Shown here in pieces: positions 1 to 64,000 of a stretch of DNA of 64,000 bases. The notes beneath the pieces are model-generated. The model was not told the origin of the DNA and did not search any database. It saw only the letters and a program-made list of their open reading frames with translations. The DNA lies in the NCBI GenBank assembly GCA_027422505.1, contig JAPQWV010000017.1:18167501-18231500 (forward strand). The letters are read 5' to 3'. Every line of letters begins with the position of its first letter. Within the stretch, counting starts at the first letter, position 1. The translations under genes were made by a program, and so were the position numbers. The DNA is from Craterostigma plantagineum (taxonomy: Eukaryota; Streptophyta; Magnoliopsida; Lamiales; Linderniaceae).

Positions 1-310
1 CGATCGTTTCCAGGTCCTTGCTGACTTTCCCTTCTCTTCTTCGCCTCCTGAGCTTCAGAGATCTGAGCCTCAGCCTGCTCCGCTATCATGGCCCTTTCCG
101 CTACTTGGTTAAATTCCATCTGTCGGGCTCCTGAAATACTTAGGTCACGATAAAGTTCAGGTTTGAGGCCAGTAATGAACCTCGTCACCTTCAACAGATT
201 AGTTGCCACCATATGAGGAGCGAAACGGGACAGCTCCTCGAATCGACAAAGGTACTGAGTTACAGGCATTCCCCCTTGCCTAAGGTTCATAAATTCAATC
301 TCGACATCAC
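1..310 (-). pseudogene. Ty3/gypsy gag fragment, runs off the window
   Basis: Read on the minus strand this translates as retrotransposon Gag, with phrases such as FEELSRFAPHMV and VAERAMIAEQAEAQ. It aligns by eye with the Gag of the Tekay-like element at about 19070-19290, which has the same order of residues (RFMEGLKPEVYRD there, RFITGLKPELYRD here). The N-terminal part should lie to the right but stops near 310, so the piece is 5'-truncated and its C-terminus lies left of base 1. It belongs to a chromovirus-like element distinct from the nested one that follows. The short plus-strand ORF over 213-494 is only its antisense. Confidence 0.75.
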
Positions 311-539
311 TATAAAGAGAATTTCGACAATATCATGGTCTCGACATTTAACCTTCCCAACAAATTTTTCGGCATTAAGTAGTTCTCAACAAATTAGGGT
401 TTTCATACATAATTTTAGGGTTTTCGTGATTTTTAGGGTTTTAATAATTTTAGGGTTTCAAGACTTAGAGTTTGGAAATTTCGAAATTAGGTGACTTAGT
501 AAATATACTGATATAATAATATTTTGTGCTCAGAGATTC
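311..539. other. Telobox-like AT-rich stretch, no gene
   Basis: No coding signal. Between about 390 and 470 there are four spaced copies of a TTTTAGGGTTT-like motif, similar to plant telobox sequence but not a tandem telomere array. The boundary between the gag fragment and the LTR to the right cannot be fixed here. Confidence 0.4.
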
Positions 540-1545
540 GAACTGTAGGGAATTCACCAGGATTGTCGACTAATTTTATCAGGAGGACAGGTAGGTGAAT
601 TATTCATCTACAATGCGTAAACACCTATGTGATATTTATGTGCTTCTAAGTGATTAAGTGAATTACGTGTTTTACGTATTTTACGTATGTCTCATATGAA
701 AATATGTTTTTATATTATCACGTTTATATGCATGGCATATGCATATCATATCACGGGGGTGAGATATTTACACCGTATTGAGACGGTGACGATTTGAGAT
801 ATTGACGAGCGGGGTAGAATGAGATGATTGTGATTGTTGACTCGTTGAGGAGTCGAGGTTGGTACTCGTATGACACCTGACGGCAGATAGGCGTGATCGA
901 TCTGTCTACTCGGGCGTGAACGTCCCGAGGTGCAAAACCGTCGTGATTTTTTAGCGGAGGGAGCGACCTGACAGGGCAGTTGCGTAAACATCAAAACGCT
1001 GTCGGCGTAGGCTACCGCTTACGGAAGAGCGACAGAGTAGGCAGTTGCGTGAACGTCAAAACTCTGCTAGTGTATGCTTCCGTTATGTTATAGGCGCGCG
1101 AGTTGTCGAGTCTGACCTAGGGCCCTGTGTTGTGTGATTGAGATAGGATCGTGGAAAAGAAAGAGTGAACATTGCATGTGAGATATTGGGATCGGGAATG
1201 AGTGTTCACGTGCATACATGCATTTCTATTCACCTACTCGGCAAATCGCTCAGTGTCTACGTGTTGTATGTATTGAGTCTGACGCCGACGCGCGTCAGGA
1301 TTGAGGCGGCTTGTGGCGGTGCTCCACGGACTTTTGAGGGCAGGGCGGTACATGGATAAAGACCTGTGGAGCTGCGTTAGGATTTTGACTTTTGGGTCTA
1401 CGGCCTTTGTATAGACTTGACTCTATAAATAATATTTTGTGTAATATATTGTAATTTAGGAAAAAGTTTTTGTTAGACGGGCCTTCCGCGGCTTACGTTG
1501 CGGAAATCCGCCACTAATCCTAATTAGAAAACGAGGGTCGCTACA
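540..1545 (+). mobile_element. Partial or solo chromovirus-type LTR
   Basis: The right edge ends in GGGTCGCTACA, the usual 3' end of plant chromovirus LTRs. A TATA-like TATAAATA lies at about 1422. The stretch 1310-1370 resembles the R/U5 part of the Tekay LTR read from its own sense strand, around 20150-20260 (shared words ACTTTTGAGG and GTACATGGAT). So this is a related LTR in the opposite orientation. An imperfect ~80-bp tandem duplication lies at about 960-1085. No matching 5-bp target duplication and no clear TG start were found, so the left end is truncated or unresolved; it may extend left to 311. Confidence 0.55.
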
Positions 1546-3473
1546 ATAAGCCTTGGTGGTTTGGTCTTGGAGCTGCCCGATTGCTCCTAGTTATCAACTC
1601 GTCCGATTTATGACATATATCATGCATGCTCTCATATCCTGCCTTTAGTACTAAACGTGCGTGCATATGATCATGTCATGAATATGCAGGTAATGTAACG
1701 TAAATAATTCATGTAGGAATTCACATAATATCATAGAAGCACATAACACATAATTTACGCACATATAGTTATGAGTTGTAGTTGGGACTTCCACTTACCT
1801 GTCGTCCAAGCTTAAATACTTACGGCCCTGATACGTATTTACCTCCTGATCCTTACATAAAATATTATAATATCAGTACCATACCGAAATTAGGTACCTA
1901 CGTCGAAATAATTTATTTTGACTCTAATAAATTACTAAAACCCAAGGTTTCAATCCATAATCTAAGTTACGTTAGTACTTAACTCGAGCCTATAAGCCTT
2001 GGTGGTTTGGTCTTGGAGTTGCCCGATTGCTCCTAGTTATCAACTCGTCCGATTTGTATTATGCATATAGGGTTTCGTCCGATTTGTTTGTGCCTCATTA
2101 TTGCCCGATTTGGTCATGCCTTAATCTTACTTTCACCGAGATTATAACTCCTCATGGATTCGCCCGATTTGTTGGAGAGTAGGCCATGGTTCACCCGATT
2201 TGAGGTGTGAATCATCCAAGAATCGCCGAGGTCTTCAAGGGGTTCAAATCGCCCGATTTAAGATACTTAGATGGAAAAATTGTCATATGATCATAGCATC
2301 GCCAATTGCCCGACTTGAGGAGTAGAATCACCCGATTTATGACATGTTAGCGTCGCCCGATTCTTCATAGCCCTCCAAGTCGGCCGATTTGATTACATAT
2401 TTAACCAAAATCACCGAGGTCTTAGTTGAATCGCCCGGTTGCATGAGTGATGTGGTTTCGTCCGATTTGTGGTATCACATGTAGAGATCGCCCGATTCTG
2501 CATTCATAAGACCTACAAATCGCCGAGCCTTCAATTCATTTTACATTTCGCCCGACTTGATCATATACTAAAGCCAAATTTCGGCCGAAACCCTAATCCT
2601 TAATCCTTTTCGCCCGAATGCTCTTAAAACATGCAATTTTCGATTGAAACTTGGTTCAAGCTGCCTTCTTCTTCTCCAAAGCTGGTTTCTACCTTACTAA
2701 ACTTTCCAACGTAGCATATACAGATCTAAATTCTTATGTTAGGAGATTTTTACTTAAAACCTTAGATCAACTACTAGCCTAAAATCGTGATTCTTTTGGA
2801 AAACTAAGCAAACCTAGGAATATAGTACACCCTAATTTGATCTTATTATCAAATTACGTAAAGTACTGAACTATAAACACTTAAAACTAATTTAAGGATC
2901 GTAAATGAAGTCATTACCTCCCTGAATCGAAGCTTAAATTTTATTTTAAGCTTTCCTCCTTTGATTCCTTGTCTTGATTGTTCTTGAGTTGCTATTGTAA
3001 GGGTTTTCTTATTTCAACAGCATTATACTATCAAGGGTTTTGATAGACATTATTCCTCTAAGATATATTTGATGGGACATAAAGCAGCGAGATTTCCTCT
3101 AGCCTAAGTAATTCTTCTAATGCTTTTCCCTAATATTGGCCCTACGTAAATGGTTAATTTAGCCCCTTTATGATAATAGCAATCCAATTTTACTCTTACT
3201 AGTGCTAAGCATTAAAAATTGCATCTTTAGATTATCGTCAAATTAGCCTCTCGTCTAAATTCGGTCCTTACCAATTTAAGTGTTAGCTATTTTCCTAAAT
3301 TTTTCAATAATATCTTCCAAGATATATATATTATATGGAATACAATAACATATAGCATGTAGTCATTTAAGCACGTATAATTTGGTAAAGCATGTATCAT
3401 GCAACCACGTAAGTCATATAAAATGCATGCATATTTATTGGCCGGATTACTTACGGGACCCGGGTATTCATCA
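1546..3473 (-). repeat. 3' LTR of the Tekay-like element (truncated)
   Basis: Positions 1620-3473 match 20826-22337 plus 27957-28247 of the right LTR almost base for base. The first ~840 bp of the right LTR (19976-20820) have no counterpart here. In their place lies a 60-bp segment (1546-1610) that repeats 1990-2054. Compared with the right LTR there is also a ~43-bp extra segment at about 3000-3045. The region 1990-2640 is dense in TCGCCCGATTT and TCGCCGAG motifs. The LTR ends TCA at 3473, next to the PPT. Confidence 0.85.
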
Positions 3474-3483
3474 TCCCCCTTAA
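3474..3483 (-). promoter_or_regulatory. Polypurine tract of the Tekay-like element
   Basis: On the minus strand this reads TTAAGGGGGA immediately before the LTR start (TGATGAATACC). That is the expected position for the plus-strand primer of reverse transcription. Confidence 0.75.
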
Positions 3484-3503
3484 AAGGGATTTCGCCCCCG
3501 AAA

Positions 3504-4918
3504 TCAGGTAGGGAGAAATAACTCAGGGTAGCGAATCCTCATATCGTCTTCCCATTCCCACGTAGCTTCTTCTGTGGACTGATTCTGCCATAGAACTTTT
3601 ACTAACGGGATTTCCTTATTCCGTAGTCTTTTCACCTCATACATTAGGATCTCTATCGGTCTTTCCTCGTAACTTACATCTGGTTTGAGATGTTGGTGCA
3701 GATTTTCACTACTATTCACATGGTTTGGGTCTGCGACGTACTTCCGTAATGTTGATACATGAAAGACATCATGTACTTGAGCTAGCGAGGCTGGTAATTC
3801 GAGTTGATACGCCACTTTACCAACTTTCCTAAGGATTCGAAACGGTCCTATATACCTCGGGCTCAGTTTGCTCTTCTTCCCAAACCGTTTAACTCCTTTC
3901 ATATGAGATATCTTCAGAAACACATAGTCATCTACTTCAAACTCCAATGGCCTACGTTTTTGATCTGCGTAGCTTTTCTGCCTACTCTGCGCTGTTTTCA
4001 TTCGTTCTCGTATCTGAGCAACGACTTCTGTCATTTCTTGCACTAGGTCAGGACGTAGTATTGCTCGTTATCCCAATTCATCCCAATGGATTGGGAACCT
4101 ACACTTTCGCCCGTATAACGCTTCGTATGGAGCCATTCCAATCGTGGCGTGGTAGCTGTTGTTGTAAGAAAATTCGATCAGAGGGAGGTATCGACTCAAT
4201 TTCCCTTGAAATCGAGCACACAGGCTCTCAGCATGTCTTCTAGTGTCTGGATGGTTCGTTCAGACTGTCCATCCGTTTGAGGATGATAAGCAGTACTGAA
4301 GGATAGCTTGGTTCCCATGGCCTTTTGCAGACTCACCGAAAATTTGGATAAGAATCTCGAATCACGATCAGAAATAATTGAGATCTGATCTCCGTGGAGT
4401 CGTACTATTTCTTGGATGTACAATTCTGCGTACCGTTCCATAGAAACATTGAACTGATCGGCAGAAAGTGGGCAGATTTGGTCAGTCAGTCTACGATGAC
4501 CCATATAGCGTCGTGGCCCTTCACTATTTTCGGCAATCCGACGACGAAGTCCATTGTAATATGATCCCACTTCCATTCAGGTACGGCAAGGATTATAGAG
4601 TTCCTGCTGGTCATTGATGTTCCGCTATGACTTGCTGGCACGTCAGGCATTGGTTTACAAAAGTTGCAATTTCTCATTTCATTCCTGGCCACCAATAGTT
4701 GTTTCGTAGATCACTGTACATTTTCGTCGCTCCAGGTGGATAGAGTAAATTGTGAAATGTGCTTCTGTCATAACAGTCTTCCTAAGTTTTGCATTATTAG
4801 GAATGTATAGACGATCTCTGTAATATAAAGTCCCGCGGGCTTGTATTGCAGAGTCTGCTGATCTTTGTTCTGGTTGCACTTCTTTGATTTTTAAGTACAA
4901 TTCGTCGTTCTCCTGCAC
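3504..4918 (-). pseudogene. Tekay integrase with GPY/F and chromodomain (broken)
   Basis: C-terminal part of a Ty3/gypsy Pol. From the N-terminal side it shows an H2C2-type zinc region (4918-4630), the integrase catalytic core (4630-4200, with [25 protein letters not shown] and [13 protein letters not shown] carrying conserved D and E positions), a GPY/F-like module (LSPRYIGPFRIL) and a chromodomain at the end (EILMYEVKRLRNKEIPLV, then EATWEWEDDM). It inserts viral cDNA into chromatin; the chromodomain is thought to guide target choice. The reading frame is split by shifts near 4690, 4560 and 4190-4050. It ends just before the PPT, as in complete relatives. Certain as to family, clearly non-functional. 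Confidence 0.88.
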
Positions 4919-4927
4919 CTTCGTGAT

Positions 4928-5546
4928 CTACTCCATCAGTGTAGGACGGATCGTTAATGCTGCTAGCCTCATCTCAATCTCGCCTATTGGTATTATTTCC
5001 ACTTCAAGCCTTTGTAATTCTGTGCTTATGGTTTTGCGGCTTAGAGCATCCGCAACCACATTTGCCTTCTGTGGGTGATAGCTGATTACACAATCGTAAT
5101 CTTTGACCAATTCTAGCCATCGTCGTTGTCGCATGTTCAACTCCTTCTGGGTGAAGAAGTATTTCAGGCTTTTGTGGTCGGTGAAGATTTTGCATTTCTC
5201 ACCGTATAGACAATGCCTCCAGATTTTAAGAGCAAAGACTTCGGCAGCGAGCTCCAAGTCGTGCGTCGGGTAATTCTTTTCGTATTCCTTGAGCTGTCGT
5301 GAGGCATACACGACTACATTTCACTTCTGCATCAAGACGCATCCTAAGCCGTTCTTTGATGCGTCGCTATATACGGAAAATCCTCCAGTCCCCGTGGGTA
5401 TCGAGTATTGGTGTCGAAGTGAGTCGTTTCTTCAATTCCTAGAAGCTCTGCTCGCAAGCATCGTCCCATTTGAACGTAGTATTTTTCTTCGTTAGCTTCG
5501 TCAGATTTGATACGATCTTCGAGAAATCTTTGATGAACTTCCTGTA
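4928..5546 (-). pseudogene. Tekay RT C-terminus and RNase H (broken)
   Basis: This continues the Pol interrupted by the Sirevirus. Removing 5552-17422 and one copy of GTATT joins a frame reading [18 protein letters not shown] across the insertion point. The RNase H part follows with [34 protein letters not shown] and [11 protein letters not shown], all typical of gypsy RNase H. In-frame stops lie between about 5500 and 5311. It would degrade the RNA strand of the RNA-DNA hybrid during reverse transcription. Confidence 0.87.
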
Positions 5547-5551
5547 GTATT
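5547..5551. repeat. Target site duplication GTATT (left copy)
   Basis: GTATT immediately left of the Sirevirus LTR. The identical copy is at 17423-17427. A perfect 5-bp duplication fixes the insertion of 5552-17422 inside the Tekay RT gene. Confidence 0.93.
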
Positions 5552-5832
5552 TGTTGGCCCTTATATTACCAAACAAGGATCAAAAGAAAGGTTTGAATGT
5601 CAAAAACGTGAAGAACACCTTGAGTGCGTGTTAGTGTGTGTTTATCTAAGGAAAAGTACAAGGTGGCTTACCTTTTAAATTCTTTTGATAAAACCCTAAT
5701 TAGGGTAAGTGGGGCTTTATATACCACCTTACCTAATATCACTAGTCACCCCAAACTACTACAACCCACTAAATAAGTACATATTAATCCAAGATTACAT
5801 TAATTAAAGGATGCTACAAAATATTCCTAACA
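5552..5832 (-). repeat. 3' LTR of the Sirevirus
   Basis: Begins TGTTGGCCC and ends CCTAACA. It matches 17109-17422 except for eight substitutions, one single-base indel and a missing ~34-bp segment (present at about 17284-17317). Confidence 0.92.
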
Positions 5833-5834
5833 AT

Positions 5835-5842
5835 CTCCCCCT
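5835..5842 (-). promoter_or_regulatory. Terminal polypurine tract of the Sirevirus
   Basis: Minus strand AGGGGGAG, three bases from the LTR. The stop codon of the upstream extra ORF (TAA, 5844-5842) abuts it, so the ORF extends to the very end of the internal region. Confidence 0.85.
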
Positions 5843-6600
5843 TAGCATCCTTTTCGCTTTGCCGTTCTTGGTGTCTTCTTCTTCTTGGGTTTCTCCACTG
5901 CATAGACCGATTTCCTGAGTCCAAGTCTGAACTCGTATGATCGTATCGTTCTTAAGGAAATTCGATCTGAGATGATGTTGATCAGCATCTCGTACTTCTC
6001 CTGTACCTCTGCTTCTTCGAACCTTAGCTGCTCCAGAATCCTTCCGAGTTTGCTCCGAATAATCAGCAGCGTTCCATCGCTGAATTTGGCAATCTCGGAT
6101 GTTTTCATCAGTCTTTTTCCTCCTTTGTAGTTGATGTAGACCACTGATGGATCGTTGTCTTCATTGATTATGTGGCCTTCACCAAGACTTGGGTCTGGGA
6201 CTTCGAAGGATGGCTTTGTGAGGTTCACCCTTTTCATGTTGCTTTCCACTGCCATTTGTAGATCGTGGGTCGAATTGAACTTGATTTGGCGCATCATGAA
6301 TCGCTTAAGAGCAACGTATCCCACTCTTTAGTCTGGATTCTGGAGTGTTCCAAGAAATCTGAAGCTTCCCAGTATCTGATCAATGTCTTCACCTCTGATG
6401 TATGAGAGATCCCCTTCAGTTAGCTCCTCGACCGTTCCAGTTTCTCGATGCACTTTGTAGATAGGATACTCGTAGAAGTCGAGACGACCTCGCCGTACTC
6501 CTAAGATTTTGCTGATTCTGGCTCTTTCCTTCTCTTCTCTTCTAAGAGTGTCAACGTTAGTATCTTTTTTCCCCTCCAACCCTCTACGAAGAGAAAGCAT
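5842..6600 (-). pseudogene. C-terminal domain of the extra ORF
   Basis: Two adjacent frames in the same phase separated by one stop (near 6326). The first has YEYPIYKVHRETGTVEELTE then EDIDQILGSFRFL. The second has ALKRFMMRQIKFNSTHDLQM, VNLTKPSFEVP, LMKTSEIAKFSDGTLL and a basic tail (PKKKKTPRTAKRK). The pattern of a leading DI-rich strand, then 'hDLQhxVES...hNLTKP' and 'hxxFSDGTL', is one I know from many asterid database proteins annotated as copia-associated or CCHC/peptidase fusions. No biochemical role is known to me. The basic tail could be a nuclear signal or bind nucleic acid. Confidence 0.55.
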
Positions 6601-6603
6601 GTA

Positions 6604-8064
6604 TCATACAGCGGTTGGTTTCTGGAGATGAGTTAGTCCTCTTAGATCAAGCTCGTCTAACTTCTTGATCCTATCTTCCTTCCTCCAGATTCTTCTTCGT
6701 ATCTCTTCTCGATATGGAGCGATCACTTTGACATTTTCCCACGGTGGTTTTTGTTCTTCTCCTATCTTCGACTTCGAGGGGGCACTCCTCATTGAGGACG
6801 GCGTGTTTGAGAAGTTCGGGAAGTTCTGGAATGTCTGCTTCGCAGTCTTCTCCTTCCTCGAGTTCATCGTCGTCGATAAGGGCCAGGCTAACATTTGCCT
6901 TCATCAAGAAGTATCTGGCATTGTCCAGTAAGCCCTTGGCCAAGGTTGGATGCATCGGCTTTGTTAACCAGTCGTCGTTGAAGATGTATTTCTCTACTGT
7001 TGTGTGTGGGTTGTAAAGTGTTTCGAGAGATACGATGGGAGAGGATGGATATATCAAAGGGCTGTCTTGGCTTGTGGGAAGAGGAGGTGAGAGGCTCATA
7101 GCTGGTGAGGAGGGCTGTTGGGTTGTTTTGGTGGTAGTTCGGGTCGATTTTCTTGTTTGTGTGGGTGTAGGTGGTTTTGTTCTGGTGGGGGTTTGGGTGG
7201 TTCTAGGCTGTGGCTGTTGAGGCTGAGGCCCTGTCTCTCGTGTCTTCTCCCCCTCGGGACGATCCTCGCCGTCAGGGTCGTCACGTGGTTGTCCGGATGA
7301 TTGGGCCTCGCCTGTGTTGGGTGGGTTGAAAGGTAGCTCCAGACGTCTGAGTACCTCCGCCTCATAATCTATTAGCTTAGGTGCAGTGCGGAGTCTGGCC
7401 AGCAGAACATCGATGAGTTTTGGGATTGGAACGTTCCATGGGCAGCCGTCAGTGTCTGGAGATGGGTCGGCTTGAGTGGGTACTTGTTCTGTGACGGGGG
7501 CTTTGCCTTTGTCTCGAGTGGAGGTCCCATGGCACTGTAGACTTGGGTCATGATGGTGTCCTCGAGATCTTTTGCAAATTCTGCGAGGCGATCATTGAGC
7601 CTGGCCTCCGTCACGAATGGGGAAAATAACCTGACGGAGTCACGAAGACGTTCCGTCGTCACAACATCAGTAGAAGGTACTGATGTGCCGCTTGTTTGCA
7701 CAGGACTTGAAGAGCCGAGGCCACCTAGGCTCATCGTTGACATCAAAGCTGAGACATACTCAGATTGATGGCCCAAGGTCGTAGCTGCAGTGATGTTCAC
7801 TACGTTGGGACTTCCGCTCTGTTCCGTACTAGACTCTAGTACGGAGACATCATGGACCGTTCGGTCTAGATCACTAAGATCTAGAGGTGCAGAAACTAAT
7901 GGAAGTGTCCTAGAAAGTGGAAAAATTATGGATGGTGAGGGCACTAGACTCGTTGTGATCAAGGAAGGTGCAGTCTGAGGCGGAGGACCGCTTGTTACAT
8001 CAACCACCTCCGAGCGAGGTGGTGATGAATGACGTGGCACCTCGTGAGTATGTGAAACAATCAT
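6604..8064 (-). pseudogene. Low-complexity middle part of the extra ORF
   Basis: Contains a 230-residue stretch (8064-7372) rich in Ser, Thr, Pro and Val, then a Pro/Thr/Gln-rich linker (7330-7040), then an acidic segment (about 6880-6790, with LIDDDELEEGEDC). Codon periodicity persists although the frame changes, which supports former translation. No catalytic motif is visible. It resembles a disordered connector between the two end domains. Confidence 0.5.
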
Positions 8065-8444
8065 CTGTTGGGCGATGATTGAGTGGCTGGGGAGGGTAGT
8101 TTGCGCGATTGGATCCGATGTCGCGACTTCTACTCGGGGGAAGATAAAGTCATCCCCTGTACCTATGGGCTCGGTCCGGCTTGTTTGTGGACTCGTGGAC
8201 TGAGGAAGACGGTCGTATTTTTGTTTTGTACACCGTTCCTGTTGACTGCCTCCGTCATCCCCTTTGGATTTTCTATTTGTTTGGCTTAGGGGATGAAGAG
8301 CTTCCTAGACCTACACTTGGATGTGGGGGTTGCTTTGTCCCTGAGTTAGGTTCAACTGGGATGTGCTGAACCAGGGGATGGCTCGTAATTTGCGGAGCTC
8401 CGGCTCAGTTGGATCGAGGAGGCGAAGAAGGTGGTACGGTATGA

Positions 8445-9234
8445 TCATGGCCTCCTGATCGATCTTGCTCTTTGTTGATTGGATTTTGATGAGCTTAGGA
8501 GCTTAGGAGATTGATAGCCCTCGTCTCTGGGTCGGCGCTCGATTTCGGGATGAAGATCCACGAAATGTTGGACGATAACAGGTAGCCACCGTAGGTAAGG
8601 GAGCACCGACTTCGTGGATCCGAGACCTCGCCGTCGTAATTGGTCAAGGATGTCCGTCCAGATTAGTTGGGCAACATCATAATTTCTATTGAAGACGATC
8701 CCGTGGAAGATGAGCATGATGTTGCGGTTGCATTTGTCGGACCCTGAGTGTTTCGGCGAAGAGGCACTTGTTTACGATGAGAAACGGGGTCCTCCAAGGT
8801 CCAGGGATGTCTTTGGCAGTGAAATCAGGGAGATGAATGGGGTTTTGGGCGTTAGGTTTGTCGCCCATGAATAGGAAGTCCCTGATTAGGTCATCGTTAG
8901 ATAGATGGGGATCATATAGGAGTGAGTGTGGTAGGTTTAGTATGGAACGGAGAATGGACGGGGTAAAGACAACTATGGTGTTGTCAAATATGGCAGAAAG
9001 ACTGGTTATTTCTGGGTTATTGGTTGGTTTCTGAAGAGTGGACCAAAATTGTTGGACGTAGACCTCGGTAACAACCTCGGTGATATTTAGCGCAGTTTTT
9101 AGAGGATGGTTTGCTAGGATTTTAACAATGACGGGATCTGGGCACGAGGTATTGTCAAAGTATAGTTAGAAGTTATTTGGTGCCCTCTGTGCCTAGTCCT
9201 CTGAAGCGAAAACCTCATCAATTAGTCGCACCAT
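8445..9234 (-). pseudogene. N-terminal domain of the extra ORF
   Basis: Read through the breaks, this contains VYVQQFWSTLQ, NTIVVFTPSILRSILNLP, RDFLFMGDKP and GPWRTPFLIVNKCLF, then after a one-base shift IMLIFHGIVFNRNYDVAQLI and LPYLRWLPVIVQHF. Such segments are often annotated in plants as putative plant transposon protein or retrotransposon envelope-like. I recognise the general family but not a function. Two early stops (codons 14 and 22 from the ATG) show decay. Confidence 0.55.
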
Positions 9235-9239
9235 TTTAG

Positions 9240-10640
9240 TATATCTGCAAGATAAAATTAATGGATTAGTAGGAACCAATCATGACAACGTTTAGAAATA
9301 CAATGTGAAGTATGATTTGAAATCAAATGTTGTTCACATCTTAGGACTTAGACAAATTTTGCCAAAAAAGACACGTGAGTAAAATTCGTTGAGATAGAGA
9401 AATTTTAAAATTGAATTAATCACGCGGCGAAACAATTCATAGGAAATCACAAAGTTAATCAGTTTCGATCAAAGTTCAAATTCCAATTACAAAGTCAGTG
9501 TTATTGAGTTTTGCGCAAGACTGTGTATCAGGCGATTCAATTTATAATCAGATTATAGGGTCCAGCTTCGGCGAAAGTGGAATTCAATCGATCAATTCAA
9601 TTTAGACTGCAGTTTCAATCGAAACTACGAACAGAGTGATTTAAAGATATGTTATGTGTGAAAGACAGTTTCGGCCGAGAGTCAAAATCAAACAATTGAA
9701 ATCAATTTAAATTGGGAAAAACCAGTTTCGGCCCAAAGTCCTAAATTGGGCGATTGAATCAAAGTGAAATAGCAATAGACAGTTTCGACCGCGAGTCAAA
9801 GTCAACAATTGAAATAATTTTAAATTGATAGAACCCAGTTTCGACCGAAAGTAATAAATCGCTCGAATCGGTCAATTGAAAAATCATAGAAGTAAAATGA
9901 GTAGTATCGATCGATTTTAATATGAAATTGAATCTGGGTTGTAGTTTCCGGCGAAGTTAAAACTAAATGGAAACACGATTGAAGCTAGATTCGCCGAGAA
10001 AAAAATCACAAAGTAGTTAAATTACAGTTTCGATCAATTCAATGCAATTCAATCCAGTTTCGATCGAAACGCGTTTTGGGCGAAAGTCAGTTTCGCCGAT
10101 AAAATTAGAAGATGATTTAGTCAAATATTCAATTTCAATTGAAGCGTGTTTCGGGCGAAAGTCAGTTTCGCCGAGAAAATATAAAAGGATTTAAAATGCA
10201 ATTTCGATCGAAACTTGCGTCGTGGATTTGTTAAATCAATTTAAAGGAGTTTCGGGCGATACGCAGTTTCGCCGAGAAAAGTTTTGAATTAATTGAAAAT
10301 TCAGTTTCGATCGAATTTGAGCTGAGTTTCGGGCGATAGCCAATTCAATTGAAATGAGTTTCGGGCGATATGTAGTTTCGCCGAGTAAATTTTAAAAGGA
10401 TTTTAAGAAAATTGTCAGTTTCGATCGAAATGGGTTTTGGGCGATAGTCAGTTTCGCCGAGAAAATATTTGAAATATTTGAACATTTTAGTGTCGATCGA
10501 ATTTAAGAGGTTTCGGGCCAAATATTTGAAATATTTGAGTATGTTAATTTCGATCGAATTTAAGGAGTACCGGGCGATACATAGTTTCGCCGATAAACGA
10601 TTTGAAATACTTGAATTCAGTTTCGATCAAATTTGGAATT
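9240..10640 (-). repeat. Degenerate repeat region between pol and the extra ORF
   Basis: About 1.4 kb without genes, made of scattered copies of three words on the plus strand: TTTCGGGCGATA, GTTTCGATCGAAA and TTTCGCCGAG. TTTCGCCGAG/T cores lie near 10092, 10166, 10268, 10377, 10453 and 10586, at irregular spacing of about 75-130 bp. GATCGAAA elements are partly palindromic (TTCGATCGAA). The same words recur in the Sirevirus leader and, in altered orientation, in the Tekay LTR. Confidence 0.7.
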
Positions 10641-10732
10641 TCGCTGAGAGAACTTTTCTTAAGGTTATAGAAATTATTATCTTATAAGTTTAACCCTTAA
10701 TGCAATTTTGAAATTGTAAAAGATTATAAAAA

Positions 10733-10839
10733 CTCCCCCTCAATTTGTGCGAAGTGTTCAATGTCTCCCCCTAGATTAGTGCTTAACTTTCAAAGACTCC
10801 CCCTAACTCCATGCATAAAAAATTTTACTAGACTCCCCC
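10733..10839 (-). promoter_or_regulatory. Array of four extra polypurine tracts
   Basis: CTCCCCC (minus strand GGGGGAG) occurs at 10733, 10765, 10797 and 10833, at near-regular spacing of 32, 32 and 36 bp, just downstream of the RNase H stop. Multiple PPT copies after pol are a known Sirevirus feature. Here the array is about 5 kb from the 3' LTR, with the extra ORF between. Confidence 0.8.
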
Positions 10840-10904
10840 AAGATATGATAGTAGGATTTTTAGCATTCATATGAAAACATATATAGAAAAATTAAATGAC
10901 CTAT

Positions 10905-12460
10905 TTACACAATATCAGGTTCATGTAGGGACAATCTACGGTTCAACATGCCTAATCTAGAGACCAGGAATTGGAATCGCTTTTCATCCAATGCCTTAGT
11001 GAATAGGTCGGCAAGTTGAAGATCTGTGTGAACAAAATGCATTTCGATTGTACCTTGTTCCACATGTTCCTTGATAAAGTGATATCTAATGTCTATATGT
11101 TTTGTGCGTGAATGATGTACTGGATTACTTGTTATAGCTATAGCACTTTTAGAGTCACTAAAATTTGGAATACGATTTAATATTATGCCAAAATCTCGCA
11201 GCTGGGTTCTCATCCACAAAATTTGTGAGCAGCAACTCGCAGCAACGACAAATTCTGCCTCTGCTGTCGAAGTTGAGACACAATTTTGCTTTCGAGACGA
11301 CCAGCTTACAAGTTTACCCCCGAGAAATTGAGCGGCTCCAGAAGTGCTCTTTCTGTCCAGCTTGCATCCTGCGTAATCAGCGTCGGTGTATCCTACGAGT
11401 TCGAAGCTTGACTCCATCGGGTACCATAGACCTAGATTTGGAGTTCCCTTGGGGTATTTGAAAATTCTCTTGACAGCGAGCATGTGAGACTCCTTGGGAT
11501 CTGCTTGAAAACGACACAGAGACACGTGGCGAACATGATGTCAGGCCTACTGGACGTAAGATAGAGCAGGGATTCTATCATGCCTCGATAGATCGTCTGG
11601 TTAACAGATTTTCCTGATGAATCTGCATCAAGTTTGCATGAGGTAGACATGGGAGTGATGGCAGCATTAGAGTTGTCCAAGTTGTACTTCTTGAGTATGT
11701 CGTGAATGTACTTGGATTGACTAATGAAGATTCCTTCGTGAAGCTGCTTAACCTGAAGGCCTAAGAAAAAGCTAAGTTCGCCCATCATACTCATTTCAAA
11801 TTTCTGCTTCATTAGATCCCCAAAGTTCCTGCACATTCTTGAGTCTGTTGACCCAAATATAATGTCGTCGACGTAAATCTGCACTAACATAATGTCTGAG
11901 CCGTCCTTCTTGATGAAGAGAGTTGTATCGATCTTCCCTTTTGTGAAACCAGAGGAGATGAGAAAATTCGAGAGGACCTCGTACCAGGCTCTAGGAGCTT
12001 GTTTAAGTCCATAGAGAGCTTTATCGAGTCTGTACACGTGGTCTGGGAGTTGTTCGTTTACAAAACCTTCAGGCTGAGATACAAAAACTTCTTCTTTTAG
12101 TGTTCCGTTGAGAAATGCAGTTTTGACATCCATCTGGTAGACTGTGAAGTTCTTGTGTGCAGCGAAAGCTAAGAATATCCTGATGGCTTCAATTCTTGCG
12201 ACTGGGGCATATGTCTCATCATAGTCGATTCCTTCTTGTTGATTGTAACTTTTTGCTACCAACCTTGCTTTATTCCGGATAACAACTCCTTGCTCGTCCT
12301 TTTTGTTCTTAAACACCCATTTCGTCCCTACGATAGTTTTCCCAGTCGGTCTAGGTACTAGGTTCCAAACTTTTAACCTCTCAAACTGATTGATTTCCTC
12401 CTGCATTGCGACTATCCAATCTGGATCGGCGAGTGCTTCAATTACTTTGTTGTGCTCCTT
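10905..12460 (-). pseudogene. Sirevirus reverse transcriptase and RNase H (broken)
   Basis: Copia RVT_2 domain (about 12406-11450) with [45 protein letters not shown], the catalytic [10 protein letters not shown] and [14 protein letters not shown], typical of the SIRE/Maximus group. After a frameshift near 11500 the RNase H follows (11525-10905) with VGYTDADYAGCKLDRKSTSG, STAEAEFVV and HTDLQLADLFTKAL. Active-site residues of the YVDD motif are present, but the frame break separates RT from RNase H. It would copy element RNA into DNA. It lies directly after the truncated integrase. Confidence 0.9.
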
Positions 12461-13150
12461 TTGACTGAGAAAGCAGGAATAAATGGCCCATTAACGGTCT
12501 GAGTGCGCATGGGTCCACATAGATCCATATGAATGAGTTCGAGAGGTTTGGAAGTTGAGGCTATGTGTTTGGTCCGGTGGGATGCCTTCCTTATCTTTCC
12601 CATTTCACACGCCGAGCAAATATGCTCTTTGTGATATCTGAACGAGGGAAGTCTTTTGACCAAGTTTTCTGATCGCAGTTTGTTTAGGTCTTTGAAGTTG
12701 AGATGGGAAAGTCGTTGATGCCAGAGATCGTTCTGATGTAGAGAGGCTCGAGAGATAAGGCATGTCGGTCGGACAGTCTTGAGGTCAATGGAGTAGAGAT
12801 TAGTCTTCCTGTGTCCAGTGAGTAGCTCTCTTCCACTGTTATCTATGACACTACATTTGTTGGTCTCGAAGTTCACCTTGTAGCCTTTGTCACAAAAACG
12901 TCCTATGCTGAATAAATTGTAGCTCAGTCCTTCGACGTAGGACACTCCTTTGATGGTTAGCCTGTCATGGATGAGATCACCCGTTCCTAGCATGGATGCA
13001 GATTAACGAGAAATCCTTCAGAGAAGTTGCTCAACAGCTCTTTGTTTCCAGTCATGTGTGAGGAGCAACCTGAATCAAAGTACCACACATGACGGACCTC
13101 CAAAGAGAATCAAGTAAGTTTTGGCACCCATTTATAGATGGGCCCCCTTT
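12442..13150 (-). pseudogene. Sirevirus protease and pre-integrase domain, integrase core deleted
   Basis: Protease motif WYFDSGCSSHMTGNKELL near 13065-13010, ending in a stop and a small deletion near 12995. The frame resumes as LGTGDLIHDRLTIKGVSYV, then the HHCC zinc domain (WHQRLSHLNF...CSACEMGK, 12740-12590) and the start of the integrase ([18 protein letters not shown]). The text then jumps at about 12490 into the segment preceding RT. The DDE catalytic core and everything up to the RT linker is therefore missing, roughly 300 residues compared with complete copia Pol. Confidence 0.85.
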
Positions 13151-14552
13151 GCAGGTGTAGTAGATTTCTTGTTCGTTGCTAGATTTAATTCTTTGCTAGA
13201 TTGTTGGATAGCTGGTTTAAAAATCCAAGCGTGACGATTTCCTACAGGATGCAGTTGGGATTTCGGAATCCAAATCTGTTTTTGACTTAATTTCTTGTTC
13301 GGCTTGGTCTTGGAGGTGGTGTGTTTCTTTACTTTAGATTTAATAATATGATTGGACGGCGTGGGAGATATGCCCTTAGAGCGAGTGCTATGTGACGTGG
13401 AAGCACTTTTGCTGAAATGATTGTCACGAGGATGGGAAATTACATCATTGTTTACATGACAGAATTTTGATTTTAGGGAATGAAATAACGAAACACGTTC
13501 TGCGACTTTACAAGAAGTCACTTTTGGAAATGCAAAAGATTTTGAAACATGAGAAGAAAGGTTGGAGACTGGTCTCTTCTTCTTATCAGGGACAGTTGTC
13601 TTCTTAGCTGAGCCGGATCGAACCTTCTTCGTTTCCTTAGATCTCACGCCTTTGTCTGTGGGTACATGTGATACAAAGTTAGTGTGAGATAAAGGTATTT
13701 TCTTCGTAGTTTGCTTGCATTTACATGTAGAGGATTCTGGAACAGGACGGGAGGTGGAAGGTTTGTAAGCGTCAGGAAAGTTTTCAAGAGTATAAATTTT
13801 GCTAAACAAAATAGTTCTCTATTCTTCGTGAGCTTTCTTTTCCGACTCTGGAGAGGCTGTCAAGTCACCTATTTCACGTAATCTCTGGAATATAGATAAA
13901 TGAATAAATAGGTTTAGCCTGTTCGTCAGTGCCTTCGGGTCCAAATGGTGACATGTAATCATCAGAGAGCGTTATCTCTCTAGTTATGTAGTTATTATTG
14001 AGTTCATCGTAGTCACACATGATTTGAGCCCATTCTTTATTCCTCCGTTTTTGTTCGTTGGATTCAGTCCTCACTTGATCCTACGAAGGGCATTAGCCGT
14101 TCAATGCTTAACCCAAAACGTTTGATGTTGTACAGAGAGAGTACTCTATCTGTTTCAGGGTTAGTGGTGTATTCAAATCCCAATCCTTCGCGGGGATCAT
14201 AGAATTCAACATCTTTAGGTTGGCTAAGGAACATGGTTCGTTCACTTTGACCTCTTTTGGTGTTGATGTCTTCTAATTCTTTGACTTTCTTGTCTAGACG
14301 TACACGTTCGTTGGTGATTAGTTCGTATTGAGACATTACATTTACACGTTCTTCCTCGCTGTCTTTCAAGCTTCTACACATATCGCTAATTTGCTTTTCC
14401 TTGCTTTCTAGAAGATCTTCTAAAGTCTTCGCTTTATTTTCAGACAAGGTCAAGGATTCATTAAGAATAGCTATCTCTTCCTGTTGTTTGTTTAACAAGG
14501 CATAATTTTTGTCGAAATTTCTTTGGAGTTCTGAGTAATTTTTACGATGCAT
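13132..14552 (-). pseudogene. Sirevirus Gag-Pol linker with coiled coil
   Basis: 14552-14064 encodes a strong coiled coil (heptad-like LLNKQQEEIAILNESLTLSE, KTLEDLLESKEKQISDM, KVKELEDIN). A short acidic segment follows (14074-13874), then a Lys/Ser-rich basic stretch (13809-13132) that leads into the protease after a stop. A coiled coil after the Gag zinc knuckle is characteristic of Sireviruses and may mediate Gag assembly. Frame changes near 14560, 14070 and 13830 show decay. No enzyme motif is present. Confidence 0.75.
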
Positions 14553-14559
14553 GGAGAGT

Positions 14560-15861
14560 TCGGCTATCCTACGTTCAGGTTAAGGAAATCATTTAGGGAT
14601 GGAGTGTATACCTCCAGGTCGGATGAAGAGACATCTGTCCTGTCTGATCCAATGGCTGGCTCATCCTCGTCGGAGTCATCTTCAATGCTTTTCACCATGA
14701 AGGCCATTTCTTCTTCCTCCTCGTCAGATGTATCCTCCAGCCATTCCTCTTCCTCAGCCACCAAGACAATTCCCGCCTCCTTGCGTTGTGAGAGCTGAAA
14801 TTTTTTCTTGTAGTATTCAGTGTTTTTCTTCTTAGGTCGGAAGCATTCAGAAGCAAAGTGACCCGGCTTGCCACAGTTGAAGCACTTCTTTACTACTTCA
14901 GATTTCTTAGATTCAGCCTCTTCAGGGGCAATGTACTTCTGTTTCCCGCCCGAGGTTCGTTGTTTGTTGAAGGAAGAAGACGATTTCTTGGCGCTCATCT
15001 TATTGACCGTATATGAGATCATTGCCAGTTTCTTTCTAATGGATTCGAGTTCGTCCTCAGATTCTTGGTCAGATTCGGCATTGCCAGAGGTGTTAGATTG
15101 TACGACCTGCTTTTCTTTAGAAGTCCTCGAGCTCCTGTTGCTTGACTTAGAAGTCACGAGTGCAATTGGTTCCATGTCGACGTTTGGTTTTCCTTCGTTC
15201 TTGATTTCTTTGGCATACTGCGAGTATTGTAAGAGATTATCGTGTAGGGAGTGAATATTCATAGCGTCCAGATCTTTGTTCTGTTGCTTAACCAGAACTG
15301 CAATCCGTCCCCACTCAGGTTGAAGTGTGGAAAGGAACTTGATGTTGTGTTCGAGATTGGAGCACTGGATGTTGATCTTTCTCATCTCGTTGATGATGGT
15401 CAAGAAGCGAAGGTAAACATCTCGAAGTTTTTCCCCCTCCTTAGCTTTGAAGGAGTCATAGGCAGTAAGGATGCTGGACTTCTTAGACAGACTACTAACT
15501 TCTGTTCCGACCATCATTTTGCAAACTTCATCCCAAATTTCCTTTGCAGTGACCAGTGCATCGACTTGTTTGTAGACATCATTTGGTAGGGCCTGAAGTA
15601 CGTAGTGTCGGGCAAGCTTGTCCGCTCTGGCACATGCTCTCTCACCATCATTGTATCGACTGGGATAGGAACAGCATCGGGTTGAGAAGGGATGGTGGTC
15701 CAGAATTGAGCAGGTCCTTCAAAAATGGAGGAAAGCATGTCGTTCGCGAGGTCTACATCCTTGATTTCTATAAAGTTGATGAATCGTTGCTTCCATATGC
15801 CGTACTCTCCCCATCTCAGTAGTGGTGCATGGTTGTCAGATTCAATAGCAAGACCGTCCAT
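14560..15861 (-). pseudogene. Sirevirus gag (broken)
   Basis: Copia Gag of the UBN2/Retrotran_gag type. It starts MDGLAIESDNHAPLLRWGEY at 15861. A frameshift near 15640 moves to the frame reading YDSFKAKEGEKLRDVYLRFL. A CCHC zinc knuckle (CFNCGKPGHFASEC) lies at about 14887-14846, followed by an acidic Asp/Glu/Ser-rich tail and a stop near 14565. The protein forms the virus-like particle and binds element RNA. The start is chosen because it opens the conserved N-terminus directly after the leader. Confidence 0.88.
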
Positions 15862-17093
15862 GTTTGTGTTTGGTAATGATCGTTAACGCGAGATATCTGC
15901 GAAATGAAACGCTTTAGTTTTGAATGAGATATAGTCAAGTTTGAATAATTTCTAGTGTTGAGTCTAAGTAGGTAAATTCACTTAATGAATTCTGTCGCAA
16001 TATAAGAATTTGATGAACTTAGAGTACTGCTCGAGGATGGAACGATTGGTGTTATGTGAGATTGAGAATTGTGTTCTACTCAATTTGAATGCTTGATCGA
16101 TTCTAGTATGATATGGACATAAGCTCGGCAATTGGTCCTAAGTGTTGAGAATTGGGCAATTGAAATTGAGTTTTCAAGAATCGGGCGAAAGAGTTTTGAA
16201 AATGTGAGTTTTGATTGAAAGAGGGATTTCAATTTAGATAAGGTTAGTTTCGATCGAAATAGGGATTTAGATTTTGATTTGAAAAAAAAAATAGTTTCGA
16301 TCGATAGGAATGAGAAGTTTTCGGGCGATCGTGGTCCAAATTGGCTTTCTTTCGATTGACTAAGATTGAATTTGGCTAATTTGACGATTGAGTTTCGGGC
16401 GATACAGCAAATGAGTTGGACTTTCGCCGAGTATTGTATCGGTTGAAACGTAGCAATTGGGTACTGTAGCCTTTCGGGCGAAACGAATTGGACTTTCGCC
16501 GAGAATTGTATCGGTCGAAACGTAGCAATTGGGAACTGTAGCCTTGGCGAAAGGAATTGGGCTTTCGCTGAGAATTGTATCGGTCGAAACGTAGTAACTA
16601 GAAACTGTAGCCTTTCGGGTGAAACGAATTGGGCTTTCGCCGAGAATTGTATCGGTCGAAACTGTGTGATTGGCGAAAAATTCGTCGAAACTCAAATCGA
16701 TTGGACTTTTGCCGAGAAGTCTATCGGGCGAAACTGTGAATTGGTGAGAGAGAACTTAAAATTCAAATCGATTGAAGCTACTCACAATGGGGTTCGATCG
16801 AAACCTTCAAACTCAAAAGTACTGTTCTATCGGGAACAGTTCAGTAAAAAAAAATTTTCAGACTCGTTTTTGCTCAAATCCTACTCAAACTCGACTAAAA
16901 TCAACGTAAAAGAGCATGAATGTTCTTAAAATCAGTTTTCTAACATCCTAGGGTTAAGAAATCACTGAAAACGATTTAAAAACACCTAAAAAACAGTGAA
17001 AAATCGAAAATGAGTTTTTCTAGCATAAACTTCTTCAAATCACGTCGAAATCGAGCAAAACTGGATTCAAATGGAAGATATTGATCTGCGTTA
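15862..17093 (-). repeat. Sirevirus leader with ~71-bp tandem repeats
   Basis: A 1.2-kb untranslated leader between PBS and gag. Around 16380-16700 about four tandem copies of a ~71-bp unit occur (GTATCGG at 16436, 16508, 16578 and 16649). Each contains TTTCGGGCGAAAC, CTTTCGCCGAG and GTATCGGTCGAAAC. A minus-strand ORF over the array (16695-16360) simply translates the repeat and is not considered a gene. Confidence 0.8.
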
Positions 17094-17106
17094 GGCTCTG
17101 ATACCA
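17094..17106 (-). promoter_or_regulatory. Primer binding site (tRNA-iMet type), Sirevirus
   Basis: Minus strand TGGTATCAGAGCC, two bases inside the 5' LTR. It is complementary to the 3' end of initiator tRNA-Met, the usual primer of copia elements. Confidence 0.9.
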
Positions 17107-17108
17107 CT

Positions 17109-17422
17109 TGTTGGCCCTTATATTACCAAACAAGGATCAATAGAAAGGTTTGAATGTCAAAAACGTGAAGAATACCTTGAGTGCGTGTTAGTGTGTGTTT
17201 ATCTAAGGAAAAGTACAAGGTGGCTTACCTTTTAAATTCTTTTGATAAAACCTAATTAGGGTAAGTGGGGCTTTATATACCACAAGTATTTGGTATATTA
17301 AAGCCCAATACAAAACTCTTACCTAATATCACTAGTCACCCCAATCTAATAAAACCTACTAAATAAGTACATATTAATCCAAGATTACATTAATTAAAGG
17401 ATGCTACAAAATATTTCCAACA
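17109..17422 (-). repeat. 5' LTR of the Sirevirus
   Basis: TGTTGG...CCAACA on the plus strand, 314 bp, the longer copy of the pair. Contains TTTATATACC at about 17273, a possible TATA region. Confidence 0.92.
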
Positions 17423-17427
17423 GTATT
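17423..17427. repeat. Target site duplication GTATT (right copy)
   Basis: Identical to 5547-5551. Together they bracket the Sirevirus. Confidence 0.93.
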
Positions 17428-18260
17428 CCTCTAGACCAAGGAAGCTCCTTACTTTAGTTACGTTCGTTGGTTGGGGCCAATTGTTGATAGCCTCGATCTT
17501 GCTGGGATCGACAGAAATTCCGGCTCCTGAGATCACGTGACCAAGAAATGCGACTTGATCGAGCCAGAATTCGCATTTCTTGAATTTCGCGTATAGTTGT
17601 TTTTCTCGTAATATTTCCAAGACAATCCTCAAGTGTTGCTCGTGCTCATCTCGTGTCTTTGAGTAAATGAGGATGTCATGACGCATTTGTCTAGGAAAGA
17701 TTTGAACACACGGTTCATTAGATCCATGAACGCTGCTGGCGCATTGGTCAGCCCAAAAGGCATAACTAGAAATTCAAAATGTCCGTAACAGGTGCTAAAG
17801 GCCGTCTTCGGGGTGTCTTCTTCTCGAATCTTCAGTTGGTGATATCCCGACCTTAGATCTATCTTAGAAAATACTATTGCTGCTTATAGTTGGTCGAATA
17901 AATCGTCAATTCTTGGGAGGGGGTACTTGTTCTTGATCATAATCTTGTTCAGCTCCCTATAATCGATGCAGAGTCGCATCGATCCGTCTTTCTCTTAACA
18001 AACAAGACGGGTGCTCCCCAGGGCGAAAATCTTGGCTGAATAAACCTTTCTGCAATAGTTCATCCAGTTGTTCCTTCAACTCTTTTAATTCGCCTGGAGC
18101 TAATCGATACGGTGCCTTCGATACTGGTGCAGCTCCAGGTACTAGGTCGATAGTGAATTGAATTTCTCGATCTGGCGAAAGCCCTGGTAAATCTTTAGGG
18201 AACACATCAGAAAATTCTTGCAGTATTGGGACTTCTTCCAACTTCGGACATGATCGTTCT
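17428..18260 (-). pseudogene. Tekay reverse transcriptase, N-terminal part (broken)
   Basis: Starts with VPILQEFSDVFPKDLPGLSP and FTIDLVPGAAPVSKAPYRLA (RT entry segment), then, after several stops, [17 protein letters not shown] at about 17790-17740 and [15 protein letters not shown]. The catalytic FIDD/YADD box is damaged: the text before ILIYSK reads RHD, so one catalytic Asp and its lead-in are deleted near 17690. Then [20 protein letters not shown] and RSFLGLEEY follow, where the Sirevirus has landed. RT identity is certain; activity is impossible. Confidence 0.88.
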
Positions 18261-18279
18261 TCTGATGATAGCGCAAAAA

Positions 18280-18760
18280 TTAGGTGGCTTCACATCCTGT
18301 CCTGATCAGGCGTTGTGCCTTCATCGCGGAGATCTTGGGAATTCTGCTCTTGCTAGTTCCCGTAAAGGTGAAGGGTTTGATGTCTACTAAGTTGAAAGTT
18401 ACTTTCTTACCGTTGCAGTCAACAACTGCTTCGTACTTTGATAGCCAATCCATTCCAAGAATTACTTTGTAATCGTTCATTGGAATGACTATCAGGTCAA
18501 CGGGTAAGGTCCTATCGTTCACTAATACTGGGTTATTTTGTAAAACCTGATTGGTTCGGGTCGAAGCTCCATGAGGTATGGTAACATTGTACTCATAGTT
18601 AACTAGGTCAGGTGTAACCCCGAGTCTCGCCACGTAGTTGGTAGATGCAAATGAATATGTGGCTCCTGAGTCAACTAATATGCTTGTCGGGTTGAGTGGA
18701 TAAGGAGAGTACCTGCCACCACATACGGGTTGTTCTCCGCCTCCTCCGATGTTAGCGTAT
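18280..18760 (-). pseudogene. Tekay aspartic protease
   Basis: Retropepsin-like domain with ILVDSGATYSFASTNYVARL (active DSG, about 18690-18640) and VILGMDWLSKYEAVVDCNGK at about 18460-18410. It is open from 18861 to 18280, so this is the best-preserved part of the element. It would cleave the Gag-Pol polyprotein. It overlaps the gag frame on its right side. Confidence 0.88.
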
Positions 18761-19819
18761 ATACTCGAGCAGGTACCATGGGTGGCCTGGCTTGAACCGG
18801 TGCTTGACTCCAGAATGCAGTTTCCGGGCATGCCTTGGAGAAGTGGCCTGTCTTGCCACACTTATAGCAGATAGCATTCTGAGAATAACAGATGCCCAGA
18901 TGTCGTCGCGTGCATTGTGGGCATGGGGGTATGGTCGTTGGCGGTCTCCCTTGATTAGTATTGGGTCGTGGAGGTGGCACAAGTTTGTTCTGGAAATTGG
19001 GCTTGGCATTCTTGGGGAGGAATTGTCTCTTCGGGTTGCCTCCACCCCGTTTTGGTCCTTGTACAAATTTTCTTTCTGCTTCCTGTGCTCGAATGATCAG
19101 GAGTTCAGCTTGCTCCACAATTAACGCACGTTCAGCTACCTGAGCGTAGGTAGTTCCTTGAGATCCGGCCATATTCACATCACGGTATACTTCCGGCTTC
19201 AGCCCTTCCATGAAGCGTTCCACCTTTAGTGCATCTGTGCTCACCATGTGAGCTGCAAAATCGAGACAACTGCTCCAACTTTATGATAGACTCTGCCACG
19301 GTCATCGGGCCCTGGCGTAGATTAATGTTTCGTTCATTCGTTGGGCCCGTACCGGGCGGTGAAATATTTGCTCCTAAAGAGCTCCTTAAATCGGTCTCAT
19401 GTCATCGTAATAGGGTCTTCAAAAGCGAGAATGGTATCCCGCCAATGACCTGCACTTTCCCTCAGTAGGAAGGCAGCACATAAAACTTTTTCTTCCTCCG
19501 GAATGCGGCTATATTGAAACATACTCTCTAAGGTCCTCAGCCAGTCTTCGGCTGTTGTAGGGTCAACAGCATCCTCGAAAGTTGGGGGATTGAGTTTGCG
19601 AAATCTTTCCCCAACTATTTCGACCCTTTCAGCCTGAGAGAGTCCACTATACGATGGTCCGCCCGTATTTCATTGTTGCATCATTTCTTGTATTTGAGCG
19701 GATTGTTGTCGCACCAACTCCGTGAGTTGGAGAATCGTCGTATCTCAATTATCGGTAGGAGTTGCGGGTTACTTGCCCTTATCCGCACCCCCACCACCTT
19801 CCCCTCTCGTTCTACCCAT
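18675..19819 (-). pseudogene. Tekay gag (broken)
   Basis: A plausible start ATG at 19819-19817 (MGRTRGEGGGGADKGK) is followed after 16 codons by a stop. Further stops occur before 19247. Recognisable Gag words include ERVEIVGERFRKLNPPTFED, AEDWLRTLESMFQYS and FLLRESAGHWR. From 19247 to 18675 it is open, with VERFMEGLKPEVYRDVNMAG and the CCHC knuckle CYKCGKTGHFSKAC at 18869-18828. This start is chosen because it precedes the conserved core and follows the PBS by about 140 bp. Confidence 0.85.
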
Positions 19820-19960
19820 TTTCTCTTATACCCTAATAGTCCCTAAGGCCAATAAATCATACGCATACGAAATTCATAGAAACATAAAACTTACTAGCAA
19901 GTCCGCTTCCGTGCTTTTGAGTGTGTGTACATGGACTGTGTACAGAACTTGTAACCGAAA

Positions 19961-19972
19961 GCTCTGATACCA
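19961..19972 (-). promoter_or_regulatory. Primer binding site (tRNA-iMet type), Tekay
   Basis: Minus strand TGGTATCAGAGC, three bases from the LTR edge (19976). Confidence 0.9.
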
Positions 19973-22332
19973 CCCTGTGGCGCCCCTGACTTCTACTACC
20001 CATTCTTACTACTAACTTAAGTGACTGCATGTGATTTAAGGACTACGAAAATGCGTACAAAATTTTTCCTTTTATGTAAAGGAAGCATTCTGTACATTAC
20101 AAAATATTCCTATGACATAAATACATAGGTGAGTGCGCATGCGTGTTCAAAACTAATCTATCGGCCCGCCACTCAGGTCACATCCATGTACACACCGCCA
20201 CCTCAAAAGTCCTGTGGAAGCTTCAAAAATAGGGCTCGCCATCATAAAGATCATGTACCGTTATCCCTTGAACCTACAACACAAAAATACGTGGAATGAG
20301 CTTATAAAGCTCATTAAGTGAAAGCCATGCATGCTATGCACGTGTCCTAATTAGCATAGGCATCCGCGCCAATGCTTCATAGACCTTATATTTTTCCTTG
20401 CCTTGTCTTGTCATGTAGGGCCCTCGGCTATCTTGCTATGCACCATCATGGAGCTCAGATCCACAAGGGATAAATAAATACATAAGTGGCAATACCTACT
20501 CAGAGGCTAACCCTAAGGCGCCTTTTTTCTGTCCCAAGGTAGTTTCATACGCCACGCGGACGCTTCACACTGGTAGCCTATTCTGAGGTTACCAACACCA
20601 AAGGTACCCTCGATGTCACTTATTCCCTCAGCTCGCCTCCTTCAGGTTCCACGTCCCACCATGAGGGCATTAGCGCTAAAATCATGTCTTGCCTTGAACA
20701 TGTCATGTCTTGACGGTAACGACATACGACGTCACCATGGTAGCATAGAAGAGCCATGACTCAACTGTGAGTCGACATCAGACGCCCATATCGGCGAATA
20801 TCTATCGCTCTCAGGCGATCATATATCATGCATGCTCTCATATCCTGCCTTTAGTACTAAACGTGCGTGCATATGATCATACGCAGGTCATGTAACGTAA
20901 ATAATTCATGTAGGAATTCACATAATATCATAGAAGCACATAACACATAATTTACGCACATATAGTTATGAGTTGTAGTTGGGACTTCCACTTACCTGTC
21001 GTTCAAGCTTAAATACTTACGGCCCTGATACGTATTTACCTCCTGATCCTTACATAAAATATTATAATATCAGTACCATACCGAAATTAGGTACCTACGT
21101 CGAAATAATTTATTTTGACTCTAATAAATTACTAAAACCCAAGGTTTCAATCCATAATCTAAGTTACGTTAGTACTTAACTCGAGCCTATAAGCCTTGGT
21201 GGTTTGGTCTTTGAGTTGCCCGATTGCTCCTAGTTATCAACTCGTCCGATTTGTATTATGCATATAGGGTTTCGTCCGATTTGTTTGTGCCTCATTATTG
21301 CCCGATTTGGTCATGCCTTAATCTTACTTTCACCGAGATTATAACTCCTCATGGATTCGCCCGATTTGTTGGAGAGTAGGCCATGGTTCGCCCGATTTGA
21401 GGTGTGAATCATCCAAGAATCGCCGAGGTCTTCATGGGGTTCCAATCGCCCGATTTAAGATACTTGGATGGAAAAATTGTCATATGATCATAGCATCGCC
21501 AATTGCCCGACTTGAGGAGTAGAATCACCCGATTTATGACATGTTAGCGTCGCCCGATTCTTCATAGCCCTCCAAATCGGCCGATTTGATTACATATTTA
21601 ACCAAAATCACCGAGGTCTTAGTTGAATCGCCCGGTTGCATGAGTGATGTGGTTTCGTCCGATTTGTGGTATCACATGTAGAGATCGCCCGATTCTGCAT
21701 TCATAAGACCTACAAATCGCCGAGCCTTCAATTCATTTTACATTTCGCCCGACTTGATCATATACTAAAGCCAAATTTCGGCCGAAACCCTAATCCTTAA
21801 TCCTTTTCGCCCGAATGCTCTTAAAACATGCAATTTTCGATTGAAACTTGGTTCAAGCTGCCTTCTTCTTCTCCAAAGCTGGTTTCTACCTTACTAAACT
21901 TTCCAAACGTAGCATATACAGATCTAAATTCTTATGTTAGGAGATTTTTACTTAAAACCTTAGATCAACTACTAGCCTAAAATCGTGATTCTTTTGGAAA
22001 ACTAAGCAAACCTAGGAATATAGTACACCCTAATTTGATCTTATTATCAAATTACGTAAAGTACTGAACTATAAACACTTAAAACTAATTTAAGGATCGT
22101 AAATGAAGTCACTACCTCCCTGAATCGAAGCTTAAATTTTATTTTAAGCTTTCCTCCTTTGATTCCTTGTCTTGATTGTTCTTGAGTTGCTATTGATAGA
22201 CATTATTCCTCTAAGATATATTTGATGGGACATAAAGCAGCGAGATTTCCTCTAGCATAAGTAATTCTTCTAATGCTTATCCCTAATATTGGCCCTAAGT
22301 AAATGGTTAATTTAGCCCATTTATGATAATAG

Positions 22333-22337
22333 CAATC
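22333..22337. repeat. LARD target site duplication (left)
   Basis: CAATC here and CGATC at 27952-27956 (one mismatch). The uninterrupted sequence in the left Tekay LTR reads AGCAATCCAATTT, confirming the junction. Confidence 0.82.
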
Positions 22338-23941
22338 TGATAGTATAATAATTAACGCAATATTTAAGCTTGTTCTACTTCGAATTTTAGCATATATTAT
22401 GGCAATTATAATTTTATTTAATGTTTGCTTTAATAATAACAACGCTTGAGGCCATTTGTAATGAAGGAAGCCTAAATTGTTTCAGACCCTACCAAAAGAG
22501 GCGATGGAGGAGCCTACATGCGTGAGAGCTAGTGAATGATTATTGATAGCCACATACGAACAGCTAAGCAATAGAGCAAAATATCATTTTCACATGATAA
22601 AGAGAGCATATAATTATTTTTTGAGCATACACACCCACAAGGGGGACAAGGGACAATAAAGAAGAGCAGACAAAAGACAAAAGAGAACATCTTTGTGCTT
22701 TATTATTATTCTATAAGGAAAAGAGAAGACATCGAAGGTTGAAGCTCAAACAGACATCTGACCAAGAAAACTACCTTAGTGGAAAAAGAAGAGGAAAGGG
22801 AATTCAGCTTCCACGTTTCGAGTGTGAAAGAAATAAAGATCCAAGAGACAACTATGAAAAACTGGAGTTGGTGTTTAATTCCGTCCGAAGATTCATCTAT
22901 ATATGCAAGCATACAACTCAGAGGAGAGAGGAGGAGAACTTGGTAAAAAGTCGTGTTTCACGTTCACCACCACATTAATACCCACATACGGCGAAGCAAG
23001 CGACACAGTTCGTTCCCCAAGCGAGAAAGCAAGTTGCTGCCTCCGAGCTGGGACGAAGAAAATAAAAGCAGACTTTTTCTGTACAAGAGAGCTCGGGGGC
23101 AGCGAACCTGTACGAGGTAACATGGAGCAACACCGCTGCAGTTCGGTAGAGTTCGAACGGTTGTAAGCGATTGCTTTCTTTTACCTATCTTTCAATGTAT
23201 TTGATTATTACGTCTCGTAGTTAAGTTTATTATAGTTGAAGTATTATTCGAAACCTTGATTTATAATATTGTGAGATTATTGTGCTTATTCGTGGACGCG
23301 TGAGTATTCGTTTAAGCTTGAATTAATTTTAGTTGATGAACTTAGTTTGATTAAATAGTTGCAAGTGTTTAGTTAATCTAGGTGAGTCCATGGTTAATTA
23401 AATCGACAAATCCGTAATTGTTTGTTCGTTTTAATAAGTAGCAAACAATATTCAACTTCTCTACCTTAGGTAAGTGTAAGTTATATTGTAGTTTACGCGA
23501 TTTGATTTTAATGGACCAGCGTCGTTTCTTGCGAGAGCGTCGTCCGAGCGAGTTAGTCAATAATCGGGTCTCTTTCATTTTTAATGCTGTCGGAATCTTA
23601 AACCTTGCAGGGCGTCCCGGAGCTTATTTTTTCGATTAGGGAAGTAATTATAGAGCGTCTCTTAATTATTGAGAAATTAAGAAGAGATTGGTTGTTAGGC
23701 GTTCGTCGACAACTATAACCGATTATGCTTATGTGTACACGTTATTTAGGAATCTATGATCAATTACATAAATCAAGGTGGAGAACGATTATTTCAACTA
23801 TTATTTTATAGTCGTTAGTTTCTATTTTCCTTCGTCTGTTCTTAGTTTAATTTCATTTCTATATCAGTCTATTTTCAGAACTATATTTTCGTTTATAATT
23901 GCTTTAGTTTTGATTTCCGTTTGAAAAAACTAAAACCCCCC

Positions 23942-23998
<57 letters not shown>

Positions 23999-24224
23999 GT
24001 ACTGTTACTACTACTACTACTACTATATGATTATTTATATTATAATATTATTATTATACTATTACAATTATTATTATTGTTATTTATTATTATCATCATC
24101 ATTATCGATCGAATTTTGATACAGAAGTAAATCAACCATCTTCCTTGTGGAGACGATCCTTTACTTTCGCTATACTCATTAGTAAGGTTATAAATTTTAT
24201 TTTTGGCCGTTTACGACGCGACCA
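22338..24224 (+). repeat. 5' LTR of the LARD
   Basis: 1887 bp. Includes a long (ATT)n tract at 23942-23998. ORFs within it (for example 22739-22978) recur as frame-shifted copies in the other LTR and are not genes. Confidence 0.9.
23942..24125. repeat. (ATT)n and related trinucleotide microsatellites
   Basis: A pure ATT run over about 57 bp, then CTA and ATT/ATC runs to about 24110. The run in the other LTR (about 27694-27727) is much shorter, so the locus has expanded or contracted since insertion. Confidence 0.92.
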
Positions 24225-24229
24225 AATTT

Positions 24230-24247
24230 TGGCGCCGTTGCCGGGGA
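24230..24247 (+). promoter_or_regulatory. Primer binding site, tRNA-Asp type
   Basis: TGGCGCCGTTGCCGGGGA, five bases after the LTR end, complementary to the 3' end of tRNA-Asp. It is typical of Athila/Tat-group elements. Confidence 0.85.
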
Positions 24248-26084
24248 AGGTGGTGTCTAAATTTATTTACTTTATTTCTAATTCGATTTTTTTTGTCTAG
24301 TCTCGATCTTCTCGACAGGTATGCTAATGTTTGATCTAGAAAAAGAGAAGACGAAGGCGGAAAAGTTGAAAGACGGAACATGAGCTTTCGATAAGCAACA
24401 TAAAAAAAAACAAAACGAGCAACTACCATCTCGTGCTACGTTGAGGAAGGACGCACTATGATTTTCAACCGCCTTGAAATTTTTCCGGATCATGTCTAGC
24501 TAAAAGACGTTAAAGAAAAAGCGCTTCTTGGGAGGCAACCCAAGTACTATCGATGCGTATTATTATAAATAAAAGAAGTTTTTATTTTCGTATCTTTAAT
24601 TTGCTATGACGTTTCGTTTAGCTATAATTGCCTACAGGTTATAAGGTAGATCGGGTGAGATCCGTGCGTAAAGAGCTTACATGTCCACGTGTCGCAGCGC
24701 ATCAAGTCTTAAGTGAAACGGTTTTTGAGAAGCATGCACATCGGACTATTCAGGGAAGTTCGCTAAATTATTATTGTTATTTATTCTTCCATGAGTTACT
24801 ATGATTATTACGTTGAGGACAACGTAAAATTTAAGTGTGTGGGAGGGAATTGCACGAAACATATGCGAACATTACTATTTTATATATGTGCATGATTTGT
24901 TAAATTACATGAGAAAAGGTGTAAAAAAATTTCAAAATTATGTTTATTATCATTGAAAGATTGGTTTTATGTTAGATTAATGTGAGTAATTAGGATACAC
25001 ATGCGTAGTCGATGTTTTTCTTGCATGATGAACTTAGCGATACCTGAAAGATTTGTACGCATAACCCAATTTTTATGAGATTTTTGAGCCTACGAGCTTT
25101 TTGCTCATTTTTTTGGTTGTGTGAATCGTGCTTAATTTATTCCTCTCTAGAACTTGCTTGCGTATTACGTTTCGAAATTGCTTAAAGTGAGATTGCGCGA
25201 AATATGGAAGGTATTAGGAATTAAGTCATAGCCAAAGTTCCCTACCACGACTGATCACCGTAGTTAGCCACTTTGAGCCTGAGCCTTTTTCTTTCTGAAA
25301 AAAAAACACAAAAAAAAAACATCCGACCCGAATAAGCCTTCAGAAATAAATCCAACCGGAGCAATAGTAGAAGTGGAGGTTGAATGCTGGGGTTGAAAAG
25401 CGCAGCCGGACCTATACCAAAGTTGAGCGTAGAAAGAAGTTAAGAACTCTTCCATTGATAATCTCTCACTCGCAAAGAGGCCGAGAGAAGGGGAGCTTAG
25501 CACCGTCCAAATCCTAAGAATCGTTCATTGATAATCTTTCAATTTCTCGAAAAAAAAATATATGTGATCCTAAGAATGAAAGAAGAAGGGCTTGGTGAAA
25601 TAACGACGAAGTCAAAAGAAGAACTAAAGAAAAGAAATGCAGAACTTTCGGTGCGTTCGAGACGATGGCGTGATCCCGACACAACTACTACTCATATCCT
25701 TTTGTTGCTTATTATTTGCCTACTTCACATACTTTAGCCCTGTTATACCCAAAAAAAAAACCCTTCCTATTCTCGCTTTATCATTTAAAGTGGTAGATTT
25801 ACGAATCGTTTGCAAGCTTATGGTAGAGATTAGATTAATGCATGAGCCGAGAGAATTCATTGACATTTTTACCTATACACGGAGTGATTTGAGTGAATCT
25901 TGTGAGGTACAAATCTTGACTGGTATTACTAAGGTAAGTCGTGTAGATAATCGTTTGATCTCGTATGTGTTTTCCGACGTTGCTTACGTGGTATCTATAC
26001 ATATTCTCATTCTTAAGATAATAAGTTACATGATTTATATTTATTGCTTCTAATAGACTTTGCTTGAGGACAAGCAAAACTTAA

Positions 26085-26097
26085 GTACGGGGGGATT
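26085..26097 (+). promoter_or_regulatory. Polypurine tract of the LARD
   Basis: GTACGGGGGGATT directly before the LTR start TGATAG, preceded by the conserved GAGGACAAGCAAAACTTAAG. Confidence 0.85.
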
Positions 26098-27691
26098 TGA
26101 TAGTATAATAATTAACGCAATATTTAAGCTTGTTCTACTTCGAATTTTAGCATATATTATGGCAATTATAATTTTATTTAATGTTTGCTTTAATAATAAC
26201 AACGCTTGAGGCCATTTGTAATGAAGGAAGCCTAAATTGTTTCAGACCCTACCGAGGCGATGTAGGAGCCTACATGCGTGAGAGCTAGTGAATGATTATT
26301 GATAGCCACATACGAACAGCTAAGCAATAGAGCAAAATATCATTTTCACATGATAAAGAGAGCATATAATTATTTTTTGAGCATACACACCGCACAAGGG
26401 GGACAAGGGACAATAAAGAAGAGCAGACAAAAGAGAAAACATCTTTGTGCTTTATTATTATTCTATAAGGAAAAGAGAAGACATCCAAGGTTGAAGTTCA
26501 AACAGACATCTGACCAAGAAAATTACCTTTGTGGAAAAAGAAGAGGAACGGGAATTCAGCTTCCCATGTTTCGAGTGTGAAAGAAATAAAGATCCAAGAC
26601 ACAACGATGAAAAACTGGAGTTGGTGTTTGATTCCGTCCCAAGATTCATCTATATATGCAAGCATACAACTCAGAGGAGAGAGGAGGAGAACTTGGTAAA
26701 AAAGTCGTGTTTCACCTTCACCACCACATTAATACCCACATACGGCGAAGCAAGCGAGCACAGTTCGTTCCCCAAGCGAGAAAGCAAGTTGCTGCCTCCG
26801 AGCTGGGACGAAGAAAATAAAAGCAGATTTTTTCTGTACAAGAGAGCTCGGGGCAGCGAACCGGTACGAGGTAACATGGAGCAACACTGCTGCAGTTCGG
26901 TAGAGTTCGAACGGTTGTAAGCGATTGCTTTCTTTTACCTATCTTTCTATGTATTTGATTATTACGTCTCGTAGTTAAGTTTATTATAGTTGAAGTATTA
27001 TTCGAAACCTTGGTTTATAATATTGTGAGATTATTGTGCTTATTCGTGGACGCGTGAGTATTCGTTTAAGCTTGAATTAATTTTACTTGATGAACTTAGT
27101 TTGATTAAATAGTTGCAAATGTTTAGTTAATCTAGGTGAGTCCAAGGTTAATTAAATCGACAAATCCGTAATTGTTTGTTCGTTTTAATAAGTAGCAAAC
27201 AATATTCAACTTCTCTACTTTAGGTAAGTGTAAGTTATATTGTAGTTTACGCGATTTGATTTTAATGGACCGGCGTCGTCTTGCGAGAGCGTCGTCCGAG
27301 CGAGTTAGTCAATAATCGGGTCTCTTTCATTTTTAATGCTGTCAGAATCTTAAACCTTGCAGGGTGTCCCGGAGGTTATTTTTCGATTAGGGAAGTAATT
27401 ATAGAGCGTCTCTTAATTTTCGAGAAATTAAGAAGAGATTGGTTGTTAGGCGTTCTCGACAACTATAACCGATTATGCTTATGTGTACACGTTATTTAGG
27501 AATCTATGATCAATTACATAAATCAAGATGGAGAACGATTATTTCAACTATTATTTTATAGTCGTTAGTTTCTATTTTCCTTCGTCTGTTCTTAGTTTAA
27601 TTTCGTTTCTATATCAGTCTATTTTCAAAACTATGCTTTCGTTTATAATTGCTTTAGTTTTGATTTCCGTTTGAAAAAACTAAAACCCCCC

Positions 27692-27726
<35 letters not shown>

Positions 27727-27951
27727 TGTACTGTTACTAATTCTACTATTACTTTATTATTATTTATATTATAATATTATTATTATTATTATACTATTAC
27801 AATTATTATTATTATTTATTATTATCATCATCATTATCGAATTTTGATATAGAAGTAAATCAACCATCTTCCTTGTGGAGATGATCCTTACTTTCGCTAT
27901 ACTCATTAGTAAGGTTATAAATTTTATTTTTGGCCGTTTACGACGCGACCA
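26098..27951 (+). repeat. 3' LTR of the LARD
   Basis: 1854 bp, the second copy of 22338-24224, ending CGCGACCA. Several small indels distinguish it. Confidence 0.9.
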
Positions 27952-28314
27952 CGATCCAATTTTACTCTTACTAGTGCTAACCATTAAAAATTGCATCTTT
28001 CGTTTCTCGTCTAATTAGCCTCTGGTCTAAATTCGGTCCTTACCAATTTAAGTGTTAGCTATTTTCCTAAATTTCAATAATATCTTCCAATATATATATA
28101 TATATTATATGGAATACAATAACATATAGCATGTAGTCATTTAAGCACATATAATGTGGTAAAGCATGTATCATGCAGCTGCGTAAGTCATATAAAATGT
28201 ATGCATATTTATTGATCGGCTTACTTACGGGATTCAGGTGTTACTCAAAATTAGATCTTTGTCTTTTCTTCTAAATGAGCAACTCATAATAAGCCTTGAA
28301 AAAGAACTTAATAC

Positions 28315-29936
28315 CTGACCAGCACGTAATTGCGCTCTTCGAACAAGTGCAAAGTGAGTGCACCAGCGGCGACCAAGTCAACTCCCTCGGGTACAAGAAA
28401 ACTGTGTCGTTTTCGATCTAAGAGTCAGAATTTGAATATGATATAGAGATATAGCAATTAGACGTTGACTAAATTCATATGTACTTCTTGTATATAAGGC
28501 ATTGTTGTTTGTCCGTGACACGATAGGGACGTCTGAATTAAGTATAAAGTAGGGGTGTCTTGTACCATTTCTTTACCTCTTGATGAAACTGTTAAATAAT
28601 ATATTAGTGGGTCTTACTATTGGCACTCTGGGTGAAAATAACTTTGGAATTTGTATAAGTTATTTATATTAATTTTTCTAACATTTTATTCAACCATAAT
28701 AAATTTAGTAAGATTTTTTCCAATAATAGTTGAATTCATAGTAATTCCTTGTGCTAATGCCATTAAATTCGTCCTGTGGGACCCACTCGTTCCAATACTA
28801 CCATGTTTAAATTAATCTATACTTTTCATACTATAAAAATATTAATATCTGACTTTATTTATAAAAATAAAAATATCTATAGTATTTCTTATTACCATAA
28901 ACAGATGAACTTGAATAACTAAAAAATAGTAGCTATTAGGTAAAGATTAATATTATTATTAAACGATTGAGCTTGGGCCATGATAGTTGGTAAGGAATAT
29001 CCCTTTCATAAAATTAGATTTTCATATAGTATAATATGAAGTTCTCATCTCTACTTTTTTCAAAATATTAGAACATTAAATAAAATATTTTATAGTTGTG
29101 ATATTGTTGACAGTTCTTTTTTTTAATTACGATTTCGGTGAGACAAATTGCTTATTGAAGAATTTGTCAACAAATATAGCTGAGACAAAATATTTTAACT
29201 AACTATATAGAGTGTGACAAATACAACAAACACAACGTCGGTAATTGATTATTTTTCTGAAAAAAAATTCTAATAGATAAAAAATAGAAACCAGTATCTA
29301 AGGATTAATATATATTTAAAACGTTGACTTGTAATTTGTAATATAACTTCTCAAGACTTCAAGAGTCTTTTTCACAACCTTTTTTTGTTCTTTTTTGGTA
29401 CGACTGCCCTGCCGCCAACCCAAAAAAAAACCCTATGCGTTCGCCGTTCATCCCCAATCATAATCTTCAGTTCATCTACTCATTAGTATAATTTACCGAG
29501 GGATTTATTCTTTTTCTTTTTATTTGAGAATACAAGAAGCTGCTAACCTAATAACCCCAAGAGAAAGGAGTGAGTTTAAAAAGTACTTACAGCTCGAACT
29601 CGTCGGCCACAACGGACTCAGCAAAAGCCCCAGCATAAGCGTACGAACAAACCCTATCCCCGACCTTAAACTAGGTCACGCTGGGGCCCACGACATCGAC
29701 AGTCCCAGAGTAATCGGAGCCAGGAATCGACCCAAGGTATGGCAACGCCTCCCTGTGATCCCCTCAAACTACCGTGAAGGTGCCGAAATTCACGCTCGTG
29801 GCTCGAATACGAATACGGCCAAAGTGGGCGATTCGACCCGAGGAATCGGGTGGGTCTTCGACAGACTCAGAGCAGAGCTCTCGGATCCGATGGGGACCGT
29901 TGGGTCGCCGGGCTTTGTCCACAACAATGCCTCCAT
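28315..29936 (-). pseudogene. Decayed quinone-oxidoreductase-like gene, first two exons
   Basis: Exon 1 (29936-29591) starts MEALLWTKPGDPTVPIGSES and, after a frameshift, reads RIRATSVNFGTFTVV, SIPGSDYSGTVDVVGPSVT and FKVGDRVCSYAYAGAFAESV. This is the N-terminal GroES-like fold of the MDR family (zeta-crystallin/quinone oxidoreductase type, NADPH-dependent). It ends at a good donor (GAGCT then GTAAGTA). Exon 2 (28401-28315) follows an ACACAG acceptor, continues in phase with FLVPEGVDLVAAGALT, has an internal deletion, then LVRRAQLRAG and a GT donor. At least two stops and two frame breaks are present. The Rossmann-fold exons should lie further left, where the Tekay LTR begins 67 bp away. The plus-strand ORF 29524-30066 is only antisense. 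Confidence 0.75.
28415..29590 (-). other. AT-rich intron of the quinone-oxidoreductase-like pseudogene
   Basis: About 1.2 kb with no ORF. A short stretch near 28965-29010 resembles part of the OTU-like fragment at 35310-35370 (both contain CATGATAGT followed by a GGnnn...ATATCC pattern), suggesting a tiny transposon relic. Confidence 0.4.
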
Positions 29937-30030
29937 ATGCTATGATTTGTTAGTGTTAGTGAACTTGGTGAAAAACATGGTTGGTTCCACAACGTCTCGT
30001 TATATAGAAAGTCTAGTTGATACCCCATAT

Positions 30031-30396
30031 TTTTTTAATGGTAAAATTATAAAAATGGTTCACTAAGTATACCATTTTTTTTTATTTTGAGTCACTATGT
30101 TTGTCAGTTACAAAACTAGGTCACTAAGTATGTATATAGTAACAAAATTGGATCACTAATTACTAAACTAGATCACTAAGTATGTATATAGCAACAAAAC
30201 TATGTCACTAATTATGTATATAGTTACAAATTTTGGTCACTAAGTATGTTATAATAAGAAAAAGAAGTCAGTGACCCAATTTTGTTACTATATACGTACT
30301 TAGTGACCTAGTTTTGTAACTGGCAAACATAGTAACCCAAAATAAAAAAAAGTGGCATACTTAGTGACCCATTTTTATAATTTTCTCTTTTTTAAT
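30031..30396. mobile_element. Foldback MULE-type MITE with 9-bp TSD
   Basis: Element 30040-30387 (348 bp) flanked by TTTTTTAAT at 30031-30039 and 30388-30396. The arms of ~115 bp are near-perfect inverted repeats (GGTAAAATTATAAAAATGG at one end, GAGAAAATTATAAAAATGG at the other), built of repeated GGTCACTAAGTATG phrases. A 9-bp duplication indicates the Mutator superfamily. It lies just upstream of the quinone-oxidoreductase-like pseudogene. No coding capacity. Confidence 0.85.
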
Positions 30397-31636
30397 TGCT
30401 GGAAACTTCCATGTGTTGTCTAAAACCGAGCATCTTACCCCTCAATTAGGGAGTATAAATGATAAGTAGCGCATGATTAGAAAAACTACGAGGGTTCCTA
30501 TGCAATTGTCAAATCATAGGAGTTTTGATGCATCCATTCTATTTTATTAAGCGTTAGGGATGGCTATAAACTGCCCATTGGCCTGTCAATTTCACAACAA
30601 AATTAACAATAAAATTTAAAAAATCATCCACTATCTTTTCTTAGTTAATTCTTGTACCTTTAATTTTATAATTTATATAAACACATAATAAAATTTTAAA
30701 TTATAATTTCAATGAAGTATTTTAAATTAAAAATAAACTAAATATTATATTTTTCACATGCATTTGAGTGTGCCAAGGGTACTAATTTTGATTAAACCAT
30801 ATGGGAGTTTTATGCATTTTAGCCTAATAATAATAATAGTAATTAATAATATAATAGTAATTAATAATAATAATAATAAAGCCAACTTGTTAGAGCATCT
30901 CCAATGGGTACTCTAGTGTTGTGCAATGTAAAACATTAAAATATAGTATGTCACTGCTCAATGGATACTCTATTATAGCATCGATAATATTAGTGATACT
31001 CTTTTTTGATAGTACACACTATTTTCAGCACTAAAATAGTAAAACATATTTTGATTATACTTAATATTTTACATTATTATACTAATTGACGTAAGAGTTA
31101 ATTTTCTTTTGCTTATTGGTATTTTTCTTTTAAATTTAATAAAACTGTAATTAAACTTATATGCTAAATATAATTTAATTAATATTAAATATAATGATTG
31201 AGTTTTTAATAATTATAGTATATCGTTAACCAAATAGAGAAAAAAAACTTAAGCATAACTACCCCAACATTATATGTGAGTTTAGTTTTTCTTTTTATTG
31301 GTAGTTATTTTAATTTATTTCGTAATTAAATATGTTCATATAATTGTAGTTTATATTATTTTTTCAATTAGTAGGTTTAGTATATAAGTGAATTATTACT
31401 CTGAAATATAAATAATAAAGAATGTTATAGGTACAGTTTAAAATTAAAGTTACGTAATTTTGTTTATATAAATTAATTATGATAGTAATAGATGAGAATA
31501 TTATTTTGTGTCGAAAATAGAGTTAACGAATTATAGTAAAAATCAGAGTAAATAAAAGAATTAATGAGACAGTGTGAATGCAATGTAGCGATTTTATTTT
31601 ATATAAACTTAACTGTATTTTGTGTAGTGCGTGAGA
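30397..31636. other. AT-rich intergenic DNA
   Basis: No gene. A GAGCATCTCCAATGG word at about 30893, often seen at ends of small plant transposons, has no visible partner. (TAA)n runs lie near 30828-30880. Confidence 0.5.
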
Positions 31637-32018
31637 GAGGTTTGCTATGGTGCCCACCTACCGTGAGCACCATAGCTGCTTTCGCAATTATAACTTTTTT
31701 TCTCACACCCCGGCGATGCCATCACCTCCGCCGCCCCTCTTTGCCTCCTCATAACTTCCATTATTCATCTTCCACGCACTCATTTATTAGAAATTCATAT
31801 TATACTGTAATTTTCTCGTACATAGCTGAGCTGATGAATTTCTGATAAATGAGTGCGTGGAAGATGGGACAATGAAAGTTATGAGGAAGCTAAGAGGGTC
31901 GGCGGAGGTGATGGCATCGCCGGAGTGGGACAAAAAAAGTTATAATTGCGAAATCAGCTATGGTGCTCACGGTAATTGCTCACGGTATGTGGGCACCATG
32001 GCAAACCTATGCGTGGGA
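31628..32018. mobile_element. Foldback MULE-like MITE with long arms
   Basis: Element about 31637-32009 (373 bp). The ~165-bp arms are inverted copies (GGTTTGCTATGGTGCCCAC against GGTTTGCCATGGTGCCCAC, both containing GGCGATGCCATCACCTCCGC), with a ~40-bp loop. The flanks TGCGTGAGA (31628-31636) and TGCGTGGGA (32010-32018) form a 9-bp duplication with one mismatch. ORFs over the arms are palindrome artefacts. Confidence 0.75.
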
Positions 32019-32439
32019 TATGGAAGTTTTAATATATTACGTTCACAAAGTTTAACCTGTAGTTTACGCGTGGCCACAACATCTGCAACACGCCGAGAAA
32101 AAAAAATCTACATCCCTAAATAGATTAATAATCTAATAACAATGTCTCTAATCCAGAGAAGCTGGTCGGTTCACCTTCACAAAGTCAGAAAGTAAGGAAA
32201 TTTTTCCCATTGATAAATGAAATCAGTATATGAAAGATGTGTGTTGTATTTATTTAAATAATAATAAAAAGCCACCTTGTTAGAAATGTGAACCAAAGTT
32301 TGACCAAGTTTTAGTATCCCGAAGTCTTGACTCGTAGTTTTCCATCACCAGTTTAAAGCCCAAGTTCATTTAGCTGCTCCTCTATAAACATATTGCACTT
32401 CTCTTAATCTGAAAAACTCATCTTCAAAGATATAATGTA
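32019..32439. other. Intergenic, no gene seen
   Basis: AT-rich. A TATAAACATA box-like element lies at about 32383, but no reading frame follows before the transposon at 32449. Confidence 0.4.
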
Positions 32440-32883
32440 ATAATTCTTGGGGTTTTTGCACATAAATACCCCTCCGTAAAAAAACATATAATTCAGTACC
32501 CTGTCAGCATTTTTTTTATATGTAGGTACCTAACAAAATAAATTTTTTGCAGATAGGTACCCGATCCGCCGCAGGTACGCCATATAACACATTTGAATAC
32601 CCTATATCAACGTATTGTGGTACGTAATACGTTTAGAAAATGGTACGCCTTATTAGCATATTTAAATACGCCCTATGTACACATTAGGTACGCCGTACAA
32701 ACACATTTAGGTACCCTATATCAACGTTTTATGGTACGCAATACACGCACAGGAAGGTGCGGCATGACTGAAGAGACATATACAAATTAAATCGGGTACC
32801 TATCTGTAAAAGTTTCTGACATAGGTACTGATCTGTACGTTTTTATTCAAATAGGTATTTATATGTAGATACCGATAATTCTT
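32440..32883. mobile_element. Small MULE (426 bp), same family as the 4-kb elements
   Basis: Element 32449-32874 flanked by perfect 9-bp duplications ATAATTCTT (32440-32448, 32875-32883). The terminal inverted repeats of ~110 bp share a ladder of words (AAATACC, CAGTACC, GTCAG, CAGATAGGTACCCGAT) with the ends of the elements at 55718-59756 and 59780-63765. The interior has several GGTACGC and TACGTAAT repeats. No ORF of note. Confidence 0.85.
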
Positions 32884-33883
32884 TTTCACTAGTTAAAACT
32901 CATTTTCAAACTCAAAAAAATATTTTTGATATTTTTTTCTTTCACACAAACTTTTACAAATTCTATACTATTTTTATATTTTACAACTTTACATATTAGG
33001 CAACGATATTATTTAAAATTCAATCGAAAAAATATTTAATAAATTTATGATCCGTAGGTTTTTTATTTTTCATGGTTTTTTATGTAACTTTATTTTGATA
33101 CTTGTATTTTAGCTTAATACGTTTTTCAACGGCATAGTTTTTATAGTTATATTAATGTTCCTAGTATTTTCTGCACACTTTATGCATGTGCTTACCATCT
33201 CATTTTTATAATCTCAATTTTAATTTTTATTGTTTGAAGAATGTAAAATAAACAATATTTAAGATATAAACGATTAATCAAGTATAAATTCTAATTTTTA
33301 CATACCCATCGAGATGACCACGGTCATTGATTGATAGACATGGCAAAAAATATATATTTACTATGATAAAAGCAGTTCTCACAACATGTCTGATTTTTTT
33401 AAAATTACCATGCACATCGTTTTCTAATATTTACTTTATATTATTTAATAATTATATATGTAGATAAAAACTGATTGGTTAATTGGCAGATTAATTTATA
33501 GTTTTTATTCGTCTTCTAGTTTATAAAAGAGTATAGATAACTCAATGGTATATCAATTTAATAATAATAAAAATAATATAATAATAATAGTAATAATAAC
33601 AACTAATATTTTTCCGCATACTATATGTGTGTGCTTAAAATATAATTATTTAATGTTACTTTCAATTTTGATATTTATAATTTTTAATGTTTAATAGATT
33701 TTAAATATAATGTGCTAAGTTCAACAAATAAATCATTTATAACTAATATGATAAAATAAATTGCAAATAAGATGACCAATTGTGGCAGCTTATAGCCACC
33801 CTTAACCCTTAATATAATTTGATAGAGATGTCTTTTGACTATAATACTAAACAAATTTATACAACGAAATATAACACAAGTAG
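32884..33883. other. Very AT-rich intergenic DNA
   Basis: About 1 kb of mostly A/T with ATA/ATT runs near 33560-33600. No gene or clear element. Confidence 0.5.
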
Positions 33884-34621
33884 GAAAATAAAAGGGACCA
33901 AATAATTCCCCATTGTTTATCCCATTGACAAATTTAGTCCACGATGTTTCTCGTGAACCAATTTAGTCCCTGACGTTGTAAAAGTTGGACCAATTTAGTC
34001 CCTATGTTAGTTGACCGTTAATTTTGACCGAAAGTGACACATGTCAACATACGATTGGTTAGTCAAAAAATCATGAATTAACATTAAAAAAGGAAAAAAA
34101 ATCTAAAAACCTAGAAATTTAAAATATCATAAACAATAAAGAGAAAATTAAAAAAACTAAAAATTTAAAAATAAAAAGGAAATATAAAAACAAAAATACA
34201 CAAATAATTTACTAAAAACTAAATACAATATTAATTTGCATTTAATTTATTTAATTTTTCAATGTATTTTAAATTTTAGAATATATTTATTCTCTCTTTA
34301 TTTTAATTTTATTAAGTTATTATTTAAAAATTTAAAAAATTTCTCTATAATTTTATTTTATATTTTTAATTTATTAATATTTTTTCCTTTTTTGGAGTTT
34401 TTACCTTTTTATAATGTAACTTTATGATTTTTAAAACTGGACAATCGCACGTTGACATGTGTCACTTTCAGTCAAAATTAACGGTCAAACTAACGGTGGG
34501 ACTAAATTGGTTCAAATTTAAGAACATTGGGGACTAAATTAGTTCACGGAAAATATCGGGGACTAAATCGGTCCATAGGATAAACATTGGGGATTTTTTG
34601 GGGTTTTCCCCGAATATAAAA
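33884..34621. mobile_element. MULE-like MITE with ~190-bp inverted repeats
   Basis: Element 33894-34611. Both ends carry inverted copies of a block with CCAATTTAGTCCC phrases, ACCGTTAATTTTGAC and GTGACACATGTCAAC, around an extremely AT-rich core. The flanks GAAAATAAAA and GAATATAAAA form a 10-bp duplication with one mismatch. No coding capacity. Confidence 0.72.
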
Positions 34622-34660
34622 CAAACAACTATGGTAAAAAATATAATTTAAGTAAACATT

Positions 34661-34838
34661 TTGAGACCCCAATTACTGTTTAGGCAGAGAGAAAAGCACC
34701 ACGCATATTTCGCGTTTCATTTGCATATGGTTGGAGACAAATTTGGGTATAAAATTGAAATTTTGGTACCGATTCGGAGATCAACACACTTTTGCTATTA
34801 ACTAAGAGACCCCAATTACTGTTTAGGCAGAGAATCCC
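34661..34838. repeat. ~30-bp direct repeat
   Basis: GAGACCCCAATTACTGTTTA plus GGCAGAGA occurs at about 34663 and again at about 34807, about 145 bp apart. It may mark a small tandem duplication. Confidence 0.7.
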
Positions 34839-35224
34839 ATTAGGTACGGATTAATAAAATAATAACAAGAAGGGTCCTATTATTCATACCCCTTACACCC
34901 CCTTTTTACACCCTCTTAGTGAAAAACACATGAAATTTGTAAAACTTATTTTACCTAACCAAACCACATGAATTCAACAATTACTATATTTAATTAATTT
35001 ATTTAATTTCATATAATTCAAAACAAAATTAATTATATGTGTTAGTCAACTAATTTATTTACTATTTTTTATTAATCAGTGAACTTTTTAGTTAACTTTA
35101 AAAATATTTATATTTTAAATTATTAATATATTTTATTTTAATAAAATATTTATATGACACAAATATTTTGATAACATATTCAAACTTAAATAAACATATA
35201 AATAATAAACAATTAGCTAAAGAC

Positions 35225-35540
35225 TAATATTAGAGCGCAACTGCTTTTCATATTATTAGTACGATTAACATAAGGAGTACTCCATGCAGCTGCACATTTA
35301 TCTCTGAAATAAACCCATTGTGGCATGATAGTCGGCATCGGGTATCCTTCAGATAATAAAATTTCACGTAGTGATTATTATTAACATGACCAATCGCAAT
35401 AGCAACATGATGATACCATGGTGGCGGAGCAGACCGGAGCGGTAAGTATGTCGTACTGCCTCTATTGCTTATAACATGTAATATCAATTGGAGCTTCCAA
35501 CCAACTGTATGATGATGATGATCATGTCGATTTCTCATCC
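35225..35540 (-). pseudogene. OTU-like protease domain fragment (MULE-associated)
   Basis: Minus-strand text reads TTYLPLRSAPPPWYHHVAIA then IGHVNNNHYVKF and, after a one-base shift, GYPMPTIMPQWVYFRDKCAA then WSTPYVNRTN. This matches the pattern of the C-terminal half of OTU-like cysteine protease domains that accompany plant MULE and FAR1-like proteins ('YLPLRS', 'IAIGHVNxNHF', 'GxPMPPI'), including the His of the NNH motif. The N-terminal half with the catalytic Cys is absent upstream. Probably a relic of an autonomous MULE or of a captured OTU gene. Confidence 0.65.
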
Positions 35541-35634
35541 CAAAGAATAAAGTGAATCCACGAACTTAGTCAACTATATTATCATTGGGGAGTTCGATCT
35601 GCTTTTGGAATTATTGAATTCACTTTCCAAGTAT

Positions 35635-35638
<4 letters not shown>

Positions 35639-35671
<33 letters not shown>
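35639..35671. repeat. (TA)n microsatellite
   Basis: Uninterrupted TA dinucleotides for about 30 bp with short related runs beside it. Confidence 0.95.
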
Positions 35672-35674
<3 letters not shown>

Positions 35675-35848
35675 TATATATAGGATAATTAAATTCTATT
35701 TTAGGGAAAATTGTGAAAATAATTAATAAAGTAATAAACCTTGAAAATAAAAGTATTTAATGACTTACTTTCATTATTAGGGGGGTGTATATATAAAAAG
35801 AAAAAAGAGGATGCCAATAGAATCACCCTAACAAGAATCATATGATCT

Positions 35849-36532
35849 GACGAGAGCAATGTTTTAAAAAACGAATGAAAGCGTGCCACGTGGCACTATA
35901 TTTTTTTTCCATAGAACACTTCAATGCGTACCTCAAATAGTGTTCCTCTTAATTTTAATTTTTTTATTATTGTTTTAATTAACTTTTAATTATATTTTAC
36001 CAAATCATACAATTATCGTTATTTTATGTAATTTAAATGATAAAATAAATAAATATATCTAACTTGTTCGTTATTTTTTAGTGATCAAAATAATATCCAT
36101 TTCATATATTTTTTATATATATTTATCGATATTGATAAAAAATCATATTTTCATGTTATCTCAAGGAATAAGTGAAATAGAATTGGAAAAAAATGAATGA
36201 ATTACAATTATAACCCCTAACATATAAAAATTGCATTGTCTCCATATCAATTTTTTATTAAATATCAATTATATTTTCATAAAATAATTCTATGTATTAA
36301 AAGATAGTCAACTAAAATATTATTATTATTATTATTATTTGTATACTTCAAATACTACATTATTTTATTTTTTCAATTGAACTAACTATACTAAACAAAT
36401 TAATACTAAAGGATAATGTTTATAGAGGAAAATATGTCTTGCTCCAAATGCTTATGCAATACGCTACGCTATGTAAGCGACGCAATAACGGAAGACGCAT
36501 TGCGCAACGCGTTTTAAAACACTGGACGAGAG
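35849..36532. mobile_element. Non-autonomous hAT element, 8-bp TSD
   Basis: Element 35857-36524 (668 bp) with ends CAATGTTTTAAAA and its imperfect inverse TTTTAAAACACTG, flanked by identical 8-bp duplications GACGAGAG (35849-35856, 36525-36532). TIR style and TSD length indicate the hAT superfamily. The interior is AT-rich without a transposase. Confidence 0.85.
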
Positions 36533-36690
36533 TCACCGCGTTGCACCTCCATGAGCTGCTCTGTCCGGATGAGTTTGCTACGACACTCAACACATCGTGG
36601 GCAATTTGCGATTCTGATAACTCTCGGATAATGAACCGAAATATATCACCGCAAAGCAGCCGCTTCCAAAGCATTAAAGGCACTCGTTGA
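36533..36690 (-). pseudogene. Possible decayed exon, unrecognised
   Basis: A less AT-rich stretch beside the hAT. One minus-strand frame reads STSAFNALEAAALR, a stop, then YISVHYPRVIRIANCPRCVE and KLIRTEQLMEVQRGD. It looks coding (balanced composition, CxxC-like pairs) but I do not recognise it. It continues across the hAT insertion for only a few codons. Could equally be part of an unidentified transposon. Confidence 0.3.
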
Positions 36691-36809
36691 GAAGGTATAT
36701 ATGAAAATGTGGTTTTTTAATCATGGGATGCATCTTTATGTCAAGGACACCTCTAAAAAGCATCGTTTGAACTTCATAACCCTTGGACATCTATAAATTG
36801 GTTCCACAC

Positions 36810-37483
36810 TGTTGGAATGATTCGATTCATTCCCGTTATTGTTGGCCTACAGAAATAATTAGTTGGGATATTTTAATCCTTAAGAATTTATTATTTATTG
36901 CCTGGTTATTAAGCCTTGATGGACGGACTAATAACCATTACACTTATTGGGCCGGTCATGTCTCTTGCTCTACATAATTAAAGCCCGGCTCCCAAGTGCC
37001 TCTCTATATATAGGCTATCATATAAGCCTTATTTATATGTACATCCTAAAAAACACTCTACAACACACACACACACACACACACACACTATAGCGTAAAC
37101 GTTCTTAACGATCGAACGGTACGCTGTCACTATAACGTGGGAGCCCTTAAAGAAGTACACGGGTCTCCATCAACCTCCGTAGAGTGAAATAGGCGAAGAT
37201 TGCGTCCTGACGGGCATCAACGATGTCTGCGATAAACACAGGTAATTCATTAGTATAAACTCATTTCGATCATGCATTAGAGAAGATCCGCTTCACGGTG
37301 GTCTTGCTTACGAATAACGAGATCACGTTATGATCACCGTGCACGCATAGCCGTAATCTCGCTTACGAAAACGAGATTACCTTGCGACGCTATGCTTAAG
37401 GATATAAAGGTTACGTTAGTAACTCGAGTATGGGCTCGAGATTATGTAACGACTATCGCGACCATGATCCATCAAAGCTAACA
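36810..37483 (+). repeat. 5' LTR of copia element 1
   Basis: 674 bp, begins TGTTGGAATGATTCG and ends AGCTAACA. Contains TCTATATATAGG (likely TATA box, about 37003) and an (AC)n microsatellite at 37063-37088. Confidence 0.8.
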
Positions 37484-38219
37484 TTTGGCAGCGACGGAAC
37501 CACAGGGGGGTCAGAGGGGTCGGCCGACCCCCGGCGGCCGGCGTCAGAAGGGTATATGGTAGGGCTGATAAGATGGAGGCTGGAGCCTCCATGGATGAGT
37601 CTGGTTCTATGACCGTTCGTACTTCGTTGAAAGTTGAAGAATGGGGATGAAAGAGAAACGAAACCCAACATTTGGGGATTTTGTAGTTTGGGCTTATTTG
37701 TATTGGGCTCATCTAAAAATAAAATAAAAGATATCTCTTTAATCCTCATTAAACATTTAATTACTAGTTACCTTCGCGCACGTGAAGCAAAAAGCAGTTT
37801 ACTAACTTATTTAGTGTAGTAGTTTTTTAATATTTATTTTATGTTCTAACTATCAAAAGAAAATGGACTCTTTTATCACGATAGATCTCACTTAAGTGGG
37901 TAAGAGTGGACGTGGGTCTTTTCTATTAATAGAATATAGATTTAAGGCAGTTAACAAATTGGCTTAAAATTTGTGTGTAAAATTTAAACGTTAGAAATGT
38001 TTCGTGATAAAAAATATGACATGAGAATGATTTTCAACGGAATTAATATTATATGTACTACAGTTTTTTTGTTAACCGAGGAGCCTTGCGAGCCAGGTAA
38101 ACCTCCGAGGCCGATCCACTACCTGCTACACAGACCGATCAGGTCAAATGCACATTACCACTAGCCCCCTATAGTTCGACCCCCAAATACCAAGTCCTGG
38201 TTCCGTCACTGACATTTGG
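37481..38219. mobile_element. hAT element inserted in the copia-1 PBS
   Basis: Element 37489-38211 (723 bp) with ends CAGCGACGGAACCA and TGGTTCCGTCACTG, flanked by perfect 8-bp duplications ACATTTGG (37481-37488, 38212-38219). Removing it restores LTR end AACA, two bases, then TGGTATTAGAGCCC. The ends also carry C-rich or G-rich blocks inside the TIRs. No transposase. Confidence 0.9.
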
Positions 38220-38230
38220 TATTAGAGCCC
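38217..38230 (+). promoter_or_regulatory. Primer binding site of copia 1
   Basis: TGGTATTAGAGCCC differs from the iMet complement TGGTATCAGAGCC by one base. Its first bases are shared with the hAT target duplication. Confidence 0.82.
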
Positions 38231-39729
38231 ATGTTTATTTGATGCATAGATCGAATGAGTTTCGTAATTACCTTTCAAGATCGACGTAGTCACATAATGA
38301 CCTCGTCTTTCTCGTCGTAGTATGATGTCTCTTATGGTTACCTCATCGATCTCACGATCTTCCCGTTGCTGTTGGATCTAAGACCATTAGCACCGTTTGT
38401 GGGAAAATATGAGATGTCTCTACGTTTTTCATCGATCGACTCCTCACAAACTTTGAGCGATTGCGGTGATACGTAGCTTATGATCATGATAACACACATA
38501 CGTGTATAATGAATATCATGAACATCAACTACGTAAGTTCTATAAAGCTTCGGTGATCTTGTTAAGAAGCATGCGATCTTACCACCCACTTCAAAAGGTG
38601 TATGATGATGATGCACATAGCTTATGCTTATAATGATTGGGAAGCTTACCACTAATAATTCTTGCGAGCCATGTGAGAAAAGGTTTCTGTATAGAACCAC
38701 AGTTCTCGTTACCGACACCCAATGTCTTCATTGTTGTAGATGTCTCATGAAATGATTAAAGAATGACATTATTTGTGTTGATGACATGTGTGGGTCACGT
38801 TTTCATGCACTAAAGATTTTGTTCTTTCAACAAGGACAACCATACAATAATATAATATAATTGTTAAAAAAAATTAGAAAATTGATGATAACATGTTACG
38901 CCTAAAGCATAGTGCTCCATTATTGATTTTTTTTTGGCGAAAGGCATGGCCTATCACTTGAATTCACGTAAAAATTAATAGCTTCATGTCATCTCTAACA
39001 CTAATAATGTTTCGCAAGGTGACATAAAATAAAACTGGGGTGTCAATTAGTAAGTAGATGACCATGACGTGAATTAGTTATATGCCTTTATTACTTGATC
39101 CGTTTCTACTAAATAATGTCTAATTGGTATAAGGATCTTATCTAGGCATTAATGTGACAATAATATATTATGTATATACTAACGAAATTGCGTATTAAGT
39201 CTAAGCGTAAAATATATACATAATTAACGCCAAGTGGTTCTTATTTATTCTTTCGGCATATCGGCCCAACGGAAGATTGCCAATTGAATAAATAAGATTA
39301 CGTTTTATTCATCAAATCAAGCCATATTGAGCTAACAGAAATTTTTGGCGATTCATAGAAATGAATTATAGTTTGGATTCATCTTCCGCCCAACAGTGAT
39401 GTGGATTTGAATTATAATTAATGCTAAAGTTTAACCGAGAAATGAAAGTGCTTTTGGTATAATCGGCCCAACGGAAGGTTGTAATAATATGCTATTTCTT
39501 AATGAAAATTTATGATTATTTTCCATACTTTAGCACTTATGTTTAAATGAGAAAAGCTTATTTATATTTTTGTAAACGGCCCAAAGGAAGTTGCATTTAT
39601 ATTTCTTTTCTCAATGGAAAGCTTATATATTTACTTTCCAAATAAAGTGTACTTCTTAAGTGGTTGAGTTCAAAATTATGATTTGTGCTTTTCCTGATGA
39701 GCTTAATTGATTATGTGATTACAGCCACG
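38231..39729 (+). other. Untranslated leader of copia 1
   Basis: About 1.5 kb without conserved ORF. The word CGGCCCAACGGAAG recurs near 39262 and 39464, with a variant (ACGGCCCAAAGGAAG) at 39576. Such repeated words occur in leaders of related copia elements. Confidence 0.55.
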
Positions 39730-40236
39730 TAGGGTTGTCAACGGGGCGGGTTCGGGGCGGGGATCTAATCCCTGTCCCCGCCCCGCGAGGCAAACGGGGA
39801 CGGAATCGTCCCCGTCCCCGCGGGGATCCCCGTCCCCGCGGCGATTCCCCGCCCCGTCAATATTTTAAAAAAAAAAATTCAATTTTTATTATTTTAATAT
39901 TATTTAAACTATATTTTAATATTAATTAAATTATTTAAACTATATTTTAATATTCATTAAATTATTTAAACTATATTTTAATTATATTTATATTATTATA
40001 ATATTATTCGAAGTATATTTTCATATTATTTATCTTATAATAATATTAATTGAATATAATAATTATTATTTTAATTTCGGGGACGGGACGGGGAACGGGG
40101 CGGGGATATCCGCGGGGAAAAATATTCCCCCGTCCCCGCCCCGCGGGGATAGAATAGCGGGGATTCCCCGTCCTATTCGGGGCGGATCCCCGCGGGGACG
40201 GGGAATCCCCGCCCCATTGACAACCCTACAGCCACG
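39722..40236. mobile_element. hAT-type MITE with GC-rich arms
   Basis: Element 39730-40228 (499 bp) with perfect ends TAGGGTTGTCAA and TTGACAACCCTA and 8-bp duplications CAGCCACG (39722-39729, 40229-40236). The outer ~120 bp at each end are runs of GGGGACGGGG/CCCCGTCCCC-like sequence with repeated CCCCGCGGGG palindromes; the centre is almost pure A/T. Strong hairpin potential. ORFs over the arms are compositional artefacts. Confidence 0.9.
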
Positions 40237-40239
40237 ATT

Positions 40240-41035
40240 ATGAGTCAAATTGCATCAATTGAAACGCTGACGGGTAGCAACTTCAAGAAATGAAAAGAAC
40301 AAGTTCTTCTCCTCCTTGGAATCATGGACCTTGATTATGCCTTGCGGACAGAAATGCCTAACCCACTTACAGACGACAGCACTAATAAAGAGCGGTCTGC
40401 TTTTGAAAGTGGGAAAGGTCTAACTGCTTATCACTAATGGCTATGAAACGCACCATATCTTCGGACATACGAGGATGCGTTCCTGATTCTGATAATGCCA
40501 AAACCTTCCTTGGCTTAATTGAGGAGCAATTTCAGAGTTCTTCGAAGGCTCTTGCTACTACACTGATCACCAAAATGGTTACTCTTACATATAATGGTGT
40601 TGGTGGTGTTCGTGGGCACATTCTCAAAATGAATGACATGGCCAATCAAGGCTATGGGTATGGAGATCTCCGAGGGTTTTCTCGTTCATTTCATTATGAC
40701 ATCTCTCTCTTCTACGTTTGGTCCATTTAAGATCAATTATAATACCCAGAAGGAGAAATGGAAAATGAGCGAACTGATCAGTATGTGTGATCATGAAGAA
40801 GAAAGACTTATAGCGGAGGCTCCTGAATGTGCCTATTTCACTACTCAAGGTCAGGGCAAGAAACATAATGGCTGGGTAAAAAGAAGCAGCAGGTAAAGAA
40901 AATTAATGATGGGAACAAGACTGGTCCTTCAGGCTTAAAGTCTCGTAAATGTAAGTTTTGCCGCGAGACTAATCATGTTCAGAAGGAATGTCCAAAATTC
41001 AAGGAGTGGTTGGCTAAGAAGTGTAAAATATCTAA
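40240..41035 (+). pseudogene. Copia-1 gag (broken)
   Basis: Begins MSQIASIETLTGSNFKK at the ATG 40240, where the expected Trp codon has become TGA. Several shifts later: AMKRTISSDIRGCVPDSDNA, TLITKMVTLTYNGVGGVRGH, then FGPFKINYNTQKEKWKMSEL. A zinc knuckle CKFCRETNHVQKEC lies at about 40951-40992. UBN2-type copia Gag, which packages element RNA. At least four frame breaks. Confidence 0.85.
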
Positions 41036-41240
41036 CTACGTTTGTATGAATCTTTCCTTGCTAATGTTTCTACTGATACATGGTGGATTGACACTGGTGC
41101 TTCTATGCATATAACTTGTTCATTGCAGGGATTCCGTTATGTGAGGAAGCTAAATAAAGGGGAATGCAACATTGTGGTTGGAAATGAAAATAATGTTCTG
41201 ATTGAAGCCGTAGGAACTCTTTGATCAATTTTGGAGAGTG
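41036..41240 (+). pseudogene. Copia-1 protease
   Basis: TDTWWIDTGASMHITCSLQG carries the retropepsin DTGA site. It is followed by [20 protein letters not shown] and a stop at 41224. It would mature the polyprotein. Confidence 0.82.
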
Positions 41241-42720
41241 GTTTTATATTGGGCTTATTTAATACTGCTTGTACCTGGTATTACAAGAAACCTTACTTCT
41301 TTATCTCAACTTGATGTTTATGGCTTCTCGTTTAAGTTTGAGAATAATGGTTTTACCATTTCGTTAAATTTTCACGTTGTTGGCTCCGGAAATTTGGAGG
41401 GAAACCTCTACAAATTATGTTTAAATGCTTCTTTCGCTTATTTAACGGAATCCGCATATGAAATTAGTTCAAGTCAAAGCAATGGCAAAAGAAAGATAAT
41501 CGATGAGAATTCTGCTATATTGTGGCACGAACGTTTAGGCCACATATCTCGAGACAGAATGCAGCAACTCATTAAAGATGGAATTCTTCATCAATTAGAT
41601 TTCTCTAATTTCGACACCTGTATTAAGTGTATTAAAGGAAAATTTACACAAGGAAATAAATGTAGTGCCACCAGAAGTAATGGACTATTAGAACTGATTC
41701 ACACAGATATCAGTGGTCCATATACTGCTGGAATTAATGGCCGCCGATACTTCATTACGTTTATTGATGACCACTCTCGTTATGGATATATTGATCTCCT
41801 TCATGAAAAATCCGAAGCGCTCCAGGTTTTCAAGACTTATAAAGCTGAAGTCGAAAACCAACTTGATTGCAAAATCAAAGTTGTGAGATCTGATAGAGGA
41901 GGAGAATATTACGGGAAATTCTCTGACTCGGGTCGCAATCTTGGAGCTTTTGCCTTGTTCTTACTTGAGTGCGGCATAGTCCATCAGGTTTCCATGCCTG
42001 GGACGCCTCAGCAGAACGGTGTTGCTGAAAGGCGAAACAGTACCCTTATGGATATGGGACGGAGTATGATATGCCAAACATCTTTACCTGAATATCTTTG
42101 GGTTGAGGCACTTAAAACAGCTATGCATATACTTAATCGGGTTCCTACTAAAGCGACGCCTAAAACCCCTTATGAATTATGGGCAAATAGGAAACCGAGT
42201 ATTCATTATTTGCATGTATGGGGCTGTCCTGCTGAAGCTAAAATTTTCAACCCAAACTTACGAAAGCTTGATTCAAAAACCATAAGTTGCTATTTATCGG
42301 TTATCCAAAAAGATCTAAGGGTTTTCGATTTTATTGCCTATCTCATACCACACGAATTGTCGAAACTCGACATGCCGTATTTTTAGAAAATGTCGGTACT
42401 TGTGATCATAGCATATCTCGTAAAATAACTCTTGAAGAGGAATCTAAATCATTAGATGTTCCAATTATGTCAAGAGATTTAGCAATCCCCGAATCTGTGG
42501 GAGGATCGCTAAATAATGAGAATATGCCTAATATATCAGATCACGATAATGATCCTTCTCCATCCGTTGTTCCAGAACCATCTTCAGGGAGGTTTGAACG
42601 AGTGAGAAGGCCGACTTTTCATGATGATTATGTCTATTTAGATGACTGGGATAATTCTATTGGGAATGATCCTGCGTCATTTGATGATGCTATGACGCGC
42701 GACCAAAGAACTCAATGGGC
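41241..42720 (+). pseudogene. Copia-1 integrase
   Basis: Pre-integrase HHCC zinc domain ([16 protein letters not shown]...CIKCIKGKF, about 41523-41640), then the DDE core: [20 protein letters not shown] with the first Asp, [14 protein letters not shown] with the second, [20 protein letters not shown] with the Glu. The frame is open from 41238 to about 42290, shifts there, and continues as [20 protein letters not shown] to the RT linker near 42720. All three catalytic residues are present, so this domain is well preserved. Confidence 0.88.
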
Positions 42721-43794
42721 TTGAAGCCATGAACGAAGAGTTAAACTCAATGAAGTTGAATGAGGTTTGGGACATTGTAGACTTGCCTAAAGGATTCAAA
42801 CCGATAGGTTGTAAATGGGTATTCAAAACCAAACTCAATCCTCAAGGTGATGTCGAACGATAAAAGGCCCGATTGGTCGCTAAAGGGTTTACGCAAAGAG
42901 AAGGTATTGAGTATAACGAAACCTTCTCTCCCGTTTTCAAAAAGGACTCATTCCGCATTATTATGGCCCTTGTAGCTCATTATGATTTAGAGCTACATCA
43001 AATGGATGTTAAAACAGCATTCCTGAACGGTGACTTGCATGAGAATGTTTATATGATGCAACCAGAAGGTTTTCTGGTTGAGGGCAAGGAACACATGGTA
43101 TGCAAGCTTAAGAAGTCCATTTGCGGCCTTAAACAGTCATCTCGACAGTGGTATTTAAAATTTTTAAAGGCGGTTAGTGAATTCGGTTTCAAAGAAAATT
43201 TGGTCGACCAGTGTATATTTATGAAAATCTGTGGGAGCAAATTTATCATTCTTGTACTGCATGTGGATGACATTTAGTTGCCTGTAATGATTTAGGCATG
43301 TTACACGAGACTAAAGAATTTTTACCGAGTAAATTCGATATGAAAGATCTTGGTGAAGCCTCTTATATTACTGGCACAGAAATTCACCGAGATCGAACTC
43401 ATGGCATGTTAGGCCTTTCTCAGAAAGCTTATATTGAAAAGGTCCTTAAAAGATACAACATGCATAATTGCCCTTCCACAGTTGCACCGACCTCTAAAAG
43501 CGAAAGATTTAGTTTATCATAGTGTCCCAGGACGCGCTAGCAGAAATGGATAAAATTCCTTATGCCTCTGTTGTAGGGAGTATTATGTATGCTCAAGTCT
43601 GTACGTGCCCAGATATCGCCTATATTGTTGTGAAAGAAAGGATCCACAATGAGTTAATATCCATTGAGCACATCAGTACTAGTGCTATGGTAGCTGACCC
43701 GTTGACGAAAGATTTACCTACCAAGGTGTTTCTCGAGCACATATATAACTTGGGACTTTATGCGAACTTTGATTTGGAGAGGTCATTAGTTTGA
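42721..43794 (+). pseudogene. Copia-1 reverse transcriptase with deleted RNase H
   Basis: [55 protein letters not shown] and the catalytic VLHVDDI are visible, with an early stop (TAA near 42860) and one after VDDI. The last part reads DMKDLGEASYITGTEIHRDR and YASVVGSIMYAQVCTCPDIA, then jumps to VADPLTKDLPTKVFLEHI. About 150 residues, the main RNase H domain, are missing near 43630. Confidence 0.86.
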
Positions 43795-44679
43795 ATGGAT
43801 ACTGTGATCACATTACGTAATGATATAGAAATAGTCCACGCAGACGGTCTTATAGGCAAATTAGGTTTACTGCAATTACGTGCATGTTTGTTTGACGTTA
43901 CGTGCGTGTATTTAAGTGTTTTTGTGTGTGAGACGTATTCTCCCGGTTGGACAAAATACTAAGTGGGTAAAGGACTGGGTCCTGTCTTCTATCAAGCTCG
44001 AAACCATTGCGGCTTGAGTGTCGTGTGCGGTTTGTTCCGAGTTATCGGCGCCAATCATTTCACTCTTGTCGTAGTTGGTCCGGGTGCGTTAAGACAATAA
44101 AGTCAAGCTCATTATTGAAACGACTTGAGTGTATGTGCGGTTTGTTCCGAGTTATCGGCGCCCAACATTTTACTCTTGACGTGGATATTTTGGGTGACTG
44201 TCTAAATGTCGCTCTCCGAAACATATTCACGCCTTATAAAGAGTTATCCTATGGGCGGGATTTTCAAAATGTTAGGATTGAACCAGACGTTGATAGGTCA
44301 CACTTAGACGGTTATTTCCCAATTATTCCTGTTAGTGTGAGGGTTCCTAACCGGAGACAAAGTTGTTGAAACACTCATGAGATTGACTCGTGTGGGACAC
44401 AGGGATCATCTATGGGTTCGTGTGGGACACGACGCCGTCCGAGTAATGGGCCAATAAACTGTTAGGTTGAGGTTCATTTATGCGGAGCGGGGAAATCAAC
44501 TCCACTATGAATCCATCAACGAGGTTTCCAAAATCTCTATCGGGAGAATGGGATTTTGAGAAAAATAGTGGGAGCCAAGCCAAACCGTTAAAGTCCTTAT
44601 TTGTGCTTGTAGAATAATACGTTGACCCCTTCAATGCTTTATTTTCTGCAGATTGTTTTCTTTATTGTTTGTATACAAA
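43795..44679 (+). other. Junction and leader of copia element 2
   Basis: No ORF of known type. A ~120-bp imperfect tandem duplication lies at about 44000-44180 (GTGCGGTTTGTTCCGAGTTATC twice). No LTR or PBS for copia 2 is present here, and no 3' LTR for copia 1, so a deletion has joined the two elements somewhere in this stretch. Confidence 0.6.
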
Positions 44680-45880
44680 ATGACGTCACCATTCAATTTT
44701 ACTGATCACGCAAAATCGTTTGGAGGGTCCAAACCTTGCGGACTGGCTCCGTAACTTGAGGATAGTCCTCACTCTGGAATGCCTAGAGTATGTCCTTGAC
44801 GGACCCATACCACTCGAACCCCAAGAGGGTGCGAGTGATGCTGACAATGAATATTATGCCAAATGGATGGCTGATAGTGCCCGTGTCAAGGCTTATATGT
44901 TAGGTGGGATGAATAATGATCTGCAGCGCCAGCATGAGGGTATGCAAATGCGCGAGATATTGATTCATCTGAAGGAGTTGTACGGCGAGCAGTTGAGATC
45001 GTCTCGATACCGCACTGCCGACAATCTCTTTCATACCAAGATGCCTGAGGCTGCAGATGTTGCGGCACATGTGCGTAAGCTCATTGGGTACATCGAGGAA
45101 CTAAGTTCTCTCGGTTGTCCCATTCATAATGAGCTTCAGATTGACCTGATCCTTCAGTCACTCCCAGCTTCATTTGCTCAGTTTATTATAAACTATAATC
45201 TGAGCGATAGGCGATTTTCGCTTCCTGAACTCATGAACACGCTCGTTCAGACTCAGCGTGAGCTAAAGAAAGGAAAGGGAAAAGAGGTTGCGCTTGTTGT
45301 GACTACAAGGTCTAAGAGATCTAAGTCGAACAAGCCCAAGCCCAAGCCTAATAAGCCAAAAGGAGGGATTAAGAAAAAAGGAAAGGCTAAAATGAACGTG
45401 CCTAAAGTTCTGAAGGCCACTGATAGGTGCCTTCACTGCCAAGAGCTGGGTCATTGGAAAAGAGATTGCCCCAAGCTTCGAGCTTCTGGGGCTTCAGGTG
45501 AAGTTTTGGAAACTTATTGTTCATTTACTGTATTTTCCACTTCGTGGATTCTTGACTCGGGTGCTAGTGCTCACATTTGTGTTTTGAACCAGGGTCTAGA
45601 ACGAAGTAGGAAGCTGGCGGAACGAGAAGTCTTGATCAACGTTGGTAGCGGACATAGTGTACCTGCTAGTCATGTTGGATCGAAAACTCTTGTATTAAGT
45701 TCTGGACATGTATTATATTTATCCGATGTACTTGTATTGCCCAAGGGGCTGAAGAATATTATTTCTATTCCTGCTTTGAGTAAGAATGGTTATGAATTTC
45801 GATTCAATAATAATATTTGTGAGACTTATTTTGGAAATAAATGCGTCGTTAATAAATGGTTTATATTACGTTAATGTCCA
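44680..45880 (+). pseudogene. Copia-2 gag and protease
   Basis: ATG at 44680 (MTSPFNFTDHAKSF), then a one-base loss near 44720 shifts into the long frame GPNLADWLRNLRIVLTLECL. The Gag body includes ILQSLPASFAQFIINYNLSD. A lysine-rich linker precedes the zinc knuckle CLHCQELGHWKRDC (about 45429-45470). The protease follows in the same frame with SWILDSGASAHICVLNQGLE (DSGA site). The frame ends at 45874 after a shift near 45830. Apart from two shifts this is nearly intact. Confidence 0.88.
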
Positions 45881-47603
45881 GGAACATGCGAATGTAATTA
45901 CCGACAAACGTAACTTAGAGTTAAATAAAAAGTATTTGTGGCATCTTAGACTTGGTCATGCCGGAGTTCGAAAGATTCAAGAGTTGGAGAAACACGGCAT
46001 TATTAAGCCTATGGAATCAGATTCCTATCCAACGTGCGAGTCTTGTATTCTCGGCAAAATGACTAAGTCTCCTTTTACAAGGACTTTTCAAAGAGCCACT
46101 AATCTTTTGGATTTGATCCATATAGACGTTTGTGGACCGTTTAGTGTAGCGGCCCGAGGTAATTTCCATTATTTCGTGACTTTCACAGATGATCACTCTC
46201 GCTACGGCTTGGTGTATCTGCTGAAGCACAAGTCTGAAACGCTTGAAAAGTTCAAGGAATTCAAGACTTTAGTGAAAAATCAAACTGGGAGACAAATTAA
46301 AGTCGTACGATCAGATCGAGGCGGCGAGTATATGAGTCTCGTGTTCGATGATTTCTTGAAAGAAAATAGAATTATTTCGCAGTTTACACCGCCCGGGACA
46401 CCACAACTGAATGGTGTTGCCGAACGAAGGAATCGAACATTATTAGATAAAGTTCGATCTATGCTAAGCTATACAGATCTACCCATATCGTTATGGGGAT
46501 ATGCTTTGCAAACTGCTGTTTATGTTTTGAACAGAACCCCTTCGAAGTCTGTAGATAGGGTACCTTACGAAATTTGGAATGGTAAGAAGCCCAGCTTGAA
46601 TCACTTAAGGGTTTGGGGATGCCCCGCCTATGTGAAAAAGCAAGTAGCAGACAAACTCGAATCTAAGTCCATGAAAGGACATTTCGTTGGATATCGCGAT
46701 GACAGCATGGGATATTATTTTTACTTCCATGATGATCAAAGGATCGTCGTAGCTATTCATGCTCACTTTCTTGAGGAACAGTTCGTTCGAGAAGGTGGAG
46801 CTGGCAGAGAAGTGACTCTTGGAGAGTTAAACGAAGCTCCTCCAGAGACATCAGTGCCTGAGGGCACAGATGAGCAGTCCGAGACGCGCCGAGAATTGCG
46901 CAGGTCGGGTAGAATGTCTCGCATGCCTGAGAGATATGGTATGATACATGTCGAGCACGGAGGTGCTGCGATTGAGGGGATCGTTGGTGACGACCCCGCT
47001 ACCTATGACCAGGCAATGATGGATGTTGACTCTAAGAAATGGGTCGAAGCTATGAAAGCAGAGATGGACTCGATGCATACCAACCAAGTATGGACTCTAG
47101 TAGATCTGCCCAATGGTTTTAGACCTATAGGGTGTAAATGGATCTATAAGAGAAAGATTGGATCTGATGGGCAGGTTGAAACCTACAAAGCTACGCTAGT
47201 AGCGAAATGGTATAATCAAAAAGAGGGCATCGATTATGAGGAAACCTTTTCACCTGTTGCAATGATTAAGTCTATCCGTATTCTGCTTGCTATAGCAGCA
47301 TACTATGATTACGAGATCTGGCAGATGGATGTGAAAACCGCTTTCCTAAATGGATTCCTCCAGGAGAAAATCTATATGGAGCAGCCCAAGGGTTTTACAT
47401 CGCAAGCAGATGTTCACAAAGTGTGCAAGCTTAACAGGTCTATTTATGGACTTAAGCAAGCGTCTAGGAGCTGGAATCTTCGATTTGATGAAGTAGTTAG
47501 GAACTACGGATTCTTAAAGAATGAAGATGAGCTTGCGTTTACAAGAAGGTCAGTGGGAGTAAGATATCGTTCCTCGTATTGTACGTGGATGACATCCTTT
47601 TGA
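45840..47603 (+). pseudogene. Copia-2 integrase and reverse transcriptase
   Basis: A 600-codon open frame. HHCC domain (LWHLRLGHAGVRKIQEL...CESCILGKM), integrase core ([55 protein letters not shown]), a hydrophilic linker, then RVT_2 ([57 protein letters not shown]). The frame breaks at about 47560-47600, just before the catalytic YVDD, and resumes in another frame at 47579. Integrase catalytic residues D, D and E are present. Confidence 0.9.
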
Positions 47604-48571
47604 TGGGAAACGATATCGGGATGCTCTCGGAGGTGAAAGCTTGGCTTTCAACCGAATTCTCCATGAAAGACCTGGGAGAAGTAACCTATATTCTTGGAAT
47701 TCGCCTTTTTAGAGATCGAGCGAATCGAATGATAGGTTTATCTCAGGCCGTTTACTTAGAAAAGATTCTGAAACGGTTTCGAATGGATGAATCTAAGAAA
47801 GGGTTCTTGCCAATTCGACATGGGATTCATCTCTCGAAATCCATGTGTCCTCAAAATGAGGAAGCAAGGAAGGAAATGAGTAAAATTCCTTATGCATCAG
47901 CAATAGGTAGCCTAATGTATGCGATGCTATGTACGCGGCCTGACGTTACGTATGCTTTGAGCATAGTAAGTCGGTACCAGTCTAATCCTGGTAAAGAACA
48001 TTGGAATGCAGTAAAGAATATCTTTAAGTACCTTAGAAGGACTAAAGATATGATATTGATTTATGGAAATGGAGAATTAGAGGTGGATGGTTATACCGAT
48101 TCGGATTTCCAGTCAGACGTGGATGACCGAAAGTCTACTTCTGGTTTCGTCTATACGCTCAATGGTGGAGTAGTGTCTTGGAAAAGTTCCAAGCAAAGCA
48201 CTACTGCCGATTCCACCACTGAGGCGGAGTATATTGCAGCCTTTGAGGCAGCAAAGGAAGGTGTTTGGATGAGGAAGTTCTTAGAAGAACTCCAAGTTGT
48301 TCCAGGCATAATGGATCGCCCGCTGCCATTGTGGTGCGACAATAGTGGGGCAGTCGCACAAGCCAAGGAACCTAGGTCTCATTCAAAGTCCAAACACATA
48401 GAAAGAAAATACCACGTGCTGCGTGGGTTCGTTGAGAATGGCTACATAACTGTGCAGAAAATAGCCACCGCGGATAACGTGGCGGACCCGTTCACCAAGC
48501 CTCTCTCACAGGCAGTGCTTGATCGACACCTCCATAAAATGGGGTTTCTATATCATAGCGCATGGCATTGA
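47579..48571 (+). pseudogene. Copia-2 reverse transcriptase C-terminus and RNase H
   Basis: An open frame of 330 codons beginning MYVDDILLMGNDIGMLSEVK with the catalytic YVDD. It continues with FSMKDLGEVTYILGIRLFRD, IPYASAIGSLMYAMLCTRPD, then RNase H: VDGYTDSDFQSDVDDRKSTS, SWKSSKQSTTADSTTEAEYI, LPLWCDNSGAVAQAKEPRSH and NVADPFTKPLSQ. It ends 15 bp before the LTR. A single shift separates it from the upstream frame. Function would need that shift to be suppressed. Confidence 0.92.
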
Positions 48572-48574
48572 GTG

Positions 48575-48586
48575 CAAGTGGGAGAT
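48575..48586 (+). promoter_or_regulatory. Polypurine tract of copia 2
   Basis: AAGTGGGAGAT directly before TGTTGGGGA of the LTR. Confidence 0.8.
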
Positions 48587-50880
48587 TGTTGGGGATGTGC
48601 CCTCGGAATGCCATTCGAGGATGTAATGAATAGGGCATGTATTTAATAATCGATGTATTATTCGTTATGTATTTGAATAATGTATTCTTATACGTATTAA
48701 TGGAATTTATACTTTATAATTTATTCTTTAAAAAGGCATATTATTTATTTACCTATAAAGTCTTACTAGGCGTCCGGTGAGACGGTAAATAAATAAATCC
48801 CATATGTCGTGAGTTTATTCACCGATTCTCATGGGATGAGAGAGGGGCACCGGTGAGCTATTATTCTCCGATATTAAATTAGTCCATAAGTCTTAGACCT
48901 CAGTAGGGTGACTGAGCGTCAATTACGACTTATTTGTTGACGATTCTTATATGGTTGTGCCAATCATTCGCTTGGGAAGCGGGAGGTCGTAACATTGGTA
49001 TAAGTTGAATCAGGGGATTAATTTGTACTTGGACACGACTCGCACTCGACGATCACATGGGCCTTATCGTTACTCTGGGTAGCGTCAATGATCGATCGAT
49101 TGACTATAGTAGTGCGCGTGGACCTTAGACCGAAGGATTTTTGACAGAGTTGACTTTGGGGTCTTCAAATGTCACTAGTTTGCTAGGCCCACCTTGTTCG
49201 GGAACGAACATGGGTCGGCGGCGACATGCGGTCTTGACAACAAAGGGTAACTGCCGTGCTTAGACTAACGTTAGGGATTCACTATCTCGTTAGTAACTGA
49301 GATATATGTCCTATGCATATTCGGGGACGGGAAATTACGAAGTCTTCGGCCGAAGCTATAAACTGACTTACGTGGGACGTAAGGGCAGTTTAGTAATTTT
49401 GCCAGTCACGAATTAGTCATAGAGTCGAGTCTAGTGAGTTTGACGTAACCATGACTCTCACTCGATCGGGACATTTGTGAAGGGTCTATACGTACGACAA
49501 TAATCTGTAGTCGGTTCGTAGATCGAAGATCGTACTCAACACGGGATCTATTTGGTACCGCGGGATTGGCTAGGTGCTTACCAAATTCTTGGATTCCTCC
49601 CTTGCCGGGTTGAGACGAACCAAGAGAGTCGGGCTTAAAAATGATCACTGTGATAGTGCTTAACTAATATGAGATGTAAATTAATTTAACAGACTTAGAG
49701 ACGTTAATAAAATATTAAATATATGTTTTAGAAACTATATTTTCATGGACGGATATTTACGGAACGAAAATGGTAATAGTTGAAGCGTAAATAGGGTTCA
49801 CAATGACAAGCAAGGCTTGTCACGGTTGTGAAGCCCATCTGCAAAGTTGCAGTAGCTTCAAAAATTCATATCTCACAATCTAGACATCGGACTGAGAATC
49901 CCTTTGGTCAGAGATTGATGAGTCTTTTAACTATGATTAAAATTTCAGGTCAATCGGACATCATTTACCCCTCGATCGGATAGAAATACGAAACTGCCGC
50001 AAAGCTGTCAAAGAGTCACGGCCGTGAACACATTGCGCGTGGCCGTGACAACCGGCAGTGGCGACCAAAAATGGTTCCCGACTGTGTCACGGCCGTGACA
50101 CTCATTGCCAAGGCCGTGAAGGCCTCAAAGCAATGGTCATGGCCATGACAATGGCCGTGACGAGTGGCAGAACATGTCCAATGATCAGTCACGGCCGTGA
50201 CAAGCTCGTTTGAGGCCGTGAACGCGCATCAAAACATCATTTTCTTGGCCAAACCTAATCCAATTTCAATCCTTGTTCTTATGTTAGACATATGAGACAT
50301 TATTAGGTCATTTAGTGACATGATAAAAGGGAATCTAACACCTTTTGAGTCATGTAGGACATGATCTCATTTGGATTAAATTAAAAGTCATTTTCTTGGT
50401 TTGGAAATGGACTTTTAATATATTTTCTTAGAGAATTTCGTCTATAACTTGAATTAAGCTCTTTCTCACTCTATCTTTGAGTTTTAGAGAGAAGTGAGAG
50501 CTTTTAGGGTGATCTTTGAGAAATCCCTAATTGTTTGTGAGTTTTAGAAATCACACACATACATATACATCTCTACACAACGCTCCACACCATCTCTAGC
50601 AATCCTTGGGTTGGTGTTGGTTTGTGGTACTTCACGGGGTCGGCGTGACTCTCTTCGGTGCAGTTCGTGAGCTAGGGAACTAAGGATCTTCGCGACGAGG
50701 GTAATGTTCTAAACCTTAATACGTGTATACATGCGTGTTTTTCTTTATACCGAGTTTGGTCTTGTGGCGGGAACGAGGAAATTTTTTAAATTCACTCGTT
50801 CCAACGGGGAACCTGGGAGACCCATTAATACTTCCGCTGTGTCCGGGGAGAGGCCTCGGGTCACCCGGGGTTTCCCAACA
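48587..50880 (+). repeat. 3' LTR of copia 2
   Basis: 2294 bp, begins TGTTGGGGATGTGCCC and ends GGTTTCCCAACA. It has a hairpin-rich block at 49800-50225 and an A/T-rich promoter-like area at 50400-50560. A 2.3-kb LTR is long for copia. The minus- and plus-strand ORFs inside it are not genes. Confidence 0.78.
50015..50201. repeat. Repeated palindrome TCACGGCCGTGA in the LTR
   Basis: Perfect 12-bp palindromes at 50016-50027, 50087-50098 and 50189-50200, with many half-sites (GGCCGTGA) in between, and a related TGGTCATGGCCATGAC-like site at about 50142. Possible protein-binding or cruciform element. Confidence 0.85.
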
Positions 50881-50976
50881 GTAAGTCCCACGGTCGTGGG
50901 CGCCCTTGCAAGAGGCCGTGGGTACAACATATCTTCTATTTTTGGCACCATTTCTCTTTAATTTTTGGCCAAATTG

Positions 50977-51742
50977 TTTGATGCCCCGTTTGGATTTCGG
51001 ATTTCGATTTGAAATCCGGATTTCGCCCAAATCTTCTGTTTGGCAATCGCACCGATTTGGTTTTCGATTTTGTCCAAATTCAAGGGGAAATCCAAACTCT
51101 TATAATTCGTCGGATTTGAAATTCCGTGTCAAATGGTCCGTTTTCGAAATCCAAAGCTGAGCACGTAACGAGTTTTTCGTGAGTGATAATAATAATAGTA
51201 TAACAATAATAGTATAATAATAATAAATAATAATAATAAAAAATATAATGAGATTAATAATAACAACAACAACAACAACAATAATAATAATAATAACAAT
51301 AGTAATAATTACGAGGTGGACGATGAGTCGAGCCGATTCGCAAGCTCGATGAGCCGACTTGAGCTCGTTATGGATTCGCAAATGAGCCTGCTCGAGCTCG
51401 ACGAACTCTGTCGAGGTCGAGCTCGTCACGGGTTTGCGAATGAGCCGGATCGAGCTCGAGCTCACTCGTGGGCGCTCGAAAGCTCGCAAGTCGGCTCGCG
51501 AGCTTGTTTTTTTATATTATTCATGATTTTTTTGTATTTTGTGCTTTTTTAAATTATTTTAGAAAAAGTTAGAAATCGAGTTCGAGGAGCTTCACGAGCT
51601 CGAATCGAGCTCTGTTTTGAAATCTGAATTTTGAAATCCTAACGTTTGCCAAACAGTAAATTTGAATTTGAAATTACGATTTTGAAATCCATGATTTAAA
51701 ATCAAGCGATTTCATTCAAATACGCGAATCCAAACCCACTCT
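50977..51742. mobile_element. MITE with internal insertions
   Basis: Outer inverted ends CCCGTTTGGATTTCG (about 50984) and CGAATCCAAACCC (about 51726-51738), both followed inward by GAAATC-rich sequence. Inside lie (TAA/CAA)n runs (51187-51310) and a block rich in GAGCTCGAGCTCG-like palindromes (51330-51510 and 51570-51615). Looks like one MITE hit by another or a composite. Target duplication not resolved. Confidence 0.55.
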
Positions 51743-52630
51743 GAGGTAATAGGGGGATTTGATATCTTTCGAAACCTTGTATAAATAGGGACGAAAGAAT
51801 ACTAAAAGGAGACTTTTGACGGCCAAGAAGAATAGCTAAAGCTAAGAAGACTATTTCGAAGGTCTCCGAGGTGTTTATCCATCGTTCACACGACAGCAGA
51901 CGTCGGGGTGATGCATGATGATCAAGCATCATGAGAAACGATATTATTATGGGTGCTTTTGGTCCGCGGAATTCGATTCGGAAAAGAAAATAATAGTGTG
52001 GTCATACGCATTGCATCACTGTACATTAAACTTCATGTGTCGTACCATTCCACTTTTACTTTTCTTTTCCACGTCAAAATTCGTAAACCAAACGGAGCAT
52101 AACTTCCGTCGATGTTTTCAATTATGTTTCCTTTAGATCCATCGTTGTTTTCATTTATAACTATGTTAGCTTAATTCCTTTTGTAACAACGGCTGTGTTA
52201 GGCCGGATTATAATTAGGAATTAGTACTTTTTATATTGTATTTAATCATTTGAGTCAAGTTATGTATTCTTTATTTGTGCTTCATGTGCGTGGGTGTAAT
52301 AATGTAATTAGCCTCCATACATATGATTCTTGATTGGTTTAGGAGATGCAATAAATGATTAGACCGATTAAAACGACATTGAATACCATTACGCAAAACT
52401 AATCAAAGATGGAATTCGATTTTGTATGTCTGGTTTCCGAGACCTTAGGTGACGAAAGCGCCTAAACTCGGAGAATTTCATAAATATCGAATGCATGTGT
52501 AGGAACTATATGCATATAGACATAGTTGATTGGTTCTTTATTCACTTAGAGTTGTTATTGCAGGACAAACGAGTGGAACATATTTTAGAAAATTCCACCT
52601 TGACCATGTTCATTTCGATTAGATAGAAGT
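51743..52630. other. Intergenic or LTR-derived DNA, no gene
   Basis: No conserved ORF. It may hold most of the LTR belonging to the Tat/Athila remnant to the right, but no second copy exists to prove it. Confidence 0.4.
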
Positions 52631-52639
52631 GAATTCAGG

Positions 52640-53335
52640 AAGTCGTATGATTGTTCCATGTCGAGCATGTGCCTTGGTCACTCGTTATCAATTGATCGTT
52701 ACCTCATTCATCTGTGTTTACTTATATATGCATTTTTCTCTCAATCTCAAAATAGAAAAATCATCTTAGTCCATATTAGATTAGGAATATATCTTAGAAT
52801 TAATCGAGTTGTCTTCGTGGATCGATACTCGAATTTCATCCGTTTTACTACTTGCACGACCTAGTACAGTTGCTAGTATTCGAGCTTATCAAGAATTTGG
52901 CGCCGCCGTCGCGGACGAATATATATCAGTTTTGGGAGTTATTCAAAGATTTAGTAGACCTTTTAGTTGTTTTCCTTTATTTCTTTTGTTATTTTATTTC
53001 TACTACTTGATTCACTTAATTTGATCTTTTATCTTTTGCAGGAATGTAAGTTGGTGCATGACCCGTAACTCACGCACGGGACCTATATTATTCGATTCTG
53101 AAAATGAAGTAATGTGTCGTCGCAACAACTGTGATCAAAGACTAATGATAAACATTTACGAGGAAGAAGTCCCATTTAAATACCTCTCTCAAAATCTCCA
53201 CACAGAGCGGATGAAGTGTAAGCAACGCCAGCCTAAATATGAAAGCATATATAAATGTTATTTAAAGCTCGCCAAGACAAATATGAAACCCCTATTATCG
53301 ATACTACAGTTCAAGCAGTATCTTTTTTAACTATC
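52640..53335 (+). mobile_element. 5' remnant of a Tat/Athila-like element (PBS and gag start)
   Basis: 52896-52917 reads TTTGGCGCCGCCGTCGCGGA, close to the tRNA-Asp type PBS (TGGCGCCGTTGCCGGGGA), and is preceded by LTR-end-like sequence. About 140 bp later an ORF (53058-53330) reads MTRNSRTGPILFDSENEVMC, the typical opening of Athila/Tat Gag, which degenerates after about 25 residues. The rest of the element is missing. Distinct from the LARD at 22338. Confidence 0.6.
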
Positions 53336-53935
53336 TTTTTGAAAAAGAAAAAAGTACTACCGTCTAAAGCCCACTAACTTATTTATATTTTATTGATTTG
53401 ATTATTGATAGTGAAACACGAGACTTATATTTTATTGATGGTAAATGATGGATCTAAGAGTTATTAAATGCGTAACCACAAAATATTGTTATTTCTTGTA
53501 ATACGAAACGTTTTAGTTCGTGTTTGATTCTTCCAGCTGGGTTGAAACTATTGGAGTTTACATAACTTTATACGAAGTCTAACAATTACAGATTGAACAA
53601 AATTCACTGCCTAATGTTTCATCACCTTTTACTAGAAACTCTTTAGATTTTTCAACATCATTATCAGTTAAAAGTTGAATATTTCTAACAACCAACCAAT
53701 CGTATGATCTAATTATGATGAAATGGGGCGTCACAATCATTGTCTTTATTTTATTGTTTTCCATTATTCACGGCGTATGATGCAAACTACATGTTCCCCG
53801 TTGATAATAAACTATTGAAAAGAACCTTAAATAATCTCTATAGATGGACTGTCACATCGTATCTTGTATTTAATTGTTGCTGTCAAATCATGGCTGGAAT
53901 AGATGTAATAGTGCACTAAGTTTGCCTTTAATTAA
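53336..53935. other. AT-rich intergenic DNA
   Basis: No gene or clear repeat seen. Confidence 0.4.
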
Positions 53936-54112
53936 GGCCTTATTCTTTTGTGGCCCCAATATTAGCAATTTTGACTAGAATGCAGGCCCCATTAATCTTT
54001 GAATTATAGAGAAGAATCCAACTTATGTTTTTATTGGAGTTCAAGCCCCACATATTGCTAAAAGACATATTTGACCTTTTCAATATGCAAATATGACAAG
54101 CATTCGTCATAG

Positions 54113-54770
54113 TTTTGTATCAAATCTTTTGGTACAGAATCTTCTAAAATTAATACGAAATAAGAATAAGTAAATCTCGTACTAGTTTGGTTAACACTTC
54201 TTATGGTAATTATACCACTTTACGCCTTTTTGGTACCGAATCTTTTGAAATAAATACCACATGAGAATAAATAATATCTCGTACTGGTTAACGATTCATA
54301 TGGTAATTATATCACTTTACTCTTTTCTAGTACCACATCTTTTAAAATTAATACCAAATGAGACTCGTACCAGTTTGTTAACGCTTCTTATGGTAATTAT
54401 ACCACTTTACGCCTTTTTGATATCGAATCTTTTGAAATAAATACCACATGAGAATAAGTAATATTTCGTACTGGTCAACGATTCATATGGTAATTATACC
54501 ACTTTACTCTTTTCTAGTACCACATCTTTTAAAATTAATACTACATGAGAATAAATCTCGTACGAGTTTGGTTAACACTTCTTATGGTAATTATACAACT
54601 TTATGCCTTTACCGCATATTCTAAAATTAATTCCAAATGAGAATAAATCTCATACCAGTTTGGTTAACGCTTCTTATGGTAATTACACCACTATACGCCT
54701 TTTTGGTACCGAATCTTTTGAAATAAATACCACATGAGAATAAGTAATAAATACCAGCGGTCCGCTTTAT
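54113..54770. repeat. ~97-bp tandem repeat, alternating subtypes
   Basis: TATGGTAATTATACC-like cores near 54200, 54297, 54390, 54487, 54583 and 54677. Units alternate between a TTTTTGGTACCGAATC form and a TTTTCTAGTACCACATC form, giving a ~190-bp higher-order unit. About seven units. Confidence 0.8.
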
Positions 54771-54873
54771 TGATTTGATTTAGCCTCGAAATATGCACTA
54801 TCATGACAATGTGTTACGGGAGTATTGGTTGTTCTTGTGACTTGAATTTCCAGAATTTTAGTAAGTGTTAATT

Positions 54874-55385
54874 ATGATTCATGCCCCATTTCAGTTTTAA
54901 AATCGGATTCAGGCCCCTGTCAGAAAATTTTTAGTTTAAGGACCCGCAGTATCACTTCATTGTTTTGCAATACCACTTCATTGTTATGCAGTACCTCATT
55001 GTTATGCAGTACCGCTTTATTGTTCTTCAGTACCACTTCATTGTTATGCAGTACCGCTTTATTGTTCTTCAATACCACTTCATTGTTCTGCAGTACCGCT
55101 TTATTGTTCTTCAGTTCCACTTCATTGTTATGCAGTACAGCTTTATTGTTCTTCAGTACCACTTCATTGTTCTGCAGTACCACTTAATTATTAATGCAAA
55201 AAATGAAGTGGCACTGTAGAACAATAAAGTGGTACTGCAGAACAATGAAAAGGTACTAAAGAACATGAAGTGGTGGTGCAGAACAATGAAGTGGTACTAC
55301 AGAACAATGGGTGGTACTGCAGAAATTGGGTCCTTAAAACTAAAAATTATCTGACAGGGGCCTGAAACCTAAATGAAATTTATGT
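54874..55385. repeat. Palindromic 21-bp minisatellite
   Basis: Left arm 54950-55190 has about eleven copies of CAGTACCACTTCATTGTTMTG (21 bp, alternating with a CGCTTTATTGTTCTT form). Right arm 55195-55325 carries the same unit inverted. Both arms are bounded by inverted copies of a CAGGCCCCTGTCAGA...GGACCC block (54908-54945, 55310-55365). All ORFs over this region are translations of the repeat. Confidence 0.88.
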
Positions 55386-55959
55386 GGGGTCCGACATAAA
55401 ATTGCCCCTTTTAATAAAAGCAAATAGGGAGTGATAGCTCACTCACGTAAGTCACGACAGCGTAGATTAAACTAAGTTTGACTCATACAAAAATTAATTA
55501 AGCTTTTATATTATAAATAATGACATCATTATAAACAAAGCTTGTCTGCAATTATTAAAGCTTGGTGATTGATCCTTTCCCACTCGTATCATCAAACTTT
55601 CGAAATTGAGTTTTCTAATCATCTGAAAATTATTGATCCAACTAGGCTTAATAATTTAGTGAACACATCTTTTAGAAATAATAGAATGTATTGAAATTAA
55701 TACAATGTTTAATATATGGGATTTACAGTTAAATACCTGAACATATAAATTAAAAGCAATTCAGACCCCTGTCAGAACCAGTTTATACCCAAGTACCTAA
55801 TAGACAAAACTTTTTACGGATAGGTACCCATTCGACTAGGATTACCGTTTTACCCTCATTTTTTTCATTTTCAATTTTACTTGTCATTTCTCTTTCATTC
55901 CAATCGAGCGAACAAACATAAAAAAAATTCCTTCGATCCTCGCCATCTTTCGCCGTCCG

Positions 55960-56450
55960 TCATCAGCCCGTGCTGCGCCTAAAAAGCTTCGAAAGTAATC
56001 ATTCAACCATGGGTTTTTCGATCCAGGTAAGTTTTTCAACTTTTTTTGGTCCAGTTAAACTCTAGGTTTCCCTTTTTGTTTAGTAAAGCTGTAACTTGAG
56101 CTGGAGTGAACTGCGATCGGGACGGAGTTGGTGACATAACGTTGGGGCTTGACTTCGTTCAGACTGTGAGTCTCCTTCGGAAGGAATTGACTTTTTTTAC
56201 CTTTTGTTGATGGGAATTCTGTTTGGCAGATACAATTGAAATTTAGGAAATTGATTTGGTTCATATAGTTTTTAAAGACATCATGTGTTGTGAGTATTGT
56301 GCCTTCTTACAAGATATGAAAGCTGTCAACAACATAGAGATTAGCAACGTTATGTGTTTCGCCTTATAGGTCACGTTTGTCGTCACCATGGCCCTCGGCC
56401 TCTGGTTCACTATTCTATGCTTCGTAAGGATTGAGATAGTTCATTTGTAT
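55960..56450 (+). pseudogene. Possible captured two-exon gene fragment in MULE A
   Basis: A 5'UTR-like C/T-rich stretch leads to ATGGGTTTTTCGATCCAG (56009-56026, MGFSIQ) followed by a consensus donor GTAAGT. At about 56370 an acceptor (CTTATAG) precedes a hydrophobic stretch VTFVVTMALGLWFTILCF, again followed by GTAAGG. Exon-intron borders of this quality inside a MULE suggest gene capture. The parent gene, a small membrane protein by appearance, is not recognised. Confidence 0.4.
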
Positions 56451-57109
56451 AAAACATCTCTTCTTGCATTTTCAGAGTTGTTTTTATTCAATTTGATTTT
56501 GTTTTATACGCCCCTGTTGACTTCCATATGTGAAAGGCTTTTCCATTTGTTTATCTGCATTAGATTGGCCTGGTTTATCTTTATATTTCACTACAGCTAT
56601 CATCTTTATATATGTTACCTACCACATCATGTGTGTATGGTATCTAGATATTTTATATGCTGTACCTTTATAAGAATTAGTACCTTTATATTATGTAGTA
56701 TATTTTTCAACTATATTATGTATCACCGCACGCACTTGTATAGAACCTAAATTTCCTATATGTACCTTTATTAACTTTAATAGATATACCATTTATAACA
56801 ATTTGTCCGTACTATTTTTACAGATTTTCATATTAACAGGAGCTATGCTGTGAACAAATTGTACCATTTCGAGGACAATTGCATGATTGATCTGTTTGGT
56901 TAAGTTACTTGAATATGCCGTGAGACTGTTTGGAGACTTTGTTTATGCAAGTTAACTTCTTTTGAGTTTGGATGAGACTGTTTTGAGGCTGTTTGGACTT
57001 TGTTTATGCAGGTTAACTTCTTTTGAGTTTGAGATGAGACAGTTTTGAAGCTGTTTGGAGTTTGTTCATGACTCAGTGATATTCGTTTGTTGTGTAGTTC
57101 TGTAAATCT

Positions 57110-57610
57110 GTCCGTATATTATGCAGTACCAAAGGTTTTTATATTGACGTACCTTTTTTTTACACACAGAGTACCATAATATGCAGCTTAACCGTACCAC
57201 TAGGTACAAATATACAGTACAAAAACAGAAGATATGAAGAACCTTGTCTTGTATATTACCGTACCATATAATTTACATAGGGAGTACCAAAATATGCAGC
57301 TTAATCGTACCATTTGTAAATATACGTCGTACCATACACAGAAGATATGAAGTACCTAGTCTTTGATATTATCATACCAGAACTTTTACATACAGAGTAC
57401 CTTAATATGCAGGTTAACAGTACCACTAGGTATATATGTATCGTACCATAAACATAATATATGAAGTACCTTGTCTGTTGTACAATAAGGTACCTTATCT
57501 TTTACTTTAAGGTAGCTTATCATTTACATTTACCGTATCATAATCTGCAGCTTCATCGTATCACTATGTATACATATAAAGTATCCTAATATGCAGTATA
57601 CCGTACCATG
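57110..57610. repeat. ~114-bp tandem repeat in MULE A
   Basis: AGTACC(A/T)(A/T)AATATGCAG recurs at 57168, 57285 and 57396, with flanking GATATGAAGTACCTTGTCT phrases. About four imperfect units. Confidence 0.8.
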
Positions 57611-58324
57611 TGTTGCACAATCGAAAATAAATCGATTCCTAAGCGAGTCGCGTTATTCTCCGTGATTTTGACAATACCTAACAATAATAAAATGACTAAA
57701 AAATAGATAAAATTTCGCACATGTAGGACTCACATAATTTAAGATCAAATAGATCAAATTAAGTTGTTAGATGTTCTTACTTCTATCATTATATTCTAAT
57801 GAATGTTGGAGTTGGAAGGTTTATTTCATGCTTGTAAGACCTAATGCACCTAATTTGATCTGAAACGTAACTAATACTCTATATTAGTATTTAGGGTGGT
57901 TCCAGATGAAAAACTAATTCGTACGAACTCGAAAAATACTAACCCTAGTATACCGTACCATATATTTAAGGGACGCAGTACCTTACGTGCTTTGTTGGAG
58001 TATCTATTTTTTTGTTTTAGGCGTACCATTTCGGACACGGTTGTAGTACCCAAAATTACATAAGACATCAAACATTTTACTAAAGCCAACGACATGTTAG
58101 ATGAGCTGTCTTATTTGATGTAATACCTCGTACGTCAGAAAAGTTGTCCACTCATCACAGAAAAACGTCATAAGTTGTCAATTCATGACAGAAAACGTCA
58201 GAAATTGTTTCTTTTTTTTTGCACATCAACATCTTTTGAAATGATTCATTTCTGACGAAATTACCCAAGTCTTGGAACTTACTTTAATTTATACGGTACC
58301 TATATTTGGAACGATACAGTACCC

Positions 58325-58800
58325 TCCGTGGCATGTTTAGTGTACCTTATTTGCCTACATTACAGTACCATTTGTGCATATCCCGCCCCCTTGCGATGCT
58401 TGACTTGTTCAATATTACGCTACCAAACTGGCATATATTATAGTACCATATTGGCATATATTACGGACCATGTGTGCATATATTACGGTACCAAACTGGG
58501 CAAATGTTACAGTACCATGTTCGCATATATTACGAAATTTGCATATATTACAGTAGAAAATTGGTATATTACGGTACCATGTTCGCATATATGATGGTAT
58601 CAAACTGGCATATATTACAGTACCATTTGTGCATATATTAGGTATCATATTCGCATATGTTATGGTATCAAATTTGCATATGTTACAGATCAAATTTGTG
58701 TATATTACAGTACCATGTTGGCATATATTACAGTACCAAATTTGCATTGCCTAATGTCGATATGTTGGGGTACCAAATGTAGGTATGTTGTGGTACCGTT
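58325..58800. repeat. 24-bp minisatellite in MULE A
   Basis: About eighteen degenerate copies of GCATATATTACAGTACCAAAT plus three bases. Because the period is a multiple of three, all six frames are partly open; the minus-strand ORF 58747-58415 translates it as 8-residue repeats (like CNICQHGTVIY). Confidence 0.85.
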
Positions 58801-58978
58801 CACAATCTTAACAAAATATCAGACATATAACAAACAATAAGCCATAACAATTCAGACATGTTCCAATAAAAATTCGTTGTTAATCAACACTAACATATGG
58901 CTCAACCTATGCATAACTTATGTCGTACTAACTCTTACTACCACACAGTACCAAAACACAAACAACATACAAATCGCA

Positions 58979-59386
58979 CTAACCAACATCGATTCTAATA
59001 TGCAATCTCAAAGGGGTCGAATAACCCTGATTTATTAGGGTAAAATTGGGGCGGAATAACGAACAATATACACAAGAAAAAACCTCACCAAAGAAAGAAC
59101 ACATGTGTTCAATGAATGGATATGTTGATCGGGTTTTGAACCAAGACCAAGAGACGTGGCATTTGCAGCATTTGAATTGATATTTGAAGAAATTTTTTAA
59201 GCCACTTTCAACCAAGAACATAATCCATTGCAACTGAAGCACCACTTGGCTATATTCGACCATTTCACGCACATGTCTTGGACTATTTTCCCTTATCACC
59301 ATATCATTGTTCTCTCTTCGGCAATTCATTCTCGCGGTTCCTGTAATTGTCGTACCTCGCGGCAGATCTCTCAATTTCGTCTTCAC
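58979..59386 (-). other. Unrecognised 135-codon ORF in MULE A
   Basis: Minus-strand ORF with a basic N-terminal half (RGTTITGTARMNCRRENNDM) and a Phe/Cys-rich second half. Not repeat-derived. It could be captured host sequence. No motif that I can assign, and no start context or neighbours supporting expression. Confidence 0.25.
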
Positions 59387-60123
59387 CTTCGAGTAACGCC
59401 TCTATGTCGAACTCCGTCTCTTCCATTTTGTCGTTCATCCTCAACCCATCTTAATCATGAAACATTAATTCAGACAAAAAAAGATAGTCTAATGATCATT
59501 TTGCTGGTTTGAAGATGGCATTTTGAGGTATGAGGAATCGTGGATTGGATCTAAAAGAGGGTTTTTTTTGTGTTTTTCTTTTAAATGTTATATTTTGGTA
59601 AACTAAGTAAAGTTGAGTAGTTTCAGGGGTATATTTGTAAATTAGGTAGTTAAGTATGAAGTAAGTTTCAAATGGGTACTTCATAATAAAAAAGTTCTGA
59701 ACGGGTACTGAGATGTATGTTTTTTATGTAATAAGGTATTTAAGTATAGATTCCCCTTAATATATTTAGTTAAACCAAAGGGAAATTTAGGGTTAAATAC
59801 CCAATGACAATTTAAACTTAAGCATCAGTCCCCGTGGGTTCAGTTTTATGCCTAGGTACTAACATTAGGCAGGAAATTTGTTTCCACTCCCTCACAGGCC
59901 AAGTTACCATAATGCCCTCTTCTCAATGCTGTCAAATAAAAAATAAAATAAAAACCTTCTCCAGTCAGAGAAAACAAAACTCCATACGCACGCATCTTGT
60001 CATGAAAAAACGGCGGAGTATCTCCCGTCGACCCATATCGACCCTTTGCAAAGACCTCAGAATAAAACCCTTAGTCAGAAACCAAACAAACACTGACTTG
60101 AGGAAGGTTCAAACCTAAGCATA

Positions 60124-60514
60124 CCCAAGGCAGAAGATTTCAAGCCGGAGAGGACACTGATGAGGAAAAGACGGAGAAGAAAACCAAATGCCTTCACAAA
60201 ACGTAGATGAGATTTCAGGAAGATGAAGAGACGGATTTGAACCCAAACGGCGTCGCCATGCTTGACGAGTTGTGCGAGGAAGCGATGAAGCTGTTTGGTG
60301 TAATTTCCGATAGAGGCACCATTCCCGGAGCAGTTACAAGCCCGTGGTTGAGAGATTCCGCAAAGCTGATGCAGGAGATGTTGTGAGGGTTTTGAAGATG
60401 AAGATAAATGGTGGTACTCCCAATGCAATTACTTTGGTGGTGAGGTGTTTTCACAGAGAAAAGAGATTGGAAGATGCATACGGGTTTGGACTATTGAAGA
60501 TTAAAACGAGATGA
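60124..60514 (+). pseudogene. Captured PPR-protein gene fragment in MULE B
   Basis: Plus strand reads NPNGVAMLDELCEEAMKLFG then VISDRGTIPGAVT and, after a frameshift near 60337, AVVERFRKADAGDVVRVLKM and GGTPNAITLVVRCFHREKRL. This follows the 35-residue pentatricopeptide pattern (EEAMKLFG..DKGTIPDVV..A.V.GF.KA, then NGI.PNA.T). It resembles small plant PPR proteins of the At4g38150 kind, as far as I recall. PPR proteins bind organelle RNA. About two repeats remain, and an upstream stop (near 60210) separates a Lys/Arg-rich lead-in. Such capture defines Pack-MULEs. Confidence 0.62.
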
Positions 60515-60554
60515 AACCTAGATAGGAATACCTAAAGAAACGTGATAGTAATGA

Positions 60555-63010
60555 AGATACTTGATTTTGAGGGTAAAATGCCTAAATAGTGACGATAGAT
60601 ACCTAATTTGGTTGCCAAAATATCGATATCTATGAACGAAATAACTGTCAATTGGGGCTAAGGCTAACATGGTTGGTTTTCGTAAAACGATCTATCATTG
60701 AATGTATATTAATCATTATAATCACAAAAAGAAGCTTTCCCACAACTCTTCATTTTAACTAAGTCGGATACTTGATTTCGAGGGTAAAATACCTAAATCG
60801 CCATACCAAATACCTAATGGGTGCCAAAATATCGATATTTGTGAACGAAAAACCTGTCAATTGGGGCGATACATCTAAGGCTGAAATGGTTGGTTTTCGT
60901 AAAAAGGTCTATCATTGAATGTATGTTAATCATCATAATCACAAAAAGAAGCTTTCCCGCAACTCTTCATTTTAACCAAGACGGATACTTGATTTCGAGG
61001 ATAAAATACTTAAATCATGAAAACAAATACCTAATTTGGGTGCCAAAATACGATATTTGTGAAAGAAATACCTGTCAATTGGTGCGATACATCTAAGGCT
61101 AAAATGGTTGGTTTTCGTAATCTATCATTGAATGTATATTAATCATCATAATCACAAAAAGAACCTTTCCCACAACTCTTCATTTTAACCAAGACGGATA
61201 CTTGATTTCGAGGATAAAATACTTAAATCGTGAAAACAAATACCTAATTTGGGTGCCAAAATATCGATATTTGTGAAATAAATACCAGTCAATAGGGGCG
61301 AAACATGTAAGGCTAAAATCGTTGGTTTTCGGAAAAAGATCTATCATTGAATGTAATTAATCATCATAATCACAAAAAGAAGCTTTCCCACAACTCTTCA
61401 TTTTAACCAAGTCGGATACCTGATGTCGAGGATAAAATACTTAAATCGTGAAAACAAATATCTAATTTGGGTGCCAAAATACCGATATTTGTGAAAGAAA
61501 TACCTGTCAATTGAGGCGATACATCTAAGGCTAAAATGGTTGGTTTTCGTAAAACGATCTATTACTGAATGCACATATATTAATAATCATAATCACAAAA
61601 AGAAGCTTTCCAACAATTCTTCATTTTAACGAAGTCGGTTACTTGATTTCAACGGTAAAATACCTAAATCCTGACAATAAATACCTAATCTGGGTGCCCA
61701 AATACCGATGTTCATGAACGAAATACCTGTCAATTGGGGCGATACATCTAAGGCTAAAATGGTTGGTTTTCGTAAAAAGATCTATCATTGAATGTATCTT
61801 AATCATCATAATCACAAAAAAGAAGCTTTCCCACAATTCTTCATTTTAACCAAGTCGGATACTTGATTTCGAGGATAAAATACTTAAATCGTGAAGACAA
61901 ATACCTAATTTGGGTGCCAAAATACCGATATTTGTGAAAGAAATACCTGTCAATTGAGGTGATACATCTAAGGGTAAAATGGTTGGTTTTCGTAAAAAGA
62001 TCTATCACTGAATGTATATTAATCATCATAATTACAAAAAGAAGCTTTCCAACAACTCTTCATTTTAACGAAGTCAAATACTTGATTTCGAGGGTAAAAT
62101 ACCTAACTTCTGACAATAAATAGCTAATTTGGGTGGCCAAATACCGATATTTATGAACGAAATACCTGTCAATTGGGGCGATACATCTAACGCTAAAATG
62201 TTGGTTTTTGTAAAAAGATCTGTCATTGAATGTATATTAATCATCATAATCACAAAAAAGAAGCTTTCTCATAACTCTTCATTTTAACCAAGTCGGATAC
62301 TTGATTTCGAGGATAAAATACTTAAATCGTGAAAACAACCTAATTTGGGTGCCAAAATATCGATATTTGTGAAAGAAATACCTGTCAATTGAGGCGATAC
62401 ATCTAAGACTAAATGGTTGGTTTTCGTAAAAAGATCTATCACTGAATGTATATTAATCATCATAATCACAAAAAGAAGCTTTCCAACAACTCTTCATTTT
62501 AACGAAGTCGGATACTTGATTTCGAAGGTAAAATACCTAAATCCTGACAATAAATACCTAATGTGGGTGCCCAAATACCGATATTTATGAACGAAATACC
62601 TGTCAATTGGGGCGATACATCTAACGCTAAAATGGTTGGTTTTTGTGAAAAGATCTATCATTGAATGTATATTAATCATCATAATCACAAAAAGAAGCTT
62701 TTCCACAACTCTTCATTTTAACTACGTCAGATACTTGATTTCGAGGGAAAAATACCTAAATCGAGACAATAAATACTTTATTTGGGTGCCAAAATATCGA
62801 TATTTATGAATGAAATCCTACCGGAAAAGACGATAGGCTTGTTGCTGTTATATAGAAAGATGATAGTTTTACATGCATTGATATTACAAAATACCTAAAT
62901 CGAGACAAAATCTACTTAAATTTTAGATGAAAAATACTGATATGTATGCAAAAAATACATGAAATGGGACGAGTCATGTAAGATTAAAATGGTAAGTTTT
63001 CATCAAATAT
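60555..63010. repeat. ~218-bp satellite array inside MULE B
   Basis: About eleven tandem units. The landmark AACTCTTCATTTTAAC (or AATTCTT variant) occurs at 60744, 60961, 61174, 61392, 61615, 61835, 62054, 62273, 62489 and 62707 (spacings 213-223). From 61615 on, units alternate between type B (landmark followed by AACG, then CTGACAATAAATA) and type A (AACC, then GTGAARACAAATA), a dimeric higher-order repeat of ~437 bp. The last unit decays after 62800. Short minus-strand ORFs (for example 61836-61639, 62029-61841) are one repeat-encoded peptide restated in each unit. Confidence 0.93.
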
Positions 63011-63073
63011 TTTACATGATAATGGTATACAAAGCCATATTCATATATTCAAATAAAATGTTTTATCGTACAG

Positions 63074-63471
63074 TCAAATTTCAATATTCAAATCATTCAT
63101 ACATACTTTCAAGTCTATTGCCACGCTTCCATAAGGAGAAGAATCATAGCATGTGGCAGATGAGATTTTGATATGTGCACATGAAGGGTTAAACTTAATA
63201 TCTTCCGATTGTATCTCCATCCCCTTGTAAAATTGCCCGCTCTTGAACAGATGGTCCATTTCAACTTTTGCATTATCTTGTTGTCCAATCAATACAAGAT
63301 CTCGAGATGATGGCGATGGCGTAGCACCCAAAACGATTGGTGATTAGGTTGATTCTCCACGTCCTTCGTGAAAATGAACCATAACAACAAAACCCTAGAG
63401 ACAACAAAAATGAGGACAAAACTCACCTGCAATAAAACGAGGGCCAAACAAAGTTGTGAGTAGCAAGCCAA
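63074..63471 (-). other. Unrecognised ORFs near the right end of MULE B
   Basis: Two overlapping minus-strand frames. One (63331-63074) reads GATPSPSSRDLVLIGQQDNA then KVEMDHLFKSGQFYKGMEIQ and has coding-like composition. The other (63471-63289) has a hydrophobic start. They could be exons of a captured gene or the repeat family's own sequence. No family is recognised. Confidence 0.3.
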
Positions 63472-63774
63472 TCGTAGAGAATTGGAACTAGTGATTTACT
63501 GTAGTGGTCGTCCACGGTACACTCCAATTTCAATTGACGTGTGTGGGAGCTGGGTTTATGAAGGTTTTTAGTCTTCATCGTGTGATATTTAGTCTATAAT
63601 TTGGGTTCTTTTTTATTTGGGAAGACAAGGGCAATACGGTAATTTCAACACCAGGGAGTTAAAACTATGTTTTTGCCTGCTGTCAATACCTATTCATAAA
63701 AGTAAACTTGTAGGCACTGATTCACAAGATTAAACATGAGTTAGGTATTTTTCACTAAAATCCCCTTAACCAAA

Positions 63775-64000
63775 CTGGAACCGATCACGCAGTTCAATGT
63801 TTAACGGTCGGAACTGGCTTCAAAAACCCCGACTCACATTTGAGTATATGTAGGGAAGAAAATTTTGATACTGCTCATGCAATAAGGGATAGGTTTAAGG
63901 ATATTAGGATACAAGGTTTAATGATATTTGGTTAATTTTTTTTCGGTAAAAATGATATTTGGTTAATTACTTTGGTTAATCCAATCTAACTCGTGTTCAA
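63775..64000. other. Unassigned flank
   Basis: No gene seen. A 21-bp phrase with ATGATATTTGGTTAATT occurs twice (about 63922 and 63951). Confidence 0.4.

What the first reader, a model, noticed from the sequence alone, without database searches (positions are those of the whole stretch)
5842..9234. Sirevirus with a 3.4-kb extra ORF ending exactly on its polypurine tract
Seen: a pol-strand coding-like region of ~1,100 codons fills the space between the RNase H/repeat region and the 3' LTR, with an ATG at 9234 and a TAA that touches the terminal PPT. It has two conserved-looking end domains and a low-complexity middle. Known: Sireviruses of the SIRE1 group may carry an envelope-like ORF in this place. 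Inference: the C-terminal domain (FSDGTL and LTKP motifs, basic tail) is not obviously an envelope and may be a distinct structural or nucleic-acid-binding module carried by copia elements.
Basis: partly seen in the sequence, partly recalled or inferred. Interest (0 to 1): 0.75.

Follow-up and report, generated by a model that had tools for sequence, protein, structure and literature searches.

The report
Decayed Sirevirus extra gene, VANC-like fold
The region is a broken copy of a third gene that many related plant jumping genes carry between their copying enzymes and their far end; it does not look like a virus envelope, and its front part has the predicted shape of a plant transposon protein that helps transposons escape silencing.

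Summary
A minus-strand Ty1/copia element (17422-5552, TSD AATAC) is nested in a Ty3/gypsy element. It carries an extra ORF from ATG 9234 to TAA 5842, whose last A is the first base of the terminal PPT. In this copy the ORF is decayed and no integrase core was found. Of 20 sister loci fetched (half picked for long open frames), 4 keep one ORF of 1,138-1,170 codons and 20 end at the PPT/3' LTR. It is the 'eORF-3'F' or 'env-like' ORF known from about 74% of SIRE elements, so the kind is known.

New here: (1) both end domains are homologous to extra ORFs behind copia RT in Tanacetum, although published SIRE eORF groups share little or no similarity; (2) both end domains show low pN/pS, the middle is looser; (3) no hydrophobic membrane segment, but a conserved basic tail; (4) the predicted N-domain fold matches one solved chain, VANC21, a transposon anti-silencing DNA binder; (5) short motifs are packed into the 5' leader and linker and absent from this element's coding DNA and LTRs. 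I propose a VANC-like, nuclear, motif-binding anti-silencing protein. Identity is firm; function is inferred (about 0.35).

The parts
17109..17422 (-). 5' LTR, 314 bp, TG...CA; TATATAAA and a donor-like AAGGTAAGC 48 nt behind it
17094..17106 (-). primer binding site TGGTATCAGAGCC (initiator tRNA-Met type; label recalled)
   Evidence: TGGTATCAGAGCC also in 6 of 6 other leaders evaluated
16184..16733 (-). leader motif array: span of the 8 GGCGAAA of the leader (which also has 6 AGTTTCG and 6 CGATCGA; 72-bp tandem repeat at 16409-16662)
14567..15718 (-). gag (PF14223, CCHC zinc knuckle)
12445..13002 (-). GAG-pre-integrase remnant; no integrase core (rve) among the matches of the open pieces scanned
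11435..12490 (-). reverse transcriptase (PF07727)
10908..11540 (-). RNase H region (by position and match to another copia element in the window; no Pfam match)
10733..10804 (-). three upstream PPT octamers AGGGGGAG, 32 bp apart
9426..10591 (-). linker motif array: span of the 10 GGCGAAA of the linker (which also has 21 AGTTTCG and 14 CGATCGA)
9245..9273 (-). 3' splice-site-like stretch (CTAAT, pyrimidine tract, TCTTGCAG) 10 nt before the ATG
5842..9234 (-). extra ORF (SIRE eORF-3'F / env-like ORF), decayed in this copy
8448..9165 (-). N-terminal domain (QFWST motif), in two open pieces here; distant PF20167-like; VANC21-like predicted fold
6674..8304 (-). low-complexity, fast-changing middle
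5845..6603 (-). C-terminal domain (LTKP, FSDGTL), two open pieces here
5845..5900 (-). basic, NLS-like C-terminal tail
5835..5842 (-). terminal PPT octamer AGGGGGAG, overlapping the stop codon by one base
5552..5832 (-). 3' LTR, 281 bp
5547..5551 (-). target-site duplication AATAC (other copy 17423-17427)

Best explanation
Shown: the region is a decayed copy of a conserved single-ORF protein of about 1,138 residues that a multicopy Sirevirus-type copia family encodes between RNase H and the PPT. It has a conserved N-domain, a variable middle and a conserved C-domain with a basic tail. Inferred: the protein is made from a spliced RNA (donor-like site in the LTR, acceptor-like site just before the ATG), enters the nucleus, binds short motifs packed in the element's own 5' leader and linker through its VANC21-like N-domain, and counteracts silencing of the family, as VANC proteins do for VANDAL DNA transposons. 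On this view the RM boxes described near the 'env' of other Sireviruses would be targets of the same kind.
Confidence: 0.35

Rival explanations
1. Accessory particle protein: the eORF product works with Gag and RNA (RNA chaperone, assembly or nuclear import of the particle); the basic C-terminal domain binds nucleic acid without sequence specificity.
For: Basic C-domain (net +12) and tail (net +7); pN/pS in the range of pol; a chaperone role has been proposed for such ORFs (PMC7264820, parts 1-2 of 3 read).
Against: Does not explain the VANC21-like N-domain or the motif arrays.
Confidence: 0.3
2. Envelope or movement protein: a true env analogue that lets particles leave or cross cells.
For: Position of a retroviral env; literature name 'envelope-like' (PMC3599292, PMC2829016, passages); acceptor-like site before the ATG.
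Against: No 19-residue segment above Kyte-Doolittle 1.43 in the 1,138-residue sister ORF; among six Tanacetum relatives looked at, maxima were 1.22-1.87, so a weak segment there is not excluded; basic nuclear-type tail; no Pfam match to an envelope family.
Confidence: 0.07
3. Same protein family, but an ordinary transcriptional regulator of the element (for example of an internal promoter before the eORF) without any anti-silencing role.
For: Motifs cluster just upstream of the eORF; internal-promoter idea in PMC2829016, section 20.
Against: The only structural relative found is an anti-silencing factor, whose primary effect its authors argue is removal of silent marks rather than transcriptional activation (PMC5735166, passages).
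Confidence: 0.2
4. Recently captured host gene or chance open frame unique to this insertion.
For: The copy in the window is full of stops.
Against: 150 of 150 scored places in the own genome at 88% identity or more, out of 15,590 first-look candidates; 20 of 20 fetched end at PPT/LTR; relatives in Tanacetum.
Confidence: 0.01

Closest known systems
SIRE/Sirevirus extra ORF (eORF-3'F, 'env-like')
   Same: Sense ORF between pol and 3' LTR of a Sirevirus-type copia element; highly variable sequence (PMC6317226, passages).
   Different: LTRs only 0.31 and 0.28 kb (0.54-1.68 kb in the table of PMC2829016); three PPT octamers lie before the eORF and one inside it, none between it and the terminal PPT, while 56 of 63 published extra octamers lie after 'env'; motif arrays sit in the 5' leader and linker, not the LTR.
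VANC proteins of VANDAL DNA transposons (VANC21)
   Same: Predicted fold of the N-domain; conserved domains with variable regions; short motif arrays in noncoding parts of the encoding element (PMC5735166, passages).
   Different: Encoded by a retrotransposon; no detectable sequence similarity; motif differs (no YAGTATTAY in 6 leaders); no anti-silencing shown.
Pfam PF20167 Transposase_32 (putative plant transposon protein; reported in a sunflower Athila 3' aORF, PMC11728184, passages)
   Same: Weak matches over much of the N-domain; linked through Tanacetum P0032, whose stretch after RNase H hits PF20167 at 1.6e-6 and the N alignment A2 at 97.5%.
   Different: Below the curated cut-off (45 bits) in every member scanned here.
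Tanacetum copia extra ORFs (hypothetical proteins Tco_...)
   Same: Both domains in 81 of the 120 proteins listed, N before C in 79, C within 60 residues of the protein end in 96.
   Different: 18-26% identity to the open sister ORF; the P0002-type C-termini end shortly after the domain, without this basic tail; gene models are automatic, often broken or fused.

Membership tests
Sirevirus / SIRE lineage | PPT octamer AGGGGGAG starting exactly 10 bp upstream of the 3' LTR | tested here: met
   against PMC2829016 section 6
Sirevirus / SIRE lineage | several identical PPT octamers in the linker domain | tested here: met
   5 octamers, all downstream of RNase H: 3 before the eORF, 1 inside, 1 terminal; clustering after 'env' is not met
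Sirevirus / SIRE lineage | repeated palindromic CGG-CCG motif in LTR and upstream of 'env' | tested here: inconclusive
   CGGCGAAA-type repeats upstream of the eORF and in the leader, none in the LTR; the full palindrome pattern tried matched once
Sirevirus / SIRE lineage | RT phylogeny places it in SIRE | tested here: inconclusive
   RT 59% identical to eORF-linked Tanacetum RT P0025, 44-45% to two other copia RT fragments of the window and 25% to a third short one; no labelled SIRE reference was at hand and no tree was built
Sirevirus / SIRE lineage | extra sense ORF between pol and 3' LTR (74% of SIRE) | tested here: met
Sirevirus / SIRE lineage | PBS complementary to tRNA-Met | tested here: met
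   TGGTATCAGAGCC; tRNA assignment recalled
Retroviral envelope | transmembrane segment | tested here: not met
   maximum Kyte-Doolittle mean over 19 residues 1.43 in P0001; hydropathy only
VANC | fold of VANC21 | tested here: inconclusive
VANC | sequence membership (DUF1985 and DUF287 domains) | tested here: not met
   no such Pfam match in the eORF pieces, P0001 or A1/A2 members
VANC | short target motifs repeated in noncoding parts of the encoding element | tested here: met
   (presence of arrays only, not binding)
VANC | sequence-specific DNA binding and loss of DNA methylation | not testable with these tools
   needs bench work or methylome data
PF20167 Transposase_32 | score above the curated cut-off (45 bits) | tested here: not met
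   L013 N-domain 16.6 bits, P0032 28.5 bits

The most novel reading that the evidence does not exclude
The long-debated 'envelope-like' ORF of Sireviruses is not an envelope but a VANC-type, sequence-specific anti-silencing factor. One fast-evolving protein family, with an N-domain related to Transposase_32/Athila-type extra ORFs and to VANC, co-evolves in each element family with its own noncoding motif array (the RM boxes). This would put DNA transposons and LTR retrotransposons of plants on the same kind of self-directed escape from methylation.
Probability: 0.27. Interest if true: 0.88.

Novelty: new variant of a known kind. Interest (0 to 1): 0.6.

Why it matters
SIRE eORFs have long been called env-like without a proven function, and a 2019 survey left open whether the 19 unrelated-looking groups evolved fast or were captured separately (PMC6317226, passages). 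The Tanacetum link favours fast divergence of one family for the two lineages compared here. The VANC21-like fold plus motif arrays gives a concrete, cheap test: does the protein bind its own leader and linker? If so, the very abundant Sireviruses (about 21% of maize nuclear content, PMC3599292 abstract) could carry their own anti-silencing system. A sunflower methylome study reports a strong drop of CG methylation, with CHG staying high, in the central part of SIRE elements (PMC12844716, passages), which fits in part but shows nothing of this.

Full report
What is there. The element lies on the minus strand from 17422 to 5552. Its LTRs are 314 and 281 bp, 272 of 280 aligned bases identical plus 35 gap columns, flanked by AATAC on both sides. 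The PBS TGGTATCAGAGCC follows the 5' LTR by two bases. gag, GAG-pre-integrase and RT are found by Pfam in the open pieces; no integrase core was among the matches. The flanks are a Ty3/gypsy element: RNase H and a Tf2-type SH3 domain at 3507-5311, protease and zinc knuckle at 18283-19247. So this is a nested, internally damaged copia element.

The extra ORF. The frame is broken here: 16 stops in a straight reading and pieces in different frames. The whole assembly (G000, 1.71 Gb) was searched with the 161-residue C-terminal piece: 15,590 first-look candidates, 150 scored, 150 of 150 at 88% identity or more; ten rows list an open frame above 750 residues, two of these with a stop inside the match. 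I fetched 20 of the 150 as 7-kb loci, about half of them for their long frames. 20 of 20 end at a recognisable stop-PPT-LTR junction, 15 of 20 letter-exact; RNase H is found upstream within the 7 kb in 15 of 20, and 4 of 20 have an ORF of 1,138-1,170 codons. In three of these four the ATG lies 69 nt before the N piece, just as 9234 does; the fourth is longer.

Selection. Pooled pairwise pN/pS, of 29 sequences given, is 0.148 for the N-domain (17 covered; 0.144 in 12 without stops), 0.475 for the middle (19; 0.482 in 14), 0.234 for the C-domain (26; 0.231 in 20), 0.474 for RNase H (17; 0.329 in 14) and 0.327 for RT (10; 0.174 in 6). The two end domains are constrained in the range of pol. The sums are not independent and the loci were not a random sample.

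Relatives elsewhere. The 161-residue piece of the window found nothing at E 0.001 among 17 candidates (only proteins of 0.55-1.75 times its length count). Residues 800-1138 of the open ORF of locus L013 (P0001) found one protein among 6,437 candidates: a Tanacetum coccineum hypothetical protein, 26% identity. It matches in the C-domain (E 2e-11) and, separately, in the N-domain (E 3e-5). Searching with its C-domain gave 1,530 proteins; the 120 listed are all named Tanacetum. 81 of these 120 have both domains, 79 with N before C, and 96 carry the C-domain within 60 residues of the protein end. Of 12 with copia RT, 11 were scanned: RT precedes C in 10 and the order RT-N-C is seen in 9; P0032 is the exception. 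Four listed models bear Ty3/gypsy-type domains instead. Profiles built without this genome recognise P0001 at 74.1 bits (N) and 47.9 bits (C), best of 201 decoys 1.4 and 6.2. The RT of the window is 59% identical to the eORF-linked Tanacetum RT of P0025, and 44-45% to two other copia RT fragments of the window (25% to a third, short one), while the eORF domains are 18-26% identical. So the eORF goes with this RT lineage and diverges much faster than RT. [quoted passage not shown] For these two lineages the evidence favours fast divergence.

The motifs. GGCGAAA occurs 8 times in the leader and 10 times in the linker (expected 0.33 and 0.35), AGTTTCG 6 and 21, CGATCGA 6 and 14; none of the three occurs elsewhere in this element. 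Outside the element they occur 14, 3 and 9 times in the other 52 kb of the window. In nine other copies the linker has 4-12 GGCGAAA, the eORF 0-2; six other leaders, of eight fetched, have 4-10. The repeats around the motif differ between leader (72-bp unit) and linker. This resembles the RM boxes that cluster upstream of 'env' in nine Sireviruses (PMC2829016, section 9; there also in the LTR, which is not so here), and also the noncoding tandem motifs bound by VANC21 and VANC6 (PMC5735166, passages).

Expression and location. A donor-like AAGGTAAGC lies 48-49 nt behind TATATAAA in 8 of 8 LTRs and TCTTGCAG lies just before the ATG in 13 of 16 copies. The C-terminus ends in a lysine/arginine-rich tail in 24 of 24 loci where the end was found by its string, of 28. 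Hydropathy gives no transmembrane segment.

Reading. The identity is secure: a decayed copy of a Sirevirus-type extra ORF. The best mechanism is a spliced, nuclear, motif-binding protein that protects its own family from silencing, as VANC does. Shown: conservation, homology, position, motif arrays. Inferred: splicing, nuclear entry, DNA binding, anti-silencing. In the full-text searches that joined VANC, anti-silencing, PF20167 or plant-mobile-domain terms with Sirevirus, envelope or retrotransposon terms I saw no paper making this link (listings, and passages of the likeliest papers; only the held open-access library was searched). Papers seen: PMC2829016 (sections 6, 9, 20, abstract and passages), PMC7264820 (parts 1 and 2 of 3), and passages only of PMC6317226, PMC3599292, PMC5735166, PMC10398659, PMC11728184, PMC12844716, PMC12859917, PMC11963269 and PMC13317346.

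Noticed in passing
12445-12490: No integrase core is found between GAG-pre-integrase and RT, so this copy could only have moved with help, if the loss preceded insertion.
   Followed up: no
3507-5311 and 18283-19247 (-): A Ty3/gypsy element is split by the copia insertion; the copia TSD AATAC lies between its two parts.
   Followed up: partly
41238-43501 and 44720-48571 (+): Two further copia elements or fragments of other lineages (integrase, gag, RT); the eORF pieces find no relative near them by tblastn at E 0.001.
   Followed up: partly
7247-7254: A PPT octamer lies inside the eORF and recurs at the corresponding place in 17 of 20 fetched copies; it may be selected or a by-product of the codons.
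   Followed up: no
10733-10804: Three PPT octamers at 32-bp spacing right after RNase H, unlike the published Sirevirus pattern where most extra octamers lie after env.
   Followed up: partly
L015: This copy has an open eORF but a different sequence directly before the ATG, without the acceptor-like site.
   Followed up: no
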